A program made the translations under genes and the position numbers. 64,000 bases of DNA from Amycolatopsis viridis (GTDB taxonomy: Bacteria; Actinomycetota; Actinomycetes; Mycobacteriales; Pseudonocardiaceae), in assembly GCF_011758765.1 (NCBI RefSeq), contig NZ_JAANOU010000001.1, positions 1,984,001-2,048,000 on the forward strand, written 5' to 3'. The notes beneath the pieces were generated by a model. The model searched no databases and was not told where the DNA came from. It saw nothing but the letters and a program-made list of their open reading frames with translations. Shown piece after piece: positions 1-64,000 of this stretch. Each line of letters opens with the position of its first letter. Within the stretch, counting starts at the first letter, position 1.

Positions 1-762
1 GATCGGCGCGGCCGAGGTCAGCGCGACCCGCTCGTGGTTGAGCTGGTTGGTGATCAGCGGCCAGCCGGCGTTCTCCTCGGCGATGCGGGCGGTCACCGGG
101 ACGCGCACGTCGTCGTAGTAGGTCGCGCTCGTGCCGGGCCCGGCGACCGTGTGCACCTTCGTCCAGGAGAACCCGGGCGCATCGGTCGGCACGACGAGGA
201 TGCTCAGGCCCCGGTGCCGGTCCGCGTCCGGATCGGTGCGCGCGGCCAGCCACACGTAGTCGGCGTACTCGATCAGGCTGGTCCACATCTTCCGGCCGTT
301 GATCACGTAGGAGTCGCCGTCGCGGACCGCCCGGGTCCGCAGCGACGCCAGGTCGGTCCCGGCCTCCGGCTCCGAGTAGCCGATCGAGAAGTGCAGCTCG
401 CCGGCGGCGATGCGCGGCAGGTAGAACGCCTTCTGCTCCGGCGTGCCGAACCGCATGATCGTCGGGCCGATCGTGCCGACGGTCAGGAACGGCACCGGCA
501 CGCCGGCCACCGCCGCTTCGTCGGTGAAGATCAGCTGGTCGAGCATCGGCCGGGCCTGCCCGCCGTGCTCCGCCGGCCAGCCGATCGCGAGCCAGCCGTC
601 CCGGCCCAGCTCGCGCACGATCTCCTGGTACGCCTTGCCATCCCCGTACTCGCCGCCGTCGCCGGCCAGCGCCTCCCGGCGCTCCGGGGTCATCAGCCGG
701 GCGAAGTAGTCGCGCAGTTCCGCGCGCAGCCGTTCCTGCCCGGGCGTGTAGCTGATCCGCAT
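1..762 (-). CDS. chsE4: FadE26/ChsE4-type acyl-CoA dehydrogenase, C-terminus cut off by window edge
   Basis: Only the first 254 codons are in the window; the gene runs off position 1. The ATG at 762 is set by GGAGGTGA four bases upstream. The protein opens MRISYTPGQERLR and has acyl-CoA dehydrogenase landmarks: a FSIGYSEPEAGTDLASL flavin-binding stretch, MWTSL and LNHERVAL. From memory this start and these blocks closely resemble M. tuberculosis FadE26 (ChsE4), which pairs with FadE27 (ChsE5) as a heterotetramer in cholesterol side-chain beta-oxidation. The partner gene would lie beyond the edge. It diverges from a ferredoxin and SDR gene pair, as in the mycobacterial mce4 locus, and shares with them a KstR-type operator. 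Specific substrate is inferred. Confidence 0.85.
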   Translation of the reverse strand, partial: MRISYTPGQERLRAELRDYFARLMTPERREALAGDGGEYGDGKAYQEIVRELGRDGWLAIGWPAEHGGQARPMLDQLIFTDEAAVAGVPVPFLTVGTIGPTIMRFGTPEQKAFYLPRIAAGELHFSIGYSEPEAGTDLASLRTRAVRDGDSYVINGRKMWTSLIEYADYVWLAARTDPDADRHRGLSILVVPTDAPGFSWTKVHTVAGPGTSATYYDDVRVPVTARIAEENAGWPLITNQLNHERVALTSAAPI

Positions 763-821
763 GCCGTCACCTCCGGCCCGCCCGGTCGTTGCTGGAAGCA
801 GACCGGTCCGTGGCGCTAGTC

Positions 822-835
822 TAGAACACGTTCTA
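822..835. promoter_or_regulatory. KstR-type operator in the divergent promoter
   Basis: The 14-mer TAGAACACGTTCTA matches the published KstR consensus TnnAACnnGTTnnA at every fixed base. It lies between the acyl-CoA dehydrogenase gene (start 762, minus) and the ferredoxin gene (start 869, plus), so one bound repressor could control both directions. KstR is the TetR-family repressor of cholesterol catabolism in mycobacteria and rhodococci, relieved by a steroid CoA thioester. That KstR binds here is inferred from motif and gene content. Confidence 0.85.
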
Positions 836-868
836 TTTCTATCAGCTGTGCAGCCGAGGAGGAAAGCC

Positions 869-1060
869 ATGGAGGTCGCGGTCGACCGGACGCTGTGCGA
901 GGCGAACGAGGTGTGCATCGGGTTCGCGCCCGCCGTGTTCGAGCTGGACGAGGACGAGGAGCTGCGCGTCCTCACCCCGTCGGTGCCCGAATCAGAAGTA
1001 GAACGTGTTTCGCGTGCCGTGGCCGCGTGTCCGAAGAACGCGCTGTTCATCCGGGACTGA
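869..1060 (+). CDS. Small ferredoxin, FdxD-like [3Fe-4S] type
   Basis: The protein has 63 residues and a strong ribosome site (AGGAGGAA) before ATG 869. The cluster motif is C-EA-N-EV-C near residues 10-16, plus ACP near residue 53. The central position of the first motif is Asn where 4Fe-4S ferredoxins have Cys, the pattern of single-cluster [3Fe-4S] ferredoxins that serve P450s or other redox enzymes. M. tuberculosis FdxD (Rv3503c), next to mce4, has the same CEGNAVC-like motif as I recall it. It probably donates electrons in steroid catabolism; the partner is unknown. Codons near its 3' end are unusually AT-rich and contain a KstR-like motif. Confidence 0.85.
   Translation: MEVAVDRTLCEANEVCIGFAPAVFELDEDEELRVLTPSVPESEVERVSRAVAACPKNALFIRD
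999..1012. promoter_or_regulatory. KstR-like motif inside the ferredoxin 3' end
   Basis: TAGAACGTGTTTCG matches seven of the eight fixed bases of TnnAACnnGTTnnA; only the last A is G. It lies in codons for VERVS that use gta, cgt and gtt, low-GC choices in an otherwise very GC-rich gene. That codon choice is consistent with selection for an embedded operator controlling the downstream SDR gene, but chance cannot be excluded. Confidence 0.45.
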
Positions 1061-1125
1061 TCGAGGCAAACGGGGGCTTGTCTCGAACGAGAACAGATTC
1101 TAGTCTGGCCCTCGTGGAAGGTGAT

Positions 1126-2004
1126 GTGGAACCGCGGGTGGCCGTCGTCACGGGTGCCGGGGCGGGACTGGGCCGGGCGGAGGCGCTCGCCCTGGCCCGC
1201 GCGGGCGTGTCGGTGGTGGTGAATGACGTCTCCGACACCGCGGGGGGCGTCGTGGACGAGATCGAGTCCGCGGGGGGCAAGGCGCTCCTCGTCACCGGCG
1301 ACGTGGGTGAGCGCGCTACCGCCGATGCCCTCGTCGAGGCCGCCGTGGAGCACTTCGGCGGGCTGCACGTCGTCGTCAACAACGCCGGCGTGCTGCGCGA
1401 CCGGATGATCTTCGCCATGTCCGACGAGGAGTGGGACACCGTGATCCGCGTGCACCTGCGCGGGCACTTCCTGTTGTCCCGCAACGCCACCGCGTACTGG
1501 CGCACCTGGTCGAAGGCGACGGGCCGGCCGGTGCCTGCGCGCCTGATCAGCACCGCGTCCGAGGCGTTCCTGGTCGGTTCCGCCGGTCAGCCCAACTACG
1601 CGGCGGCCAAAGCGGGCATCGTCGGCCTCACCGTCGCCATCGCCCGCGGTGCCGCGCGCTACGGCGTGCGGGCCAACGCCATCTGCCCGCGCGCCCGCAC
1701 CGCGATGACCGCCGGGGTCTTCGGCGACGCCCCGGCCCAGGGGGTGGACCCGCTCTCGGTCGAGCACGTCGCCCCGCTCGTCGCCTACCTGGCCTCCGAC
1801 CGGGCGGACCGGATCAACGGTCAGGTGTTCGTGGTGCACGGCGGGATGGTGGCGCTGCTGCGGCCGCCCGCCGTCGAGCGGCGCTTCGACACCGTAGGTC
1901 CATTGTGGACAGAAGGGGAGCTGGACTCCACCGTGGGCGCCTACTTCGACGAGCGAGACCCCGAGGCGATGTTCGCCGCCACCGAGATCCTGGAGCTCCC
2001 ATGA
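1126..2004 (+). CDS. Short-chain dehydrogenase/reductase, Hsd4A-like (Rv3502c position)
   Basis: A 292-residue classical SDR. It shows the TGAGAGLG nucleotide-binding glycine motif at the N-terminus, NNAG near residue 85, a catalytic Ser in STASEAF and YAAAK as the Tyr-x3-Lys pair. GTG 1126 is preferred because GGAAGG precedes it; GTG 1114 is in frame but has no ribosome site. The gene follows ferredoxin and precedes yrbE4A, the position of Rv3502c (hsd4A) in M. tuberculosis, a hydroxysteroid or side-chain hydroxyacyl-CoA dehydrogenase candidate. A C-terminal extension of about 40 residues follows the SDR core. It overlaps the next gene by ATGA, so the two are probably translationally coupled. 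Exact substrate is inferred. Confidence 0.8.
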   Translation: MEPRVAVVTGAGAGLGRAEALALARAGVSVVVNDVSDTAGGVVDEIESAGGKALLVTGDVGERATADALVEAAVEHFGGLHVVVNNAGVLRDRMIFAMSDEEWDTVIRVHLRGHFLLSRNATAYWRTWSKATGRPVPARLISTASEAFLVGSAGQPNYAAAKAGIVGLTVAIARGAARYGVRANAICPRARTAMTAGVFGDAPAQGVDPLSVEHVAPLVAYLASDRADRINGQVFVVHGGMVALLRPPAVERRFDTVGPLWTEGELDSTVGAYFDERDPEAMFAATEILELP

Positions 2005-3515
2005 CACTCACCGTGCTGCCGCACCGCGAAGCCGCCGGGCTCCGGCCCGGCCGGCTCTACCTCGACGGCCATTGGGTACCGGGCACCGGCGGTGACTCCT
2101 GGATCCACCGGCACCCGGCCACCGGGGAGGAGATCGGCGAGTTCGCCGTCGCCACCGCGGCCGACGTCGACGCCGCTGTGGCCGCGGCCCGGGCGGCCTT
2201 CGAGTCCGGGGCGTGGTCGCACTCCCGGGCCGGAACCCGCATCGCGGTGCTGCACCGGTACGCCAGCCTGCTTCGGGAGCACGCCGCGGAGCTGCGGGCG
2301 TTGCAGGCGCTGGACAACTCGGTGCCGCTGTCGTTCAGCAGCACGATCTACGCCACGTCCGTCGGCGCCGCCGCGGACGTGTTCGACCACCACGCCGGCT
2401 GGGTCGACAAGCTCGGCGGCGAGACCCTGACCCCGTACCAGGGCGGCGACCACCTGGCGATGACCTTCCGCGAGCCGATCGGCGTGGTCGCGGCGATCCT
2501 GCCGTGGAACGCGCCCTTCCTGCTCTTCGCGCAGAAGGTCGCCCCGGCGCTCGCCGCCGGATGCACCCTCGTGCTCAAACCTTCGGAGTACTGCACGTTC
2601 ACCGTGCTGCGCATGGTGGAGCTGCTCGCCGAAGCGGGACTGCCGGCGGGAACGCTCAACGTCGTCACCGGCCCAGGTGACCCGGTCGGCGAAGCGCTGA
2701 TCAACCACCCCGGGGTGGACAAGGTCAGCTTCACCGGCAGCCGCGCGGTGGGCAAGCGCATCGTGGCGGCCTCCGCCGGCACGCTCAAGCGGGTCTCGCT
2801 CGAACTCGGCGGCAAGAGCCCCGCACTGGTGTTCGCCGACGCACCCAACGTCGCGCTGGCCGCGGCCACCGTGGTCGGCGCGGTCACGATGGGGCTGTCC
2901 GGCCAGGCGTGCGTGGCGAACACGCGGGCGCTGGTGCACCGGGACGTCTACGACGAGTTCCTCGGCGCCGCCGCGGGCATGGCCCGGGCGATGACCTACG
3001 GCGACCCGTTCGACCCGGCCGTGCTGGCCAGCCCGCTGATCAACGACCGGCAGCTGGACCGGGTGCTCGGTTACATCGAGAAGGGCAAGTCCGAGGGTGC
3101 CCGGCTGGTGACCGGTGGCGAGCGGCTCGGCGGTGACCTGGCCTGCGGCAACTTCGTCGCCCCGACCATCTTCGCCGACGTGGACAACCACGCCACCATC
3201 GCGCAGGAGGAGATCTTCGGCCCGGTCCTCGCGGTGGTCCCGTTCACCGGCGAGGACGAGGCGGTGCAGCTGGCCGGCGACACCGAGTACGGCCTGGGTG
3301 CGGGCGTGTTCACCGCCGACGTCCAGCGCGCGTTCCGGGTGGCGCGGAAGCTGCGGGCCGGCACGATCGGCATCAACGGCTTCCAGATCGAGCCGCACCT
3401 GCCCTTCGGCGGGTTCAAGCAGTCCGGGCTCGGCCGTGAGGGCGGGAAGTCGTCCATCGAGGCCTACACCGAGCTCAAGTCCGTGTACCTGCCACTGACC
3501 GACGAGATGATGTGA
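2001..3515 (+). CDS. NAD(P)-dependent aldehyde dehydrogenase
   Basis: A full-length 504-residue ALDH-superfamily enzyme. Landmarks are PWNAPFLL, KPSEYC, the FTGS turn of the cofactor site, the catalytic base in LELGGKSP, the nucleophilic Cys in GQACVAN, EEIFGPV and PFGGFKQSG near the C-terminus. It oxidises an aldehyde to the acid. Its place between two SDR genes inside a KstR-type block suggests an aldehyde from sterol side-chain breakdown, but no residue fixes the substrate. The start overlaps the upstream stop (ATGA) and the stop overlaps the next start (TGATG), so it belongs to one transcription unit with both neighbours. Confidence 0.9.
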   Translation: MTLTVLPHREAAGLRPGRLYLDGHWVPGTGGDSWIHRHPATGEEIGEFAVATAADVDAAVAAARAAFESGAWSHSRAGTRIAVLHRYASLLREHAAELRALQALDNSVPLSFSSTIYATSVGAAADVFDHHAGWVDKLGGETLTPYQGGDHLAMTFREPIGVVAAILPWNAPFLLFAQKVAPALAAGCTLVLKPSEYCTFTVLRMVELLAEAGLPAGTLNVVTGPGDPVGEALINHPGVDKVSFTGSRAVGKRIVAASAGTLKRVSLELGGKSPALVFADAPNVALAAATVVGAVTMGLSGQACVANTRALVHRDVYDEFLGAAAGMARAMTYGDPFDPAVLASPLINDRQLDRVLGYIEKGKSEGARLVTGGERLGGDLACGNFVAPTIFADVDNHATIAQEEIFGPVLAVVPFTGEDEAVQLAGDTEYGLGAGVFTADVQRAFRVARKLRAGTIGINGFQIEPHLPFGGFKQSGLGREGGKSSIEAYTELKSVYLPLTDEMM

Positions 3516-4276
3516 TGGGACGCCTCGACGGCAAGGTCGCGCTGATCACCGGCGCGGCGCGCGGACAGGGTGCGGCCGCGGCCCGGCGTTTTGCGGAGGA
3601 GGGCGCCCGCGTCCTGGTCGCCGACGTCGCCGATGACGACGGCGCGGCGCTCGCCGCGGAGATCGGCGCGGTCTACCAGCACCTTGACGTCTCCCGAGAG
3701 GACGACTGGGACGCCGCGGTGCGGCGCGCCGAGGACGAGTTCGGCGGGCTGACCGTGCTGGTGAACAACGCCGGAATACTGCACTTTTCCGAGCTTGCGG
3801 AGACGTCACTGGCCGATTACCAACGGGTCGTCGGGGTCAACCAGGTCGGCGCGTTTCTCGGGATGCGCTCGGTCGTTGGACCGATGACACGGGCCGGTGG
3901 CGGCTCCGTCATCAACGTGTCCTCTGTGGAGGGTCTGGCCGGCATGCCGTTCCTGATCGCCTACACGGCCAGCAAGTTCGCGATCCGCGGCATGACCAAG
4001 GTGGCCGCGCTCGAACTGGGTGGCCGGGGGATCCGGGTCAATTCGGTCCATCCCGGGATGATCGACACCCGGATGGTGTCCGACGCCGCGGGCGGCGCCG
4101 ACGTCGACACGTCCTGGGTGGGCCGGAAGGTCGCGCTGGGACGCGTCGGGCAGCCGGCGGAGATCGCGCAGCTCGCAGTGTTCCTGGCCAGCGACGAGAG
4201 TTCCTACTGCACCGGTGCGGAGTTCGTGGCCGACGGCGGTGCGACGGCCACCCACGCGCTCAACTCCCACGGGTGA
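3515..4276 (+). CDS. SDR, 3-alpha/20-beta-hydroxysteroid dehydrogenase-like
   Basis: A 253-residue classical SDR: TGAARGQG cofactor motif, NNAG, catalytic Ser in INVSSVEG, and YTASK for the catalytic Tyr and Lys. The N-terminus (MGRLDGKVALITG) and PGMIDTRM stretch resemble the 20-beta/3-alpha-hydroxysteroid dehydrogenase group (FabG3, Rv2002 in M. tuberculosis). ATG 3515 shares its A with the aldehyde dehydrogenase stop; a GTG one codon upstream is also in frame. Context supports a steroid or bile-acid-like alcohol substrate, which is inferred. About 100 bases separate it from yrbE4A. Confidence 0.8.
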   Translation: MGRLDGKVALITGAARGQGAAAARRFAEEGARVLVADVADDDGAALAAEIGAVYQHLDVSREDDWDAAVRRAEDEFGGLTVLVNNAGILHFSELAETSLADYQRVVGVNQVGAFLGMRSVVGPMTRAGGGSVINVSSVEGLAGMPFLIAYTASKFAIRGMTKVAALELGGRGIRVNSVHPGMIDTRMVSDAAGGADVDTSWVGRKVALGRVGQPAEIAQLAVFLASDESSYCTGAEFVADGGATATHALNSHG

Positions 4277-4377
4277 TCGACTTCACGGGAATACGAAGTG
4301 AACACCGCTAACGCAAAACGGTTTCCCACCGAGGAGTAAGACTCAGAGCAAACGAGGGCTGGGGTCGCGGAGGTGTG

Positions 4378-5172
4378 ATGGGGTCACGCACGGGAACGCT
4401 GACGGTACCGGGCACCGCCGCGCTCGCTCAGGTCGGCCGCCTGTCCACACTGGCCTGGCAGGTGCTGCGCGCCATCCCGCGCCGGCCGTTCCAGTTCCGC
4501 GAGTGGATCTTGCAGTGCTGGTTCTTCGCCAGCGTCACCATCCTGCCGACCGCGCTCGTCGCGATCCCGTTCGGCGCGGTGATCGCGTTGCAGCTCGGGT
4601 CGCTCACCCAGCAGATCGGCGCCCAGTCGTTCACCGGCGCGGCCAGCGCACTCGCCATCGTGCAGCAGGCCGCGCCGTTGATCACCGCCCTGCTCGTCGC
4701 CGGTGCGGGAGGAAGTGCGGTCTGTGCGGACATCGGGGCGCGCAAGATCCGCGAGGAGATCGACGCGATGGAGGTGCTCGGGGTCAACCCGGTCCAGCGC
4801 CTGATCGTGCCGCGCGTGCTCGCCGCGATCGTGGTGTCGGTGCTGCTCAACGGCCTGGTCAGCGTGGTGGGCGTGCTCGGCGGCTACTTCTTCAACGTCG
4901 TCCTGCAGGGCGGCACCCCGGGCGCGTACCTGGCGAGCTTCAACGCGCTGGCGCAGCTGCCCGACCTCTACGTCAGCGAGATCAAGGCCGTGCTCTACGG
5001 GTTCGTCGCCGGGGTCGTGGCCGCCTACCGCGGGCTCAACCCGGCCGGCGGGCCGAAGGGCGTCGGCGACGCGGTGAACCAGGCCGTGGTCATCACCTTC
5101 CTGCTGCTGTTCCTGATCAACGTCGTACTGACCGCCATCTACCTGCGGATCGTTCCGCCGAAGGCGCTGTGA
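4378..5172 (+). CDS. yrbE4A: Mce4 transporter permease YrbE4A
   Basis: A 264-residue integral membrane protein of the MlaE/YrbE permease family. It has several hydrophobic segments and the family-specific IREEIDAMEVLGVNP cytoplasmic stretch near residue 120, which contacts the MceG/Mkl ATPase. ATG 4378 follows GGAGG by four bases; a GTG one codon earlier is too close to the site. It opens the contiguous yrbE4AB-mce4ABCDEF set. Mce4 imports cholesterol and related sterols in mycobacteria and rhodococci. The upstream gap 4277-4377 may hold a separate promoter, but I see no convincing -35/-10 pair or full KstR site in it. Confidence 0.92.
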   Translation: MGSRTGTLTVPGTAALAQVGRLSTLAWQVLRAIPRRPFQFREWILQCWFFASVTILPTALVAIPFGAVIALQLGSLTQQIGAQSFTGAASALAIVQQAAPLITALLVAGAGGSAVCADIGARKIREEIDAMEVLGVNPVQRLIVPRVLAAIVVSVLLNGLVSVVGVLGGYFFNVVLQGGTPGAYLASFNALAQLPDLYVSEIKAVLYGFVAGVVAAYRGLNPAGGPKGVGDAVNQAVVITFLLLFLINVVLTAIYLRIVPPKAL

Positions 5173-6035
5173 TGACCGCGGAGACACTGGACCGGCGGCC
5201 GGGGGTGCCCGACCGGACGCTCGAGATGATCGCGCGGCCGGGCGCGATCCTGGAGGGACTGGGCAGCCAGCTCTCCTTCTACGTCCGCGCCCTGGCCTGG
5301 GCGCCCCGCACGCTGCGCCGCTACCGCAGGGAAACGCTGCGCCTGCTGACCGAGGTCTGCTTCGGCACCGGCGGTCTCGCGGTGATCGGCGGCACACTCG
5401 GCGTGATGATCGGCATGACCCTGTTCACGGGTCTCATCGTCGGCCTGCAGGGCTACGCGGCGCTCAACCAGCTCGGCACGGCCGCGCTCACCGGGTTCAT
5501 CTCGGCCTACTTCAACACGCGGGAGGTGGCGCCGCTGGCCGCCGGGCTCGCGCTGTCGGCGACCGTGGGCTGCGGCTTCACCGCCCAGCTCGGCGCGATG
5601 CGGATCTCCGAGGAGATCGACGCGCTCGAGGTGATGGCGGTGCCCAGCCTGCCCTACCTGGTCACCACCCGGGTGCTGGCCGGGCTGGGCGCGGTGATCC
5701 CGCTGTACGCGGTCGGCCTGCTCTCGTCCTACCTGGCCTCCCGGCAGGTCACGGTGTGGCTCTACGGTCAGTCCGCGGGCACCTACGACCACTACTTCGG
5801 GCTGTTCCTGCCGCCGGAGGACGTGCTGTGGTCGTTCGGCAAGGTGATCGTGTTCAGCGTGCTGGTGATCCTCTCGCACTGCTACTACGGCTACACCGCG
5901 AGCGGCGGCCCGGCCGGTGTCGGCGTGGCGGTGGGCCGCGCGGTGCGGACGTCGATCGTGTTGATCTCGGTGCTCGACTTCTTCCTCAGCCTGGCCGTGT
6001 GGGGTGCGACCACGACGGTGAGGATCGCCGGATGA
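5172..6035 (+). CDS. yrbE4B: Mce4 transporter permease YrbE4B
   Basis: The second permease of the Mce4 system, 287 residues. It carries the paralogous ISEEIDALEVMAVPS motif near residue 150 and a hydrophobic C-terminal half with the SGGPAGVG stretch also seen in YrbE4A. YrbE A and B form the inner-membrane channel through which sterol delivered by the Mce hexamer enters the cell, powered by an ATPase encoded elsewhere. The start shares bases with the yrbE4A stop (TGATG) and the stop overlaps mce4A (ATGA), so expression is coupled along the operon. Confidence 0.92.
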   Translation: MTAETLDRRPGVPDRTLEMIARPGAILEGLGSQLSFYVRALAWAPRTLRRYRRETLRLLTEVCFGTGGLAVIGGTLGVMIGMTLFTGLIVGLQGYAALNQLGTAALTGFISAYFNTREVAPLAAGLALSATVGCGFTAQLGAMRISEEIDALEVMAVPSLPYLVTTRVLAGLGAVIPLYAVGLLSSYLASRQVTVWLYGQSAGTYDHYFGLFLPPEDVLWSFGKVIVFSVLVILSHCYYGYTASGGPAGVGVAVGRAVRTSIVLISVLDFFLSLAVWGATTTVRIAG

Positions 6036-7354
6036 GACGGGCGGTGCTGTTCCGGCGGCTGGGGTACCAGGTGCTCGGCCTGGTGTTCCTCGTCGTGTGC
6101 GGGCTGTTCTTCGCCACCACCATCGCCGCCTACCACCAGGAGTTCACGCCGGTCGCCCTGGTGCGGCTGGAGACCGACCACGTCGGCAACCAGCTGCGGA
6201 AGGGTTCCGACGTCAAGATCCGCGGTGTCGTGGTGGGCGAGGTGCGCGCGATCGAGGCGTTCGGCGACCACGCAGCGCTCCAGCTCGCGCTCGACCCGGC
6301 CCAGCTGGACGTGATCCCGGCCAACGTGTCGGCGCGGCTGCTGCCCAAGACCCTGTTCGGCGAGCGTTACGTGGCCCTGCAGATCCCGCCCGGCCCGGTG
6401 CCGCGGCACCTCGCAGCCGGTGACGTCATCCCGCAGGACCGCAGCAGCTCCGCCATCGAGCTGGAACAGGTGCTGGACAACGTGATGCCGCTGCTGCAGG
6501 CCGTCCAGCCGCAGAAGCTGGCGAGCACGCTCGGCGCGGTCTCCACCGCGCTCGACGGCCGGGGCGGACAGCTCGGCGCCACGCTGGTCCACCTGTCCGA
6601 GTACCTGGGCGGGCTGAACCCGTCGCTGCCGGACCTCAAGGCCGACATCAGCGGGCTGGCCAACGTGGCCGACACCTACAACCGGGCCGCGCCGGACCTC
6701 CTGCAGGCGCTGGCCGACCTGACCACCACCACGAAGACCCTGGTGGACGAACAGCAGACGCTGGCCCAGGTGTGGGCGACGGTGACCACCGCGAGCGACG
6801 ACCTGGACAGCTTCCTGCGGGTCAACCAGGCCAACCTGATCCGCCTCACCGTGACCTCACAGTCCACTCTGGACGTTCTGGCCAAGTACGCGCCGGAGTA
6901 CCCGTGCCTGCTCCAGCAGCTCGCCGACGCGGTGCCGCGCGCGTACCAGGCGTTCGGGTACGGCACCGACCGGATGAACCACGTGACCATCCGGTTCGTC
7001 GCCGACCGCACCAAGTACGAGCCGGGCCGGGACGAGCCGGCCTACCTCGACAAGCGCGGCCCGCGCTGTTACCCGATGGTGCTGCCGCCCGGCCGGTGGC
7101 CGCAGTACCCGCCCGGCGGCCCGGTCCAGGACGGGTCCACCCACCCGCCGGCCGGTCCCGGCGCAAGCGTGCCGTTGCCCAGCAACGGGATCATCGCGAG
7201 CGGCTCGTCCACCACCGCTTCCATCGCCAACTCGGCGGCCGAGCAGGACCTGATCGCGGCGCTGGTGTCCCCGGCCGCGCCGCAGGACGTGCCGGGCTGG
7301 GCGAGCCTGCTCGCCGGACCGCTCTACCGCGGGGCGGAGGTGGAGGTCCGGTGA
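6032..7354 (+). CDS. mce4A: Mce4A substrate-binding MCE-domain protein
   Basis: A 440-residue protein with one N-terminal membrane anchor (about residues 10-32), an MCE/MlaD domain at roughly 40-120 (VKIRGVVVGEV, TLFGERYVAL) and a long helical region continuing to the C-terminus. The last 80 residues are Pro/Ser/Gly-rich. Mce proteins A-F are thought to assemble as a heterohexameric tunnel crossing the periplasm and cell wall. Order directly after yrbE4B and before mce4B fixes the letter assignment. Assignment to the Mce4 class rather than Mce1-3 rests on the ferredoxin, SDR and FadE26 neighbours. Confidence 0.9.
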   Translation: MRRAVLFRRLGYQVLGLVFLVVCGLFFATTIAAYHQEFTPVALVRLETDHVGNQLRKGSDVKIRGVVVGEVRAIEAFGDHAALQLALDPAQLDVIPANVSARLLPKTLFGERYVALQIPPGPVPRHLAAGDVIPQDRSSSAIELEQVLDNVMPLLQAVQPQKLASTLGAVSTALDGRGGQLGATLVHLSEYLGGLNPSLPDLKADISGLANVADTYNRAAPDLLQALADLTTTTKTLVDEQQTLAQVWATVTTASDDLDSFLRVNQANLIRLTVTSQSTLDVLAKYAPEYPCLLQQLADAVPRAYQAFGYGTDRMNHVTIRFVADRTKYEPGRDEPAYLDKRGPRCYPMVLPPGRWPQYPPGGPVQDGSTHPPAGPGASVPLPSNGIIASGSSTTASIANSAAEQDLIAALVSPAAPQDVPGWASLLAGPLYRGAEVEVR

Positions 7355-8388
7355 GGGGGTTCCTGCCGGCGCTGATCAAGATCAGCGTGTTCGCGGCCGT
7401 GACGGTCCTGCTCACCGGGATCCTCGGCGCGACCATCGCGAACACGAACTTCGGCGTCACCGACACCTACACCGCGCGGTTCACCGACGCCTCCGGGCTG
7501 CACGAGGGTGACGACGTGCGGATCGCCGGCGTCAAGGTCGGGCAGGTCGACGGCATCACGGTCACCCAGGACGGCGACACCAGCTACGCCGACGCGCACT
7601 TCACCGTGCAGTCGGCCTACCGGCTGCCCGGTGCGGTGACCGCCACGGTGAAGTACCGCAACCTGGTGGGCCAGCGGTACCTGTCGCTGGGCACCACCGT
7701 CCCGGGTGAGGACCAGCTGCCCGCCGGCGGCATGATCCCGCCCGAGCGCACCCAGCCCGCGCTGAACCTCACCGTGCTGTTCAACGGGTTCAAACCGCTG
7801 TTCGCCGCGCTGGACCCGCAGCAGGTCAACCAGCTCTCCTACGAGATCATCCAGGTGTTCCAGGGTGAGGGCGGCACCATCGAAAGCCTGCTGTCGCACA
7901 CCGCCTCGCTCACCCGCACCATCGCCGGGCGCGACCAGGTGATCGGCCAGGTCATCGCAAACCTCAACACCGTGCTCACCACGGTCAACGAGCACGGCCC
8001 GCAGCTGTCCGAGCTGATCGGCCAGACCCAGCAGCTGGTGTCCGGCCTGGCCGCGCAGCGCGGCCCGATCGGCGACGCGGTGTCGGCGCTGGGCGAGCTC
8101 ACCGACGCCACCGCCGGCCTGCTCGCCGACGCGCGCCCGCCGGTGCAGCAGGACATCGCTGCGCTCGGCACGCTGTCCGGCACGCTCGCCGATTCCGGGC
8201 AGCTGATCGACCAGCTGCTCAAAAAGCTGCCCGGCAACCTGGAGAAGTTCACCCGGACCCTGAGCTACGGCAGCTGGTACAACTACTACCTCTGCAACCT
8301 GACCGGCACCATCGGCATCACCTCGCTGAACATCACGCTGCCGATGCTCCCCCTCCCGGCGACCGAGCTTCCGGACAGGTGCCGGTGA
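7351..8388 (+). CDS. mce4B: Mce4B substrate-binding MCE-domain protein
   Basis: A 345-residue MCE-family protein: membrane anchor at about residues 8-30, MCE domain at 38-115 with DDVRIAGVKVGQV and NLVGQRYLSL, then a helical segment rich in Leu, Gln and Thr that forms the tunnel. It ends in a short Cys-containing tail. GTG 7351 overlaps the mce4A stop as GTGA. The protein lacks the Pro-rich tail seen in Mce4A and Mce4F. It is one subunit of the sterol-import complex. Confidence 0.9.
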   Translation: MRGFLPALIKISVFAAVTVLLTGILGATIANTNFGVTDTYTARFTDASGLHEGDDVRIAGVKVGQVDGITVTQDGDTSYADAHFTVQSAYRLPGAVTATVKYRNLVGQRYLSLGTTVPGEDQLPAGGMIPPERTQPALNLTVLFNGFKPLFAALDPQQVNQLSYEIIQVFQGEGGTIESLLSHTASLTRTIAGRDQVIGQVIANLNTVLTTVNEHGPQLSELIGQTQQLVSGLAAQRGPIGDAVSALGELTDATAGLLADARPPVQQDIAALGTLSGTLADSGQLIDQLLKKLPGNLEKFTRTLSYGSWYNYYLCNLTGTIGITSLNITLPMLPLPATELPDRCR

Positions 8389-9419
8389 TGAAGCCGCTCA
8401 AGGATCGCAACCAGGCCGCTGTCGGCGCGGTGACGCTGGTGCTCGTCGTCCTGGTGACACTGGTGTCCTACTTCTCCGACCAGCTGCCGCTGCTCGGCAC
8501 CGGGACCACCTACCAGGCGTACTTCGCCGAGTCCGCGGGGCTCACCGCGGACAACGAGGTCCAGGTGGCCGGGGTGAAGGTCGGCAAGGTCACCGGTGTG
8601 TCGCTGGCCGGGAAGCAGGTGCTGGTCAGGTTCACGGTGGAGCGCACCAGGGTCGGCGACGCATCCACCGCCTCCATCGAGATCAAGACGTTGCTGGGGG
8701 AGAAGTATCTGGCGCTGAAACCCCGGGGCCGCGGCGCGCAGGACCCGGCCGACCCGATCCCCGTCGAGCGGACCACCACGCCGTTCCAGCTGCAGGATGC
8801 GTTCCAGCAGCTGACCGCCACCGTGGGTGAGATCGACACCACACAGCTCGCGCGCAGCTTCGACGCGGTCGCCGATGCCCTCAAGGACACCCCGCAACCG
8901 TTGCGGGACACGCTGTCCGGCCTGTCCGCGCTGTCGCGCACGGTGTCCTCACGCGACCAGGAGCTCGCGAACCTGCTCGCCGGCACCCGCCAGGTGTCGC
9001 AGACGCTCGCCGGCCGCAACGCGCAGCTCACCGCGATCATCACCGACGGCAACCTGCTGCTCGGTGAGCTCCAGCAGCGCCGGGACGCGATCAAGGCGCT
9101 GCTCACCGGCACGCAGCAGCTCGCGGCCCAGCTGTCCGGCCTGGTCGCCGACAACCGGGCGCGGCTGCGGCCGACGCTGGACCGGCTCGGCGAGGTCACC
9201 ACGATCCTGCAGAACAACCAGGACAACCTGAACCGCAGCCTGGCGCTGCTCGCGCCGTTCACCCGTGTCGGCGCGAACGCGACCGGCAACGGGCGCTGGT
9301 TCGAGGGCTACATCTGCGGCCTGCTGCCACCGGTGATCAAGGCCGGCGGGCTGTCGGTCAACCCGGAGGGCTGCACGCCGCCGCTGTCGGCGCCGGACCA
9401 GGGAGTGGGGGGCCGATGA
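8388..9419 (+). CDS. mce4C: Mce4C substrate-binding MCE-domain protein
   Basis: A 343-residue MCE protein with an anchor at about residues 12-32, an MCE domain (NEVQVAGVKVGKV, KTLLGEKYLAL) and a long Leu/Gln-rich helical region. ATG 8388 forms a TGATG junction with mce4B; an in-frame GTG three codons upstream is less likely. Two Cys near the C-terminus (YICG and GCTPP) could form a disulfide outside the membrane. Third of six consecutive Mce subunits. Confidence 0.9.
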   Translation: MKPLKDRNQAAVGAVTLVLVVLVTLVSYFSDQLPLLGTGTTYQAYFAESAGLTADNEVQVAGVKVGKVTGVSLAGKQVLVRFTVERTRVGDASTASIEIKTLLGEKYLALKPRGRGAQDPADPIPVERTTTPFQLQDAFQQLTATVGEIDTTQLARSFDAVADALKDTPQPLRDTLSGLSALSRTVSSRDQELANLLAGTRQVSQTLAGRNAQLTAIITDGNLLLGELQQRRDAIKALLTGTQQLAAQLSGLVADNRARLRPTLDRLGEVTTILQNNQDNLNRSLALLAPFTRVGANATGNGRWFEGYICGLLPPVIKAGGLSVNPEGCTPPLSAPDQGVGGR

Positions 9420-10603
9420 CGCTGGACAGCCACGCCGCACGCGGTGCGTACCGCTGGGTTGCTGCCGGGTGCGTGGCCGCGCTGCTGGTGACCGCCGGGC
9501 TGTACCTGGCGCTGCGGGACACCGGCGGCACCCGCATCTCCGCGCTGTTCGACAAGACCGTCGGGCTCTACGCCGGATCGTCGGTCCGCGTGCTCGGTGT
9601 GCCGGTCGGCGAGATCACCGGTGTCACGCCGGAAGGCGCCGTCGTGCGGGTCGACATGCGGATCGACGGGGACGTGCGGATCCCGGCCGGTGCCGGTGCC
9701 GTGGTCGTCGCGCCCAGCCTGGTCAGCGACCGGTACGTGCAGCTCACCCCGGCCTACGACAGCGGACCGGTGATGGCGCCGGGCACCGTGATCCCGCAGG
9801 ACCACACGGCGACGCCGATGGAGCTGGACGACCTCTACAGCACCCTGGACAAGCTGTCCACCGGCCTCGGGCCGGACGGCGCCAACGCGCACGGCGCGCT
9901 GTCCGACCTGCTGAACACCGCGGCCGCCAACCTCGACGGCAACGGCCTGAACCTGAACAGCACCGTCACCGAGCTGGCGAACCTGTCGCGCACGCTGGAC
10001 GACTCCAAGGACGACCTGTTCGCCACCGTGCGCAACCTCCAGTCGTTCACCACCACGCTCGCCGGCAGCGACGCGCAGCTCGACGAGTTCTACCGGCGGC
10101 TCGGCGACGTCACCGGTTTCCTCGCCGCCGACTCCGGCGACGTCAGCGCCGCGCTGGCCGCGCTCGGCTCCTCGCTGGGGGACGTGCAGAGCTTCGTCGC
10201 CGAGAACAAGGACCTGCTGACGTCCAATGTGGACAAATTGGCGAGCATCACGCAGGTGCTGGTGGACCAGCGGGCGGCCCTGGCCGAAGTGCTCGACGTC
10301 GGCCCGACCGGCATGACGAACTTCATCAACTCCTACGACGCGGCCTCCGGCAGCATCGCCATCCGCTACAACGCCAACGAGTTCACCAATCCGCTGATCA
10401 CCACACTGTGCCGGCTGATCAAGGCGTCCACCCCGGTCGGGCTGCCCACCACGGTGAGCGACGTGTGCCAGGCGATCGCGCCGGTGGTGGAGGGCATCGC
10501 GAAGGTGCCCTCGATCCCGCAGCTGCTCGCCGACATCGGCAGCGGCAAGCTGCCGCCGCTGCCCCTGCTGCCCCTGGTCGACATCCCGGAGGCCGGCCGA
10601 TGA
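9416..10603 (+). CDS. mce4D: Mce4D substrate-binding MCE-domain protein
   Basis: A 395-residue MCE protein with an N-terminal anchor at about residues 15-34 and an MCE domain in which SSVRVLGVPVGEI and SLVSDRYVQL are the recognisable repeats. A long helical segment follows, and the C-terminus is Pro/Leu-rich. The GTPLG-type linker of other classes is absent. The start overlaps mce4C by ATGA and the end overlaps mce4E by ATGA. Fourth subunit of the predicted sterol tunnel. Confidence 0.9.
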   Translation: MTLDSHAARGAYRWVAAGCVAALLVTAGLYLALRDTGGTRISALFDKTVGLYAGSSVRVLGVPVGEITGVTPEGAVVRVDMRIDGDVRIPAGAGAVVVAPSLVSDRYVQLTPAYDSGPVMAPGTVIPQDHTATPMELDDLYSTLDKLSTGLGPDGANAHGALSDLLNTAAANLDGNGLNLNSTVTELANLSRTLDDSKDDLFATVRNLQSFTTTLAGSDAQLDEFYRRLGDVTGFLAADSGDVSAALAALGSSLGDVQSFVAENKDLLTSNVDKLASITQVLVDQRAALAEVLDVGPTGMTNFINSYDAASGSIAIRYNANEFTNPLITTLCRLIKASTPVGLPTTVSDVCQAIAPVVEGIAKVPSIPQLLADIGSGKLPPLPLLPLVDIPEAGR

Positions 10604-11787
10604 CACGGCTCACCGGACTGCTCGCCGGGGTGCTGCTGCTCGTGGCCGGCTGCGGGCCGGCCGGGTTCTCCGGGCTCTACCACACGCCGCTGCCGGGCGG
10701 GGCGGACCTCGGCGACCACCCGTACCGGATCACCGCCCGGTTCACCGACGTGCTCGACCTGGTGCCGCAGGCCGCGGTGAAGGTCAACGACGTGCCCATC
10801 GGCCGGGTCGACGTGATCGAGCTGGCGCCCGACACCAGGTCGGCGGTCGTCACCATGAGCCTCAACGGCGGCGTGCGGATGCCGGAGAACTCCTTCGCCC
10901 AGCTGCGCCAGTCCAGCCTGCTCGGCGAGAAGTTCGTCGAGCTCGCCGAACCGGCCGGCCAACCGGCCCCCGGGTCGCTGCACGAGGGCTCGGTGATCCC
11001 GCTGGACCGCACCAACCGCAACCCCGAGGTCGAAGAGGTCCTCGGCGCGTTGTCGCTGCTGCTCAACGGCGGTGGGATCAACCAGCTGGCGGACATCACG
11101 CGGGAGCTCAACCACGCGCTCACCGGCAACGAGGCGGAGATCCGGGCGCTGCTGGCGCGGGTGGACGAGATCGCGACCGAGCTGGACGGGCAGAAGTCGG
11201 AGATCATCCGCGCCATCGACGGCCTCAACCGGTTGTCCGGCACGCTCGTCGCGCAGACCGCGAACCTCACCACGGCGCTGACCGATCTGGCGCCCGGCAT
11301 GGCCGTGGTGACCCGGCAGCGGGACCAGCTCGTCGGCATGTTGCAGTCGCTCGACCGGCTCTCCGGGGTGGCGGTGGACACGATCAACGCCAGCCGCGAG
11401 TCGCTCGTGGCGGACCTGCGGGCGCTCGCGCCCACACTGTCCAAACTGGCCGAAGCGGGGACGAACCTGCCGGAGGCGCTGAAGATCCTGCCGACCTACC
11501 CGCTGCCGGACGTCGCCGGGGACGTGGTCAAGGGCGACTACGCGAACGTCACCGCGCGCCTGGACCTCAACCTGGACGCGATCTTCGAAAACATCGCGAA
11601 CTCCGGGCACCTCCCGGTCATCCAGCTGCCCAAGAACACCGGGAGCATCCCGTCGTCGTCGGCCGCGGCGCCACCACTGCCGATCCCGCCGCCGGCCGCG
11701 CAGGCGGCCCCGTCCGCGCAGCAGCAGGCCGGCCTGCTGACCGGGCTCGGCGGCCTGCTCGGCACCCTGCTGGGAGGCACGCCGTGA
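10600..11787 (+). CDS. mce4E: Mce4E lipoprotein subunit (LprN-like)
   Basis: A 395-residue MCE protein and the only lipoprotein of the set. The signal peptide ends in a lipobox, LLLVAGC, with the lipidated Cys near residue 18. The MCE domain (AAVKVNDVPIGRV, SLLGEKFVEL) is followed by the usual helical region and a Pro/Ala/Ser-rich tail. In Mce operons the fifth gene conventionally encodes the lipoprotein (LprN in mce4), which agrees with its position. Lipid anchoring would place this subunit at the outer face of the cytoplasmic membrane. Confidence 0.92.
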   Translation: MTRLTGLLAGVLLLVAGCGPAGFSGLYHTPLPGGADLGDHPYRITARFTDVLDLVPQAAVKVNDVPIGRVDVIELAPDTRSAVVTMSLNGGVRMPENSFAQLRQSSLLGEKFVELAEPAGQPAPGSLHEGSVIPLDRTNRNPEVEEVLGALSLLLNGGGINQLADITRELNHALTGNEAEIRALLARVDEIATELDGQKSEIIRAIDGLNRLSGTLVAQTANLTTALTDLAPGMAVVTRQRDQLVGMLQSLDRLSGVAVDTINASRESLVADLRALAPTLSKLAEAGTNLPEALKILPTYPLPDVAGDVVKGDYANVTARLDLNLDAIFENIANSGHLPVIQLPKNTGSIPSSSAAAPPLPIPPPAAQAAPSAQQQAGLLTGLGGLLGTLLGGTP

Positions 11788-13019
11788 TCACCCGCAAGCA
11801 CCGGATCCAGCTGATGGCGTTCCTGCTGATCGCGCTCGCCTCGGTCGGCTACGCCGGCGGCGAGTACGCGGGCCTGGACCGGCTGTTCGGCACCAGCGGC
11901 TACCGGGTGACGGCGAACCTGACCGAGTCTGGTGGCATCTTCGCCGGCGCCGAGGTGACCTACCGCGGTGTCGCGGTCGGCCGGGTGAGCAGGCTGCACC
12001 TGACCGACGAGGGGGTCGCCGTCGACCTGGACATCACCTCCGCCGAGGAGATCCCGGCGGACACCCGGGCCGTGGTCGCGACGCGGTCGGCGGTGGGCGA
12101 GCAGTACGTCGACCTGCGTCCCCAGCACCAGGACGGGCCGTACCTGGCGGACGGGTCGGTGATCACCAGCGACCGGACGGCGATCCCGGTTTCGCCGGAC
12201 ACCGTGCTGGCCGACCTGGACCGCCTGGTGTCCAGTGTGGACACCAGGTCGCTGCGGACGGTGGTGGACGAGACCTACGACGCGTTCGCCGGCAGCGGCC
12301 CCGACCTGCAACAGCTGCTCGACACCGCGAACTCCGTCACCGCCGCCGCGGCGCAGAACCTGCCGCAGACCACGAGGCTGCTCGCCGACGGGCGGGTCGT
12401 CCTGGACACGCAACAGCGGCAGGCCGGCACCATCACCTCGATGGCGGCCGGGTTGCGCACCATCGCCGACCGGCTCAAGGGCGCCGACCCCGACCTGCGC
12501 AAGGTCATCGAGACCACGCCCGGGCTCGCGCGGGACCTCGACACGATCCTCGCGACCTCCGGCACCGACCTCGGGGTCCTGGTCGCCAACCTGCTCACCA
12601 CCGCGCAGATCACCTCGGTGCGCACCGACGCGATCGAGGAGCTGCTGGTCGCCTACCCGGTGATCTCCGCGTTCACGCGCTCGGTGTGGTCCAACGGCGA
12701 GGGCCACCTCGGGCTCGTGCTGAACTTCTTCGACCCGCACTCGTGCACCAAGGGCTACGAGACCACCCGGGAACGCCCGGCCAGCGACACCAGCGAGGCC
12801 CCGGCCAACACGCAGGCGTACTGCGCCGAGCCGCCGGGCAGCCCGACCGGGGTGCGCGGCGCGCAGAACGCGCCGTACGCGGGCAAGCCGGTGAACCCGG
12901 CCAAGGCGTCGCAGCCGGCGCCGGCGGCGCCCGCGCAGGGGACGCAGCTGCCCGGGGTGCTGGGGCTGGCCGCGGGGACCGCGAGCACGCTCGGGCAGCT
13001 GCTGGGGCTGCCGGGATGA
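11784..13019 (+). CDS. mce4F: Mce4F substrate-binding MCE-domain protein
   Basis: The last MCE subunit, 411 residues: N-terminal anchor at about residues 8-26, MCE domain (AEVTYRGVAVGRV, SAVGEQYVDL), long helical region and a Pro/Ala-rich tail. Two Cys flank a region preceding the tail (HSCTKGYE and AYCAEPPG). GTG 11784 overlaps the mce4E stop as GTGA; ATG of the next gene overlaps its own stop. It closes the canonical six-gene Mce series. Confidence 0.9.
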   Translation: MITRKHRIQLMAFLLIALASVGYAGGEYAGLDRLFGTSGYRVTANLTESGGIFAGAEVTYRGVAVGRVSRLHLTDEGVAVDLDITSAEEIPADTRAVVATRSAVGEQYVDLRPQHQDGPYLADGSVITSDRTAIPVSPDTVLADLDRLVSSVDTRSLRTVVDETYDAFAGSGPDLQQLLDTANSVTAAAAQNLPQTTRLLADGRVVLDTQQRQAGTITSMAAGLRTIADRLKGADPDLRKVIETTPGLARDLDTILATSGTDLGVLVANLLTTAQITSVRTDAIEELLVAYPVISAFTRSVWSNGEGHLGLVLNFFDPHSCTKGYETTRERPASDTSEAPANTQAYCAEPPGSPTGVRGAQNAPYAGKPVNPAKASQPAPAAPAQGTQLPGVLGLAAGTASTLGQLLGLPG

Positions 13020-13510
13020 GGCGGATCCCGCGCCTGCTGGGCGCACTGGCGGTGGTCGCGGTGCTGGCGGTGCTGGCCGCGGCGTGGTCCGGGTGGGGCT
13101 GGTGGCGCGCCGCATCCGACGACGGAGCGGTGCGGGGACGCGACCGGGACGCGGTGGCCGCCGCCGCGGGTGACGCGCTGGTGGCGCTCAACACCATCGA
13201 CTACCGGGACGGGAACGCCGCGCTCGACCGGTGGATCGCGGTGACGAGCGGGCAGCTGGGCACCTCGCTCAGCGGTGACCGGCAGGCGCAGGTGGCGCGG
13301 GCCACGACCGCGAAACTGGTCACGACCGCCTCGCTGCGGCAGATCGCGGTGACCCAGCTGGCCGGCGATACGGCACGGGTGATCGCGGTGCTGGACGTCT
13401 CGATCGCCGCGAACGGCGCCGCGCCGCAGCCGGGCCGCAGCCATCTGACGGCGGACGTGGCGCGAGCCGGCGGGACGTGGCGCATCACCTCGGTGCAGGC
13501 GGCCGGATGA
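13016..13510 (+). CDS. Mce-associated membrane protein (first)
   Basis: A 164-residue protein with a single N-terminal transmembrane helix (about residues 8-26) and an extracytoplasmic domain of the tetratricopeptide-like NTF2-fold Mas type. It corresponds in position to Rv3493c, directly downstream of mce4F. Mas proteins are thought to stabilise Mce complexes; orphan Mas proteins are known to be needed for Mce-dependent uptake. Sequence similarity between Mas proteins is low, so the call rests mainly on position, single-anchor topology and length. Confidence 0.78.
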   Translation: MRRIPRLLGALAVVAVLAVLAAAWSGWGWWRAASDDGAVRGRDRDAVAAAAGDALVALNTIDYRDGNAALDRWIAVTSGQLGTSLSGDRQAQVARATTAKLVTTASLRQIAVTQLAGDTARVIAVLDVSIAANGAAPQPGRSHLTADVARAGGTWRITSVQAAG

Positions 13511-14007
13511 CGCCACGGGTCGCGACCTGGGTGTCGGTGCTCACCGCGGTCATCGTGCTGGCCGGCGGGTTCGCCGGGTGGGCCGCCGTGCAGGCCGGCC
13601 GGTGGCACACGGCGAACGAGGCGCTCGCGGACACCACCGCCACCGGCGAGGTAGGGGAGCAGATCAGCGCGGGGCTGAAGGCCGTGTTCTCCTACGACTA
13701 CGGCAACCTGGCCCGCACCGAGCGCGCCGCGGCCGCGGTCCTGGTGGACGAGGCGGTGACCCAGTACCGGGACACGTTCGCCGCCGCCGGGCAGCAGGCG
13801 TCCGCGCAGAAGCTCATCCGCACCACCACGGTGTCCGCACTGGGGGTGCAGGACCTGCGCGGGGGCACCGCCCGGGTGCTGGCGTTCCTGGACCAGCAGA
13901 CCCTGAACACGACGACCGGGCAGCAGACGTCCTCCTCGGCCGCCCTGGCGGTGACGGCCCGCAAGGTGGACGGCGCGTGGAAGATCGCCGCCCTCGACCC
14001 GCAGTAG
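13507..14007 (+). CDS. Mce-associated membrane protein (second)
   Basis: A 166-residue protein with one N-terminal helix (about residues 8-28) and a small extracytoplasmic domain containing VFSYDYGNLARTERAA, a stretch typical of Mce-associated proteins. It overlaps the preceding mas gene by ATGA and matches the place of Rv3492c. It ends the mce4 transcription unit: only eight bases separate it from the convergent fadD15 gene, so no clear terminator hairpin fits between them. Confidence 0.8.
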   Translation: MTPRVATWVSVLTAVIVLAGGFAGWAAVQAGRWHTANEALADTTATGEVGEQISAGLKAVFSYDYGNLARTERAAAAVLVDEAVTQYRDTFAAAGQQASAQKLIRTTTVSALGVQDLRGGTARVLAFLDQQTLNTTTGQQTSSSAALAVTARKVDGAWKIAALDPQ

Positions 14008-14015
14008 CGGCGCGG

Positions 14016-15812
14016 CTACTTCTGGTACAGGCCCTCGATGAACCCGGCGTAGTTCTTCGTCACCACGTTGCGCTTCAGCTTCAGGCTCGGCGTGATCTCG
14101 CCGCCTGCTTCGCTGAAGTCCTTGTCCAGGATGACGAACTTCTTGATCGCCTCGGCGTGCGAGACCTGCTTGTTCGCCTCGTCCACCGCGCCCTGCACGG
14201 CGGCGAGCAGGTCCGGGTCCTGCGCCAGGTCCGCGACCGTGGCGCCGGCCGGCTTGCCGTTCTGCTGCTTCCAGGACGGGAAGAACTCCTCGTCGATCGT
14301 CACCAGCGCGGCGATGAACGGGCGCTGGTCGCCGACCACCATGGCCTGGCTGATCAGCGGGTGGGCGCGCATGGTGTCCTCGAGGCCGGACGGCGCGACG
14401 TTCTTGCCGCCCGCCGTCACGATGATCTCCTTCTTGCGCCCGGTGATGCGCAGGAACCCGTCGCGGTCGAGCTCGCCGAGGTCGCCGGTGTGGAACCAGC
14501 CGTCCTCCAGCGCCTCCTTCGTCGCGGTCTCGTTGTTGAAGTAGGCGCCGAACACCACGTCACCCTTGAGCAGCACCTCGCCGTCGTCGGCGATGCGCAC
14601 CGAGGTGCCGGCCACCGGGCGGCCCACCGTGCCGACCCGGAACGCGTCCTGCGTGTTGACGTTGGCTGCCGCGGAGGTCTCGGTCAGCCCGTACCCCTCG
14701 AACACCGGCACGCCGATGCCGCGGAAGAAGTGCGCCAGCCGCGCGCCCAGCGGCGCCCCACCGGACACCGCGGCGATGCACCGGCCGCCCAGCGCGGCCC
14801 GCAGCTTGCCGTAGACCAGCTTGTCGAACAGGAAGTGCTGCGCCTTCAGCGCCAGGCCCGCCCCGCCGGAATCCTGCGCCTCGCTGTAGGACACGGCGAC
14901 CTGCTCGGCCGCGTCGAAGATCTTGCCCTTGCCCTCGGAGTGCGCTTTCTGCTTCGCGCCGTTGTAGACCTTCTCGAACACGCGCGGCACGGCCACCACG
15001 AACGTCGGCCGGAACGTGCCGAGGTCGGCGACCAGGTTCTTCACGTCCGGGGTGTGCCCGAGCGTGACGCGCGCGGTGAACGCGGTGACCGCGATCGCCC
15101 TGGCCAGCACGTGCGCCAGCGGCAGGAAGCACAGCAGCGAGTTGCCCTGCTCCATCAGCTGCGGGAACGCGTTGATGTCGGCGCGGATCTCGGCGAGCAG
15201 GTTGCGGTGGGTCAGCTCGACGCCCTTGGGGCGGCCGGTGGTGCCGGAGGTGTACACGATGGTGGCCAGGTCGCCGGCCCGCACCGCGCGGCGCCGGTCG
15301 TGCACGGTGTCGTCGGCCACCTCGGCGCCCAGCGTGGTCAGCTCGTCCACGGCGGGACGGCCGGCCTCGATCTGCCAGGTGTAGCGCAGCTCCGGCAGCC
15401 GGTCGCGGACCTCGTCGACGGCGGCGAGGTGCTCGCCGGTCTCCACGAACACACCCTTGGCGCCGGAGTCGGACAGGATCCAGGCGACCTGCTCCGGCGA
15501 GGACGTGTCGTAGATCGGCACGGTCACCGCGCCCGCCGCCCAGATCGCGAAGTCGATCAGCGTCCACTCGTAACGGGTCTTGGACATCAGCCCCACCCGG
15601 TCACCGCGCTCGATCCCGGCCTCGACCAGGCCCTTCGCCACCCCGATGACCTGCGCGGCGAACTCGCGGGCGGTGATGTCCAGCCACGAGCCGTCCACCT
15701 GGCGCCGGAAGCTGATCACGTCGGGGAACCGCTCGGCGTTCGCCCACACGATGTCGGCGAGGTTCTCGTCGTCGGCAACCGGCTGCACTGCCGGGGCGCT
15801 GTACTCGCGCAC
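14016..15812 (-). CDS. fadD15: Long-chain fatty-acid-CoA ligase, FadD15-like
   Basis: A 598-residue ANL-superfamily adenylating enzyme. Motifs are the P-loop YTSGTTGRPKG near residue 185, GYGLTETSA, DGWFHTGDLG and ITGRKKEIIVTAGGKNVAP, and the C-terminal Lys is within ITPSLKLKR. It activates long-chain fatty acids through an acyl-AMP to acyl-CoA. GTG 15812 follows GGAGG. The closest family is the AMP-dependent synthetase FadD15 (Rv2187). Its divergent neighbours (SRPBCC, ArsA-like ATPase, Rv2183c-like protein) match the M. tuberculosis Rv2187-Rv2183c order as I remember it, so this is core rather than part of the sterol block. Confidence 0.9.
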   Translation of the reverse strand: MREYSAPAVQPVADDENLADIVWANAERFPDVISFRRQVDGSWLDITAREFAAQVIGVAKGLVEAGIERGDRVGLMSKTRYEWTLIDFAIWAAGAVTVPIYDTSSPEQVAWILSDSGAKGVFVETGEHLAAVDEVRDRLPELRYTWQIEAGRPAVDELTTLGAEVADDTVHDRRRAVRAGDLATIVYTSGTTGRPKGVELTHRNLLAEIRADINAFPQLMEQGNSLLCFLPLAHVLARAIAVTAFTARVTLGHTPDVKNLVADLGTFRPTFVVAVPRVFEKVYNGAKQKAHSEGKGKIFDAAEQVAVSYSEAQDSGGAGLALKAQHFLFDKLVYGKLRAALGGRCIAAVSGGAPLGARLAHFFRGIGVPVFEGYGLTETSAAANVNTQDAFRVGTVGRPVAGTSVRIADDGEVLLKGDVVFGAYFNNETATKEALEDGWFHTGDLGELDRDGFLRITGRKKEIIVTAGGKNVAPSGLEDTMRAHPLISQAMVVGDQRPFIAALVTIDEEFFPSWKQQNGKPAGATVADLAQDPDLLAAVQGAVDEANKQVSHAEAIKKFVILDKDFSEAGGEITPSLKLKRNVVTKNYAGFIEGLYQK

Positions 15813-15926
15813 GGTGGACCTCCGTGGTTCAAGGGTGTTACTCGCCAGTCACAACTTAGCGTCGGTGACACCTTACGACCAAGGGGGCGGGCCACCGGCA
15901 CCTCGGGGCGTGACATCCTGCTGGGC

Positions 15927-16337
15927 GTGAGCACGCTCAACGGTGCGCCGCCGAGCATCGACATCGTCGACGAGACCTTCCTCGCGGTACCGCCCGGCAC
16001 GGTGGCCGCGGTGTTCGCCGACCCGGCGGCGTGGCGGCGGTACTGGCCGGACCTGGTGCTGGAGGTCTACACCGACCGCGGCGACGAGGGCCTGCGCTGG
16101 ACCGTGCGGGGTGCTCTGGTCGGCACCATGGAGGTCTGGCTGGAGCGCACGCTCGACGGCACCCTGCTGCACTACTTCCTCCGCGCCAGTCCGCAGGCGC
16201 CGATGAGCCCGCGGCAGCTGCGCCGCGAGTTCGACCGGCGCGCCCGCGCGGCGAAGGCGGTGGCGCTGGGACTGAAGGAGATCCTGGAGGACGGCCGGGA
16301 GCCCGGTGTCCCCCCGGCGGGTTCGCCGCGTCGCTAA
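15927..16337 (+). CDS. SRPBCC-fold protein (Rv2186c-like position)
   Basis: A 136-residue polyketide cyclase/START-like protein with the DPAAWRRYWPDL opening typical of SRPBCC hydrophobic-pocket proteins and an Arg-rich C-terminal helix. Ligand and role are unknown. GTG 15927 is chosen because it gives the shortest reading that keeps the whole domain; the ribosome site is weak. It diverges from fadD15 across 114 bases and precedes the metallophosphoesterase by 11 bases. Confidence 0.65.
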   Translation: MSTLNGAPPSIDIVDETFLAVPPGTVAAVFADPAAWRRYWPDLVLEVYTDRGDEGLRWTVRGALVGTMEVWLERTLDGTLLHYFLRASPQAPMSPRQLRREFDRRARAAKAVALGLKEILEDGREPGVPPAGSPRR

Positions 16338-16348
16338 ACTGGGGGATC

Positions 16349-17140
16349 ATGCGGGTTCACGTCGTGTCGGACGTCCACGGCAACACCGAGGCCCTGGCAC
16401 GGGCCGGGGAGGGCGCCGACGCGCTGATCGTCCTCGGCGACCTGCTGGACTTCGTCGACTACCACCAGCACGACCAGGGGATCCTCGGCACGCTGTTCGG
16501 CGCGGAGAAGGTCGCCACGTTCGCCCGCCTGCGGCGCGAGGGCACCCGCGAGGAGTCGATCGCCTTCTCCCGCTCGCTGTGGTCCAGCCTGGACGACCCG
16601 GCCGCGGCCGTCGCGGAGGCCGTCCGCGAGCAGTACGCGGCGCTGTTCGCGGCGATGACCACGCCCACGTACGCGATCGCCGGCAACGTGGACTCGCCGG
16701 ACCTGTGGCCGGAGTTCGCCGGGGACGAGGTGCGGCTGGTGGACGGCGAGGTCGTCGAGATCGGCGGCCTCCGGTTCGGCTTCACCGGCGGCGTGGTGCT
16801 GCCGCCGGGCGCGACGATCCGCCGGTCCAACCCGGTGTGGCGGCCCTACCTGCGCACCCAGGAGGAGTTCGACGAGGCCGTCGGCAAGCTCGCCGACATC
16901 GACGTGCTCTGCACCCACCAGCCGCCGGCGCTGCCGGAGCTGACCTACGACGTGGTGGCCCGGCGGCACGAGCTGGGCTCGTCGGCGCTGCGCGGGCTGA
17001 TCTACGCGGAACAGCCGCGGTGGTCGCTGTTCGGGCACGTGCACCAGCCGCTGTCGGCGCGGCTGCGGGTCGGCCGCACCGAGTGCCGCAACGTCGGCCA
17101 CTTCAAGGTCACCGGGCGGCCCTGGGTGCTGCGGTGGTGA
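16349..17140 (+). CDS. Calcineurin-like metallophosphoesterase
   Basis: A 263-residue metallophosphoesterase. Metal-binding blocks are VSDVHGN (residues 6-12), LGDLLD (30-36), GNVDSP, CTHQPP and FGHVHQP near the C-terminus, together covering the D-x-H, GD, GN(H/V), H and GHxH motifs. The third block has GNVD rather than the common GNHD, as in the YfcE/MPP group. It is a dinuclear-metal phosphodiesterase or phosphatase of unknown substrate. It lies in the conserved fadD15-glucokinase neighbourhood and is probably cotranscribed with the SRPBCC gene before it. Confidence 0.85.
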   Translation: MRVHVVSDVHGNTEALARAGEGADALIVLGDLLDFVDYHQHDQGILGTLFGAEKVATFARLRREGTREESIAFSRSLWSSLDDPAAAVAEAVREQYAALFAAMTTPTYAIAGNVDSPDLWPEFAGDEVRLVDGEVVEIGGLRFGFTGGVVLPPGATIRRSNPVWRPYLRTQEEFDEAVGKLADIDVLCTHQPPALPELTYDVVARRHELGSSALRGLIYAEQPRWSLFGHVHQPLSARLRVGRTECRNVGHFKVTGRPWVLRW

Positions 17141-17179
17141 CTGCGGTGCGAACCGGGCGCAGGCGGTAACCTCTCCGCC

Positions 17180-17623
17180 ATGGCCGAGCAGTCCACGCAG
17201 TCCATCGAGGTCGAGGCGCCGCCGGAGAAGGTCATGGCGGTGATCGCGGACTTCGGGTCCTACCCGGAATGGGCCAAGCAGGTCCGGGAGACCGAGGTGC
17301 TCGCCACCGACGACGCCGGCCGCGCCAAGCAGGTCAAGCTGACGCTGGACGCCGGTCCGATCAAGGACGTCTACACGCTGGAATACGACTGGGCCGCCGA
17401 CGGCCGCTCGGTGAGCTGGCACCTGGTGCGCGGGCAGATGCAGAAGGCGCAGGACGGCCGCTACGAGCTGGTGCCGGCCGGGGAGGGCCGCACCCGGGTC
17501 ACCTACACGCTGTCGGTGGAGCTGGTGCTGCCGATGATCGGGCTGCTGCGCCGCAAGGCGGAGAAGATGGTGATGGACACCGCGCTCAAGGAGCTCAAGC
17601 GCCGGGTGGAGGACCTCGCCTGA
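17180..17623 (+). CDS. SRPBCC-fold protein (Rv2185c-like)
   Basis: A 147-residue START/cyclase-like protein opening SIEVEAPPEKVMAVIADF with YPEWAKQV, the usual Pro/Trp-containing turn. The C-terminal helix is Lys/Arg-rich (LLRRKAEKMV). M. tuberculosis Rv2185c is a homologous SRPBCC protein next to an ArsA-like ATPase, the same arrangement as here. It is expected to bind a hydrophobic ligand in the cytoplasm; nothing in the sequence identifies the ligand. The ATPase gene starts 14 bases downstream. Confidence 0.75.
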   Translation: MAEQSTQSIEVEAPPEKVMAVIADFGSYPEWAKQVRETEVLATDDAGRAKQVKLTLDAGPIKDVYTLEYDWAADGRSVSWHLVRGQMQKAQDGRYELVPAGEGRTRVTYTLSVELVLPMIGLLRRKAEKMVMDTALKELKRRVEDLA

Positions 17624-17637
17624 GGGCGGGGCGGCGC

Positions 17638-18780
17638 ATGACGCGGCTGCTGCTGTTCACCGGCAAGGGAGGCGTCGGCAAGACGACGCTGGCCGCGGCG
17701 ACCGCCGCGGCCCTCGCCGCACGCGGGTACAAGACCCTGGTCGTGTCCACCGACCCGGCGCATTCGCTCGGTGACGCGTTCGGTGTCCCGCTCGGTGCTG
17801 AACCGTCCGAGGTGGACAGCCGGCTGCACGGCGCGCAGGTGGATTCGCGCGGGCTGGCCGACGACATCTGGCAGGACCTGCGCGCCCGGCTCAAGGGCGC
17901 ACTCGCCGGGGCCGGGGTGGACGCGCTGGACGCCGAGGAACTGAGCGTGCTGCCCGGCGTGGACGAGCTGCTCGCGCTGACCGAGGTGCAGCGGCTGGCC
18001 GAGGCCGGCCGCTGGGACGTGGTGGTGGTCGACTGCGGCCCGACCGCGGAGACCCTGCGGCTGCTCGCGCTTCCCGAAGCGGTTTCCGGGTACCTGGACA
18101 AGGTGTTCGGCTGGCAGCTCACGGTCACCGGGTCGCGCGGGCTCGCCCGGTCGATACGCGACCTCGCCGCGCACGTGGGCGCGCTGCGGGACCTGCTGAC
18201 CGATCCCGCCGTCACGACCGTGCGGCTGGTGCTGACCCCGGAGCGGGTCGTGGTGGCCGAGGCGCGGCGCACCCTCAGTTCGCTGGCGCTGCGCGGTATC
18301 CGGGTCGACGGGCTGATCGTGAACCGGCTGGTGCCGGCGCCCGGGGTGTGGGGCGGCCCGGCGGCGTCCTGGATGCGCACCCGCCGCCGCCAGCAGGAGC
18401 AGGTGCTCGCCGAGCTGAGCGGGGAGCCGGCTTGCGTGGAGCACCGCGCGGCCGAGCCGGTCGGGTTGCCCGCGCTGCGCGAGATCGCCGCTGAGCTCTA
18501 CGGCGAGCGGGACCCGTTGGCGGGCCGGGGCGGCGACCCCACGCCGCTGCTCCAGGTGACCGAAGTGGACGGTGGGTACCGGTTGCGGCTGGCGCTGCCG
18601 CTCAACCGCGACGCGCGGCTCGACCTGGCACGGGTGGACGACGACCTGGCCGTCACGGTGGACGGGTTCCGCCGCCTGGTGGCGCTGCCGGAGGCGTTGC
18701 GCCCGTGCCGGATCACCGGCGCGGAGTCCGGCGCGGACGGGCTCGTGGTCTGGCTGGCCGCCCCTGGGGAGGACGCATGA
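17638..18780 (+). CDS. ArsA/Get3-like ATPase (Rv2184c-like)
   Basis: A 380-residue deviant-Walker P-loop ATPase: GKGGVGKTT at residues 8-16, switch I STDPAHSL at about 40, and DCGPTAETLRLL as switch II. The C-terminal 100 residues resemble the alpha-crystallin-like ArsA-HSP20 domain seen in actinobacterial Get3 homologues. There are no arsenite-binding Cys clusters and no arsenic genes nearby, so a role in handling hydrophobic or tail-anchored proteins is more plausible than arsenite efflux; this is inferred. It overlaps the next gene by ATGA. Confidence 0.8.
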   Translation: MTRLLLFTGKGGVGKTTLAAATAAALAARGYKTLVVSTDPAHSLGDAFGVPLGAEPSEVDSRLHGAQVDSRGLADDIWQDLRARLKGALAGAGVDALDAEELSVLPGVDELLALTEVQRLAEAGRWDVVVVDCGPTAETLRLLALPEAVSGYLDKVFGWQLTVTGSRGLARSIRDLAAHVGALRDLLTDPAVTTVRLVLTPERVVVAEARRTLSSLALRGIRVDGLIVNRLVPAPGVWGGPAASWMRTRRRQQEQVLAELSGEPACVEHRAAEPVGLPALREIAAELYGERDPLAGRGGDPTPLLQVTEVDGGYRLRLALPLNRDARLDLARVDDDLAVTVDGFRRLVALPEALRPCRITGAESGADGLVVWLAAPGEDA

Positions 18781-19160
18781 CGACCGGTGAGGGGGCCACT
18801 GCGGCGAGCCTGGCGGAGGAGATCCGGCTGCTCGTCGAGATGGTCGTCGAGCGCGCGGCGCCCTGGCTGGACGGGGTGGTCGCCGCCGGGCACGGCGAGC
18901 CGGAGACGCCGGCGGACGGCACCGACTGCGGCTGGTGCCCGTTGTGCGCGGTGGTCGCCCTCGTGCGCGGGGAGAAGCCCGAGTTCGCGGCCCGCGTGCT
19001 GGAGCAGGCGGCGCAGCTGATCGCGTTGCTGCGCGCGGTGCTGGCCGACCGGTGGGAGCCGCAGGAGGGCGTGCACATGCCCGGGTTCCAGCCACCCCCG
19101 CGGCCGCGGCCGGAGTCCGGCCGGGTGCAGCGCATTCCGGTGCAGTGGCGGGAGAGCTAG
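18777..19160 (+). CDS. Small conserved protein with CxxCxxC motif (Rv2183c-like position)
   Basis: A 127-residue protein, acidic and helical at the N-terminus, with DCGWCPLCAVV near residue 52, a CxxCxxC arrangement that could bind zinc or an iron-sulfur centre. The C-terminus is Pro/Arg-rich. I do not recognise a function. It is translationally coupled to both neighbours: ATGA with the ArsA-like gene and TAGTG with the glucokinase gene. That fixed order is common in actinobacteria as I remember it. Confidence 0.7.
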   Translation: MTTGEGATAASLAEEIRLLVEMVVERAAPWLDGVVAAGHGEPETPADGTDCGWCPLCAVVALVRGEKPEFAARVLEQAAQLIALLRAVLADRWEPQEGVHMPGFQPPPRPRPESGRVQRIPVQWRES

Positions 19161-20140
19161 TGCTCGCGATCGGTCTGGACGTCGGCGGCACGAGTGTGCG
19201 GGCCGGGGTGGTGGACGAGCACGGCTCGGTCCTGGACACCGCCCGCACGGGCACGCCGGGCACGGAGTCCGCGCTGGAGGACGCGATCGGCGGGGTGATC
19301 GACGAGCTGCGCAACCGGCATGACCGTGCCGGTGGGGCCGGTGGGGCCGGCGAGGTCGGCGCCGTGGGGCTCGCGGTCGCCGGGTTCGTCGCCGGCGACC
19401 GCCGCACGGTGATGTTCGCGCCGCACCTGGCGTGGCGGCACGCCCCGGTGGCGGACCGGATCGCCAAGCGCGTCGGTCTGCCGGTCACGCTCGAGCACGA
19501 CGCCAACGCCGCCGCGGTGGGGGAGCACCGGTTCGGCGCGGCCCGCGGTGCGCACGTGGCGGCACTGGTGGCGATCGGCACCGGCATCGGCGCGGGCCTG
19601 CTGCTGGACGGCCGGCTGTACCGGGGCGCGCACGGGGTCGCGCCCGAGCTGGGGCACCTCACCGTGGTGCCGGACGGCCGGGCCTGCCCGTGCGGCAAGT
19701 ACGGCTGCTGGGAGCGTTACTGCAGCGGGACGGCGCTGGCGGCGACGGCGATCGAGCTGCTCGCCCGCTACCCGGGCAGCTCGACGGTCCTGGCCCGGGA
19801 CATCGCCGCGGACCCCGGTGCGCTCACCGGGCGGCGGGTGGCCGGCGCGGCGCGCGACGGCGACCCGCTCGCGCAGCGCGCGGTCGCCGAGCTGGCGAAG
19901 TGGCTCGGCGAAGGACTCGCGCTGGTGGCGGACGTGTTCGACCCGGAGATCGTGGTGATCGCGGGCGGGGTGTCGGAGTCGGCGCCGCTGTTCCTCGACG
20001 AGGCGCGCGAGCACTACGCGGCCGCGATCACCGGCGGCAGGCACCGGCCGCTCGCGCGGATCCGCACCGCGCAGCTGGGCGACGATGCCGCCCTGGTCGG
20101 CGCCGCCGCGCTCGCGCTCGAGGCGCGGGCGGTGCGATGA
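19160..20140 (+). CDS. ROK-family glucokinase
   Basis: A 326-residue ROK kinase. The phosphate-binding motif is GLDVGGTSVRAG at the N-terminus, the catalytic Asp sits in EHDANAAAVGEH near residue 113, and the zinc-binding ROK signature is CPCGKYGCWERYCSG near residue 178. It phosphorylates glucose with ATP. The Streptomyces homologue GlkA also mediates carbon-catabolite repression, lying in a similar neighbourhood as I recall it. GTG 19160 overlaps the upstream stop and has GGGAGAG before it. It is the last gene of the left half of the conserved block. Confidence 0.9.
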   Translation: MLAIGLDVGGTSVRAGVVDEHGSVLDTARTGTPGTESALEDAIGGVIDELRNRHDRAGGAGGAGEVGAVGLAVAGFVAGDRRTVMFAPHLAWRHAPVADRIAKRVGLPVTLEHDANAAAVGEHRFGAARGAHVAALVAIGTGIGAGLLLDGRLYRGAHGVAPELGHLTVVPDGRACPCGKYGCWERYCSGTALAATAIELLARYPGSSTVLARDIAADPGALTGRRVAGAARDGDPLAQRAVAELAKWLGEGLALVADVFDPEIVVIAGGVSESAPLFLDEAREHYAAAITGGRHRPLARIRTAQLGDDAALVGAAALALEARAVR

Positions 20141-20159
20141 GGTGTGCCAAGCTGGACCT

Positions 20160-21029
20160 ATGACCCCGGATGACGGCGACGGCTTCGTGTACTGCGAACT
20201 CGGCCATCGGCATTGGGGCATCCACGGCGCCGCCGGCCTGCTGCTGACCGACCCCGAGCGGGGAGTGCTGCTGCAGCACCGGGCGTGGTGGACGCACCAC
20301 GGCGAGACGTGGGCACTGCCCGGCGGCGCGCGGCGCGGCGACGAGACGGCGCGCGAGGCGGCGACGCGGGAGGCCGGGGAGGAGGCCGCGGTGCCGGCTG
20401 CCGCGGTGCGGCCCACGGCCGAGTCGGTGGTGGACCACGGCGGCTGGAGCTACACGACGGTGCTCGCGTGCACCCGGCACCCGGTGCGGGAGCGGGTGGT
20501 CAGCGAGGAGAGCGCCGAGCTGCGGTGGGTGCCCCCGGAGGAGGTCGGCTCCTACCCGTTGCACGTGGACTTCGCGACCGCGTGGCCGGCGCTGCACGCG
20601 CAGCTCGGCCGCGAGCTGGTGCTGGTCGTGGACGCGGCGAACGTGGTCGGGTCGCGGCCGGACGGGTGGTGGCGGGACCGGGCCGGTGCCGCCGAACGGT
20701 TGCGGGACCGGTTGTCCGGGCTGGTGCACGAGGGCGTGCGCAGCACCGACGTCGGCCTGGGCGGCGCGGAGTGGTCGTGGTGGCCGCGGGTGCAGATGGT
20801 CGTGGAGGGGCAGGCGCGGGACGTGCCACCGGCCGATGACGTCGAGGTGATCGCGGCGGTGCGTGACGGTGATGCGCAGATCGTGGAGAGCGTGCGCAAG
20901 GCGCGGGACGCCCGCCCGCGTGATCACATCGTGGTGGTCACCGCGGACCGGGAGCTGCGGGCGCGGGTCGAGGCCGAGGGTGCGGGCGTGCTGGGCCCGG
21001 CGGCGCTGCTGAACCTGGTCGCGGACTAG
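20160..21029 (+). CDS. Nudix hydrolase fused to an NYN/YacP-like nuclease domain
   Basis: A 289-residue two-domain protein. Residues about 15-145 form a Nudix domain with the box GGARRGDETAREAATREAGEEAA (shown here only as its family pattern: G-x5-E-x7-REUGEE). Residues about 155-289 open LVLVVDAANVVGS and end VVTADRELRARV and GPAALLNL, resembling the acidic-site NYN/PIN-like fold of YacP/Rae1 RNases. A Nudix enzyme cleaves nucleoside diphosphate-X compounds; an NYN domain cleaves RNA. The combination suggests RNA-end or nucleotide quality control, which is inferred. ATG 20160 is 19 bases after the glucokinase stop. Confidence 0.75.
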   Translation: MTPDDGDGFVYCELGHRHWGIHGAAGLLLTDPERGVLLQHRAWWTHHGETWALPGGARRGDETAREAATREAGEEAAVPAAAVRPTAESVVDHGGWSYTTVLACTRHPVRERVVSEESAELRWVPPEEVGSYPLHVDFATAWPALHAQLGRELVLVVDAANVVGSRPDGWWRDRAGAAERLRDRLSGLVHEGVRSTDVGLGGAEWSWWPRVQMVVEGQARDVPPADDVEVIAAVRDGDAQIVESVRKARDARPRDHIVVVTADRELRARVEAEGAGVLGPAALLNLVAD

Positions 21030-21078
21030 GACCGGTTCCGCCGGTCGTGCTCGGGACCAGCGGCGGCAGAAAAAAGAC

Positions 21079-21088
21079 CGACCGGTCG
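21079..21088. promoter_or_regulatory. Palindrome CGACCGGTCG ahead of a TetR gene
   Basis: A perfect 10-base palindrome flanked by A-rich and T-rich runs, 26 bases upstream of the TetR-family gene start. Such short palindromes before TetR genes are usually autoregulatory operators. Binding is inferred. Confidence 0.45.
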
Positions 21089-21114
21089 CTTTTATGTGTA
21101 TGCTGATCGGTGTG

Positions 21115-21753
21115 ATGGAGAAGCGGCGGGACGCCCGGCTCGAACGGGGGCGGCGGACCCGGGAGACCGTGCTCGATGCGGCGGTCGCGCTGGCGTCGGT
21201 GTACGGCCTGGAAGGGCTGACGTTCGGCCGGCTCGCCGAGCACCTGGGCACGAGCAAGTCCGGGCTGTTCGCGCACTGGAAGGACAAGGAGCACCTGCAG
21301 CTCGACGCGATCGACCGGGCGCGTGCGCAGTGGACCGACCGCGTGATGGCGCCTGCGCTGCGGGCTCCGGCGGGGGTGCGCCGCGTCCTCGCGCTGCACG
21401 AGGCGCGCATGGCCTTCTACGCCGAGGGCGTGCTCCCCGGCGGCTGCTTCTTCCTGGCCGCGCAGACCGACTTCGACGACCGGCCCGGGGTGGTCCGGGA
21501 GAAGACGGCGCAGTCGTTGCACGACTGGCTGGGCTTCGTCCGGTCCGTGGTCGAGGAGGCGATCGCGCTCGGTGAACTGCCCGGCGGCACCGACGCGGGT
21601 CAGCTCGCCTACGAGATCGACGCGCTGGGCGAGTCCGCGGTGATCCATTCGCGGTTCGTCGGCCCGGACACCACTTTTCCGCGCGCCCGCCGCGCCGTCC
21701 TGGACCGGCTGCGTGCCCTGGCCGTCCACCCCGATCTGCTACCGGAGGAATGA
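21115..21753 (+). CDS. TetR-family transcriptional regulator
   Basis: About 212 residues. The N-terminal helix-turn-helix reads TVLDAAVALASVYGLEGLTFGRLAEHLGTSKSGLFAHWKDKE in pattern terms (A-x-L-F/V...G...T...LA..LG.SK..L..HW..K). The C-terminal ligand domain contains GGCFFLAAQTDFDD, typical of the TetR_C_6-like subgroup. ATG 21115 is taken as start; GTG 21112 and ATG 21100 are in frame. It is followed four bases later by a small monooxygenase-like gene, its most likely target along with itself. Confidence 0.8.
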   Translation: MEKRRDARLERGRRTRETVLDAAVALASVYGLEGLTFGRLAEHLGTSKSGLFAHWKDKEHLQLDAIDRARAQWTDRVMAPALRAPAGVRRVLALHEARMAFYAEGVLPGGCFFLAAQTDFDDRPGVVREKTAQSLHDWLGFVRSVVEEAIALGELPGGTDAGQLAYEIDALGESAVIHSRFVGPDTTFPRARRAVLDRLRALAVHPDLLPEE

Positions 21754-21756
21754 ACA

Positions 21757-22140
21757 GTGCTGAGAACGTCGTGGGTTGCCGGACCGGCCGAGGCCGCCGG
21801 TCCGGTGCTCGTCAGCGTCACCGACTACACCTCGAACCGGCTGTGGGACATGCCGGGGATCTACCGCGCGGGCCGCCGGCTGGCCCGGCACTGGCCCAGC
21901 CTCGATGGTGCCGTCGGGCACTGGCTGTGGGCGGAGCCGCTGCAACGCCGGTCCGGGTCGGTCTCGGTGTGGCGGAGCAAGCAGGCCCTGCGGGGGTTCG
22001 TCGGGCTGCCCGAGCACGTGCGGATCATGCGCACCTACCGCGACCGCGGGAGCATCCGGTCCACCACCTGGACCGTCGAGGACCCGGACCTGCGGACCGT
22101 GTGGGCGCAGGCCTCGGAGTTCCTCCGCCAGGCCGCCTGA
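21757..22140 (+). CDS. Small monooxygenase-like / dimeric ferredoxin-fold protein
   Basis: A 127-residue protein reading SVTDYTSNRLWDMPGIYR...HWLWAEPLQRRSGSVSVWRSKQALRGFV. The pattern resembles spheroidene-monooxygenase/DUF3291-like alpha-beta-barrel proteins, but I cannot name a family with certainty. GTG 21757 follows GGAGGA by seven bases. It directly follows the TetR gene and converges on mftR with an eight-base gap, so it is unlikely to belong to the mycofactocin operon. Confidence 0.5.
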   Translation: MLRTSWVAGPAEAAGPVLVSVTDYTSNRLWDMPGIYRAGRRLARHWPSLDGAVGHWLWAEPLQRRSGSVSVWRSKQALRGFVGLPEHVRIMRTYRDRGSIRSTTWTVEDPDLRTVWAQASEFLRQAA

Positions 22141-22148
22141 CCGGGAGC

Positions 22149-22745
22149 TCAGCCCAGGGCCGCGGTCAGCTGGTCCACCCCGGCGGCCATCAGGTCGGCG
22201 AGGTCCGCCAGGGGGTCGCGCAGCCACTGTTCGTACGCGGCCAGTGCGATCCCGAGCGCGGTGTAGGCGACCGTCTGCGGGGCCAGCGCCGACGCGGGCA
22301 CGCCGAGCCGTCCGGCGACGAATTCCGCGATCACCTGCCGCCAGTCCGCGTACCGCAAGGTCGAGTGCGCCTGGAGCGCCGGGGTGGTGAGGATCAGCTC
22401 CATCCGCTGCCGGTGCCACACCGCTTCGGCGGGGTCCACCCGGTTGAAGCGGACCAGCGCGTCCCGCAGCACGTCGGGCAGCGGGAGGTCCGGCGGGTAG
22501 GCGGCGAGCCGCTTGCGCATCCTGTCCAGCTGGCCGTCGAAGTCGCCCCACGCGATGTCGTTCTTCGACGGGAAGTAGCGGAAGAACGTGCGCCGTCCGA
22601 TGCCGGCGGCCTTCGCGATGTCGTCGATCGTGGTGCGGTCGAAGCCGCGGCTGGCGAACAACGCGAACGCCGCGTGCTCGACCTCCGCCCGCGAAGTGAT
22701 CGGCTTGCGCCCCGCGCGGGGCGCCGGATCCGCCTTTTCGGTCAT
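22149..22745 (-). CDS. mftR: Mycofactocin-system TetR regulator MftR
   Basis: A 198-residue TetR protein. The helix-turn-helix (EHAAFALFASRGFDRTTIDDIAKAAGIGRRTFFRYFPSK, as a family pattern) and FRYFPSKNDIAWGDFD are characteristic of the regulator found beside mycofactocin clusters. ATG 22745 is preferred because GGAAGAGG precedes it; a GTG at 22763 would add six residues but lacks a ribosome site. It diverges from mftA across about 85 bases that contain a palindrome. In mycobacteria MftR represses the cluster and responds to long-chain acyl-CoA; that response is not visible here. Confidence 0.85.
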   Translation of the reverse strand: MTEKADPAPRAGRKPITSRAEVEHAAFALFASRGFDRTTIDDIAKAAGIGRRTFFRYFPSKNDIAWGDFDGQLDRMRKRLAAYPPDLPLPDVLRDALVRFNRVDPAEAVWHRQRMELILTTPALQAHSTLRYADWRQVIAEFVAGRLGVPASALAPQTVAYTALGIALAAYEQWLRDPLADLADLMAAGVDQLTAALG

Positions 22746-22758
22746 CCCTCTTCCATTC

Positions 22759-22771
22759 GGCACTCGGTGCC
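22759..22771. promoter_or_regulatory. Inverted repeat GGCAC-TCG-GTGCC between mftR and mftA
   Basis: A perfect five-base inverted repeat with a three-base spacer, sitting 14 bases upstream of the mftR ATG and 60 bases upstream of mftA. Placement between the divergent genes fits an MftR operator. No defined -35/-10 pair is visible nearby; ATTATTGT just downstream may be part of a promoter. Confidence 0.45.
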
Positions 22772-22830
22772 ATTATTGTCCGGGAAGCGCGGCCGCACCG
22801 CAGCGGCCGGATCGCCGAAGGGAGCATCGC

Positions 22831-22935
22831 ATGTCCGACGCCGAGAACGCCGCCCCCGCTGTGGAGGACACGCTCGTCGAGGAGGACCTGCTGGTCGAAG
22901 AGGTCTCCATCGACGGCATGTGCGGCGTCTACTGA
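22831..22935 (+). CDS. mftA: Mycofactocin precursor peptide MftA
   Basis: A 34-residue peptide, acidic throughout the leader and ending IDGMCGVY. The C-terminal Val-Tyr pair is the substrate that MftC decarboxylates and cross-links to give the AHDP core; the GMCG context is conserved in MftA. GAAGGGA lies seven bases before ATG 22831. It is followed immediately by mftB and mftC in the standard order. The leader is expected to be bound by MftB and later removed by MftE. Confidence 0.95.
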   Translation: MSDAENAAPAVEDTLVEEDLLVEEVSIDGMCGVY

Positions 22936-22940
22936 CCGGC

Positions 22941-23204
22941 GTGTTCGATCCGGACCGCGCCTACCGGTGCTCCCCGCGGGTCGCGTTGCGGCCGGAACCG
23001 TTCGGGGCGCTCGCCTACGACTTCGGCACCCGGAGGCTGTCGTTCCTGAAGACGAAGATCCTGGTCGAGGTGGTGCGCACGCTCGGGGACCAGCCCGACG
23101 TGCACACCACGCTCGACGCCGCCGGCGTCCCCGCCGACCAGCGCCCGGCCTACCTCGCGGCGCTGGCAGGACTGGCCGAGAACGGCACGATCGAACCGCG
23201 CTGA
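22941..23204 (+). CDS. mftB: Mycofactocin peptide chaperone MftB
   Basis: An 87-residue RRE-type (PqqD-like) peptide-binding protein starting at GTG 22941, five bases after mftA. The opening FDPDRAYRCSPRVALRPEPFGALAYDFGTRRL contains the winged-helix strands that grip the MftA leader; the C-terminal helix region reads LAALAGLAENGTIEPR. It presents MftA to the radical SAM enzyme MftC encoded 21 bases downstream. Confidence 0.92.
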   Translation: MFDPDRAYRCSPRVALRPEPFGALAYDFGTRRLSFLKTKILVEVVRTLGDQPDVHTTLDAAGVPADQRPAYLAALAGLAENGTIEPR

Positions 23205-23225
23205 ACCCACCACGAAGGGCGTGCG

Positions 23226-24437
23226 ATGAAGCTCGTCGAACACTTCAAGCAGGGGCTCACCTCGCCCATCTGCCTGACCTGGGAACTGACCTACGCCTGC
23301 AACCTCTCGTGCGTGCACTGCCTGTCCTCGTCGGGACGCCGTGACCCGCGGGAGCTGAGCACGGCGGAGTGCAAGGCCGTCATCGACGAGCTGCAGCGCA
23401 TGCAGGTCTTCTACGTCAACATCGGCGGTGGCGAACCGACCGTGCGCGCCGACTTCTGGGAGCTCGTCGAGTACGCGGTGGACCACCAGGTGGGTGTCAA
23501 GTTCTCCACCAACGGCGTGAAGCTCACCCCCGAGCGGGCCCGCTGGCTCGCCGCCAGCGACTACGTGGACGTGCAGATCTCCCTCGACGGTGCCACCGCC
23601 GAGGTCAACGACCACGTGCGCGGGCCCGGTTCCTACGACACCGCGATCCGGGCGATGCGGAACCTGAGCGACGCCGGTTTCCGCAACTTCAAGCTGTCCG
23701 TGGTCATGACCCGGCACAACGTCGGGCAGCTCGACGAGTTCAAGGCCATCGCCGACCGCTACGGCGCCCAGCTGCGCATCACGCGGCTGCGCCCGTCCGG
23801 CCGCGGCGCCGACACCTGGGACGAGCTGCACCCGACCGCCGGGCAGCAGCGGCAGCTCTACGACTGGCTGGTCGCGCACGGCGAGCAGGTCCTCACCGGC
23901 GACTCGTTCTTCCACCTCAACGCGCTCGGCTCGGACCCGCTGCCCGGTCTCAACCTGTGCGGCGCGGGCCGCGTGGTGTGCCTGATCGACCCGGTCGGCG
24001 ACGTCTACGCCTGCCCGTTCGCCATCCACGAGGAGTTCCTGGCCGGCAACGTCCGCGATGCGGGCGGGTTCGCCGGTGTGTGGCGCACCTCGGAGCTGTT
24101 CGAGCGCCTGCGCGGTCCGCAGACCGGTGGTGCGTGCACGTCGTGTTCGGCCTACGACGCCTGCCAGGGCGGGTGCATGGCGGCGAAGTTCTTCACCGGT
24201 CTGCCGCTGGACGGGCCGGATCCCGAATGCGTCCAGGGCCGGGGGGAACTGGCGCTGGCCGGCGTGGGCACGCCCGCACCGCGCTCGCACATCGACCACT
24301 CGCACTCCACGACCCGCAAGAGCCGCCAGAGCCGGAAGGTGCCGGTCAGCATCGGGTTCGGGCCGCCCGAGGCCGGCGCGCGGCCGGACCGGGCCTGCGA
24401 CACCAGCCCGCTCGCGGGGTTCCAGCCGGCGCGATGA
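23226..24437 (+). CDS. mftC: Mycofactocin radical SAM maturase MftC
   Basis: A 403-residue radical SAM/SPASM enzyme. The SAM-cluster motif is CNLSCVHC (CxxxCxxC) at about residue 22-29, followed by GGGEPTV. The SPASM region has CGAGRVVCLIDPVGDVYACPF, then CTSCSAYDACQGGC and a last Cys in PDPECVQG, enough for two auxiliary 4Fe-4S clusters. It decarboxylates the C-terminal Tyr of MftA and forms the Val-Tyr bond. A roughly 50-residue Arg/Ser/Pro-rich tail follows the SPASM domain. The stop overlaps the next start as ATGA. Confidence 0.95.
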   Translation: MKLVEHFKQGLTSPICLTWELTYACNLSCVHCLSSSGRRDPRELSTAECKAVIDELQRMQVFYVNIGGGEPTVRADFWELVEYAVDHQVGVKFSTNGVKLTPERARWLAASDYVDVQISLDGATAEVNDHVRGPGSYDTAIRAMRNLSDAGFRNFKLSVVMTRHNVGQLDEFKAIADRYGAQLRITRLRPSGRGADTWDELHPTAGQQRQLYDWLVAHGEQVLTGDSFFHLNALGSDPLPGLNLCGAGRVVCLIDPVGDVYACPFAIHEEFLAGNVRDAGGFAGVWRTSELFERLRGPQTGGACTSCSAYDACQGGCMAAKFFTGLPLDGPDPECVQGRGELALAGVGTPAPRSHIDHSHSTTRKSRQSRKVPVSIGFGPPEAGARPDRACDTSPLAGFQPAR

Positions 24438-26257
24438 CCGGGCTGACCGGCCCCGTCCGGGTCGGCGGCCACACCGCCCCGAGCCGGGTCCTCTTCGGCC
24501 CGCACGAAACCAACCTCGCCTGCGGCCGGGCGCTCGCGGACCGGCATGTCGCCTACTACCGGCGGCGCGCCGAGGGTGGCGCGGGGATCGTGGTCACCGA
24601 GACGGCCAGCGTGCACGCATCGGACTGGCCCTACGAACGCGCGCCGCTGGCCGCCGCGTGCGGACCGGGCTGGCGATCCACCGCGGACGCTTGTCGTCCA
24701 CACGGGACACTGGTGGTGGCCTCGCTGGGACACACCGGCGGGCAGGGGAGTTCGGCCTACCACCAGTCGGCGCTGTGGGCGCCGTCGCGGGTGCCGGACC
24801 CGGTGAGCCGCGAACTGCCGATGGAGATGGAAGAGCCGGAGATCAGCGCGCTGATCGCCGGGTTCCGCGACTCCGCGGCGCTGGCCGTCCAATCCGATGT
24901 GGACGGTGTGGAGATCGACGCCGGGCAGTACTCGCTGATCCGGCAGTTCTGTTCCGGGCTGACCAACCAGCGGCGCGACGCCTACGGCGACCGCGGACGG
25001 CTGCTGCGGGAGGTGCTGGCCGTGGTCCGGGCGGCCATCGGCGACCGGATCCTCGGGCTGCGCCTGGCGTGCGACGAAGGCGCCCCGTGGGCGGGGATCA
25101 CGCCGGAACAGGCGGCCGAGCTCGTGCCGGACGTGGCCGGCCTGCTGGACTACCTGGTGCCGGTGCGGGGTTCGGCGTTCGCGGACTCCCGCCCGGATCT
25201 GCATACCGGGCCGGCCTTCAACGCCGGGTTGTGCCGCAGTCTCGCCGGGCCGGTGACGACGGTGCTGCAGGGCGGTGTGGTCGACCCCGCCGACGCGGAA
25301 CGCGCACTGGCCTACGCCGGGCTGGTCGAGATGACCCGAGCGCTGATCGCCGACCCCGACCTCGTCCGGCACGTCCGCGCCGGGCGGGCGCCCCGGCCGT
25401 GCGTGCTGTGCAACCAGATGTGCCGGGTGCGGGATCCGCGCAACCCGGTCGTCAGCTGCATCGGCGAGCCGCGCAGCGGGCACGAGACGGAGGATCCCCT
25501 GGGCGGGCCGGGATCCGGTGCGGTGCTGGTGGCCGGCGGCGGACCGGCCGGGCTGGAGGCCGCCCGCGTGCTCGCGCTGCGCGGGTTCGACGTGGAGCTG
25601 ACCGAGCGGGACGACCGGCTCGGCGGCATGGTCCGGATCGCCGCGCGGGTGGCGGGCCGCGAGCGGCTCGGCCAGCTGGTGGACTGGCTGGAGGCCGAGG
25701 TTCGGCGGCTGGGCGTGCGGGTCTCGACCGGGGTGGAGACCCGCGAGCCGGACGGGCGGCCGGTGATCGTCGCGACCGGCAGTACCGCCGGGCCCCGGGA
25801 CTACGCCGTCGAGGGCGGTGCGGTGCTCGACGTGGTGACCGTGCTGGCCGGTGCCGCCCTGCCGGACGGGCCGGTTGTGGTGCACGACCCGGTCGGCGAC
25901 TGGGTCGGCGCCGGGGTCGCGGAGCTGCTGGCGGGCCGCCGTGCGGTGGCGATCGTCAGCCCGGACCCGGCGATCGCTGCCCGGACGGGCGACCTCGCCG
26001 GCGTCAACACCCGGCTGCAGCGGGCCGGGGTGACGCTGGTGAAGCGGTCCCGCCCGCGGGTGGTGCGGCGGGACCACGTGGTGGCGGAGGACGTGCACAC
26101 CGGGGCGGTGCGGGAGCTGCCGTGCGCGGTTTTGGTCCACTGTGGACATCGGTGGCCGGATCCGGCGTTGCCCGGCATCGCCGTCGGGGACGCGGTGGCG
26201 CCGCGGACGATCCACGAGGCCGTCCTGGAGGGCAGGCGCGCGGCGGTGGCGCTGTGA
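24434..26257 (+). CDS. Mycofactocin-system FadH/OYE-family oxidoreductase 1
   Basis: A 607-residue two-domain flavoprotein built like 2,4-dienoyl-CoA reductase FadH. Residues 1-330 form the old-yellow-enzyme FMN barrel; CVLCNQMC followed after eleven residues by Cys (CX2CX3CX11C) near 320-340 binds a 4Fe-4S cluster; residues 355-607 form a dinucleotide domain with VAGGGPAGLEAARVLA. It matches the protein family annotated as mycofactocin-system OYE type 1. It sits where mftD stands in mycobacterial clusters. Coupled to mftC (ATGA) and to the second OYE gene (GTGA). Its reaction is unknown; maturation or recycling of mycofactocin are both possible. Confidence 0.85.
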   Translation: MTGLTGPVRVGGHTAPSRVLFGPHETNLACGRALADRHVAYYRRRAEGGAGIVVTETASVHASDWPYERAPLAAACGPGWRSTADACRPHGTLVVASLGHTGGQGSSAYHQSALWAPSRVPDPVSRELPMEMEEPEISALIAGFRDSAALAVQSDVDGVEIDAGQYSLIRQFCSGLTNQRRDAYGDRGRLLREVLAVVRAAIGDRILGLRLACDEGAPWAGITPEQAAELVPDVAGLLDYLVPVRGSAFADSRPDLHTGPAFNAGLCRSLAGPVTTVLQGGVVDPADAERALAYAGLVEMTRALIADPDLVRHVRAGRAPRPCVLCNQMCRVRDPRNPVVSCIGEPRSGHETEDPLGGPGSGAVLVAGGGPAGLEAARVLALRGFDVELTERDDRLGGMVRIAARVAGRERLGQLVDWLEAEVRRLGVRVSTGVETREPDGRPVIVATGSTAGPRDYAVEGGAVLDVVTVLAGAALPDGPVVVHDPVGDWVGAGVAELLAGRRAVAIVSPDPAIAARTGDLAGVNTRLQRAGVTLVKRSRPRVVRRDHVVAEDVHTGAVRELPCAVLVHCGHRWPDPALPGIAVGDAVAPRTIHEAVLEGRRAAVAL

Positions 26258-28185
26258 GCCTGCTGTTCGAACCGCTGCGGCTGGGGCCGGTCGAGGTGCG
26301 CAACCGGATCGTGTTCGCCGCGCACCTGACCAACTACGCGGCCGGCAACCTGCCCACCGAGCAGCACGCCGCGTACTACGCCGCCCGTGCCGCGGGCGGT
26401 GCCGGACTGATCATCTCCGAGGAGCACGTCGTGCACCCCTCGGACTGGCCCTACGAGAAGGTGATCCACGGCTACCGGCCCGAGGTGGTGCCCGGCTACC
26501 GGCGGATCACCGGCGCGGTGCACGCACACGGTGTGCCGATCTTCGCGCAGCTCAACCACAACGGCGGTCAGGCGTGGTCGCGGTACTCGCGCCGCGTGGT
26601 GTGGGCGCCCTCGCCGGTGCCGGATCCCCTGTTCCGGGAGGTGCCCAAGGCGATGTCGCACGCGGAGATCGCCGAGGTCGTCGCCGGGTACGGCCGGGTC
26701 GCCCGGCACTGCGCCGAGGGCGGGTTCGACGGGGTGGAGATCCAGTGTTCGCAGTCCTCGCTGGTGCGCGGGTTCCTGGCGCCCGCGACGAACCTGCGGA
26801 CCGACGACTACGGCGGGTCGCTCGCGAACCGCGCGCGGATCCTGCGGGAGATCATCGGCACCGTGCGCGCGGCGATCGGGCCGTCGCGGGCGCTGGGCGT
26901 GCGGCTGTCCGGTGACGACCTGGTCGAGGGCGGTGTCACGCTCGGCGAGGCGGTCGAGGTGGCGCGGATGATCGCGCCCGGCATCGACTACCTGAACACC
27001 TCCATCGGGGTCGCGACCGCGTCGTTGTACCTGGTCGAACCGTCAATGGCGGTGCCGCGCGGGTACGCGCTGCCGGTGGCCGGGGCGTTCCGGCGGGCGG
27101 TGTCGCTGCCGGTGGTCGGCATCGGGCGGATCAAGGACCCGGCGGAGGCCGAACGCGCGCTCGCGGAGGGTCTGTGCGACCTGGTCGGGGTGGTGCGCGG
27201 GCAGATCGCGGACCCGGAGTTCGCCGGCCAGGCCCGCGCGGGCCGGCCGGTGCGCACCTGCCTGTCGTGCAACCAGGAGTGCGCCGGCCGGGTGGGGCTG
27301 AACCGGTGGCTGGGCTGCGTGGCGAACCCGCGCGCCGGGCGGGAGGCGGTGCCGTTGCCCGAGCCGGGACCGCGGCCGAAGCGGGTACTGGTCGTGGGCG
27401 GCGGCCCGGCGGGTCTCCGGGCGGCGGCCACGGCCGCCCAGCGGGGGCACCACGTGACGGTCTGCGAACGGGCGGCGTCGGTGGGCGGGCAGATCGCGCT
27501 GGCGGCCACGGCGCCCGGGCGGGCCGAGCTGGGGGACCTGGTGCGCGACCTGTCGCGCGAGTGCCGTGCGGCGGGTGCGGACGTGCGGACCGGGGTGGCG
27601 GTGACCGCAGCCCAGCTGCTGGCGGAGGCGCCGGACGCGGTCGTGCTGGCGACCGGGGCCCGCCCGGTGGTGCCCGAGTGGGCGGCGGGCCTGCCGCGGG
27701 TGGTGCACGCGCGGGACGTGCTGGGCGGGGTGTCGCCGTCGGGATCGGTGGTGGTGATCGACGAGACCGGTTTCCACCCCGCGACCTCGGTGGCGGAGCT
27801 GCTGGCGCAGCGCGGGTGCCGGGTGACGCTGTCGACACCGGCCATGGTCGTGGGACAGGACCTGGGGACCACGCTGGACCGCGAGCTGTTCGGGCGGCGG
27901 GCGCACGCGCTCGGGGTGGCCGAGTCGACGGACGAAATGGTGCTGGATGCCGCCGCGGCGGAGGATGGGGGCGTGGTGTTGCGGGTGCTCAGGCACACGA
28001 CCGGCGAGGTCCGGCAGGTCCGCTGCGACTGGGTGGTGTGCGCGACGCACCAGGCACCGGAGGATTCGCTGTGGCACGCGCTGCGCGACGCGCCCTTCCC
28101 GGTCCTGCGGGCGGGTGATTGCCTGGCCCCGCGGCGCGCGCACGCCGCGGTGGTGGAGGGGCACCGGGCGGGGGTGTCGTTGTGA
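26254..28185 (+). CDS. Mycofactocin-system FadH/OYE-family oxidoreductase 2
   Basis: A 643-residue paralogue of the preceding protein. The FMN barrel begins LFEPLRLGPVEVRNRIVFAAHLTNYA; the iron-sulfur motif is CLSCNQEC-x11-C near residue 335-355; the C-terminal dinucleotide domain has VVGGGPAGLRAAATAA. It resembles the mycofactocin OYE type 2 family more closely than FadH itself. Two adjacent, divergent copies suggest they form a heteromer or act in sequence. GTG 26254 overlaps the stop of OYE 1. A gap of 76 bases follows before the SDR gene. Confidence 0.85.
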   Translation: MSLLFEPLRLGPVEVRNRIVFAAHLTNYAAGNLPTEQHAAYYAARAAGGAGLIISEEHVVHPSDWPYEKVIHGYRPEVVPGYRRITGAVHAHGVPIFAQLNHNGGQAWSRYSRRVVWAPSPVPDPLFREVPKAMSHAEIAEVVAGYGRVARHCAEGGFDGVEIQCSQSSLVRGFLAPATNLRTDDYGGSLANRARILREIIGTVRAAIGPSRALGVRLSGDDLVEGGVTLGEAVEVARMIAPGIDYLNTSIGVATASLYLVEPSMAVPRGYALPVAGAFRRAVSLPVVGIGRIKDPAEAERALAEGLCDLVGVVRGQIADPEFAGQARAGRPVRTCLSCNQECAGRVGLNRWLGCVANPRAGREAVPLPEPGPRPKRVLVVGGGPAGLRAAATAAQRGHHVTVCERAASVGGQIALAATAPGRAELGDLVRDLSRECRAAGADVRTGVAVTAAQLLAEAPDAVVLATGARPVVPEWAAGLPRVVHARDVLGGVSPSGSVVVIDETGFHPATSVAELLAQRGCRVTLSTPAMVVGQDLGTTLDRELFGRRAHALGVAESTDEMVLDAAAAEDGGVVLRVLRHTTGEVRQVRCDWVVCATHQAPEDSLWHALRDAPFPVLRAGDCLAPRRAHAAVVEGHRAGVSL

Positions 28186-28261
28186 ACGGCCCGGCCGGGT
28201 GCGGTGGGGTGGTTCCGCGATGCGGGCTGAGCTGGCACGCTCCGGGCGTGGAGATGATCAG

Positions 28262-29047
28262 GTGACCGCGCGGGTGGCCGTGGTGACCGGGGCGGCCCGG
28301 GGCATCGGCGCGGCCGTCGTGCACCGGCTCGCCGACGAGGGCTGGCGCGTGGTCGCGGTGGACATCGCCGCGGACCTGCCGGGCGTGGCCTACCCGCTCG
28401 GGCGGCGTGAGCAGCTCGCCGGGATCGCCGCGAAGTGGCCCGGACAGGTGATCGACGTCGTGGCCGACGTGCGCGACCAGCGGGCGCTCGACGAGGCGGT
28501 CCGCGTCGCCGAGCGCGAGTTCGGCGGGCTGGACGCGGCCGTCGCCGCGGCCGCGGTGATGGCCGGCGGGCGGCCGCTGTGGGAAACGACCGATGCCGAA
28601 TGGGAATCGCTGTTCGGCACCGGGGTGGACGGCGTCTTCCACCTCGCCCGCGCGGCCGTGCCGGCCCTGCTGCGCCGCCCCCAGCCGCGCAGCGGGCGCT
28701 TCGTCGCGCTCGCCTCCGCCGCGGCCCACACCGGGTTGTGGCGGCTGGCCGGCTACAACGCGGCCAAGCACGCCGTCACCGGATTGGTCCGCGGTCTCGC
28801 CACGGACCTGCGCGGCACCGGCGTCACCGCGACGGCGGTGTCGCCCGGATCGACCCGCACCCCGATGCTCGCGGCCACCGCCGCGTTGTACGAGCTGGAC
28901 GACGTCGAGGAGTTCGCCCGGCACCAGCTCGCCGAGCGGCTGCTCGAACCCGAGGAGGTGGCGGCCGCGGTGTGCTGGCTCTGCGGACCCGACGCGAGCG
29001 CGATCACCGGCACGGTGGTGCACGCGGACGGGGGGTTCACGGCATGA
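28262..29047 (+). CDS. Mycofactocin-coupled short-chain dehydrogenase
   Basis: A 261-residue SDR with TGAARGIG at the N-terminus and YNAAK as the catalytic Tyr-x3-Lys. Instead of NNAG it has VAAAAVM, and there is an insert after the cofactor motif (residues about 40-60), features of the mycofactocin-associated SDR subfamilies whose NAD is bound non-exchangeably and re-oxidised by mycofactocin. GTG 28262 has GGAG eight bases upstream; ATG 28220 would add 14 residues. It overlaps mftF by ATGA, placing it inside the maturation operon. Its alcohol substrate is unknown. Confidence 0.8.
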   Translation: MTARVAVVTGAARGIGAAVVHRLADEGWRVVAVDIAADLPGVAYPLGRREQLAGIAAKWPGQVIDVVADVRDQRALDEAVRVAEREFGGLDAAVAAAAVMAGGRPLWETTDAEWESLFGTGVDGVFHLARAAVPALLRRPQPRSGRFVALASAAAHTGLWRLAGYNAAKHAVTGLVRGLATDLRGTGVTATAVSPGSTRTPMLAATAALYELDDVEEFARHQLAERLLEPEEVAAAVCWLCGPDASAITGTVVHADGGFTA

Positions 29048-30456
29048 CGGTGCTGCGCGTGGATCCCTCGACGAAGGCGGTCGCCGGGGGGCGGGTGCTC
29101 GTCGGCGGTTCGCCGCTGCGGGTCATCACCCTGTCCGCCACCGGCGCCCGGCTGTACGCCGCGTGGGCGGCCGGCGCCGAGGTCGGGGACATGCCCCACC
29201 ACCGGCGGCTCGCCGAGAAACTCGTCCTCGCCGGCATGGTCCACCCCGGCTACGCCGAGGCCACGCTGACCCCGCGGGACGTCACCGTCGTCGTGCCCGT
29301 GCGCGACCACGCCGACCGGCTCGCCGCGCTCCTGCCGTGCCTGGCCGAGGTCCGCGAGACCCTGGTGATCGACGACGGGTCGGCCGTGCCGGTCCCGCAC
29401 GCCGTCGACCGCCACCCGGTGCCGCGCGGCCCCGCCGCGGCCCGCAACACCGGCTGGCGCAAGGTCACCACCGAGCTGGTCGCCTTCCTCGACGCCGACA
29501 CCCGGCCCCGGCCGGGCTGGCTCCCACCGTTGCTCGCGCAGTTCGAGGACCCCGCGGTGGTGGCCGTCGCGCCGCGGGTGCGCAGCGCGCCCGGCGACGG
29601 GGCGCTGGCCCGCTACGAACGCCACGAGTCCGCTTTGGACATGGGTTGCGTCCCGGCTCAGGTGCGCCCGCGCGGGCGCATCACCTACCTGCCCACGGCC
29701 GCGCTCGTCGTCCGCACGTCGGCGCTGCGGGCGATCCACGGGTTCGACGAGGACCTGCGCTTCGGTGAGGACGTCGACCTGATCTGGCGGCTCGTCGACG
29801 CGGGCGGGTCGGTGCGGTACGAGCCGCGGTCGGAAGTGGTGCACGAACCCCGCACCACCTGGCGGGCCTGGCTGACGCAGCGCTACAGCTACGGCACCTC
29901 CGCCGCCCCGCTGGCGCGCCGGCACGGCCGCACCGCGCTCGCACCGGTCCGGGTGTCCGGCTGGACGGCCCTGGCGTGGCTCGCGCTCGCCGCCGGGCGT
30001 CCGAAGACCGCGGTGGCGATCGCGCTCGCCACCGCGGCCCTGCTTCCGCGCAAGCTGGCACCCCTCGGCGTGCCGGCGGGCGAGGCGCTGGGCATCGCCC
30101 TGCGCGGGCACGTCGCGGCCGGGCGTTTCCTCGCCGGTGCGCTCACCGGAGCGTGGGGTCCCGCGGCGGTCCCGCTGCTCGCGCTGACCCGGCGCGGCCG
30201 CCGCGTCCTCGCCCTGGCCTACGCCCGGCACCTGCTGGACTGGGTGCGGACCCGGCCGGACCTCGACCCGCCCCGGTGGCTGCTGGCGCGCGCCGCCGAC
30301 GACCTCGCCTACGGCGCCGGGGTGTGGCGCGGGTGCCTGCGCGAGGGCGAACCGGGGCCGCTCGTCCCCGACCTGTCGAACTGGCCGGCCCGCCGGCCGC
30401 GACGTGCCGCCGCCGATCCGCCGCGCGGTGCCGCGCCGGCCGGGACCAGACCGTGA
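29044..30456 (+). CDS. mftF: Mycofactocin glycosyltransferase MftF
   Basis: A 470-residue family-2 glycosyltransferase. The N-terminal 75 residues form an unrelated small domain; the GT-A core runs about 78-300 with VTVVVPVRD, IDDGS, the metal-binding FLDADTRPRPGW and GEDVDLIWRL. C-terminal hydrophobic segments follow. MftF adds beta-1,4-glucose units to premycofactocin to give the oligoglycosylated cofactor. The gene is coupled to the SDR upstream and to mftE downstream (GTGA). The tail after residue 440 is Arg/Pro/Ala-rich. Confidence 0.92.
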   Translation: MTVLRVDPSTKAVAGGRVLVGGSPLRVITLSATGARLYAAWAAGAEVGDMPHHRRLAEKLVLAGMVHPGYAEATLTPRDVTVVVPVRDHADRLAALLPCLAEVRETLVIDDGSAVPVPHAVDRHPVPRGPAAARNTGWRKVTTELVAFLDADTRPRPGWLPPLLAQFEDPAVVAVAPRVRSAPGDGALARYERHESALDMGCVPAQVRPRGRITYLPTAALVVRTSALRAIHGFDEDLRFGEDVDLIWRLVDAGGSVRYEPRSEVVHEPRTTWRAWLTQRYSYGTSAAPLARRHGRTALAPVRVSGWTALAWLALAAGRPKTAVAIALATAALLPRKLAPLGVPAGEALGIALRGHVAAGRFLAGALTGAWGPAAVPLLALTRRGRRVLALAYARHLLDWVRTRPDLDPPRWLLARAADDLAYGAGVWRGCLREGEPGPLVPDLSNWPARRPRRAAADPPRGAAPAGTRP

Positions 30457-31130
30457 ACCTCGCCGATCTCGCCTGGCCCGAACTGGGGGAGCGCCCCCTC
30501 CTGGCGGTGCCGCTGGGCGCCACCGAACAGCACGGCCCGCACCTGCCGTACACGGTGGACACCGAGATCGCGGTCGAGCTGTGCCGCCGCCTCGGCCGGG
30601 CGCGGCCGGAGATCGTCGTGGCACCCGCGATGCCGTTCGGATCCAGCGGGGAGCACGCGGGTTTTCCGGGCACGCTGTCGATCGGCCAGGAAGCCACCGA
30701 ACTCGTCCTGGTCGAGCTGGTGCGCTCCGCGGACGCCTTCGCCGGGGTGCTCCTGGTGTCCGCGCACGGCGGCAACGCGATGCCGGTGCGCCGCGCGGTG
30801 CGGACACTGCGGGCCGAGGGGCGGAACGTGCGTGCCTGGTCGCCGGACGGCCCCGCCGGTGACACCCACGCCGGGCGGCTGGAGACGTCGGTGATGCTGG
30901 CGGTCCGGCCGGAAGCCGTGCGCACCAACCGTTTCCAGGCCGGCGTGACGCGTCCGCTGCCCGAGCTGATGGGGCGGTTGCGCGGCGAAGGCGTGCGCGG
31001 GGTCAGCCCGAACGGGGTGCTGGGCGACCCGGCCGGGGCGAGCGCGGAAGCGGGGCGCGCCACCCTCGACCGATGGACGGACGGTCTACTTGACGCTGCC
31101 GCATCGCTGGCCGGAGATGGCATGATGTAG
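30453..31130 (+). CDS. mftE: Mycofactocin creatininase-family peptidase MftE
   Basis: A 225-residue creatininase-family metallopeptidase, somewhat short for the family. Metal-ligand blocks are GATEQHGPHLP near residue 23, FGSSGEHAGFPGT and SAHGGNAMP. MftE cleaves the modified C-terminal dipeptide from MftA to release AHDP. It starts with GTG inside the mftF stop. The order here is A-B-C-OYE1-OYE2-SDR-F-E, so E is displaced to the end rather than directly after C or D. Confidence 0.92.
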   Translation: MNLADLAWPELGERPLLAVPLGATEQHGPHLPYTVDTEIAVELCRRLGRARPEIVVAPAMPFGSSGEHAGFPGTLSIGQEATELVLVELVRSADAFAGVLLVSAHGGNAMPVRRAVRTLRAEGRNVRAWSPDGPAGDTHAGRLETSVMLAVRPEAVRTNRFQAGVTRPLPELMGRLRGEGVRGVSPNGVLGDPAGASAEAGRATLDRWTDGLLDAAASLAGDGMM

Positions 31131-31171
31131 CCGTCGGCGGATGAGACCCCTGTCACAAAGAGGTGATCGGC

Positions 31172-32287
31172 GTGAAGACCAAGGCCGCAGTCCTGCACTC
31201 CGCGGGAAAGCCGTTCGAGATCGAGGAACTCGAGCTCGACGGGCCGCGTGAGGGTGAGGTTCTGATCAAGTACACGGCCGCCGGGCTGTGCCACTCCGAC
31301 CTGCACCTGATCGACAACGATCTCGTGCCGCGGTTCCCGATCGTGGGCGGGCACGAGGGCGCCGGCATCATCGAGGACGTCGGCCCCGGCGTGACCAAGG
31401 TCCAGCCGGGCGACCACGTCGTGTGCTCGTTCATCCCGAACTGCGGGACCTGCCGCTACTGCGCCACCGGCCGGTCCAACCTGTGCGACATGGGCGCCAC
31501 GATCCTCAACGGGAACCTGCCCGACGGCTCGTTCCGCTTCCACCGCGGCGGCACCGACTACGGCGCCATGTGCATGCTGGGCACGTTCAGCGAGCGCGCG
31601 ACGATCTCGCAGCACTCCGTGGTCAAGGTGGACGACTGGCTGCCGCTGGAGACCGCGGTGCTCGTGGGCTGCGGAGTGCCGACCGGCTGGGCGTCGGCGA
31701 ACTACGCCGGCGGTGTCCGGGCCGGTGACACGTGCGTGGTGTACGGCATCGGCGGGATCGGCATCAACGCGGTGCAGGGCGCGGCGCACGCCGGTGCCGC
31801 CAACGTGATCGCGGTGGACCCGGTGGAGTTCAAGCGCGAGAAGGCGCTCGAACTCGGTGCCACGCACGCTTTCGCCACCGCCGCCGAGGCCGCCGAGAAG
31901 GTGACGGAGCTGACCTGGGGCCAGATGGCCGACCAGGCGCTGATCACCGTCGGGACGGTGGACGAGCAGGTCGTGACGGACGCGTTCAACGTGATCGGCA
32001 AGGGCGGCACGGTCGTGATCACCGGGTTGGCCAACCCGGAGAAGCTGACGGTGCACCTGTCCGGCGGCGTGATGACGTTGTTCGAGAAGACGGTCAAGGG
32101 CACGCTGTTCGGGTCGGCCAACCCGCAGTACGACATCGTCCGGCTGCTGCGCCTGTACCAGGCGGGGCACGTGAAGCTGGACGAGCTGGTGACGAAGCGC
32201 TACACCCTGGACGAGGTCAACGAGGGCTACCAGGACCTGCGCGACGGGAAGAACATCCGCGGCGTGATCATGCACTCCGCGGACTGA
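31172..32287 (+). CDS. NDMA-dependent (mycofactocin-linked) alcohol dehydrogenase
   Basis: A 371-residue zinc medium-chain alcohol dehydrogenase. Catalytic zinc ligands lie in GLCHSDLH and GGHEGAG; the structural zinc lobe is CGTCRYC-x7-C; the nucleotide fold is VYGIGGIGINAVQ. It closely resembles the Rxyl_3153-type family whose NADH is tightly bound and needs an artificial acceptor (NDMA) in vitro and mycofactocin in vivo. GTG 31172 follows AGAGG by eight bases; GTG 31163 overlaps that site. It lies 41 bases after mftE and ahead of a strong terminator, so it may be read with the maturation genes. Substrate is probably a primary alcohol. Confidence 0.9.
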   Translation: MKTKAAVLHSAGKPFEIEELELDGPREGEVLIKYTAAGLCHSDLHLIDNDLVPRFPIVGGHEGAGIIEDVGPGVTKVQPGDHVVCSFIPNCGTCRYCATGRSNLCDMGATILNGNLPDGSFRFHRGGTDYGAMCMLGTFSERATISQHSVVKVDDWLPLETAVLVGCGVPTGWASANYAGGVRAGDTCVVYGIGGIGINAVQGAAHAGAANVIAVDPVEFKREKALELGATHAFATAAEAAEKVTELTWGQMADQALITVGTVDEQVVTDAFNVIGKGGTVVITGLANPEKLTVHLSGGVMTLFEKTVKGTLFGSANPQYDIVRLLRLYQAGHVKLDELVTKRYTLDEVNEGYQDLRDGKNIRGVIMHSAD

Positions 32288-32298
32288 GACGCGGTCCG

Positions 32299-32333
32299 GG
32301 TGCGGGCGGAGGCCGGTGGTCTCCGCCCGCACC
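32299..32333 (+). terminator. Strong hairpin terminator after the alcohol dehydrogenase
   Basis: A perfect 13-base stem (GGTGCGGGCGGAG with its complement) closes a nine-base loop, starting 11 bases after the stop codon. There is no U-run, as is common for actinobacterial terminators. It separates the mycofactocin unit from the molybdenum enzyme genes. Confidence 0.8.
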
Positions 32334-32454
32334 GCTGTCCGGGGCTGGACCGTTCGGCCGAGCGCTGTACGACGTTCGGCTGTGTCTGCGTCACAGTTGT
32401 GTGGCACGCGGCTGTCATCCCGTCACAGAGATGCGCAGGCACGGCTACTCATCG

Positions 32455-32484
32455 TTGACCCTGCCGGAGCCCGATTCCTATCGT
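32455..32484 (+). promoter_or_regulatory. Sigma-A-like promoter for the molybdenum enzyme genes
   Basis: TTGACC and TATCGT are separated by 18 bases, about 35 bases before the ATG at 32521. Two copies of GTCACAG (32390-32396 and 32422-32428, 32 bases apart) lie upstream on the same helical face and could be activator sites. Function inferred from position. Confidence 0.5.
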
Positions 32485-32520
32485 GACCGCGATCAACGTG
32501 GATCTCGGAAGGACTTCTCG

Positions 32521-34845
32521 ATGGCGCATCAACGGCGATCGCCCGCGCCCGGTGACGGGGCCCCGGCCCTGGAACGGCGCCGGTTCCTCGGTTATCTCCT
32601 CGCCGCGCCCACCCTGGCGGTCGCGGCGAAGCTCGGCGGTGATCTCGCCGCCCCCGCACCGGCCGGCGCCGCGATCCCCACCCTCCCCGGCCCGGCCGAC
32701 GTCCTGGACCTCGGCGACGCCCTCACGCTCGCCGCGATGCCGACCTCCGGCCTCATCGCGATCCAGGTCAACCGCGACGACACCGTGTCCTTCGCGGTGC
32801 CCCGCGCCGAGGTCGGCCAGGGCATCACGACCACGGTCGCGATGCTCATCGCCGAGGAGATGGACCTGCCGCTGAGCAAGGTCGGCGTCAACCTCGCCGA
32901 CGCCCGCCCGGAACTGGTGTTCAACCAGCTCACCGGCGGGTCGAACTCGGTGCGCTCGCTGTACAACCCGGTGCGCACCGCGGCGGCGATCGCCCGCGCC
33001 CGCCTGCTGGCCACCGCGGCCGCGCAGTGGAAGGTCGACGCTGCCACGCTCACCGCCCGCGACGGCGTCATCCGCTCCGCCTCCGGGCGGAGCGCCAGCT
33101 ACGGTTCCCTGGCCGAGGCCGCCGCCGCCGCGCGCACCGAGGAGGTTTCCGCCACCCTCAAGAAGACCTCCGAGTTCCGCATCATCGGCAAGCCCACCAC
33201 CCGCATCGACGCGCTCGACGCGGTCACCGGGCGCAAGCGCTTCACGATGGACCTCCAGGTCCCGGGCGCGAAGCCGACCATGGTCTGCCGCCCGCCGACG
33301 ATCAACGGCACGGTGCGGTCGGTCGCCAACCTCGCCGAGGTCAAGGCGATGCCCGGCGTCACCGACGTCGTCACCGTCTCCAGCGGCGTCGCCGTGCGGG
33401 CGGACACGTTCGGCCAGTGCATCGACGCGGTCCGCGCGCTCAAGGTGGACTGGGGACCGGGCACAGTGGACGGTGAGTCCGACGCGACCGTCGAGGCGAA
33501 GCTGCGGGCCGCCGCGCTGCCGCTGGCCGTGCCGCCGGTGCTGACGCAGTCGATCGACGCCGAGTTCGTGTTCGCCTTCGCCAGCAACAGCGCACTGGAG
33601 ACCAACTGCGCGATCGCCGACGTGCGGGCCGACCGGGCCGAGATCTGGTCCGGCCTCAAGTCGCCGATCGTGACGCAGGAGAAGGTCGCCGCGATGCTCG
33701 GCCTGCCGGTCCCCGCGGTCAAGGTGCACGTCGTCACCGGCGGCGGTTCGTTCGGGCGCAAGCTGTTCGGCGACGCCGCGCTGGAGGCCGCGGAGATCTC
33801 GAAGAAGATCGGCAAGCCGGTCAAGCTCATGTGGCACCGCGCCGACGACGCCCGGCACGGCCGCACCCACCCGATGTGCCTGTCCCGCGTGCGGGTCAAC
33901 CATGCCCTGGGCAACGTGGTCAGCTACGAGCAGCGGCACACCAGCGTCACCACCGACTTCGGTCACGGCCTCGGCGAGATCCTCACCGCCGTCGCGGCGA
34001 AGCTGCCGGTCGGCGACGTCGGGTTCTCCCAGACCGTGTTCATGCTGTCCACCTCGATGCCCTACAACTTCGGTGCCACCACGCAGCTGCTCAACGAGGT
34101 GCCGCTGAAGTTCCACACCGCCAGCATGCGCAACGTGTACTCGCCCAATGTGGTCTGCGCGCGCGAGCTGATCGTCGACCAGCTCGCCGCGAAGATGGGC
34201 CAGGACCCGTTGACGTTCCGGCGGAACTTCCTCAAGGACGACCGCATCCGCAAGGTCCTCGACAAGGTCGCCGAGGTCGGCAACTGGGGCCGGAAGATGC
34301 CCGCCGGCACCGCCCAGGGCATCGCGCTGCACCACGAGTACAAGAGCGTCAGCGCGGTCCTGATGGAGATCGACTGCCGGCCGGAGACCGTCAACCGCAA
34401 GATCCGCAACGGCGTCGCCGGGCCGCGCGTCACCAAGGCGGTCGCGGTCGTGGACGCCGGCCTGCCGATTAACCCGAAGGGCCTGGAGGCGCAGACGATC
34501 GGCTGCGTCAACGACGGCATCGCGCTCGCGCTCACCTCGAGCCTGCACATCGACCAGGGCCTGCCGCTGGAAGCGAGCTGGGACAACTACTTCTACACCC
34601 GGCAGTGGAACACGCCGCCGGAGATCGAGGTCGTGGTCCTGCCCGCCACCACCGGTGAGCCCGGCGGCGCGGGCGAGCTCGCGGTCGCCAGCTCGTTCGC
34701 CGCGGCCGCCTGCGCCTACGGCCGCGCGGTGGGGAAGATGCCGACGCGCTTCCCGATCAACCACGGCACGCTGAGCTTCGAGCCGAAGCCGAAGGTGCCG
34801 CCGGTGCCCGAATCGCCGGTCGACGGCCTGGCCCACACCTTCTGA
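32521..34845 (+). CDS. Tat-exported molybdenum hydroxylase large subunit, IorB-like
   Basis: A 774-residue xanthine-oxidase-family molybdopterin subunit. The N-terminus carries ERRRFLGYLLAAPTLAVAA, a twin-arginine signal, so the folded enzyme is probably exported. Two Mo-binding halves follow, with VGQGITT, GGGSFGRK and GEPGGAGELA near the C-terminus. It resembles isoquinoline 1-oxidoreductase beta and periplasmic aldehyde dehydrogenases, which lack an FAD subunit and pass electrons to a cytochrome. GGAAGGA precedes ATG 32521. Location downstream of an alcohol dehydrogenase suggests an aldehyde substrate; this is inferred. No cytochrome gene is adjacent. Confidence 0.85.
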   Translation: MAHQRRSPAPGDGAPALERRRFLGYLLAAPTLAVAAKLGGDLAAPAPAGAAIPTLPGPADVLDLGDALTLAAMPTSGLIAIQVNRDDTVSFAVPRAEVGQGITTTVAMLIAEEMDLPLSKVGVNLADARPELVFNQLTGGSNSVRSLYNPVRTAAAIARARLLATAAAQWKVDAATLTARDGVIRSASGRSASYGSLAEAAAAARTEEVSATLKKTSEFRIIGKPTTRIDALDAVTGRKRFTMDLQVPGAKPTMVCRPPTINGTVRSVANLAEVKAMPGVTDVVTVSSGVAVRADTFGQCIDAVRALKVDWGPGTVDGESDATVEAKLRAAALPLAVPPVLTQSIDAEFVFAFASNSALETNCAIADVRADRAEIWSGLKSPIVTQEKVAAMLGLPVPAVKVHVVTGGGSFGRKLFGDAALEAAEISKKIGKPVKLMWHRADDARHGRTHPMCLSRVRVNHALGNVVSYEQRHTSVTTDFGHGLGEILTAVAAKLPVGDVGFSQTVFMLSTSMPYNFGATTQLLNEVPLKFHTASMRNVYSPNVVCARELIVDQLAAKMGQDPLTFRRNFLKDDRIRKVLDKVAEVGNWGRKMPAGTAQGIALHHEYKSVSAVLMEIDCRPETVNRKIRNGVAGPRVTKAVAVVDAGLPINPKGLEAQTIGCVNDGIALALTSSLHIDQGLPLEASWDNYFYTRQWNTPPEIEVVVLPATTGEPGGAGELAVASSFAAAACAYGRAVGKMPTRFPINHGTLSFEPKPKVPPVPESPVDGLAHTF

Positions 34846-34855
34846 GGAGACTTCG

Positions 34856-35335
34856 TTGTCCCAACACACTTTCACGGTCAACGGCAAGCGGGTCACGGTC
34901 GACGCCGACGACAAGGTCCGGTTGCTCTGGGTGCTGCGTGACCTGCTCGGCATCACCGGTCCGAAGTACGGCTGCGGTATCAACGTGTGCAAGGCGTGCA
35001 CGAGCCACATCAACGGCAAGGCGTTCAACCCGTGCTCGGTGCCGGTGTCGGCGATCGGGCCGGACGACGAGATCACCACCATCGAAGGGCTGGCCGACCC
35101 GGAGACCGGCGAACTGCACCCGATGCAGCAGGCGTGGCTCGACCGGGACGTCGCGCAGTGCGGCTACTGCCAGCCCGGTCAGATCATGGCGGCCATCGCG
35201 AAGGTCAGGCAGGCCCGCGCGGAGGGGCGCGAGATCAGCGACGCCGACTTCGACGAGATCCGCAACATCTGCCGCTGCGGTACCTACTCGCGCATCCGGG
35301 AGGCGGTGCGGACCGCGGCGGCCGAGATGAAGTGA
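34856..35335 (+). CDS. 2Fe-2S subunit of the molybdenum hydroxylase, IorA-like
   Basis: A 159-residue protein with the two 2Fe-2S clusters of this family. The N-terminal plant-type cluster is GCGINVCKACTSHI with a fourth Cys in NPCSV; the C-terminal cluster is CGYCQPGQ and CRCGTY. It has no signal peptide and would be co-exported with the Tat-bearing partner. The start is TTG 34856, decided by GAGGAGA five bases upstream and by the fact that no ATG or GTG precedes the domain. The gene begins ten bases after the large-subunit stop. Confidence 0.9.
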   Translation: MSQHTFTVNGKRVTVDADDKVRLLWVLRDLLGITGPKYGCGINVCKACTSHINGKAFNPCSVPVSAIGPDDEITTIEGLADPETGELHPMQQAWLDRDVAQCGYCQPGQIMAAIAKVRQARAEGREISDADFDEIRNICRCGTYSRIREAVRTAAAEMK

Positions 35336-35354
35336 TCGTCCGCGGTTACGCCGG

Positions 35355-35390
35355 CAAAGCCCCGCATCTCTCCGCAGATGCGGGGCTTTG
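35355..35390 (+). terminator. Perfect 15-base hairpin terminator
   Basis: CAAAGCCCCGCATCT and its exact complement flank a six-base loop, 19 bases after the 2Fe-2S subunit stop. The stem ends in a T-run on the plus strand, making it the most conventional terminator of the window. Confidence 0.88.
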
Positions 35391-35468
35391 TGCTGCGGTT
35401 GCGCACAGTTGGACACTTTCGTGTTAGATGTCCACTCGCGAGCCCTCGACGAGGAGGACGGACATCTC

Positions 35469-36680
35469 ATGAGGTACACGGGCGCCGACCCCGCGGTGGC
35501 CGGCCTGGCCGGCCGCGCCCTGACGCGGTTGCCGGAGATGACCAAGGCGACCTACGAGCAGATTCTCGGGGAGATGACCGTCTACCGCGAGGAGCGGTTC
35601 GTCTCCCACGACCAGTTGTTCGCCTCCTGCCGCGACAACCTCCAGTTCCTGGTCCGCGCCCTGTCCGAGCCCGGCGCACCCGACTTGTCCCAGGCACGCG
35701 CGACCGGCCGCGACCGAGCGCTGGCCGGCGCCCCGCTGCCGGAGTTGCTGCGGGCGTTCCGGATCGGGTTCACCGAGGTGTGGCAGTGCTTCGTCGAGCT
35801 GACCACGCCCGCGCAGGACGTCGCCACGCTGGTCGCGGCGACCACCGCCATCTGGGACCTGATGGACGACTACACCGAGGACCTGACCTCGACCTACCGC
35901 GCGACCATGGCCGAGATCAGCCGGACCCGGCAGAACCGCAGGCTGGCGCTGGTGGAGGCGCTGTTCGCCGGGGGCAGCGCCACCGAGGGCACGCTGTGGG
36001 ACATCGCGCGGATGCTCGACCTGCCCCTGGAGGGCACGTTCGTCGTGGTCGCGGCGGAGGCGCCGGGGCTGGGCCAGGAGGCGTTGCCGCTGATCGAGAC
36101 CCGCTTGCGGGAGCGGCACCACGCCTCGGCCTGGCGGCTCACGCCCGAGCTGCAGATCGGGGTGGTGTCGGTGCGCGACGCGGACGGGGTGCTGGAACTG
36201 CTGCGGGACAACCCGCGCGCGCGAGTAGGGGTCAGCCCGGTGTTCGCCGGCCTCGGCGACACGGCCAGGGCGCTGCACCTGGCCCGCGTGGCGATGAACA
36301 GCCTGCCGCCCGGGACGAAGGACGTCGCGCGGTTCCAGGAGTCACCACTGGCCGGGCTCGTCGCGAGCGACCCGGAGGCGTCCGCGCAACTGGCCGGTCA
36401 GGTGCTGCGGCCGATCCTGGAGCTGCCCGGCGAGGAGGGCAACGTGCTGCTGCTGACGCTGCGCGCCTGGTTCGACTGCGGCGGGTCCACCAAGCAGATC
36501 GCCGAGCGGGTCTACTGCCACCCGAACACCGTGCGGCACCGGGTGAAGCGGATCACCGACGTGCTCGGCCGGTCGCTGACCGACCCGGCGGACATCGCGG
36601 AGCTGGGTGCGGCGCTGCGGGCGTTGTCCATGTTCGGCGACCGCGCCCGCAGAGCCGTGCGTACCGGACACCGGACCTAG
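35469..36680 (+). CDS. PucR/CdaR-family transcriptional regulator
   Basis: A 403-residue regulator. Residues 1-160 form a helical sensory domain, the middle has a degenerate GGDEF-like segment, and the C-terminal PucR helix-turn-helix reads LRAWFDCGGSTKQIAERV and YCHPNTVRHRVKRI. ATG 35469 is chosen for GAGGAGGA upstream; GTG codons further up overlap the terminator hairpin. PucR regulators usually activate catabolic genes in response to substrate. The molybdenum enzyme pair upstream is the nearest candidate target. The gene converges on and slightly overlaps the DUF4235 gene. Confidence 0.82.
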   Translation: MRYTGADPAVAGLAGRALTRLPEMTKATYEQILGEMTVYREERFVSHDQLFASCRDNLQFLVRALSEPGAPDLSQARATGRDRALAGAPLPELLRAFRIGFTEVWQCFVELTTPAQDVATLVAATTAIWDLMDDYTEDLTSTYRATMAEISRTRQNRRLALVEALFAGGSATEGTLWDIARMLDLPLEGTFVVVAAEAPGLGQEALPLIETRLRERHHASAWRLTPELQIGVVSVRDADGVLELLRDNPRARVGVSPVFAGLGDTARALHLARVAMNSLPPGTKDVARFQESPLAGLVASDPEASAQLAGQVLRPILELPGEEGNVLLLTLRAWFDCGGSTKQIAERVYCHPNTVRHRVKRITDVLGRSLTDPADIAELGAALRALSMFGDRARRAVRTGHRT

Positions 36681-36934
36681 TCGAGCTTCTTGCCGGTCGC
36701 CTTGGCGAACGCGCGCGCACCGGCGCGGTCGACCGCCGCCTTGACGCCGCCGAAGATCGCGCCCTGCAGCACCGCCGCGGTGATCACCTCGCGGGTGGAG
36801 TAGTCCGACGACGTGGCCTCCGGTGCCTCGTCCTCCCCGGTCGCGGCCCGCCAAGCCTGCTTGAACAGCATGCCGGCCAGGATCCCGCCCAGCGCGCTCA
36901 CGGCCAGGCTCAGCGGCTTGTACAGCAGTTTCAT
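36677..36934 (-). CDS. DUF4235 small membrane protein
   Basis: An 85-residue protein with two hydrophobic stretches (residues about 8-24 and 50-70) and the MLFKQAWRAATGEDEAPEA motif of the actinobacterial DUF4235 family. Function unknown. A SigB-type promoter match lies 42 bases upstream, and the family is often found among stress genes. It is antiparallel to the cold-shock gene. Confidence 0.8.
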   Translation of the reverse strand: MKLLYKPLSLAVSALGGILAGMLFKQAWRAATGEDEAPEATSSDYSTREVITAAVLQGAIFGGVKAAVDRAGARAFAKATGKKLD

Positions 36935-36975
36935 CCCGTCACCTCTCCACAGTGGACCCCCGCTCCACCGTCCGG

Positions 36976-37001
36976 GTACCCACGGTCGCCGCGGGTGACA
37001 C
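36976..37001 (-). promoter_or_regulatory. SigB/SigF-type promoter for DUF4235
   Basis: On the minus strand GTGT, 16 bases, GGGTAC fits the GNNT-N14/16-GGGTAY pattern of general-stress sigma factors of the SigB/SigF group. The GGGTACCC core is palindromic. Function inferred. Confidence 0.4.
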
Positions 37002-37071
37002 CCGGCCCGTTGTGCGAGGTCGTGGCAAGGGCGTACCTTGGCGCGATACTTCGCCGGGAGGGTGGGGGCTC

Positions 37072-37434
37072 GTGGTCAGGGGCAAGGTCGTCCGGTTCGA
37101 CGAGGTGCGCGGGTACGGTTTCGTGGCGCCGGAAGGGGGTGGTGAGGACGTCTTCATGCACGTCAACGATCTCGACGCGGACAAACGGCTGATCACGCCC
37201 GGTGTGGTCGTGGAGTTCACGGTCTCCGACGGTGAGCGCGGCCGCAAGGCGTCGGACATCCGGCTGGTCGGCCGGCCCGCCGAGGGCGAGGGCCCGCCCC
37301 CGGCGCACGACCTCCGCGAGGAGCTGACCGAAGCGCTGCTCGCCGGCGTGCCGACGCTGACCGCCGAGCAGGTGCTGAGCGTCCGCCGCGTCGTCCTCGA
37401 CGTCGTCCGCGACCACGGCTGGCTCGGCCGGTAG
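37072..37434 (+). CDS. Cold-shock-domain protein with C-terminal extension
   Basis: A 120-residue protein. Residues 1-65 are a cold-shock domain with RNP1-like GYGFVAP and RNP2-like VFMHV, where canonical Csp has GFGFI and VFVHF. A basic, helical extension of about 50 residues follows, as in the longer actinobacterial CspB-like proteins. It should bind single-stranded RNA or DNA. GTG 37072 is chosen because it places the domain at the N-terminus; a GGGAGG lies about ten bases upstream. A possible promoter is TTGTGC (37010) and TACCTT (37034) with an 18-base spacer. Confidence 0.85.
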   Translation: MVRGKVVRFDEVRGYGFVAPEGGGEDVFMHVNDLDADKRLITPGVVVEFTVSDGERGRKASDIRLVGRPAEGEGPPPAHDLREELTEALLAGVPTLTAEQVLSVRRVVLDVVRDHGWLGR

Positions 37435-37436
37435 AT

Positions 37437-37461
37437 GTTTCACCCCCCGGGCCGCGGGCAC
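37437..37461 (+). promoter_or_regulatory. SigB/SigF-type promoter, one mismatch, for the alcohol dehydrogenase
   Basis: GTTT, 15 bases, GGGCAC; the -10 differs from GGGTAC by one base. It ends 10 bases before ATG 37472, so the transcript would be nearly leaderless. Function inferred. Confidence 0.35.
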
Positions 37462-37471
37462 ACGGACGGGC

Positions 37472-38662
37472 ATGAAGGCTGTTACCTGGCACGGCAAGCG
37501 TGACGTCCGCGTGGACGACGTCCCGGACCCGCGGATCGAGGAGCCCACGGACGCGATCGTCCGCGTCACCTCGACCGGCATCTGCGGCTCCGACCTGCAC
37601 CTGTACGAGGTGCTCGGCCCGTTCCTGGACGCCGGGGACATCCTCGGCCACGAGCCGATGGGCGTCGTCGAGGAGGTCGGCCCCGGCGTGCCGAACCTCC
37701 GCCCCGGCGACCGGGTCGTGGTGCCGTTCAACATCTCCTGCGGCCACTGCTTCATGTGCGATCAGGGGCTCCAGTCGCAGTGCGAGACCACCCAGGTGAC
37801 CGGGAAGGGCAAGGGAGCCGCCCTGTTCGGCTACACCAAGCTCTACGGGCAGGTGCCCGGCGGGCAGGCCGAGTACCTGCGGGTCCCGCAGGCCCAGTAC
37901 GGCCCGGTCAAGGTGCCCGAGGGGCCGCCGGACGACCGGTTCGTCTACCTCTCCGACGTCGTGCCCACCGCGTGGCAGGCCGTCGAGTACGCCGGCATCC
38001 CCGACGGCGGCAGCGTCACGGTGTTCGGGCTCGGCCCCATCGGCCAGATGTGCTGCCGCATCGCCGCGCACCGCGGCGCCGGCACCGTGATCGGCGTCGA
38101 CCTCGTGCCCGAGCGGCTGGCGCTGGCCGAACGCCACGGGGTCACCACCATCGACGCCCGCGCGGAGAAGGACGTGCCGGGCGCGGTGCGGGAGATGACC
38201 GCGGGCCGCGGCTCCGACTCGGTGATCGACGCGGTCGGCATGGAGGCCCACGGCGCACCGCTGGGCAAACTCGCCCACCAGATGGTCGGGCTGCTGCCGG
38301 ACCAGGTCGCCGGGCCGCTGATGGAGAAGGGCGGCGTGGACCGGCTCGCGGTGCTGCACCAGGCCATCGCCACCGTGCGCCGCGGCGGCACGATCTCACT
38401 GTCCGGCGTGTACGGCGGCATGCTCGACCCGCTGCCCATGATGGACCTGTTCGACAAGCAGATCCAGCTGCGGATGGGCCAGGCCAACGTGCGGCGGTGG
38501 ATGGACGACGTGCTGCCGCTGGTGTCCGGCGACGGTGACCCGCTCGGTGTGGAGGGCCTCGCGACGCACCGGCTGCCCCTGGCGGACGCGCCCCGCGCCT
38601 ACCGCATGTTCCAGCAGAAGCAGGACGGCGCGATCAAGATCCTCCTGCAGCCGTCCGCATGA
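37472..38662 (+). CDS. Zinc-dependent alcohol dehydrogenase, formaldehyde-dehydrogenase-like
   Basis: A 396-residue medium-chain dehydrogenase. Catalytic zinc ligands lie in GICGSDLH and GHEPMG; the structural lobe is CGHCFMC-x7-C; the Rossmann motif is VFGLGPIGQMC. It resembles the glutathione-independent formaldehyde dehydrogenase/threonine dehydrogenase-like proteins seen in stress islands, not the NDMA-dependent family. Substrate unknown. It lies alone between the cold-shock gene and an SRPBCC gene and has a near-consensus SigB-type promoter. Confidence 0.85.
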   Translation: MKAVTWHGKRDVRVDDVPDPRIEEPTDAIVRVTSTGICGSDLHLYEVLGPFLDAGDILGHEPMGVVEEVGPGVPNLRPGDRVVVPFNISCGHCFMCDQGLQSQCETTQVTGKGKGAALFGYTKLYGQVPGGQAEYLRVPQAQYGPVKVPEGPPDDRFVYLSDVVPTAWQAVEYAGIPDGGSVTVFGLGPIGQMCCRIAAHRGAGTVIGVDLVPERLALAERHGVTTIDARAEKDVPGAVREMTAGRGSDSVIDAVGMEAHGAPLGKLAHQMVGLLPDQVAGPLMEKGGVDRLAVLHQAIATVRRGGTISLSGVYGGMLDPLPMMDLFDKQIQLRMGQANVRRWMDDVLPLVSGDGDPLGVEGLATHRLPLADAPRAYRMFQQKQDGAIKILLQPSA

Positions 38663-38772
38663 TCGGCCGGCCACCTGTCCCGGTTCTGGCGCGATCGGCG
38701 CTACCGGTGGACGTGTAAGCGGCCGGCCCCGAGGTACCCGGACAACGATCGGGTGAAAGGAGAAATGCCGAA

Positions 38773-39237
38773 ATGAGCACGATCACCGAATCCGTCGACG
38801 TGGACGTCGACGTGCACACCGCGTACAACCAGTGGACCCAGTTCGAGTCCTTCCCGGAGTTCATGGAGGGCGTGGAGGAGATCCGGCAGGTCGACGACAC
38901 CCACACGCACTGGGTGACCAAGATCGGTGGGGTGACCCGCGAATTCGACGCGACCATCACCGAGCAGCACCCCGACGAGCGGGTGGCGTGGCGGGCCGAC
39001 TCCGGTCCCAGCCACGCCGGGGTCATCACCTTCCACCGGCTGGGGGACAACCAGACCCGCGTCACGGCGCAAATGGACATCGACCCGGACGGGTTCGTCG
39101 AGAAGGCGGCCGACAAGCTGGGCATCCTGGACCGCCGGGTGCACGGGGACATGGAGCGGTTCAAGGCGTTCATCGAAAAGCGTGGCGGTCAGGAGACCGG
39201 CGCGTGGCGGGGTGACGTGGACCGCCCGGGCAGCTGA
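38773..39237 (+). CDS. SRPBCC cyclase-like stress protein
   Basis: A 154-residue protein opening TITESVDVDVDVHTAYNQWTQFESFPEFMEGVEEI, a pattern common to a widespread actinobacterial polyketide-cyclase-like family (often labelled coenzyme Q-binding or SRPBCC). AAAGGAG stands upstream of ATG 38773. Its stop overlaps udgX as TGATG, so the two are coupled, which suggests a shared stress condition rather than a shared reaction. Ligand unknown. Confidence 0.75.
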   Translation: MSTITESVDVDVDVHTAYNQWTQFESFPEFMEGVEEIRQVDDTHTHWVTKIGGVTREFDATITEQHPDERVAWRADSGPSHAGVITFHRLGDNQTRVTAQMDIDPDGFVEKAADKLGILDRRVHGDMERFKAFIEKRGGQETGAWRGDVDRPGS

Positions 39238-39878
39238 TGGCCACCAGTACCCGACGCGACGCCGCCGAGTTCGTGCCGGACAGCCGCTCGCTGGACCGGC
39301 TCCGCTCGGCGGCGCTGCGCTGCCAGGGGTGCGACCTCCACCGGGACGCGACGCAGACGGTGTTCGGGGACGGCCCGGCGCCGGCGAAGGTCCTGATGCT
39401 CGGGGAACAGCCGGGGGACAAGGAGGACGTCGCGGGGGAGCCCTTCGTCGGGCCCGCGGGCCGGCTGCTGGACCGGGCGCTCGACGAAGCCGGCGTCGAC
39501 CGCTCGCAGGTGTATGTGACCAACGCGGTGAAGCACTTCAAGTTCGTCCGCGGTGAGCGGGGCAAGCAGCGGATCCACAAGAAGCCGTCGCGCGGGGAGA
39601 TCGTCGCGTGCCGGCCGTGGCTGGTGGCCGAGCTCGAGGCCGTGCAGCCGTCGGTGGTGGTTCTGCTCGGGGCCACCGCCGCGTCGTCGCTGATGGGGCC
39701 GTCGTTCCGGGTGACCGCTCACCGGGGTGAGCTGCTGCCCGCGCCGGAGGAGTTCGCCGGGCGGCCGGAGCGGGTCCTGGCCACCGTGCACCCGTCCTCG
39801 GTGCTGCGGGCACCGGACCGCGACGAGGCCTACGCCGCGCTGGTGGCCGACCTGCGCTCGGTACCCGAGATGATGTGA
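39237..39878 (+). CDS. udgX: UdgX-type uracil-DNA glycosylase
   Basis: A 213-residue family-4-like uracil-DNA glycosylase. GEQPGDKEDVAGEPFVGPAG is the active-site loop region, the four iron-sulfur Cys include CQGC near residue 29 and CRPW, and VHPSSVLR is the leucine-intercalation motif. The insert GKQRIHKKPS matches the R-loop with the essential His that distinguishes UdgX; M. smegmatis UdgX has KRRIH and forms a covalent bond through that His to the abasic site after removing uracil. Here the first Arg of KRRIH is Gln. It acts in DNA repair. Confidence 0.9.
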   Translation: MATSTRRDAAEFVPDSRSLDRLRSAALRCQGCDLHRDATQTVFGDGPAPAKVLMLGEQPGDKEDVAGEPFVGPAGRLLDRALDEAGVDRSQVYVTNAVKHFKFVRGERGKQRIHKKPSRGEIVACRPWLVAELEAVQPSVVVLLGATAASSLMGPSFRVTAHRGELLPAPEEFAGRPERVLATVHPSSVLRAPDRDEAYAALVADLRSVPEMM

Positions 39879-39908
39879 CCCCGACCGCCCAACACCCCAC
39901 CCGGAGCA

Positions 39909-40050
39909 GCAAACACGCCGCCCGGACCGGCAAACACGCCGCCCGGACCGGCAAACACGCGGCGTGTTTGCCCTAGCGGGCCGCGTGTTTGCCGCTGGGC
40001 GCCGCGTGTTTGCGCTAGCGGGCGGTGTGTTGGCTGGTGCGCGCGGTGTG
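39909..40050. repeat. Periodic inverted repeats of GCAAACACGC between convergent genes
   Basis: Three exact copies of GCAAACACGC start at 39909, 39930 and 39951, exactly 21 bases apart. Three exact reverse complements start at 39962, 39983 and 40004, again 21 bases apart. Two degenerate reverse copies (GCGGTGTGTTGGC-like) follow at about 40022 and 40041. The centre, 39950-39972, is an 11-base perfect palindrome around one base. The array fills the gap between udgX and the convergent hemerythrin gene and could fold as a large cruciform or a bidirectional terminator. Confidence 0.85.
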
Positions 40051-40120
40051 TTGGCTGATGGCCGCCGGGCGGTGGGCCGTGGCCGCCGGGGGTGGGGCCG
40101 GAAACCGCTCGCGGGAATGG

Positions 40121-40153
40121 CGGAGCCCCTCGCCGGGAGGGCGAGGGGCTCCG
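40121..40153 (-). terminator. 14-base hairpin terminator of the hemerythrin gene
   Basis: CGGAGCCCCTCGCC and its exact complement enclose a five-base loop, 24 bases beyond the hemerythrin stop. It lies next to the periodic repeats and completes the 299-base convergent gap (39879-40177), in which I see no gene. Confidence 0.8.
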
Positions 40154-40177
40154 CAACGGCGAGGGGTTCCGGCAGGT

Positions 40178-40741
40178 TCAGGTGTTGCGCTTGGAGAGCC
40201 GGTCGCGGATCTTGTCGATCAGGCCGGCGCCCGGGTCGAGGATCAGGTTCAGCGGCGGGCGGTCCGGGGCGCTGGGGTGCGGGCGCGTCGGGGCCATCTT
40301 CTTGGCCCGCTCCACCTTGTCGCCCAGGTCCTGCAGTTCCTCGGCCGAGCAGGCCGCCTGCAGCTTGGGCAGCAGGTCCTGCTCCTCGTCCTCGATGTGG
40401 TGCCGGATGTCCTGCATGAGCTGCCGCATCAGCTCGTCGAAGCGCGGGTCGGTCGCCGGCACGTCCTCGAGCTGCTTCATGACCTCCTCGGCCTCGGCGT
40501 GCTCCTCCAGTTCGTGGTCGGCGAGCTGGTCGCCGTTCTCCAGGTACTTGCGGGCCGCCGGGTACATGAACTGCTCCTCGGCGACCGAGTGCCGCACCAG
40601 CTCGGCGATCACGTGGTCGGCGAGGTCGCGGCGGTGCTCGGGGGTGCCGGTGCCCGCCTCCAGCTCGGTGAAGACGCGCTCGACGTGCCGGTGGTCGGAG
40701 ATGATCACCGAGATCAGGTCCGGTTTGTCCGTGGCGGTCAT
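40178..40741 (-). CDS. Hemerythrin-like HHE-domain protein
   Basis: A 187-residue helical-bundle protein with the iron ligands spread as IISDHRHVERVF, HSVAEEQFMYP, DHELEEHAEAEEV and HHIEDEEQDLLPKL. These HxxxE and H/E positions fit a diiron hemerythrin-like site. The C-terminal 50 residues are basic and Pro-rich and end KIRDRLSKRNT. Mycobacterial relatives respond to oxidative and nitrosative stress. A good SigB-type promoter (40783-40807) supports a stress role here. Confidence 0.85.
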   Translation of the reverse strand: MTATDKPDLISVIISDHRHVERVFTELEAGTGTPEHRRDLADHVIAELVRHSVAEEQFMYPAARKYLENGDQLADHELEEHAEAEEVMKQLEDVPATDPRFDELMRQLMQDIRHHIEDEEQDLLPKLQAACSAEELQDLGDKVERAKKMAPTRPHPSAPDRPPLNLILDPGAGLIDKIRDRLSKRNT

Positions 40742-40782
40742 CGTGGCTCCGTTTCGGTCCGTTCGAAGATTCCACCCGACCG

Positions 40783-40807
40783 GTACCCACCCGATCCGGG
40801 CCTAACC
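40783..40807 (-). promoter_or_regulatory. SigB/SigF-type promoter for the hemerythrin gene
   Basis: On the minus strand GGTT, 15 bases, GGGTAC. The predicted transcript would start about 35 bases before ATG 40741, leaving space for a ribosome site (GGAGCC near the start). Function inferred. Confidence 0.5.
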
Positions 40808-42088
40808 TCACGGGTGAGCCGTCAGGCGCAACGAAAAGTTGTCGAACGTGGCCGGCAGCGGACGGCCCGGCGCGGGTTTCGGTGCGGAGTCCACTGTGTA
40901 GTCCCGGTCCTTGATCATCGTCGCGAGCACGGCCGATGTCGTGAACAGCACCAGGTTCTTCGCCGGGCACTCGCCCGGGCCGGCGCTGAACGGCACCAGT
41001 GACGGTTCCCGCTGCGCCCGCCCGTCCAGCCAGATCTCCGGCGTGAAACTGTGCGCGTAGGGCAACCGGGACTCGTCGCGGTGGAACAGCGGCGCGAAAA
41101 TCAGCAGACCGGTGCCCGCGGGCACCCGGTGCCCGTCCCAGTCCAGCTCCTCGGTCGTGTCCCGCAGGATCGCCGGCGTGGTCGGCCACAGCCGCACCGT
41201 GTCCAGCACGCACGCTCGCAGGTAACCCCGCGCGGCTCCGGAGGCGAGGTCCTGGCGGGCCTGCTGCCGCTGCGCGGGATGCGTGGCCAGCAGGGCCAGC
41301 GTCCGGAACGTGACCATCCCGGCCGCGTCGAACGCGAACAGCCAGTGCGCGACCTGGCTCGCCGCCTCGTCGTCGGCAGCCGCCGACGCCCCGGCCAGGC
41401 TGTCCCCGTCGGCGTGGGCCAGCAGCGCGCGCACCCGGCCGAGGAACTCGTCCCGCAGCCGGCGCCGCCGCGGCAGCAGGTACGACCAGTTCGCTGCCAG
41501 GCGCAACCGTCCCAGCAGGTCGGTCGTCACCTGGTCGTCGCGTGCGTGGTCGCCGAACACGATCCGGCGCACCAGCCGCCACCACACCGGGGCGAACGTG
41601 TCCCAGTCCAGTGGTCCCGGTCCCAGCGCGCCGAACTCGCCGGCGACCTTCGCCTCCACCGACGGCGCCAGGTGGTGCACCGGCCGGCCGGTCTCCAGGG
41701 CGCGTTCGTTCCACTCCCGGCGGCGTGCGCGGTCCGGCCCGCCGGAGATCAGCACGCCGTGCGGCTGGAACTGCGACAGCGCCGCGCGTTTCTCCAGGTT
41801 CGCCGGGGTGAACGGCTCGGGCGACCGGGCCAGCACGCGCCCCACATCGTCGGCGGACAGCACCAGCGCGAACGACCGGCCGGGCACCGCCAGGCGCACC
41901 AGCCCGGGGCCGTGTCGCGCCCGCAGCTTCCGCAGGGTGCGCACGGCGGAGGCGTCGGCCTGGATCTTCTCCAGAGCCGTGATCACGCGGGGGCGGCGTT
42001 TGATCACCCCGCCGGCGAGCGGCGGGCCGAGGACGGTGGCGAGCACCTGCACCGTCTCGGGCACCGAGGCCGCCGGCAGCCCGCTCAC
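40808..42088 (-). CDS. Cytochrome P450 with altered ExxR motif
   Basis: A 426-residue P450-like protein. The heme-binding loop is FSAGPGECPAKN, with Ala where the last Gly is usual; the I-helix has AAGMVT; the K-helix motif normally Glu-x-x-Arg reads DTVRLWP, so Asp replaces Glu. The PERF-like stretch is in HSFTPEIWLDGR. GTG 42088 overlaps the esterase stop (GTGA), so both genes form one operon. It is probably a monooxygenase; substrate unknown. The unusual K-helix could mean altered stability or a non-monooxygenase role. Confidence 0.82.
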   Translation of the reverse strand: MSGLPAASVPETVQVLATVLGPPLAGGVIKRRPRVITALEKIQADASAVRTLRKLRARHGPGLVRLAVPGRSFALVLSADDVGRVLARSPEPFTPANLEKRAALSQFQPHGVLISGGPDRARRREWNERALETGRPVHHLAPSVEAKVAGEFGALGPGPLDWDTFAPVWWRLVRRIVFGDHARDDQVTTDLLGRLRLAANWSYLLPRRRRLRDEFLGRVRALLAHADGDSLAGASAAADDEAASQVAHWLFAFDAAGMVTFRTLALLATHPAQRQQARQDLASGAARGYLRACVLDTVRLWPTTPAILRDTTEELDWDGHRVPAGTGLLIFAPLFHRDESRLPYAHSFTPEIWLDGRAQREPSLVPFSAGPGECPAKNLVLFTTSAVLATMIKDRDYTVDSAPKPAPGRPLPATFDNFSLRLTAHP

Positions 42089-42987
42089 CGCGTCACCAGC
42101 TCCGCGATCCGGTCCAGGGCGTGTTTCGCTTCCGGGATGTTCGCGATCATCCACGCGTGGAACATCCCGCTGTACTCCCAGTACTCCAGTGGCACGCCCT
42201 GGGCGGCCGCCTTGTGGTACAGGTTGCGCGCGTCGGCGAGCAGCACGTCCCGCGTCCCGATGAAGCAGCTCAGCGCGCCCAGCCCGCGCAGATCGCCGTG
42301 CAGGGGGCTGACGAGTTCGTCGGCCGGGTCCAGCGCGCCGGCGTAGAGGCGGCCGGCCTCCCGCAGCCCGGTGATGCCCAGGTACGGGTCGTGCCGGTCG
42401 TACCCGGGCTGCGCCGGGTCGGTCATCGTGATGTCCAGCCACGGTGAGAGCAGCACGATCTCCTTCGGCTGCGGCCGGCCCTCGTCGCGCAGTGCCCGGG
42501 CGAGCGTCAGGGACAGGCCACCGCCGGCCGAGTCGCCCATCAGGATCTGCTCCCCGGGCGCCACACCGCCCAGCACTTCCTTGTAGGTGGCCTGGATCAT
42601 CGACAGCGTTTCGTCGTAGTGGCTGCCGGGTGCCAGCGGGTACAGCGGCGCGGTGACGGTGCAGCCGGTTCGCCCGATCAGCCGGGCGAAGAACTTCCAG
42701 TGGTCGCCCTGGATCTGGTGCACGTACGCCCCGCCGTGGAAGTACACGACGTGCCGCGGGGCGGCGTTCGCCCTGGGCCGCAGCGTGTACACCGGATGCC
42801 CGTGCACCTCGGTGCGGTCGATGTCGACCTGGGCGCGCACCGCGGGCGGGGGCACCGCGTTCTCCCGTTGCTGCCGTGGTCCCATGCTCTTGTGCAGGGC
42901 GTCCACATCGGTGAACGTGCGCTTGCGCGCGGTGAGCAGCATCTGGGCGATCAGCAGTTTCGCGTGCAGGCTGGTCTTCCCGATCAC
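42085..42987 (-). CDS. HSL-family alpha/beta-hydrolase (esterase)
   Basis: A 300-residue hormone-sensitive-lipase-type hydrolase with the oxyanion motif HGGAYVH near residue 84 and the nucleophile elbow GDSAGGG near residue 150. The acid and His fall in the GTRDVLLADA and GMFHAWM segments. It likely hydrolyses small or medium acyl esters. The gene heads an operon with the P450 and carries a SigB-type promoter that would give a leaderless transcript. Confidence 0.87.
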   Translation of the reverse strand: MIGKTSLHAKLLIAQMLLTARKRTFTDVDALHKSMGPRQQRENAVPPPAVRAQVDIDRTEVHGHPVYTLRPRANAAPRHVVYFHGGAYVHQIQGDHWKFFARLIGRTGCTVTAPLYPLAPGSHYDETLSMIQATYKEVLGGVAPGEQILMGDSAGGGLSLTLARALRDEGRPQPKEIVLLSPWLDITMTDPAQPGYDRHDPYLGITGLREAGRLYAGALDPADELVSPLHGDLRGLGALSCFIGTRDVLLADARNLYHKAAAQGVPLEYWEYSGMFHAWMIANIPEAKHALDRIAELVTR

Positions 42988-42996
42988 CGGCGGCGG

Positions 42997-43022
42997 TTAC
43001 CCCTGCTCCGCGGCGGCGAAAC
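42997..43022 (-). promoter_or_regulatory. SigB/SigF-type promoter for the esterase-P450 operon
   Basis: On the minus strand GTTT, 16 bases, GGGTAA. The -35 abuts the stop of the upstream CocE gene and the -10 lies 10 bases before ATG 42987. Function inferred. Confidence 0.5.
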
Positions 43023-45047
43023 TCAGACCAGGTCGCGCGGGAACCGCCGCTGCCAGTTGCGGGAGAACACCCGTTGCGCCCCCTCGTACCCGTCGAGCGT
43101 CGCGTGCAGCACGAACTCGGTGGGCGTGCAGGCCAGCACCGTGTGCGTCTCCGTGCGGGCTTCCCAGTCCCCGCGCGCGAACGTCATACTCCACTTCGTC
43201 TCGCCGCGTACCGAGGCGAAATCGTCGGCGACCGAGCTGTAGCGCTCGTAGGCGCGGCGGGACACCTCGAGGTCGATGTCGTCCAGCCGCACGGTGCCCG
43301 AGTCCTTGACGATCTCCAGCGCGGACCGGTAGTCGACCAGGTCGCGCGACACCGTCCACCGCTGTTCCCCGGGGCGCAGCACGGTCGAGGTCATCGGTGG
43401 CGAGCCCTCCGGCTCGCCGAACACCGGCCCGGTCACCTCGTCGGACTCCCGGATCGGCCGGACCGGCAGCGTCAGGCTGCTGCCCTTCGGGTGAACGGTC
43501 AGCCGGGCCGGTTCCGGCGCCGGCCACGCCAGCGGCCAGTACGAAGTGGACAGCGACAGGCGGATCCGGTGGCCGGGCGGGAAAGCCTGCGCAACGCCGT
43601 TGAGCTCGAGCTCGACCTGGTAGCGCTTGCCGGGTTCCAGCGGCTGGGGGTCGTGGTGGCTGTCCCGGTGGGTGAGGTTGAGCATCCCGTAGGTGACGCG
43701 CGTGGCGCGCCCGTCGGGGTGCACATCGGACAGCCGGGCCGCGACCATCGCCACGGGTTTGTCCACCGACAGCTCCAGCCGGACCTTCGGCGCGCCGAGG
43801 ATCTCACACGTCTCGGTCAGCTCGTCGCCGTCGAACACGAGCGACCCGCCGTCCTCCTCGCGCTGGTCGTAGGGCAGGTCCGGCGGTGCGTTGTAGGAGG
43901 CCCACTTGCCCGCGAACTGGCCGACCGACAACGGGGACTCCACCGGCAGCGGGGTGTCCGCCACCTCCTCGTCCCGGCGCGCGATGCGGTGCGGCGCCAG
44001 GGGGTAGGTGCGCCAGTCGATGTGCGGCGAGGGCCACTGCGGCTCACCGACCCACCGGCCGGGACGCTCCTGGTAGGACGTGGAGGGCGGCACGCTGTCC
44101 TGCATCCAGGTCAGCAGCATCGGCCCGTCCATCACGCCGTTGTCGCGGTCCTTGAGCCAGTGGTCCCACCAGCGCACGACCTCCTGCAGGTACCCGATCG
44201 CCGGGCCGGGCTCGCCCAGGTGCGGGTACTTGTGCGACCACGGGCCGATCAGGCCCTTGCGCGGCACGGACAGGTTCGCCAGCAGCCGGGTGACCGCGTT
44301 GGAGTAGCCGTCGGCCCAGCCGCTGGAGGCCAGCACCGGCACCTGGACGTCGCTGTAGCTCTCGCACACCGAGGCGTGGCACCAGTACTCGTCGCGGCGC
44401 TGGTGCTCCAGCCACGTGTCCACCCACGGCCCGACGCCCTCGATCCGCTCGCGCCACATGTCGCGCCAGCGCTCGCCGACCAGGGCCGGGTCCGGCGGCA
44501 GCGTGCTGTAGGCGAACATGGTGCCGGCCTCGCCGAGGTTGTCCGACAGCATGCAGCCGCCCATGTAGTGGAAGTCGTCGGAGTAGCGGTCGTCGGTGAA
44601 CGACGAGATGACGATCGCCCGCAGGGTCGGCGGTTTCCGCGCCGCGACCTGCAACGCGGCGAACGCGCCCCAGGAGATGCCCATCATGCCGGTGCGGCCG
44701 TCGCACCACGGCTGCGCCGCGATCCAGGCCAGCACGTCCTCGGCGTCGCGCTGCTCCTGCTCGACGTACTCGTCGGTCAGGACACCCTCCGACTCGCCGG
44801 TGCCCCGCAGATCCACCCGGACGCACGCGTAGCCGTGCCCGGCCAGGTACGGGTGGTGCACCGAGTCCCGGACCGCGGTCAGGTCCCGCTTGCGGTACGG
44901 GATGTACTCGCAGATCCCGGGCACGGGTTCGTGGTCGGCGGACACCGGCCGCCAGATCTTCGCGGCCAGCCGCGTGCCGTCCGACACCGGTATCCAGACG
45001 TGTTCTTCCACAGTGATCTCGTACGGCAGGGAGCGGACCTCCCGCAT
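43023..45047 (-). CDS. CocE/NonD-family hydrolase (X-Pro dipeptidyl-peptidase-like)
   Basis: A 674-residue protein of the cocaine-esterase/X-Pro dipeptidyl-peptidase S15 group. Residues 1-300 hold the alpha/beta-hydrolase fold with nucleophile GISWGAF near residue 124, DLRGTGESEG before it, and PWSHKYPHLGEPG near 275 providing His. The C-terminal half has the S15 jelly-roll domain (GHRIRLSLSTSYWPL). It hydrolyses an ester or amide. No signal peptide is seen. It begins six bases after the ATP-grasp gene, so the two are cotranscribed and may act on the same small molecule. Confidence 0.85.
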   Translation of the reverse strand: MREVRSLPYEITVEEHVWIPVSDGTRLAAKIWRPVSADHEPVPGICEYIPYRKRDLTAVRDSVHHPYLAGHGYACVRVDLRGTGESEGVLTDEYVEQEQRDAEDVLAWIAAQPWCDGRTGMMGISWGAFAALQVAARKPPTLRAIVISSFTDDRYSDDFHYMGGCMLSDNLGEAGTMFAYSTLPPDPALVGERWRDMWRERIEGVGPWVDTWLEHQRRDEYWCHASVCESYSDVQVPVLASSGWADGYSNAVTRLLANLSVPRKGLIGPWSHKYPHLGEPGPAIGYLQEVVRWWDHWLKDRDNGVMDGPMLLTWMQDSVPPSTSYQERPGRWVGEPQWPSPHIDWRTYPLAPHRIARRDEEVADTPLPVESPLSVGQFAGKWASYNAPPDLPYDQREEDGGSLVFDGDELTETCEILGAPKVRLELSVDKPVAMVAARLSDVHPDGRATRVTYGMLNLTHRDSHHDPQPLEPGKRYQVELELNGVAQAFPPGHRIRLSLSTSYWPLAWPAPEPARLTVHPKGSSLTLPVRPIRESDEVTGPVFGEPEGSPPMTSTVLRPGEQRWTVSRDLVDYRSALEIVKDSGTVRLDDIDLEVSRRAYERYSSVADDFASVRGETKWSMTFARGDWEARTETHTVLACTPTEFVLHATLDGYEGAQRVFSRNWQRRFPRDLV

Positions 45048-45053
45048 GGCCGA

Positions 45054-46337
45054 TCAGACCTCCTCGAACTCGAAGTGCAGCGAGTCGATGGTGCGCTGGT
45101 ACTTGTCCTTCAGCTCGTCCTCGCTGTCCGCGCCGACGTAGACGAAGGCCAGCTCGTAGCTGTAGCTGTCCTGGGCGTCCATATCGGACAGACGTTGTCC
45201 CTCCGCCGGCACGATGTCCACCTCGACGCCGGGGATCTCGGCCCGCAGCCGCTCCAGTTCGGCGGCGGTGGGGATGCGCTTGACGATGCCGTCTTCGAAC
45301 CGGCGGTGGTACCACTTCGCCGCGATCCGGTACTCGCCGCGGTCGCGCGGCATCCGCGGGCGCCGGCCCAGGCCGAGCTCGATCATGTTGTAGTGGTCGG
45401 GCACACCGTCGACGTTCTCGAACATCTCCGCGTGCGACTGCGAGTGCCGCGGGTTGATCTCCAGCAGCTTCACCTCACCGGTCTCCGGCCGGCAGAAGAA
45501 CTCGATGGAGAACGTGGAGTTGTTCAGGCCGATCTGCTCGATGACCTTCGTGGACACGTCGCGCATCTTCTGCACGACCGGCGCGGGCAGCTGCGACGGG
45601 TACTGGTGGCGCAGGAACGACGAGCTGTCCGGGTAGTTCAGCGAGTCCAGCGCACCGTAGACGACGACTTCGCCGTCGTACACGAAACCCTCGGTGGCCG
45701 CCTGCTGACCGGTCATCTCCTCCTCGGCCAGCGCGGCGAGCGCGCCCGCCTCGGCCACCTCGGGCGGGATGTCCACATCGGTCACCTGGTCCAGGATGTA
45801 CTGGAACGGCTTGCCGACGCGGCCGATCCCGGCGCGGATCTCCCGCACGGCCTGGGCGAAGTCCTGTTCGTCCTTGACGTGGAAGGCCAGTTCGGACGAG
45901 AACGACTTGACCGGCTTGAGCCACATCGGGAACGACAGGTCCGCCGGCGGCTCCGGGTCGCCGTCGAGGTCGACGAGCGCGAACTTCGGGTGCGCGTCGG
46001 TGACCTTCTGCTGTTCCAGGCGGCTCCAGTACTTGTGCTCGCACTTGAGCACGCCTTCCAGGTTCGGCGTCGGCAGTCCGTAGCGGCGGCCGAGGATGGG
46101 CACCATGGTGGTCACCGGGAAGTCCCAGTAGCCGACGACGGCGCCGATCTTCCCGTCGAAGGCGTCCAGTTCCGCCACGGCCCGGTCGATCAGGCCGGCG
46201 ATGTCGATGTCGCCTTCCTGCACGTCCGCCTGCGACAGCAGCCCGTGGTAGCGGTAGTTCTCCGCTCCCGGTATGCGTCGCAGGGTGCGCATGTTCGCGT
46301 CGTCGAGTCCCAGCACGAAAATGTCGGTTTCACTCAC
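45054..46337 (-). CDS. ATP-grasp ligase of unknown substrate
   Basis: A 427-residue ATP-grasp protein: ATP-binding strands around FPMWLKPVKSF near residue 148, EEMTGQQAATEGFVYDGEVVVYG, and the metal-binding LLEINPRHSQSHAEMF near residue 300. ATP-grasp ligases join a carboxylate to an amine or thiol through acyl phosphate. The N-terminal domain (TDIFVLGLDDANMRTLRRI) is distinctive for a group of ATP-grasp proteins sometimes called biotin-carboxylase-like. GTG 46337 is used. The gap to the divergent FAD gene (46338-46598) shows no gene and no clear promoter. Confidence 0.75.
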   Translation of the reverse strand: MSETDIFVLGLDDANMRTLRRIPGAENYRYHGLLSQADVQEGDIDIAGLIDRAVAELDAFDGKIGAVVGYWDFPVTTMVPILGRRYGLPTPNLEGVLKCEHKYWSRLEQQKVTDAHPKFALVDLDGDPEPPADLSFPMWLKPVKSFSSELAFHVKDEQDFAQAVREIRAGIGRVGKPFQYILDQVTDVDIPPEVAEAGALAALAEEEMTGQQAATEGFVYDGEVVVYGALDSLNYPDSSSFLRHQYPSQLPAPVVQKMRDVSTKVIEQIGLNNSTFSIEFFCRPETGEVKLLEINPRHSQSHAEMFENVDGVPDHYNMIELGLGRRPRMPRDRGEYRIAAKWYHRRFEDGIVKRIPTAAELERLRAEIPGVEVDIVPAEGQRLSDMDAQDSYSYELAFVYVGADSEDELKDKYQRTIDSLHFEFEEV

Positions 46338-46598
46338 CCCGAGTTGATCCCCGTTGTCGCTCAACGGTAAACACCGGCGGGTGACGGGTACCGTCGCCCA
46401 CGTGCCCGATCTCGGCGAGTACCGGCGGAAACGCGATCCGGAGCGGACAGCGGAACCGATGCCGGGGTGAGCGGGCGCCGGTCCGGGAGGAGGGCCGCGG
46501 CCGGGAACGCGGCGCCGGCCGGCACGCGGTCCGGAAGTGACGGGCCCGTGACCGGGTGCGCGGCGTTTCGATCCCGCCCCGCCAGGGCAATCTGGGCC

Positions 46599-48089
46599 GT
46601 GACCGTCAAGCTGCCCGCCCCGCGTTCGCTCTGGGTGGAGACCGCTCCGGCGCCGGACCGGGCCGGGCGGGAGCTGCCCGCCGAGGCCGACGTGGTGGTC
46701 ATCGGCGCCGGGATCGCCGGCCTGACCACCGCCTTCGGCCTGGCGCGCGCCGGGAAGTCGGTGCTGGTGCTCGAGGCAGCGGAGGTGGCCTCCGGTGTCT
46801 CCGGTCACACCACGGCCAAGCTGTCCGCCCAGCACGCGCTCAAGTACGCCGCGCTGGTCTCCCGCAAGGGCGCGGACGCCGCCGCCCAGTACGGGCGCAC
46901 CCAGCTGGACGCGGTCGAGTGGGTGGCGGCCACCGCGAGCGAACTGGGCATCGAGTGCGGGTTCACCCGCCGGGACAGCTTCGTCTACTCGACCGACGCC
47001 GCCCAGCTCGGCCGGTTGCAGGAGGAGGCCGACGCCGCGGCCGAGGCCGGCCTGCCCGCGGACTTCGTCGAGCACGTCGACCTGCCGATCGCCACGGTCG
47101 GTGCGGTGCGGTTCATCGATCAGGCCCAGTTCCACCCGCGACGCTGGCTGCTCGGCCTGGCCGAGCACGTCGAGCGGCTCGGCGGGCGGATCGTCGAGCG
47201 TGTGCGGGCGCGCCAGCTCGACGAGCGGCCCTCGCCGGTCGTGCACACCGACCGCGGCCGGGTCAAGGCCCGCGACGTCGTGGTGACCACCCACTACCCG
47301 GTCTTCGACCGGGGCCTGTACTGGGCGCGCCTGGACATCACCCGTGACCTCGTCGTCGCCGGGTACGGGCAGGCGCCGCCGGGGATGTACCTCGACGCGG
47401 TCACGCACCGGTCGATCCGCGGGCACACCGAGGGCGACCGCCACTACGTGATCGTCGGCGGCGAGCACTACCGCACGGGCGAACCGGTCGACGTCGAGGC
47501 CCGTTACCAGCGGCTCGCCGGGGCCGCCGCGACCTTCGGCGTCACCGGGGTCACGCACCGCTGGTCGGCGCACGACATGAGCACGCTGGACGACGTGCCC
47601 TACGTCGGCCGCTACCACCCGGCCACCGCGCACGTGTGGGTCGCCACCGGCTTCGGCCAGTGGGGCATGTCCGGTGGCACCGCCGCCGGGCTCCTGCTCA
47701 CGGACCTGATCAGCGGCGCCGGTCACCCCGCCGCCGGCTTGTTCGACCCCAACCGCTTCGACCTGCGGTCCTCGATCACCCTCGCCGAGGACGGTGTCAA
47801 GGTCGGCAGGCACTACGTGACCGGATACACCCGTGCGCTCACCGCCACAGTGGACGAGCTCGCTCCGGGCACCGCGCAGGTGGCGCGCCGGGGCACCGAT
47901 CTCGTCGCGTCCTACCGGGGCGAGGACGGGCGGCTGCGGGAGGTCAGCGCCCGCTGCACGCACCTGGGGTGCGTGGTCGCGTTCAACAACGCCGAGAAGA
48001 CCTGGGACTGCGCATGCCACGGATCGCGATTCGGCACGGATGGCTCGGTGATCCAGGGCCCGGCGACCCGGCCCCTGCCGCCGGCCTGA
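46599..48089 (+). CDS. FAD-dependent oxidoreductase with C-terminal Rieske domain
   Basis: A 496-residue protein. The DAO-type FAD domain starts VVVIGAGIAGLTTAFGLARAG near residue 30 and covers about 370 residues, with VWVATGFGQWGMSGGT at its end. The C-terminal 100 residues carry a Rieske 2Fe-2S centre: CTHLGC and CACHGSRF. Such fusions oxidise an unknown amine or alcohol and pass electrons through the Rieske cluster. GTG 46599 has a weak ribosome site; upstream in-frame GTG codons exist. Its last 76 bases overlap the next gene in another frame. Confidence 0.85.
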   Translation: MTVKLPAPRSLWVETAPAPDRAGRELPAEADVVVIGAGIAGLTTAFGLARAGKSVLVLEAAEVASGVSGHTTAKLSAQHALKYAALVSRKGADAAAQYGRTQLDAVEWVAATASELGIECGFTRRDSFVYSTDAAQLGRLQEEADAAAEAGLPADFVEHVDLPIATVGAVRFIDQAQFHPRRWLLGLAEHVERLGGRIVERVRARQLDERPSPVVHTDRGRVKARDVVVTTHYPVFDRGLYWARLDITRDLVVAGYGQAPPGMYLDAVTHRSIRGHTEGDRHYVIVGGEHYRTGEPVDVEARYQRLAGAAATFGVTGVTHRWSAHDMSTLDDVPYVGRYHPATAHVWVATGFGQWGMSGGTAAGLLLTDLISGAGHPAAGLFDPNRFDLRSSITLAEDGVKVGRHYVTGYTRALTATVDELAPGTAQVARRGTDLVASYRGEDGRLREVSARCTHLGCVVAFNNAEKTWDCACHGSRFGTDGSVIQGPATRPLPPA

Positions 48090-49159
48090 CCATCGGGGTC
48101 GAGGAGGAGTTCCTGCTGCTCGACCCGGCCACCGGGGCGACCCTCCCGCGCGCCGCGGCGATCCTCGCCGCCGACCCGCCGCTGCCGCCCGGCGCCCGGT
48201 TGCACCGGGAACTGCGGCCCACCCAGGTGGAGGCTTCGACGGGGGTGTGCACCTCGGCGCGGCAGGTGCGCGAGCAGCTCGTCGGCAACCGCGCGGCGCT
48301 CGCCGGCGTGGCCCGGGTGCACGGTGCGGTCATCGCCTCGTGCGGCACGCCGGTCCTGTCCGGACCGTCCACATCGGACGGTCAGGACGGCCGGTTCGGC
48401 GACATCGACCGGATCTACCGGGGGGTGGTCGGTGACTACGAGGCGTGCGGGTGCCACGTGCACGTCGGCGTGCCGGATCCGGGGACGGCGGTCGGGGTGA
48501 TGAACCACCTGCGCCCGTGGTTGCCGTCCCTGCTGGCCCTATCGGTGAACTCGCCGTTCGACCGCGGCCGGGACACCGGCTACGGCAGCTGGCGGATGGT
48601 GCAGCAGTCACGGTTCCCCGGTGCCGGGATCCCGCCGTACTTCCCGGACCTCGAGTCCTACCAGGCCGAGGTCGGGCGGCTGGTGGCGTGCGGTGCGCTG
48701 GTGGACGAGTCGATGTCGTTCTGGCTCGTCCGGCCCTCGGCGGCGTTCCCCACCGTGGAGTTCCGCGTCGCCGACGCGGTGTCTACTGTGGACGAGGCGG
48801 TGCTGCAGGCGGTGCTGTCCCGGGCGCTGGTGCGCCGTGCCCTGCACGACGTGGCCGACGGGGCCGCGCCGCCGGAGTTCTCCGGCCAGGTGGGTGCGGC
48901 CGCGCTGTGGGCCGCCGCGCGGGACGGGATCGACGGCGAGGGCGTGCACCCGCTGGAGGCGCGCCGGGTACCGGCCTGGCAGCTCGTCGGCGAGCTGGTC
49001 CGGCACGTCGCACCCGCTCTGGACGAGACCGGGGACCGCGACCTGGTGGCGGCGGTGCTGGAGCGGCTGCGGCACGAGGGCAGCGGCGCGCGCCGGCAGC
49101 GCAAGGCGGCCGCGGCCGGCCTGCCCGCGCTCCTCGCCACGATCACCCACCAGGGTTGA
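48014..49159 (+). CDS. Carboxylate-amine ligase, glutamate-cysteine ligase family 2 (YbdK-like)
   Basis: A 381-residue GCS2-family ligase with LTIGVEEEFLLLD at the start of the domain, GCHVHVGVPD near residue 155, and RVADAVSTVDE. It would join a carboxylate (classically Glu) to an amine or thiol using ATP. The start is uncertain: ATG 48014 is the only standard start in frame close to the domain, but it lies 76 bases inside the FAD-Rieske gene; a non-standard CTG at 48086 would align with the family's usual N-terminus. The gene sits between two redox enzymes. Confidence 0.8.
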   Translation: MPRIAIRHGWLGDPGPGDPAPAAGLTIGVEEEFLLLDPATGATLPRAAAILAADPPLPPGARLHRELRPTQVEASTGVCTSARQVREQLVGNRAALAGVARVHGAVIASCGTPVLSGPSTSDGQDGRFGDIDRIYRGVVGDYEACGCHVHVGVPDPGTAVGVMNHLRPWLPSLLALSVNSPFDRGRDTGYGSWRMVQQSRFPGAGIPPYFPDLESYQAEVGRLVACGALVDESMSFWLVRPSAAFPTVEFRVADAVSTVDEAVLQAVLSRALVRRALHDVADGAAPPEFSGQVGAAALWAAARDGIDGEGVHPLEARRVPAWQLVGELVRHVAPALDETGDRDLVAAVLERLRHEGSGARRQRKAAAAGLPALLATITHQG

Positions 49160-49179
49160 CGCCCGACCGCCGCGGGTAT
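49154..49179 (+). promoter_or_regulatory. SigB/SigF-type promoter for the diiron oxidase gene
   Basis: GGTT, 16 bases, GGGTAT. The -10 ends ten bases before GTG 49189, so the transcript would be leaderless, which supports GTG 49189 over ATG 49201 as the start. Function inferred. Confidence 0.5.
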
Positions 49180-49188
49180 CCGCCGCCC

Positions 49189-50187
49189 GTGACGACCGCC
49201 ATGACGCTTTCGGCTGCCCTCCCGGCGGCCCGGGGACCGCTGTCCGAAGCCGTGATCGAGGCGCTGGGCCGCGACGAGCGCGGGGAGTTCCCGGAGCTGC
49301 CGGTGACCGCGGCCGCCGACCCGTTCGGCGAGGACCTGCAGCTGGCCCTGCACGTCTGCTACGAGCTGCACTACCAGGGCTTCACCGGGGTCGACCCGGA
49401 CTGGGAGTGGGACCCCGACCTGCTGCGGCTGCGTGCCGCGATGGAGCGCGTCTTCCTGGCCGAGCTGCGGGCCCACACCGCCGGCGGGGACGACGTCGAG
49501 GAGGCACTGGCGCCCCTGCTGGTGGAACCGGTGCACGGCACCGGCCTGTCCCACTTCCTGGCGGCGGAGGGCACCTGGGACCAGATCCGGGAGTATTTCG
49601 CGTTGCGCTCGGTCTACCACCACAAGGAGGCCGACCCGCACGCGTGGGTCATCCCGCGGTTGCGCGGCAAACCGAAGGCGGCCCTGGTGGCCGTGGAGTT
49701 CGACGAGTACGGCGGCGGCCACCCCAGCCAGGTGCACGCCCAGCTCTACGCCGATCTGCTCGACGGCGCCGGGATGAACTCGGACTACCTGCACTACCTC
49801 GACCACGCCCCGGCCTGCATGCTCGCGGTGGTCAACATGATGTCCTTGTTCGGCCTGCACCGCCGCTTCCGCGCGGCGCTGGCCGGGCACTTCGCCGCCG
49901 CCGAGATCACCACCGCGCCCAGCGCGCAGCGCCTGGACAAGGCGTTGCGGCGGCTGGGCGCCGACGACCGGTGCCGCTACTTCTACACCGAGCACATCGA
50001 GGCGGACGCGGTGCACGAGCAGGTCATGCGCCGGGACGTGCTCGGCGGGCTGCTGGAGACCGAGCCGGACCTCGCTGGTGACATCGTGTTCGGCATCCAG
50101 GCCACCGACCTGGTGGAACAGCGCTTCGCCGACCACGTGCTGGGCGCGTGGCGCGCGGGCCGCAGCGCGTTGCGCAAACCGCTGTAG
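49189..50187 (+). CDS. Iron-containing redox protein, heme-oxygenase-like diiron oxidase fold
   Basis: A 332-residue protein of the iron-containing redox enzyme family. The helical core has EPVHGTGLSHFLA near residue 116, VAVEFDEYGGGHP and FYTEHIEADAVHEQ, which supply the Glu/His/Asp ligands expected of heme-oxygenase-like diiron oxidases. Known members cleave or oxygenate amino-acid-like substrates. Placed after a ligase and an FAD-Rieske protein. Its last 200 or so bases were copied by a tandem duplication, leaving a remnant at 50889-50997. Confidence 0.82.
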   Translation: MTTAMTLSAALPAARGPLSEAVIEALGRDERGEFPELPVTAAADPFGEDLQLALHVCYELHYQGFTGVDPDWEWDPDLLRLRAAMERVFLAELRAHTAGGDDVEEALAPLLVEPVHGTGLSHFLAAEGTWDQIREYFALRSVYHHKEADPHAWVIPRLRGKPKAALVAVEFDEYGGGHPSQVHAQLYADLLDGAGMNSDYLHYLDHAPACMLAVVNMMSLFGLHRRFRAALAGHFAAAEITTAPSAQRLDKALRRLGADDRCRYFYTEHIEADAVHEQVMRRDVLGGLLETEPDLAGDIVFGIQATDLVEQRFADHVLGAWRAGRSALRKPL

Positions 50188-50326
50188 CGGCCACCGCGCG
50201 CAGGCGCGGGCCCGAGGACTGCGCCGTCCAAACCACCCGGGCGGGTCTTTGCGGGTGACGTGGGACATTAATCAACAGTATGCTTTGGTTGTCCGATGTT
50301 CACCTGAGGGAACGGATGTGTGCCAG

Positions 50327-50761
50327 ATGCGCAGAATCAAGCAGCGGGCGGGGCTTGCCCTTGCCGTTGGGGGCCTGCTCGCCGGGTCGGTCGCCGTGAG
50401 CGTCCCGGCGGAGGCGGCATCACCGGCGGTGGCGTCACCGGCCGAGGCGTGCGGCAACAACTACCACGAGATCGATCACCACGACCTGGGCAGCATTGCG
50501 ACGGTTCACCTGCTGTACAACGGGACCACGAACTGTGTCGTGACGACCAAGAAGGTCGACCGCGGAAAGCCCACCCATGTGCTCGCCGCGATCGCCAAAG
50601 TGCGACCCGATGGCTCGTACGGGTACATCGACGATCACGGCAAGCGCGCCTACTACGCCGGTCCGGTGCGGGTGGATGCCGCGCGCACGTGCATCAGCTG
50701 GGGAGGCGCGGCAGACCCGGGCTGGATCATGTGGTACTCCGAGCCCTCGCACTGCAAGTGA
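50327..50761 (+). CDS. Small secreted protein, SapA-like (copy 1, intact)
   Basis: A 144-residue protein with a Sec signal peptide (MRRIKQRAGLALAVGGLLAG... with a likely cleavage after AEA near residue 31). The mature part has four Cys (ACGNN, TNCVV, TCISW, SHCK) that could form two disulfides, and the AYYAGPVRV...CISWGG pattern of spore-associated protein A-like secreted proteins of actinomycetes, as I recall that family. ATG 50327 is used; GTG 50318 is in frame. It lies between the diiron gene and the duplication junction and is followed by a hairpin. Confidence 0.7.
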   Translation: MRRIKQRAGLALAVGGLLAGSVAVSVPAEAASPAVASPAEACGNNYHEIDHHDLGSIATVHLLYNGTTNCVVTTKKVDRGKPTHVLAAIAKVRPDGSYGYIDDHGKRAYYAGPVRVDAARTCISWGGAADPGWIMWYSEPSHCK

Positions 50762-50789
50762 TGCCGCCGAGGTGAGCTGATCGAGGAGG

Positions 50790-50823
50790 CGGCTCCGTGA
50801 TCACCTCGGTGTTCACGGAGCCG
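50790..50823 (+). terminator. 11-base hairpin after SapA-like copy 1
   Basis: CGGCTCCGTGA and its exact complement enclose a 12-base loop, 28 bases after the stop codon. Confidence 0.65.
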
Positions 50824-50833
50824 TCGGGCCTCA

Positions 50834-50888
50834 CTCGTTCCGCACCCGCTTGCGGTGGCTGGTGTCGCAGAAGGGGTACCGCTTGCTG
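50834..50888 (-). pseudogene. Remnant of the CDGSH gene 3' part
   Basis: These 55 bases are identical to 51641-51695 within the CDGSH gene on the minus strand. The fragment has no start and ends at the duplication junction. It covers the CDTSH iron-sulfur motif but cannot be expressed as a domain. Confidence 0.8.
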
Positions 50889-50997
50889 TACTTCTGCACC
50901 GATCACATCGAGGCCGACGCGGTGCACGAACAGGTCATGCGCCGGGACGTGCTCGGCGGGCTGCTGGGCACCGAACGCGTTGCGCGAACCGCTGTAG
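50889..50997 (+). pseudogene. Remnant of the diiron redox gene 3' end
   Basis: It matches the diiron gene from 49978 onward (FYTEHIEADAVHEQVMRRDVLGGLL region, here YFCTDHIEADAVHEQ) and then carries an internal deletion of about 110 bases that joins the GLL codons to the last codons before the stop, out of frame. No start codon or ribosome site of its own. Confidence 0.8.
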
Positions 50998-51110
50998 CTC
51001 GTGCAGGCGCGTCCCAGGACCGTGCCCTCCACGACCCGGGCGGCGTTCTTGAAGGTCACGTGGGACATTAACCAGCAGTATGCTTCCGTTGTCTAATGTT
51101 CACCTGAGGC

Positions 51111-51539
51111 AGAATCAAGCAGCGGGCGGGGCTTGCCCTTGCCGTTGGGGGCCTGCTCGCCGGGTCGGTCGCCGTGAGCGTCCCGGCGGAGGCGGCATCA
51201 CCGGCGGTGGCGTCACCGGCCGAGGCGTGCGGCAACAACTACCACGAGATCGATCACCACGACCTGGGCAGCATTGCGACGGTTCACCTGCTGTACAACG
51301 GGACCACGAACTGTGTCGTGACGACCAAGAAGGTCGACCGCGGAAAGCCCACCCAGGTGCTCGCCTGGCTCAACAGCATCAGCCCCGATGGTGTCGGGAA
51401 AACAGTAGGAGATATCAGCGACTACGCCTACTACGCCGGTCCGGTGAGGATGACGGCCGCGCACACGTGCATCAGCTGGGGAGGTGGCGCAAATCCTGGC
51501 TGGGTCTCCTGGTACTCCAAGCCCTCGCACTGCAAGTGA
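51111..51539 (+). pseudogene. SapA-like copy 2, start codon lost
   Basis: It corresponds to codons 3-145 of copy 1. A 22-base deletion at the 5' end removed the ATG, and a TGA stands two codons upstream in frame, so the signal peptide cannot be made; the first in-frame start, GTG 51174, lies after most of the signal peptide. The first 246 bases are identical to copy 1, while codons from about 85 on differ (VLAWLNSISPDGVG versus VLAAIAKVRPDGSY) although all four Cys and YYAGPVR are kept. Either a recent pseudogene or a silent sequence donor. Confidence 0.7.
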
Positions 51540-51573
51540 TGCCGCCGAGAGCTGATCGAGGCCGCCGTCAGGG

Positions 51574-51601
51574 GGCTGGTCGATCACGGGGTCGACCAGC
51601 C
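51574..51601. terminator. Hairpin between convergent SapA-like copy 2 and CDGSH genes
   Basis: GGCTGGTCGA and its complement enclose an eight-base loop, directly before the CDGSH stop at 51602. It may end transcription from both sides. Confidence 0.6.
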
Positions 51602-51844
51602 TCAGGCTCCGCCACCCGCAGTGCCACTTCCCGTCTGGTTCTCGTTCCGCACCCGCTTGCGGTGGCTGGTGTCGCAGAAGGGGTACCGCTTGCTGCGGCG
51701 GCACGCGCACAGCGCCACCAGGAACCGGTCCGAGCGGGCCACCGTGCCGTCCGGCAGCTCCAGCTCGACCGGGCCCTCCACCAGCACGGGCCCGCCCTCG
51801 ACGAGCGTCACCTTGCGGGGTTCAGCGTTCCGTCCGGTCGGCAC
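51602..51844 (-). CDS. CDGSH-type iron-sulfur protein
   Basis: An 80-residue protein with CACRRSKRYPFCDTSH, the three-Cys one-His motif of CDGSH/mitoNEET proteins (DTSH in place of DGSH). It binds a 2Fe-2S cluster transferable under redox control. GTG 51844 overlaps the methyltransferase stop by 23 bases; GTG 51811 is an alternative. It is the last gene of the minus-strand run DUF2795-topoisomerase-methyltransferase-CDGSH. CDGSH and diiron genes are often neighbours in actinobacteria as I recall, and the duplication separates them here. Confidence 0.85.
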   Translation of the reverse strand: MPTGRNAEPRKVTLVEGGPVLVEGPVELELPDGTVARSDRFLVALCACRRSKRYPFCDTSHRKRVRNENQTGSGTAGGGA

Positions 51845-52478
51845 GGATCACCACCAGTTCCTCGTGTCGTTGTCCGGGCGCGATGAGGCCGGAGCGTTCC
51901 AGGAAGCCGATGCGGCTGCGCAGCACCGGGCCGAACGGCTCGATCGCCCGGGCGACCACCGACGTCTTCAGGCCGTTGTCCCGCAGCATCTCCACCGTCT
52001 GCCGGATGCCGCACAGTGACGAGTGGACCACCAGCATCGTCCCGCCGGGGGTGAGCAGGTCGTGGGCCTTGTCGCACAGGCAGTCCAGGTGCTTGCGCCC
52101 GTCCGCACCGGCGTCCCAGGCCAGCGCCGCCCCGTCCGGGTCCCCGGCCGACTCGCACGGCACGTACGGCGGGTTGGCCAGGACCACGTCGAACGGTGCG
52201 CCTTCGATGCTCCCGGACAGGTCGCCGTGCCGGACCTCCACGGGAAGCCCGCGCACGCGGGTGTTGAACCGGGCGCTCAGCACCGCGGGCAGGTACCGGT
52301 CCACGGCGGTCACGCTCGCCGCGCCGTGGCGGACCGCGGCGATCGCCAGCGCGCCGGTGCCGGTGCACACCTCGAGCACCCGCGCACCGGCCGGGATGCG
52401 GGCCTCCCGCATCGCGCGCATCAGCAGCCAGGTGTCCGCCTGCGGGCGGTACACCCCGGGGAGTCTCAGCAGTTTCAC
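51822..52478 (-). CDS. HemK2/MTQ2-type SAM-dependent methyltransferase
   Basis: A 218-residue class I methyltransferase with the SAM motif VLEVCTGTGALAIAAV near residue 40 and the NPPYVP catalytic motif near residue 108, typical of enzymes that methylate glutamine or adenine amino groups, such as HemK/PrmC and MTQ2. The short N-terminus (VKLLRLPGVYRPQADTWLL) replaces the helical PrmC domain, so a release-factor role is less certain. GTG 52478 is used; a ribosome site is weak. It lies 28 bases after the topoisomerase stop. Confidence 0.78.
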   Translation of the reverse strand: MKLLRLPGVYRPQADTWLLMRAMREARIPAGARVLEVCTGTGALAIAAVRHGAASVTAVDRYLPAVLSARFNTRVRGLPVEVRHGDLSGSIEGAPFDVVLANPPYVPCESAGDPDGAALAWDAGADGRKHLDCLCDKAHDLLTPGGTMLVVHSSLCGIRQTVEMLRDNGLKTSVVARAIEPFGPVLRSRIGFLERSGLIAPGQRHEELVVIRADRTER

Positions 52479-52506
52479 CTGTTGCAGGTACCACCGGGAA
52501 CGCCGG

Positions 52507-53544
52507 TCAAACGCCGCCGAGCAGCCGGACGACGGCGCGCTCGAGCACCTCCCGGTCCGCGTCGCTGCGAACGCCGCCCGCGCCGATGCGCCGCAGCGCG
52601 TTCTGGATCGTCCTGCCCTTGCTGTGCGCCTCCACGATCCGCGGGTCCACATAGGACTTGCGGCAGACCGCCGGCGTGTTGCCGAGCTCCTCGGACACCT
52701 GGCGCATCACCGCGGCCTGGGTGCGTTTGAGCCCGCGCTGCGAGCTGACCGGTTCGGCGGCGGCGAACGCGGCGGCGGCGAGCACGGTCGCGTTCCACGT
52801 CCGCAGGTCCTTCACGGTGAACTCGTCACCGACCATTTCCTTGAAGTGCTCGTTGATCTCGTCGGCGTGCACCTGGTGCCAGCCGTTGGGTGTGCGGTAG
52901 ACGAACAGCCGGTCGCTGCCCGACCGCGTCCGGCGCAGCGCCTTGACGGTGGCCGCGAGGTCCGGGTCGGTCAGCGTGATGTTGCGTTCGATCCCGCCCT
53001 TGGCGGGGTAGCAGAACGTGAGTTCGTCCCGTTTGACCGTCACGTGCTCGCGCAGCAGGGTGGCTGCGCCGTAGGTGCCGTTGTTCTCGGCGTACTCCTC
53101 GCTGCCGACGCGGAACACGCCGCGGTCGATCATCCGCAGCGCGGCCGCCAGCACGCGTTCGCATCCCAGGCCCGGCTGCACGAGGTCCTCGGCGATCCGC
53201 AGGCGCCACTTCGGCAGGCGGCGGGCCAGTTCCACCACGCGCTCGTGCTTCTCCTCGTCCCGTTCCTGCCGCCAGCGGTCGTGGTAGCGGTACTGCCGGC
53301 GCCCGGCGTCGTCGGTGCCGACGGCCTGGATGTGGCCGTTGGGGTAGGGGCAGATCCACACGTCGCGCCACGCGGGTGGCACGGCCAGGCTCTTGATCCG
53401 CTGCAGGGTCTCCTCGTCGCGCAGCGGCTCGCCCTCCGGGGTGAAGTACCGGAATCCGCGTCCGCTGCGCTGCCGCCTGATACCGGGCTGGCCGAGTTTG
53501 CTCTTGCGCAGCCGCTGGGTCGTCGCGGTCGTCACCGTCGTCAC
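52507..53544 (-). CDS. DNA topoisomerase IB, poxvirus-like
   Basis: A 345-residue type IB topoisomerase. The N-terminal domain begins LRKSKLGQPGIRR and GFRYFTP; the catalytic domain has IKSLAVPPAW, LRTWNAT, KRTQAAVMRQVSEELGNTP and the tyrosine in RKSYVDPRIVEAHSKG. These include the Arg, Lys, Arg, Asn/His and Tyr of the active site. It relaxes supercoils through a 3'-phosphotyrosyl intermediate. GTG 53544 is preferred over 53535. It is 14 bases after DUF2795 and probably cotranscribed from the SigB-type promoter there. Confidence 0.9.
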   Translation of the reverse strand: MTTVTTATTQRLRKSKLGQPGIRRQRSGRGFRYFTPEGEPLRDEETLQRIKSLAVPPAWRDVWICPYPNGHIQAVGTDDAGRRQYRYHDRWRQERDEEKHERVVELARRLPKWRLRIAEDLVQPGLGCERVLAAALRMIDRGVFRVGSEEYAENNGTYGAATLLREHVTVKRDELTFCYPAKGGIERNITLTDPDLAATVKALRRTRSGSDRLFVYRTPNGWHQVHADEINEHFKEMVGDEFTVKDLRTWNATVLAAAAFAAAEPVSSQRGLKRTQAAVMRQVSEELGNTPAVCRKSYVDPRIVEAHSKGRTIQNALRRIGAGGVRSDADREVLERAVVRLLGGV

Positions 53545-53558
53545 CGTCGTCCCACTCG

Positions 53559-53753
53559 TCAGGTGATTTCGGAGCAGGCACTGGTCACGGCGTCGAGGTC
53601 GGGGTAGGTGGAGTCCGGGATCGCGCCCAGGTGTCCCAGGACGCTGTCGTCGGCACCGTTGGCCGTGGCCCGGCGGATCAGCTCCGCCCTGCCGCACGGG
53701 AAGTCCACATCGGACAGCAATGCGTGCAGCCGGTCGGGATCCGGGATGGTCAT
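53559..53753 (-). CDS. DUF2795 protein
   Basis: A 64-residue helical protein: LHALLSDVDFPCGRAELIRRATANGADDSVLGHLGAIPDSTYPDLDAV is a complete DUF2795 domain, a family found widely in actinobacteria and usually near stress genes. Function unknown. ATG 53753 lies ten bases after the -10 of the best SigB-type promoter in the window, so the mRNA would be almost leaderless. It heads the run with topoisomerase IB. Confidence 0.82.
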   Translation of the reverse strand: MTIPDPDRLHALLSDVDFPCGRAELIRRATANGADDSVLGHLGAIPDSTYPDLDAVTSACSEIT

Positions 53754-53762
53754 GCCGGCCGG

Positions 53763-53787
53763 ATACCCCGCGTCCACCCGGGCAAAC
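53763..53787 (-). promoter_or_regulatory. SigB/SigF-type promoter for DUF2795-topoisomerase IB
   Basis: On the minus strand GTTT, 15 bases, GGGTAT: a full match to the GNNT-N14/16-GGGTAY pattern and to mycobacterial SigF promoters. It lies inside an inverted repeat (CCACCCG at 53774-53780 and CGGGTGG at 53787-53793). Function inferred. Confidence 0.6.
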
Positions 53788-53866
53788 GGGTGGCGTGGCC
53801 GGGGCGAGCCGGCCCGGCGCCGGGAGGACCGGAAATAAGACCGAACCCGCGGCCGTTGTGACCGGC

Positions 53867-54622
53867 ATGACAACAGAGGGTCGTGGCCGGGTCCGGACCG
53901 AGCCGGGCACCAAGCGCGTACGGGCGGTCTTCGGCGGGCAGGTCGTCGCCGACACGCTCCGCCCGCTCCTGGTGTGGGAGGTGCCCTACTACCCGGCCTA
54001 CTACGTCCCGCGCGAGGACGTGCGGGACGACTACCTGGTCGCCACCGGCGAGACGGCGCATTCGCCGAGCCGGGGCGACGCCGACGTGTTCACCGTGCGG
54101 GTGGGTGATCGCGAGGCCCCCGCCGCCGCGCTGGACTACACCGACTCGCCGCTGGACGGGCTGGCGGGGCACGTGCGGCTCGACTTCGCCGTGATGGACT
54201 CGTGGTTCGAGGAGGACGAGGAGATCTTCGTCCACCCGCGCGACCCGCACACCCGGGTCGACATCCTCGCCAGTTCCCGGCACGTGCGGATCGAGATCGA
54301 CGGGGTGACCGTCGCCGAATCGCGCAGCCCCCGGTTGCTGTTCGAGACCGGTCTGCCGACCCGTTACTACCTGCCCAAGACCGACGTGCGGCTGGATCTG
54401 CTCGAGCCCAGCGACACCATCACCCGCTGCCCCTACAAGGGCGAGGCCGGGTACTACTCGGTGCGCGTGGGGGACACGCTGCACGAGGACGTGGTCTGGT
54501 ACTACCGCGCGCCGCTGCCGGAGAGCCAGAAGGTGCAGGGGCTCGTCGCGTTCTACGACGAGAAGGTCGACGTCTACCTCGACGGTGTCCGGCAGGAGCG
54601 GCCCCGCACGATGTTCGCCTGA
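53867..54622 (+). CDS. DUF427 two-domain protein
   Basis: A 251-residue protein with two DUF427 repeats. The second is complete: EIDGVTVAESRSPRLLFETGLPTRYYLPKTDVR, CPYKGEAGYYSV and DVVWYYRAPLPE; the first is a diverged copy (VWEVPYYPAYYVPREDVR). Conserved Lys, Glu, Tyr and Trp residues suggest an enzyme active site, but the activity is unknown. ATG 53867 lies divergent from DUF2795. I do not see a SigB-type promoter in front of it. Confidence 0.82.
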   Translation: MTTEGRGRVRTEPGTKRVRAVFGGQVVADTLRPLLVWEVPYYPAYYVPREDVRDDYLVATGETAHSPSRGDADVFTVRVGDREAPAAALDYTDSPLDGLAGHVRLDFAVMDSWFEEDEEIFVHPRDPHTRVDILASSRHVRIEIDGVTVAESRSPRLLFETGLPTRYYLPKTDVRLDLLEPSDTITRCPYKGEAGYYSVRVGDTLHEDVVWYYRAPLPESQKVQGLVAFYDEKVDVYLDGVRQERPRTMFA

Positions 54623-54651
54623 CCGCTTGCCCAGGTAACCTCCGCGCAGAC

Positions 54652-54667
54652 AGTCTCTGCGGAGACT
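54652..54667. promoter_or_regulatory. Inverted repeat AGTCTC-TGCG-GAGACT, candidate MarR operator
   Basis: A perfect six-base inverted repeat with a four-base centre, 17 bases before the SRPBCC gene of the SRPBCC-MarR operon. Length and position fit a MarR-family autoregulatory site. Binding inferred. Confidence 0.5.
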
Positions 54668-54684
54668 AAATCGCGGAGGGCGAC

Positions 54685-55068
54685 GTGTGGCAGTACGAGC
54701 AGACGGCCGAGACGACGGCGAGCCGGGACGCGGTGTGGCAGTGCTGGTCGGACGTGCGGGCGTGGCCGGAGTGGAACCCGGGCCTCGCGAGCATCGCGAT
54801 CGACGGACCGTTCCAGCCCGGCACGGCGTTCACCATGACCGCACTGGACGGGGACGACGTGCGGTTGCGGCTGGTGGACGTGGTGCCCGGCGAGCTGTTC
54901 GTCGACGAGCACCGGGTGCAGCCGCTGGCCGGCGGCCGCACCCGGGTGCGCTACCGCACCGAGATCACCGGGCCGGCCGCCGACGCGGCCGGCCCTGAGC
55001 TGGGGCCGGCGATCACCGGCGACTTCCCCGCGGTGCTCGCCGCGCTCGTCCGGCGCGCGGAGGGCTGA
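54685..55068 (+). CDS. SRPBCC-fold protein paired with a MarR regulator
   Basis: A 127-residue polyketide-cyclase-like protein opening WQYEQTAETTASRDAVWQCWSDVRAWPEWNPGL, the usual Trp-rich helix of SRPBCC proteins. GGAGGG precedes GTG 54685. It is three bases ahead of the MarR gene. SRPBCC-MarR pairs are frequent; the protein could bind the same ligand that relieves the regulator, which is inferred. Confidence 0.72.
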   Translation: MWQYEQTAETTASRDAVWQCWSDVRAWPEWNPGLASIAIDGPFQPGTAFTMTALDGDDVRLRLVDVVPGELFVDEHRVQPLAGGRTRVRYRTEITGPAADAAGPELGPAITGDFPAVLAALVRRAEG

Positions 55069-55071
55069 GCG

Positions 55072-55506
55072 GTGCCGCTCGACCCCGGCGCGAGTCCCGG
55101 TTTCCTGCTCTGGCACGTCACGCTGCGGTGGCAGCGGGAGATCACCGCCGCGCTGGCGCCGCTCGGTCTCACGCACGTGCAGTTCGTCCTGCTCGCCACC
55201 ACGTGGTGGATGAACACCCACGGCGAGGCGCCCAACCAGCTCACCCTGGCCGGCCGGGCGGGTACCGACGTGAAGATGGCCTCGCAGGTCCTGCGCAAAC
55301 TCGAGGACAAGGACCTGATCCGGCGCGAGGTGGACCGCGCCGACACACGGGCCAAGCGGCTGCGCACCACCGCACGCGGCGCCGAGCTGGCCCGCGAAGC
55401 GATCGAGCGGGTGGAGGGGGTGGACGCGGCGTTCTTCCGGTCCGTGCCCGACCGCGGTGCCCTGATCGGGATGCTGCGCACCCTCGCCACCCCCGGGCCC
55501 GGCTAG
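55072..55506 (+). CDS. MarR-family transcriptional regulator
   Basis: A 144-residue winged helix-turn-helix protein: LTHVQFVLLATTWWM, LAGRAGTDVKMASQVLRKLEDKDLIRREVD and TRAKRLRTTARGAEL correspond to the recognition helix and wing of MarR proteins. GTG 55072 starts three bases after the SRPBCC stop. It probably controls its own operon through the palindrome at 54652-54667. The MBL-fold gene starts nine bases later and may be part of the same unit. Confidence 0.85.
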   Translation: MPLDPGASPGFLLWHVTLRWQREITAALAPLGLTHVQFVLLATTWWMNTHGEAPNQLTLAGRAGTDVKMASQVLRKLEDKDLIRREVDRADTRAKRLRTTARGAELAREAIERVEGVDAAFFRSVPDRGALIGMLRTLATPGPG

Positions 55507-55515
55507 TCTTCGGGC

Positions 55516-56229
55516 ATGTCCGACGAGCGCCTGTACTTCCGCCAGCTGCTGTCCGGCCGCGACTTCGCGGTGGGCAATCCGGTGGCCAGGCAGATGGCCA
55601 ACTTCGCCTACCTGATCGGCGACCGGGAGACGCGGGAGGCCGTGATCGTCGACCCGGCCTACGCCGTGGGCGACCTGCTGGACGTGCTCGCCGCCGACGA
55701 CATGCGGCTGGCCGGGGTGCTGGCCACCCACCACCACCCCGACCACGTCGGCGGCACCATGATGGGCTTCACCCTGGCCGGCCTGCCGGAGCTGCTGGCG
55801 CGCGAGAGCGTGCCGGTGCACGTCAACCGCAACGAGACGGACTGGGTCCAGCGGGTCACCGGCGTGTCCGCCACCGACCTGACCGGGCACGACCACGACG
55901 ACGTGGTCGAGGTGGGCGCCATCGGCATCCGGCTGCTGCACACCCCCGGCCACACCCCGGGCAGCCAGTGCTTCCTGGTCGGCGACCGGCTCGTCGCGGG
56001 GGACACGTTGTTCCTCGAGGGGTGCGGCCGGACGGACTTCCCCGGCGGCGACGCCGAGGCGATGTACCACAGCCTGCGCTGGCTGGCCGGCCTGCCGGGC
56101 GACCCGGTGGTCTACCCCGGGCACCAGTACTCGCCCGCCCCGTCGGCGCCGCTGTCGACGGTCAAGGAGAACAACTTCGTCTACCGGCCGCGCAACCTCG
56201 ACGAGTGGAAGACGATGTTCGGTGGTTAG
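55516..56229 (+). CDS. Metallo-beta-lactamase-fold hydrolase, glyoxalase II-like
   Basis: A 237-residue MBL-fold protein with the dinuclear metal motif THHHPDH near residue 73, then HTPGHTPGS, AGDTLF and YPGHQYSP. The N-terminal FAYLIGDRETREAVIVDPA fits hydroxyacylglutathione hydrolase or persulfide dioxygenase relatives. The actinobacterial substrate may be a mycothiol thioester, which I infer. Its stop overlaps the convergent glycerate kinase stop. Confidence 0.83.
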   Translation: MSDERLYFRQLLSGRDFAVGNPVARQMANFAYLIGDRETREAVIVDPAYAVGDLLDVLAADDMRLAGVLATHHHPDHVGGTMMGFTLAGLPELLARESVPVHVNRNETDWVQRVTGVSATDLTGHDHDDVVEVGAIGIRLLHTPGHTPGSQCFLVGDRLVAGDTLFLEGCGRTDFPGGDAEAMYHSLRWLAGLPGDPVVYPGHQYSPAPSAPLSTVKENNFVYRPRNLDEWKTMFGG

Positions 56230-57338
56230 AGGAACTCCCGGGCGACCCGCTCGCCGAGCTGCGTCAGCAGGGGAGCGGGTTCGCTGAGGCAGCGCCGCAG
56301 GTCCGGCTCGATGTCGGTCAGCGCGTACGCCGCGGTGAAACCCGCTGCAGTCAGCGCGTCCGGTGCCAGCGTGGTGCGCCCGGCCAGCGCCACCACCGGG
56401 ATGCCGCGCTCGGCCGCGGCCGCGGCGATGCCGGCCGGGCCCTTGCCGCGCAGGGTCTGCTCGTCCAGCGAACCCTCGCCGGTGATCACCAGGTCCGCGC
56501 CCGGCAGCTTCTCCGCCAGTCCGGTCAGTTCCAGCACCACGTCGATGCCCGGGCGGAAGGACGCGCCGAGCAGCGCCAGCGCGAACCCGGTGCCGCCGGC
56601 CGCCCCGGCACCCGGCACGTTCGCCACGTCGGCGCCGTGAGCCCGCACGACCTCCGCCAGGCGGTGCAGCGCGGACTCCAGCAGCTCGACGTCCTCCGGG
56701 GCAGCACCCTTCTGCGGCCCGTACACCGCCGCCGCGCCGTGCTCGCCCAGCAGCGGGTTGTCCACGTCGCTCGCGACCAGCAGCTCCACGTCCCGCACCC
56801 GCGCGTCCAGACCGTCCAGGTCGACGCGCGCCAGCCGCCGCAGCGCGGCCCCGCCCAGGGGCAGCTCGTCGCCGTTCTCGTCCAGCAGGCGCGCGCCCAG
56901 CGCCCGCAGCAGCCCGGTACCGCCGTCGGTGCTCGAACTGCCACCCAGCCCCAGGACCAGCCGGGTCGCGCCGGCGTCCAGGGCGGCGCGCATCAGCTCG
57001 CCGACGCCGAGCGTGGTCGCGGTCAGCGGGGCCGGCTCGTCCAGCAGCGCCAGCCCGGACACCGCCGCCAGCTCGATCACCGCGGTCCCGCCCCGGCGCG
57101 CGTAGCCGGTCCCGACCGGCTCGCCGACCGGTCCGCTCGCCCGCGCCGGCACGAACTCGAACCCGGCGGCCACGGCGGCGGCCACCGTGCCGTCGCCGCC
57201 GTCGGCGATCGGGCACTCCACCACGTCGGCGTCGCCGCGGCCGCGCCGGAGCCCGGCCGCGATCGCGGCCGCCACCTGGTCGGCCGGCAGGGTGCCCTTG
57301 AACTTGTCCGGAGCCACGATCACCCGGGGACCGCTCAC
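56226..57338 (-). CDS. Glycerate kinase, GlxK/GckA class
   Basis: A 370-residue class-2-type glycerate kinase opening VIVAPDKFKGTLPADQVAAAI and containing CPIADGGDGT, LGLGGSSSTDGGTGLL, SDVDNPLLG, GAAGGTGFAL and GEGSLDEQT, all family signatures. It phosphorylates D-glycerate to 2-phosphoglycerate. GTG 57338 overlaps the upstream membrane-protein stop as GTGA, so it is the last gene of a three-gene minus-strand operon with the lipase and membrane protein. Confidence 0.92.
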   Translation of the reverse strand: MSGPRVIVAPDKFKGTLPADQVAAAIAAGLRRGRGDADVVECPIADGGDGTVAAAVAAGFEFVPARASGPVGEPVGTGYARRGGTAVIELAAVSGLALLDEPAPLTATTLGVGELMRAALDAGATRLVLGLGGSSSTDGGTGLLRALGARLLDENGDELPLGGAALRRLARVDLDGLDARVRDVELLVASDVDNPLLGEHGAAAVYGPQKGAAPEDVELLESALHRLAEVVRAHGADVANVPGAGAAGGTGFALALLGASFRPGIDVVLELTGLAEKLPGADLVITGEGSLDEQTLRGKGPAGIAAAAAERGIPVVALAGRTTLAPDALTAAGFTAAYALTDIEPDLRRCLSEPAPLLTQLGERVAREFL

Positions 57339-57817
57339 ACCTGCGCCCCGTCGCCGTCCGTCGGACCCTGCTTGACCCGCAGCAGCAGCAGTGCGATCGC
57401 GACCGCCAGCGCCAGGATGCCCAGTGGTGTCGCGACGGTGGTGCTCACACCCACCACGCCGGGCGCGATCAGCAGCAACAGCCCGGCCAGGAAGAACAGC
57501 AGCACGACGAACGCGCCCTTGCCCGGCCGTGGCAGCGGCGGCGGCTCCGGCGGCACGTAGTGCTCCTCGTCGATGGAGCCGGCCGGGTCGTCGCCCAGCA
57601 CGGTGTCCTCCCACGCGGTGCCGCCGGTGCGCCAGTTGGCCTCGGCGGCCGGCTTCTCCGGCTCCGCGGGCTTGTCCGGCTTGTCCGGCTCCGAACGCGC
57701 GGGGGCGCGCTCGGTCTCGATGTCGTCGACCAGGCCGACCCCTTCGGCCCGCAGGTCCGCGACGATCGCGGCGAACGTGGCGTCGACGTCGTCCGGGTCG
57801 GGTACGCGTGAGTTCAT
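57335..57817 (-). CDS. Membrane protein with two C-terminal helices
   Basis: A 160-residue protein. Residues 1-100 are hydrophilic, rich in Asp, Glu, Pro and Lys; two transmembrane helices (about 102-122 and 128-148) follow, with a short cytoplasmic tail. I do not recognise a family with certainty. Start and stop overlap both neighbouring genes by four bases, so it is translated with the lipase and glycerate kinase. Confidence 0.75.
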   Translation of the reverse strand: MNSRVPDPDDVDATFAAIVADLRAEGVGLVDDIETERAPARSEPDKPDKPAEPEKPAAEANWRTGGTAWEDTVLGDDPAGSIDEEHYVPPEPPPLPRPGKGAFVVLLFFLAGLLLLIAPGVVGVSTTVATPLGILALAVAIALLLLRVKQGPTDGDGAQV

Positions 57818-58584
57818 CGGGCCCCCACCTGTCCCGGATCGCGGACCGCTTCCACGAAATCGACACTACGCCGGAAGACCAGTGGCGCGTCGTGATCCAG
57901 AGTCGCCACGTGAAAACTCTTCTCCAGCACCACTTCCGTCACGTCGCGGCTGCGGACGCCGTCGAGCACGATCCGCGCGTTCTCGGGCTCCACCACGTGG
58001 TCGACGAGCGAGTGCAGCAGCAGAAGCGGTTGCGTCACCTTCGGCAGATCGGCCCGCACGAGCTTCCACAGCCGCGCCAGGCTCGCCGCCGCCCGCACCG
58101 GCACCCGGTCGTAGGCCAGCTCGGTGACGCCCGGCTTGGCGATGTCGTTCGCGACGCCGCGCGACCAGGGCACCACCCGCGACAGCACCGGCAGCAGCTT
58201 GGTGTCCCAGCTCAGCCGGGTGACCGACGGGTTGACCAGCACCAGGCCGGCGACCGCGTCCCCGTGCTGCTGGGCGATCCGCAGCGCGAGGGTGCCCCCC
58301 ATCGACTGGCCGAACACGAACACCGACGCGCACCGCTCGCGCAGCTCCAGGAACTCGCGCTCGACCGTCCCGTACCACTCGGGCCAGCCGGTCTTGTTCA
58401 TCTCCTGCCAGGTCGTGCCGTGCCCGGGCAGGCGGGGCAGCCGCACCGTGAAGTCGTGTGCGGCCAGGTGCTCGGCCCAGCCGCGCAGGCTCTGCGGGGT
58501 GCCGGTGAAGCCGTGGCACAGCAGCACGCCGACCTCGGCCGAACCGGTGTGCGCGAACGGTTCCGCACCGGCGAGCACAGGCAT
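57814..58584 (-). CDS. Carboxylesterase / monoacylglycerol lipase (Est30-like)
   Basis: A 256-residue alpha/beta-hydrolase with CHGFTGTPQS (oxyanion region), nucleophile elbow GQSMGGT near residue 94, Asp in HSLVDHVV and His in SFHVATLD, the pattern of Est30-type carboxylesterases and monoacylglycerol lipases. ATG 58584 follows GGAAGGGG. As I recall, an alpha/beta-hydrolase stands beside the acyltransferase gene in Streptomyces too, so this is probably the right border of the accessory stretch. Confidence 0.85.
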   Translation of the reverse strand: MPVLAGAEPFAHTGSAEVGVLLCHGFTGTPQSLRGWAEHLAAHDFTVRLPRLPGHGTTWQEMNKTGWPEWYGTVEREFLELRERCASVFVFGQSMGGTLALRIAQQHGDAVAGLVLVNPSVTRLSWDTKLLPVLSRVVPWSRGVANDIAKPGVTELAYDRVPVRAAASLARLWKLVRADLPKVTQPLLLLHSLVDHVVEPENARIVLDGVRSRDVTEVVLEKSFHVATLDHDAPLVFRRSVDFVEAVRDPGQVGAR

Positions 58585-58771
58585 GGCATCCGCCCCTTCC
58601 CTCGAACGCGGCCCCATCGTCGCACGCCCGGGCCCGCTCGGGGAGCCGCCCGTGCCCGCCGTCCTCCTGCTGTGACCTCCCGCCCAGTGCGGAGGGGGCC
58701 GTTGTGCGGTTGGACGGTGTTTCCTACCCTGGACCCGGCAGGGAGTCGGGGCAGGTAGGAGGGCGTGCCGA

Positions 58772-59533
58772 GTGGTGTACCGGTTGCTGAAGTACGTGCT
58801 GCTCGGGCCGTTGCTCAAGCTCCTGTGGCCCACCAAGGTGACCGGGGCGGAGAACGTCCCCGACACCGGCGGCGCCATCCTGGCCAGCAACCACCTCGCC
58901 GTCGCCGACTCGTTCTTCATGCCGCTGCGGGTCAAGCGCCGCGTCACCTTCCCGGCGAAGCAGGAGTACTTCACCGAGAAGGGGATCAAGGGCACCCTCA
59001 AGAAGTGGTTCTTCACCGGCGCCGGCCAGATCCCGATCGACCGGTCCGGCGGCTCGGCCGCGCAGGCCGCGCTCGACACCGCGATCCGCCTGCTGCGCGA
59101 GGGCAACCTGCTGGGCATCTACCCGGAGGGCACCCGCTCGCCCGACGGCCGCCTCTACAAGGGCAAGACCGGCGTCGCCCGCGTCGCGCTGGAGGCCGGT
59201 GTCCCGGTCGTCCCGGTCGCGATGATCGGCACCGACAAGGTCAACCCGATCGGGTCGAAGATGTGGCGTCCCCGCCGCCTGGAGATCCGGTTCGGCAAGC
59301 CGCTCGACTTCTCCCGGTACGCGGGGCTGTCCGGGGACCGGTTCGTCGAGCGGTCCATCACCGACGAGATCATGTACGCCCTGATGGAGCTCTCCGGCCA
59401 GGAGTACGTCGACATCTACGCCGCCAAGGCCAAGGAACTGATGGCCGCCGAGGCCGCCGGGGTGCGTCCCGTGGTGCCCGCGCAGACCGGCGCGCCGGAG
59501 GCCGACCGGGTACCGGAGACCAAAGCCGGTTGA
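58772..59533 (+). CDS. 1-acylglycerol-3-phosphate acyltransferase (PlsC-like)
   Basis: A 253-residue PlsC-family acyltransferase with NHLAVADS as the variant of the NHxxxxD catalytic motif near residue 37 and YPEGTRSPDG near residue 118 for glycerophosphate binding. It makes phosphatidic acid. GTG 58772 follows GGAGGG by eight bases. M. tuberculosis Rv2182c is the homologue and normally sits next to the Rv2183c-like gene, here 39 kb away. The upstream gap 58585-58771 is divergent and shows no gene. Confidence 0.88.
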   Translation: MVYRLLKYVLLGPLLKLLWPTKVTGAENVPDTGGAILASNHLAVADSFFMPLRVKRRVTFPAKQEYFTEKGIKGTLKKWFFTGAGQIPIDRSGGSAAQAALDTAIRLLREGNLLGIYPEGTRSPDGRLYKGKTGVARVALEAGVPVVPVAMIGTDKVNPIGSKMWRPRRLEIRFGKPLDFSRYAGLSGDRFVERSITDEIMYALMELSGQEYVDIYAAKAKELMAAEAAGVRPVVPAQTGAPEADRVPETKAG

Positions 59534-59554
59534 GCGTCTGACTAAGGTGCTCCG

Positions 59555-60055
59555 GTGCGGTTCTTCTACGACACCGAGTTCATCGAGGACGGCGTGACGA
59601 TCGATCTGGTCTCGATCGGTGTCGTGGACGAACGGGGACGCGAGTTCTACGCGGTGTCCACCGACTTCGACCCCGCCAAGGCCGGCCCGTGGGTGCGCGA
59701 GAACGTCCTGCCGAAGCTGCCCTCCCCGGGCGACAAGGCGTGGCGCAGCCGGGCGCAGATCCGGGCCGACCTGCTGGAGTTCTTCGGGCGGCCGCACGGC
59801 GGGATCGAGCTGTGGGCCTGGTACGCCGCCTACGACCACGTCGCGCTGGCCCAGCTGTGGGGCACGATGCCCGAGCTGCCCCGCCAGCTGCCCCGCTTCA
59901 CCCGGGATCTGCGGCAGCGGTGGGAGGACGTCGGCAAACCGAAACTGCCCCTGCCGCCGGCGAACGCGCACGACGCGCTGGCCGACGCCCGGTTCAACCT
60001 GGAGCGGTGGCGGATCATCGACGAGGTGCGGCGGCGCAAGGGCTTCCCGCTCTGA
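59555..60055 (+). CDS. 3'-exoribonuclease RNase AS (Rv2179c-like)
   Basis: A 166-residue DEDD-family exoribonuclease. Acidic residues are in FFYDTEF (D6, E8), WYAAYDHVAL and AHDALADAR. Length and motifs match Rv2179c, which degrades poly(A)-tailed RNA. GTG 59555 starts 21 bases after the acyltransferase stop. The convergent DAHP synthase gene ends 31 bases downstream, the same Rv2178c-Rv2179c neighbourhood found in M. tuberculosis. Confidence 0.87.
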   Translation: MRFFYDTEFIEDGVTIDLVSIGVVDERGREFYAVSTDFDPAKAGPWVRENVLPKLPSPGDKAWRSRAQIRADLLEFFGRPHGGIELWAWYAAYDHVALAQLWGTMPELPRQLPRFTRDLRQRWEDVGKPKLPLPPANAHDALADARFNLERWRIIDEVRRRKGFPL

Positions 60056-60086
60056 GTCCGCACGCACCTCGCCGGGGAGCCCGCGG

Positions 60087-61202
60087 TCAGCGCCGCGCGG
60101 CCACCGCCGCCGCGAGCCGGTCCAGCAGCCCGGCCGTGCTCGGCCAGTCCAGGCAGGCGTCGGTGATGGACTGCCCGTAGGTCAGGTCCCCGGCGCGCCC
60201 CAGCACCAGGTCCTGCCGCCCGGCTTCCAGGAAGCTCTCCAGCATGATCCCGGCGATCCCGCGTTCCCCGGCGGCGATGCGGTCCGCGATCTCCCCGGCC
60301 ACCACGCCCTGCCGCACGTGGTCCTTGCCGCTGTTGCCGTGGCTCGCGTCGATGATCACCCGTTCCGGCAGCCCGGCCTTCGCCTGCCGGGCCAGGGTGT
60401 CGGCGACCGTCGCCGCGTCGTAGTTCGGTCCGGCCGATCCGCCACGCAGGATCACGTGGCAGTCCGGGTTGCCGGCGGTGGTGAACAGCGCGGCCAGGCC
60501 GTCGTCGTTGATCCCGGCGAACACGTGGCTCGCCGCGGCGGCCCGCGTCGCGTCGACCGCCACCTGCACGTCGCCCTCGGTGGAGTTCTTGATGCCGACC
60601 GGCATGGACAGCGCGCTGCACAGCTGCCGGTGCACCTGGCTCGCCGCGGTCCGGGCGCCGATCGAGCCCCAGCTCACCGTGTCGGCGATGAACTGCGGCG
60701 TGATCGGGTCGAGGAACTCGCACCCGACCGGCAGGCCCAGCGCGGAGATGTCGAGCAGCAGCTTGCGCGCGAGGCGCAGGCCCTTGTTGACCGAGTAGGT
60801 GCCGTCCAGGTCCGGGTCGTTGATCAGGCCCTTCCAGCCCAGCGTGGTGCGCGGCTTCTCGAAGTACACACGCATGATCACGTGCAGTTCGTCGCGCAGC
60901 TCCGCGGTGTGCGCGGCGAGCCGGTGCGCGTAGTCGAGCGCGGCCGCCGGGTCGTGCACCGAGCACGGCCCGACGACGACGATCAGCCGGTCGTCGGCGC
61001 CGTCGAGGATGCCGGTGGTGGCGGCCCGGCCCTGCGCGACCGTTTTGGCGACCGCCGCGTCCACCGGCAGCTCCTGCCGGAGCAGGGCGGGGGAGATCAG
61101 CGGGCTGACGCCGAGCGTGCGCTGGTTGTCGAGGGCCGCGCTGGTGTCCGCGGGGCCTGCGCTGAGTGTCGTGGCGCGGGAGGTCGTGGCGCGGGGTGTC
61201 AT
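60087..61202 (-). CDS. DAHP synthase, class I (AroF/AroG/AroH type)
   Basis: A 371-residue class I 3-deoxy-D-arabino-heptulosonate 7-phosphate synthase: VVVGPCSVHDP, MRVYFEKPRTTLGWKG, GARTAASQVHR, KNSTEGD, HVILRGG and DASHGNSGKDH. It opens the shikimate pathway from PEP and erythrose 4-phosphate. M. tuberculosis has a class II enzyme at this place, so the class differs while the position is kept. ATG 61202 has AAAGGA upstream. An in-frame ATG at 61313 would add 37 residues. Confidence 0.92.
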   Translation of the reverse strand: MTPRATTSRATTLSAGPADTSAALDNQRTLGVSPLISPALLRQELPVDAAVAKTVAQGRAATTGILDGADDRLIVVVGPCSVHDPAAALDYAHRLAAHTAELRDELHVIMRVYFEKPRTTLGWKGLINDPDLDGTYSVNKGLRLARKLLLDISALGLPVGCEFLDPITPQFIADTVSWGSIGARTAASQVHRQLCSALSMPVGIKNSTEGDVQVAVDATRAAAASHVFAGINDDGLAALFTTAGNPDCHVILRGGSAGPNYDAATVADTLARQAKAGLPERVIIDASHGNSGKDHVRQGVVAGEIADRIAAGERGIAGIMLESFLEAGRQDLVLGRAGDLTYGQSITDACLDWPSTAGLLDRLAAAVAARR

Positions 61203-61247
61203 TGCGGGGGGTGTCCTTTCGGTGCCCGGCCCGCGGGAGTCCCTGAC

Positions 61248-61269
61248 GAGCCGGTCGGTCATCCGGCTC
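61248..61269 (-). other. Hairpin in the DAHP synthase leader
   Basis: GAGCCGG and CCGGCTC flank eight bases in the 5' leader of the minus-strand DAHP synthase gene, 46-67 bases before its ATG. It might affect expression, but no leader peptide rich in aromatic residues accompanies it. The rest of the divergent gap 61203-61458 shows no gene. Confidence 0.3.
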
Positions 61270-61458
61270 CAGGGTGGAAGGTCAGCGCGCAGCGAGGCCG
61301 CCGGCTGGCCCACCCAGGGCCGGCCCGCTAAACCAGAAATACCGCTGCACGCCGGCCACCTTAGCAGCTGCCCCGACCCCTTTACCGATCAAGGGTGGTG
61401 GCCGCTACGCTGGCGGAGGTCAGGTGTGACCAGCACTACTTTTCGGAGGTCTGATCAG

Positions 61459-62484
61459 ATGCGTGTCGGCGTGCTGACCGGTGGCGGCGACTGCCCGGGG
61501 CTCAACGCGGTGATCCGCGCGGTCGTCCGCAAGGGCATCGAGACGCACGGCTGGGAGATCGTGGGCTTCCGCTCCGGCTGGCGCGGCCCGCTGACCGGGG
61601 ACAGCCGCCCGCTCGGTCTGGCCGACGTCGAGGAGATCCTCAGCCGCGGCGGCACCATCCTCGGGTCCTCGCGCACGAACCCGTACCGCGAGGAGGGCGG
61701 CGTCGAGCGGATCAAATCCGTGCTGGCCGAGCAGGGCGTGGACGCGCTCGTCGCGATCGGCGGCGAGGACACGCTGGGGGTGGCGAAGAAGCTGACCGAC
61801 GACGGCATCGGTGTGGTGGGCGTGCCCAAGACCATCGACAACGACCTCGCCGCCACCGACTACACGTTCGGCTTCGACACCGCGGTGCACATCGCCACCG
61901 AGGCCATCGACCGGCTGCGCACCACCGCCGAGTCGCACTACCGCGCGATGGTCGTCGAGGTCATGGGGCGGCACGCGGGCTGGATCGCGCTGCACGCCGG
62001 CCTCGCCGGCGGCGCCAACGTGATCCTCGTACCGGAGCGGCCGTTCTCCGTCGAGCAGGTCGTCGAGTGGGTCGAGCGGCGCTTCGAGAAGATGTACGCG
62101 CCGATCATCGTGGTCGCCGAGGGCGCGGTGCCGGAGGGTGGCGCCGAGGTGCTCAAGACCGGGGCGACGGACGCGTTCGGGCACGTCCAGCTCGGCGGGG
62201 TGGGCACCTGGCTCGCGGACGAGATCGCGGCCCGCACCGGCAAGGAGTCGCGTGCGGTGGTGCTCGGCCACACGCAGCGGGGCGGCACCCCGACGGCCTA
62301 CGACCGGGTGCTCGCCACCCGGTTCGGCCTGCACGCCGTGGACGCGGTCGCCGACGGCGACTTCGGCACGATGGTCGCGTTGCGCGGCACCGACATCGTG
62401 CGGGTCAAGCTCGCCGAGGCGACCGCGGAGCTGAAGACCGTGCCGCCGGAGCGGTACCAGGAGGCCGAGGTCTTCTTCGGCTGA
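61459..62484 (+). CDS. pfp: Phosphofructokinase with pyrophosphate-type active-site residues
   Basis: A 341-residue PfkA-family enzyme: GGGDCPGLN, GGTILGSSRTNPY, TIDNDLAATDYTFGFDTA, EVMGRHAGWIA and GHTQRGGTP. Residue 104 is Asp in GGEDT and residue 124 is Lys in VPKTIDND; these two replace the Gly residues of ATP-dependent enzymes and are the known determinants of pyrophosphate use. Amycolatopsis methanolica has a well-studied PPi-PFK with this signature. GGAGG precedes ATG 61459. Possible promoter: TTACCG (61382), 18 bases, TACGCT (61406). Confidence 0.88.
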   Translation: MRVGVLTGGGDCPGLNAVIRAVVRKGIETHGWEIVGFRSGWRGPLTGDSRPLGLADVEEILSRGGTILGSSRTNPYREEGGVERIKSVLAEQGVDALVAIGGEDTLGVAKKLTDDGIGVVGVPKTIDNDLAATDYTFGFDTAVHIATEAIDRLRTTAESHYRAMVVEVMGRHAGWIALHAGLAGGANVILVPERPFSVEQVVEWVERRFEKMYAPIIVVAEGAVPEGGAEVLKTGATDAFGHVQLGGVGTWLADEIAARTGKESRAVVLGHTQRGGTPTAYDRVLATRFGLHAVDAVADGDFGTMVALRGTDIVRVKLAEATAELKTVPPERYQEAEVFFG

Positions 62485-62498
62485 TCCGGTGGATCGTC

Positions 62499-62534
62499 CC
62501 GGGGGCGCGACGGCTTCGGCCGTCGCGCCCCCGG
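62499..62534 (+). terminator. 16-base hairpin with UUCG loop after phosphofructokinase
   Basis: CCGGGGGCGCGACGGC and its exact complement close a TTCG tetraloop, 15 bases after the stop, followed by TTCTTC. One of the strongest terminators in the window. Confidence 0.88.
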
Positions 62535-62569
62535 TTCTTCGCCGCCCCGCCCGCGCTTATCGTGGCGCG

Positions 62570-63238
62570 GTGACGAAGTTCGCCGGATTCGGAGAGCACG
62601 CCGTCGAGTTCTACGACGGCCTGACCGCGGACAACTCGAAGGCGTACTGGACCGACCACGTCGAGGTCTACCGGTCGGACGTGCGGGGCCCGATGGAGGC
62701 GCTGATCGCCGAGCTGACGCCCGAGTTCGGTCCCGGCTTCGGCGAGGGCAAGGTGTTCCGCCCCTACCGCGACGTGCGGTTCGCCCGGGACAAGACCCCG
62801 TACAAGACCCACTGCGGCGGCGTGGTCGAGCCGGGCCGTGGCGGCGGTGCGTACTACGTGGAGGTGTCCTCGGCCGGGTTGCGGGTCGGCGGCGGGTGCT
62901 TCCACCTCCAGTCCGACCAGCTGGCCCGCTTCCGGCAGGCGGTCGGCACCGAGATCCACGGAGCCGAGCTCGCCGGCATCCTCGCCGGCCTGCGCCGCGC
63001 CGGCTGGACCATCACCGGGGACGTGCTGAAGACGAAACCCCGCGGCTACCCCGACGACCATCCGCGCCTGGACCTGCTCAAGCACCGCTCGCTGTACGCC
63101 GTCCGCTCCTGGGAACCGGACGACACCCTGCACGAACGCGCCTGCCTGGAGCGGGTACGCAAGGCGTGGCGGCAGCTGCGGCCGTTCAACGAGTGGGCCC
63201 GCGACCACGTCGGGGTGAGCGCGAAGCCGCGTCGCTGA
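62570..63238 (+). CDS. DUF2461 family protein
   Basis: A 222-residue member of DUF2461 (TIGR02453): FYDGLTADNSKAYWTDH, FRPYRDVRFARDKTPYKTHCG, FHLQSDQLARFRQAV and KTKPRGYPDDHPRLDLLKHRSLY are the conserved blocks. Function unknown. GTG 62570 lies 36 bases after the terminator stem and would have a short leader. Confidence 0.88.
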   Translation: MTKFAGFGEHAVEFYDGLTADNSKAYWTDHVEVYRSDVRGPMEALIAELTPEFGPGFGEGKVFRPYRDVRFARDKTPYKTHCGGVVEPGRGGGAYYVEVSSAGLRVGGGCFHLQSDQLARFRQAVGTEIHGAELAGILAGLRRAGWTITGDVLKTKPRGYPDDHPRLDLLKHRSLYAVRSWEPDDTLHERACLERVRKAWRQLRPFNEWARDHVGVSAKPRR

Positions 63239-63385
63239 CCGCGTCCCCCGAACGAGTTAAATCCGGTCCGGCGCCCGTCGCCCGGCCCCTGAGCAGCCGT
63301 GATGCCGCTCACTGGTGAACGTTTGCTGAACCGTTCGAGAGATCGGTACAGACGTGCGGCGGGTAAGGGACTACGCTATGGGAAC

Positions 63386-64000
63386 GTGAGCCGACGCGCG
63401 AAGATCGTATGCACGATGGGACCCGCCACCGCGACCGCGGAGAAGGTGCGTGCCCTAGTCGACGCCGGAATGGACGTGGCACGCCTGAACTTCAGCCACG
63501 GCAGCCACGGCGACCACAAGCAGGTGTACGACCTGATCCGGGAGGCGGCGGCCGAGACCGGGCGCGCGGTCGGCGTCCTCGCCGACCTGCAGGGCCCGAA
63601 GATCCGGCTCGGCACCTTCGCCGGTGGCCCCGTGGAGTGGCGCACCGGGGACGTCGTGCGCATCACCGTGGAGGACGTCGCCGGTACCCACGACCGGGTC
63701 TCCACCACCTACAAGGGCCTGGCCAGGGACGCCAAGCCGGGTGACCGCCTGCTGGTCGACGACGGCAAGGTGGGCCTGGTCGTCCGGGGCGTCGAGGGGC
63801 CGGACGTGGTGTGCGAGGTCACCGAGGGCGGCCCGGTCAGCAACAACAAGGGCGTGTCGCTGCCCGGCATGGACGTCTCGGTGCCGGCGCTGTCCGACAA
63901 GGACGTCGAGGACCTGGAGTTCGCGCTCGAGCTGGGCGCCGACTTCATCGCGTTGTCCTTCGTCCGCTCGCCCGCCGACATCGACCTGGTGCACCAGGTG
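63386..64000 (+). CDS. pyk: Pyruvate kinase, C-terminus cut off by window edge
   Basis: The first 205 codons of pyruvate kinase: RRAKIVCTMGPATATAEKV at the N-terminus, MDVARLNFSHGSHGDH, VLADLQGPKIRLG, GLARDAKPGDRLLVDDGKV, VSNNKGVSLPG and the start of the metal-binding SFVRSPADI block. It converts PEP and ADP to pyruvate and ATP. GTG 63386 is the start; TACGCT at 63372-63377 could be a -10 giving a leaderless transcript. The upstream gap 63239-63385 shows no gene. Confidence 0.93.
   Translation, partial: MSRRAKIVCTMGPATATAEKVRALVDAGMDVARLNFSHGSHGDHKQVYDLIREAAAETGRAVGVLADLQGPKIRLGTFAGGPVEWRTGDVVRITVEDVAGTHDRVSTTYKGLARDAKPGDRLLVDDGKVGLVVRGVEGPDVVCEVTEGGPVSNNKGVSLPGMDVSVPALSDKDVEDLEFALELGADFIALSFVRSPADIDLVHQV

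Follow-up and report, generated by a model that had tools for sequence, protein, structure and literature searches.

The mycofactocin operon of the soil bacterium Amycolatopsis viridis carries a pair of flavoprotein genes directly after mftC. We analysed a stretch of 64,000 nucleotides (the window) and found a complete operon comprising mftR, mftA, mftB, mftC, OYE1, OYE2, an SDR gene, mftF, mftE and the gene for an NDMA-type alcohol dehydrogenase. Genes were called as profile matches, each above its curated cut-off:

22149..22763, minus strand: mftR, TetR-type regulator of the mycofactocin system (TIGR03968, 279.1 bits, cut-off 224.9)
22831..22935, plus strand: mftA, precursor peptide with C-terminus SIDGMCGVY (TIGR03969, 50.5 bits, cut-off 25)
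22920..23204, plus strand: mftB, peptide chaperone, inferred GTG start at 22920 (TIGR03967, 105.2 bits, cut-off 33)
23226..24437, plus strand: mftC, radical SAM maturase (TIGR03962, 660.3 bits, cut-off 265)
24434..26257, plus strand: OYE1, FadH/OYE-type FMN/4Fe-4S flavoprotein 1 (TIGR03996, 774.7 bits, cut-off 627.9)
26254..28185, plus strand: OYE2, FadH/OYE-type FMN/4Fe-4S flavoprotein 2 (TIGR03997, 937.1 bits, cut-off 793.15)
28262..29047, plus strand: mycofactocin-coupled SDR, inferred GTG start at 28262 (TIGR04504, 403.9 bits, cut-off 250)
29044..30456, plus strand: mftF, glycosyltransferase (TIGR03965, 437.9 bits, cut-off 280)
30453..31130, plus strand: mftE, creatininase-type peptidase (TIGR03964, 260 bits, cut-off 172)
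31163..32287, plus strand: NDMA-dependent alcohol dehydrogenase, mycofactocin-linked family (TIGR03989, 563.5 bits, cut-off 440)

An MftA ending in IDGMCGVY, together with MftB, MftC, MftE and MftF above their cut-offs, identifies the locus as a mycofactocin cluster. Four-base stop/start overlaps join mftC to OYE1, OYE1 to OYE2, the SDR gene to mftF, and mftF to mftE. These overlaps and the curated-profile scores confirmed the initial annotation of a mycofactocin cluster with an OYE pair after mftC, and the interval between mftC and mftF was indeed without mftD. The mftR and alcohol dehydrogenase genes lie just beyond the span that had been annotated (22831..31130). The two flavoproteins belong to NCBIfam families mycofact_OYE_1 and mycofact_OYE_2; the names of these models and of the mft_etf models convey association with mycofactocin only, with no reaction and no tie to the loss of mftD.

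The mftD gene persists as a lone gene elsewhere in the same genome. MftD is premycofactocin synthase, a lactate-dehydrogenase-like FMN enzyme that is an oxidase. We searched the genome with the MftD profile and found a canonical, intact mftD (G000:C1:3968575-3969726; TIGR03966, 734.3 bits, cut-off 470.85), a full open reading frame of 393 aa that is solitary and about 1.96 Mb from mftC on the same chromosome. This match ruled out a genome lacking mftD, one of the two possibilities raised initially, and was the very finding that the initial annotation had named as its refutation. Because mftD is present, the proposal that the pair makes up for a missing oxidative step lost its premise in this genome, and the other proposal, that mftD lies elsewhere and the pair has another job, is consistent with the facts. 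Premycofactocin is probably still made by MftD in this strain, and the pair probably serves as an additional route or is a remnant that has diverged. A cluster without mftD does not imply a genome without mftD, a correction that applies to many possible claims about clusters.

The OYE pair holds the operon slot of mftD in the relatives compared, although it comes from a family unrelated to MftD. In the family of the window strain (f1), clusters read either A-B-C-D-SDR-F-E (L086) or A-B-C-OYE1-OYE2-SDR-F-E, and in a tree of MftC the f1 sequences of both kinds formed one group (100/98). The position of the SDR gene inside the operon and of mftE at its end, which had been linked to the pair, was as described but is independent of the pair, since L086 has the same layout with mftD. 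In f10, a family of mostly uncultured actinomycetes, the order in g28 is C-D-E-SDR-F (L088) and that in g37/g17 is C-OYE1-OYE2-etfA-fixC-fixX-etfB-E-SDR-F (L040, L042-L044), with the cassette in the position that mftD has in the sister genus g28. The f10 MftC sequences of both kinds grouped at 85/99, below the 95/80 mark.

The pair heads this cassette, OYE1-OYE2-etfA-fixC-fixX-etfB, in 21 of the 38 OYE1 genomes in which the neighbourhood was read, where part of the loci were located by scoring two candidates per genome, so that a missing third gene there is no evidence of absence. The window strain has only the OYE1-OYE2 pair at the locus, with no adjoining ETF or Fix genes. FixB and FixA of two clusters exceeded the cut-offs of NCBIfam mft_etfA (NF038209) and mft_etfB (TIGR04503). 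Family f32 has 10 genomes in which the pair lies next to an MftR gene and mftA, mftB and mftC were not found near it within the stretch read, an arrangement that fits recycling of the cofactor as well as its biosynthesis.

OYE1 and OYE2 have the layout of the trimethylamine dehydrogenase (TMADH)/histamine dehydrogenase group, with the FMN barrel, the 4Fe-4S cysteines and the nucleotide-binding domain present at full length (Pfam and fold). All four cysteines were invariant in 16 aligned OYE2 sequences and are present in OYE1 of the window; the relative from G125 has Ser at the second Cys. In structure searches, OYE1 gave full-length fold matches to HADH, NCR, FadH and TMADH, with histamine dehydrogenase at the top by E-value and FadH having the highest TM-score among the full-length matches. 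For OYE2, naphthoyl-CoA reductase and FadH came first, and the full-length matches also included histamine dehydrogenase and TMADH. These searches did not discriminate between a reductase and an amine dehydrogenase. Both proteins share the domain layout of E. coli FadH (2,4-dienoyl-CoA reductase) and match its sequence along most of their length, but differ at Tyr166 and His252, which we take to be the catalytic residues: both window proteins have Ser in place of Tyr166, and His252 is replaced by Ala in OYE2, with no His aligned in OYE1. These replacements argue against ene reduction. Tyr-His-Asp, presumably the active-site set of the TMADH/histamine dehydrogenase group, was not intact either. 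Compared to histamine dehydrogenase 3k30, OYE2 of f10 has Gln for Tyr and Thr for Asp and keeps the His; in OYE2 of the window the His is also replaced, by Gln. Some OYE relatives are named dimethylglycine demethylation protein or N-methylproline demethylase.

A known relative of histamine and trimethylamine dehydrogenases, Pno of Agrobacterium (6-hydroxypseudooxynicotine dehydrogenase; FMN and 4Fe-4S), deaminates its substrate and uses EtfAB, with etfAB and euo in its cluster, according to excerpts of the published account (PMC7688666). The OYE pair is like Pno, HADH and TMADH in its fold and cofactors and, in relatives of the window strain, in the adjoining genes for ETF and an ETF:quinone oxidoreductase-like protein. 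It is unlike them in consisting of two proteins rather than one and in its altered catalytic residues.

Genomes with OYE1 that retain mftD had it away from mftC. We used a sample of 150 genomes from the order; 76 had mftC, of which 21 had OYE1 and 55 did not. mftD was within 10 kb of mftC in 0/14 genomes with both OYE1 and mftD, compared to 39/53 with mftD and no OYE1, and the association persisted under within-family permutation (6.5e-5). There was no general mutual exclusion, because 14 of the 21 OYE1 genomes retained mftD; the anti-correlation predicted initially thus held for linkage and for loss in f10 (below), but not as a rule for whole genomes. mftD was missing in seven of the eight genomes with the cassette, compared to none of the 13 with OYE1 but no full cassette, a count that includes G064, in which the read ends at OYE2 and a later cassette is possible. 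G125 has the cassette and also keeps mftD. Outside the cassette genomes, mftD was missing only in two incomplete assemblies.

Family f10 seems to be a lineage in which mftD is truly gone while the remaining pathway persists. mftD was above the cut-off in 0/7 mftC genomes with OYE1 (84-100% complete), compared to 4/5 without OYE1. G009, recorded as 100% complete, has no mftD; its best match (147 bits) was no better than that of G044 (152 bits), where no mftC was found. The f10 genomes did contain lactate-dehydrogenase-like matches that fell short of the cut-off, reaching 255 bits in the OYE1 genome G150. The MftA end, SIDGMCGVY, was unchanged in all seven mftD-less clusters in which the mftA region was read. 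The mftD-less clusters also have an adjoining SDR gene; the single one examined scored as mycofactocin-coupled (348.8 bits, cut-off 250). Both features suggest continued production of an active redox cofactor there. The f10 genomes make two questions testable: how premycofactocin is synthesized without MftD, and what substitutes for MftG in producers that lack it.

We tentatively favour, at somewhat less than an even chance, a reading in which the pair is an FMN/4Fe-4S dehydrogenase that feeds ETF and quinone and replaces MftD where mftD is gone. OYE1 and OYE2 would form a single dehydrogenase that oxidises a compound of the mycofactocin pathway, and electrons would pass to the electron-transfer flavoprotein, then to FixC/FixX and the quinone pool. 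In f10, the likeliest reaction would be oxidative deamination of AHDP to premycofactocin, with an ETF-linked dehydrogenase standing in for the oxidase MftD; re-oxidation of mycofactocinol is the main rival. We counted in favour of replacement the in-place exchange, the loss of mftD in f10, the coincidence of cassette and mftD absence, the unchanged MftA end and adjoining SDR gene of the mftD-less clusters, the ETF matches to the mft_etf models, the Pno precedent and the fold matches, and against it the f32 pairs found without mftABC nearby, the retention of mftD in most OYE1 genomes, including G125, the altered Tyr and Asp (and, in the window, His) at the histamine dehydrogenase site, and the nearest folds of OYE2, which are reductases and not amine dehydrogenases. 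It is possible, and we hold this yet more tentatively, that the cassette is a second, O2-independent premycofactocin synthase, a respiratory-chain-coupled amine dehydrogenase that repeatedly pushed MftD out of the operon and, in one family, took over from it entirely. It may be a modular alternative to MftD that uses the respiratory chain in place of oxygen, and mycofactocin production could proceed without oxygen should the pair prove to be an AHDP dehydrogenase linked to ETF.

There is a somewhat smaller chance that the pair instead re-oxidises mycofactocinol, with ETF and quinone receiving the electrons, the job of MftG in mycobacteria, in which case its position in the mftD slot would reflect operon rearrangement and mftD-less genomes would use another enzyme. 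The ETF and FixC/FixX genes imply electron flow to the quinone pool, and the f32 cassettes, beside MftR and away from mftABC, are compatible with such a role. In the available parts of the MftG paper (PMC11778925), MftG is proposed to supply the respiratory chain with electrons; it is stated to be absent from about 25% of mftC genomes, and its substitute to be an open question. MftG was above the cut-off in 0/8 cassette genomes of our sample. However, near relatives in f10 and f1 without OYE1 were also without MftG, so this count is not independent of ancestry, and overall OYE1 was unrelated to MftG (10/21 with OYE1 and 32/55 without). MftG was counted by two of the three published models (the third being NF038210): TIGR03970 (above the cut-off in 40/150 genomes) or TIGR04542 (2/150, both kept as MftG-positive; restricted to Gordonia according to PMC11778925). 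Re-oxidation also leaves unexplained why mftD is missing only beside the cassette, the two incomplete assemblies aside.

We consider it unlikely that the pair serves catabolism or xenobiotic conversion under mycofactocin regulation, as a reductase or demethylase with no action on the cofactor. The reductase folds nearest to OYE2 and the demethylation names of some relatives favour this reading, but both FadH catalytic residues are replaced in the window proteins, and the pair is linked to mftC, mftE and mftF and exchanged in place with mftD. Less probable still is an accidental exchange, in which mftD drifts from the operon in many lineages and its absence from f10 reflects a gap in assembly or detection, or another lactate-dehydrogenase-like enzyme. 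mftD was more than 10 kb from mftC or elsewhere in 14 of the 53 OYE1-less mftD genomes (13 on another contig), seven of these from f16, a family with 11 such genomes; the f10 assemblies are mostly fragmented and contain the sub-cut-off matches described above. However, the pattern held when stratified by family, G009 is listed as complete and scored no better than a genome in which no mftC was found, and loss by chance in all seven f10 genomes is unlikely given their completeness.

Clusters without mftD and with the OYE2 family are already published for Saccharopolyspora. As described in the accessible portion of the BGCFlow paper (PMC11162802), those mycofactocin-like clusters, like the window, combine mft genes and a TIGR03997 protein with the MftA core IDGMCGVY and have no mftD among the clustered genes; that portion contains nothing on mftD elsewhere, OYE1, or ETF/Fix genes. 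Relative to it, our analysis adds where mftD lies in trans and describes the cassette and an mftD-less lineage.

We also scanned named genomes for the MftA end and obtained 13 loci, 11 labelled as Actinomycetota or as a member of that phylum, one cyanobacterial and one from a Chloroflexi bin, with a pattern that forced GAT and TAA and so leaned away from high-GC actinomycetes. One of the 11 is a bin that carries the label Bifidobacterium breve. Within these short stretches, eight loci had neither mftD nor OYE1, mftD was in the cluster in four (L096, L098, L099 and L101), and OYE1 followed mftA in L091.

The mycofactocin cluster of the window carries two adjoining FadH/OYE-type flavoprotein genes, OYE1 (TIGR03996) and OYE2 (TIGR03997), directly downstream of mftC. 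Each of the following genes matched a curated model over its cut-off:

22149-22763, minus strand, mftR
22831-22935, mftA
end at 23204, mftB
23226-24437, mftC
24434-26257, OYE1
26254-28185, OYE2
28262-29047, mycofactocin-coupled SDR
29044-30456, mftF
30453-31130, mftE
31163-32287, NDMA-dependent alcohol dehydrogenase

Four adjacent gene pairs share 4-base stop/start overlaps. The nearest named OYE2 is from Amycolatopsis granulosa (95% identity), which places the strain in Amycolatopsis or close to it.

The genome containing this cluster has an intact mftD. The initial annotation had considered both a genome without this gene and an mftD elsewhere, and the first does not hold here: a TIGR03966 profile search of the assembly (one contig, 5.68 Mb) gave seven matches, one of them over the cut-off (734.3 bits versus 470.85), a full 393-aa open reading frame at C1:3968575-3969726, approximately 1.96 Mb from mftC. 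This mftD looks solitary, because tblastn with the cluster proteins over the surrounding 17 kb found, besides mftD, a single 36% SDR match about 5 kb away, and because the nearest Pfam-supported reading frames, one for a STAS-domain protein and one for an MFS transporter, both lie on the opposite strand. In 13 other OYE1 genomes, the 12-13 kb around the displaced mftD (one copy taken where two exist) held, besides mftD, weak alcohol-dehydrogenase matches only. We conclude that the window genome has a rearranged operon with mftD in trans. Four genomes (G085, G092, G113, G147) carried a second mftD match over the cut-off in another part of the genome; in G034, mftD, mftC and MftG matches were all doubled, probably because of a repeated contig end.

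The presence of OYE1 was associated with the loss of linkage between mftD and mftC. We searched one drawn sample of 150 genomes from the order, which overlaps the f10 family sample described below. mftC was found in 76 genomes and mftD in 67, all over the cut-off and all within the 76. OYE1 was found in 21 (20 over the cut-off; the copy in G124 is split across contigs) and OYE2 in 22 (16 over the cut-off; the others were in five genomes of family f16 and in G014). mftD was within 10 kb of mftC in none of the 14 genomes with OYE1 and mftD versus 39 of the 53 with mftD and without OYE1, counts that include near kin and so are not independent. Among genomes in which mftD was not near, it was on a separate contig in 6 with OYE1 and 13 without. 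Permutation within the four families holding both kinds, with absent mftD scored as not near, gave p = 6.5e-5 (0/17 with OYE1 versus 13/22 without). The contrast in f16 by itself was weak (0/6 versus 4/11, p = 0.24), because mftD is often unlinked there even without OYE1. The predicted mutual exclusion of OYE1 and mftD holds for their position near mftC but not in general for the genome, as 14 of the 21 OYE1 genomes keep mftD.

OYE1 came directly after mftC in the clusters read. OYE2 was further downstream in families f13 and f16, behind SDR genes except in two f13 clusters without an SDR match. The OYE2-like protein of G014 (G014:C195:12765-14738, L069) scored 654.5 bits versus a cut-off of 793.15; mftC was not found in this same-family genome. 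In an uncultured bog actinomycete, OYE1 (L091:7160-7996) stands straight after mftA, where mftB and mftC are expected.

The pair and mftD occupy the same position in related clusters. G046, from the window's family (f1), has the window's order with mftD where the pair stands (mftA-B-C-D-SDR-F-E). Within f10, genus g28 has mftC-D-E-SDR-F, and g37 and g17 have mftC-OYE1-OYE2-etfA-fixC-fixX-etfB-mftE-SDR-mftF (uninterrupted on a single contig in four genomes and broken up at contig ends in the remaining four). In an MftC tree of 44 rows, the f1 rows grouped together (100/98), as did the f10 rows less firmly (85/99), which argues that the exchange probably arose inside each lineage. The OYE1 label needed nine changes on this tree, at least four of them forced by well-supported branches.

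Family f10 appears to be one lineage that does without MftD. The nine mftC genomes without mftD in the order sample were seven f10 OYE1 genomes plus G005 and G117, assemblies of low completeness (86% and 81%). Among 24 f10 genomes searched, 12 had mftC, and mftD was over the cut-off in 0/7 with OYE1 versus 4/5 without; the exception was the incomplete G117. The best mftD-family match in G009 (100% complete) was 147 bits, as in f10 genomes without mftC. An eighth f10 OYE1 genome, G150 (75% complete), had an mftC fragment at a contig end and a best mftD match of 255 bits, below the cut-off. The f10 proteins are deposited under Frankiales or Mycobacteriales bins.

The absence of mftD went with the ETF/Fix cassette (etfA-fixC-fixX-etfB after the pair). 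Of the 21 order-sample OYE1 genomes, 8 had the cassette, another 4 (all f13) had just the C-terminal domain of ETF alpha, and the remaining 9 had neither; one of these, G064, was read no further than OYE2. mftD was absent in 7/8 cassette genomes versus 0/13 others. ETF proteins from two cassettes scored 449.2 and 413.3 bits against the NCBIfam models mft_etfA (cut-off 240) and 338 and 302.6 against mft_etfB (cut-off 200). The four f13 clusters each have, after OYE2, an isolated FAD-binding domain from the C-terminal end of ETF alpha, roughly 90-127 residues long, and the rest of the cassette was not found in the stretch read; the two domains that were scored fell below the cut-off, at 128 and 132 bits:

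L058:16461-16757, ETF-alpha C-terminal domain
L059:16687-16953, ETF-alpha C-terminal domain
L060:4027-4401, ETF-alpha C-terminal domain
L062:4506-4862, ETF-alpha C-terminal domain

Outside the order, 12 of 16 OYE1 genomes had the cassette after OYE2 and 3 had mftC beside OYE1; no mftD was found within the stretch read. Together with G150, 21 of 38 OYE1 genomes had the cassette. In ten of these 16 genomes, all from f32 (L103-L113), the pair adjoins an MftR gene (three proteins tested, all over the MftR cut-off), six add etfA-fixC-fixX-etfB, four have an unlinked mftD, and no mftA, mftB or mftC was found beside the pair within the stretch read. Seen across the wider family, the arrangement is a modular version of mycofactocin metabolism, one lineage of which appears to dispense with MftD.

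OYE1 and OYE2 matched the group that comprises FadH, naphthoyl-CoA reductase, histamine dehydrogenase, Pno and TMADH, either for much of the protein or from end to end. Structure models had mean pLDDT of 80.6 and 82.2, low around the iron-sulfur loop. In alignments, Tyr166 and His252, the catalytic residues of FadH, are replaced in both window proteins. The OYE2 His aligning with a His of histamine dehydrogenase was kept in 20/20 aligned cassette genomes (G313 left out), in the four f13 genomes, and in four f32 genomes that lack the cassette. Gln replaces it in the window protein (approximately residue 167), in G138, in G041 and in the six f16 genomes, which indicates that the window pair, judged by sequence, differs from the cassette type.

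The MftD reaction uses oxygen. The reaction that we would assign to the pair is putative. Pno, of the same group, deaminates its substrate and uses an ETF encoded alongside, according to PMC7688666. PMC11162802 states that MftD converts AHDP to premycofactocin, that Saccharopolyspora clusters have TIGR03997 and no mftD, and that S. erythraea makes a methylated mycofactocin; the first description of the system places TIGR03966 in most, not all, species with the cluster (PMC3023750). No paper listed by the literature searches, subscription papers aside, joins the OYE pair with both mftD and the ETF cassette in its title or the opening of its abstract, and the searches on mycofactocin with an electron transfer flavoprotein listed none.

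Downstream (3') of the NDMA-type alcohol dehydrogenase, window positions 31732-36680 include a molybdenum-hydroxylase-like large subunit, its 2Fe-2S subunit (34856-35335) and a reading frame (35388-36680) that weakly resembles CdaR-type regulators. These proteins could oxidize an aldehyde produced by that dehydrogenase.
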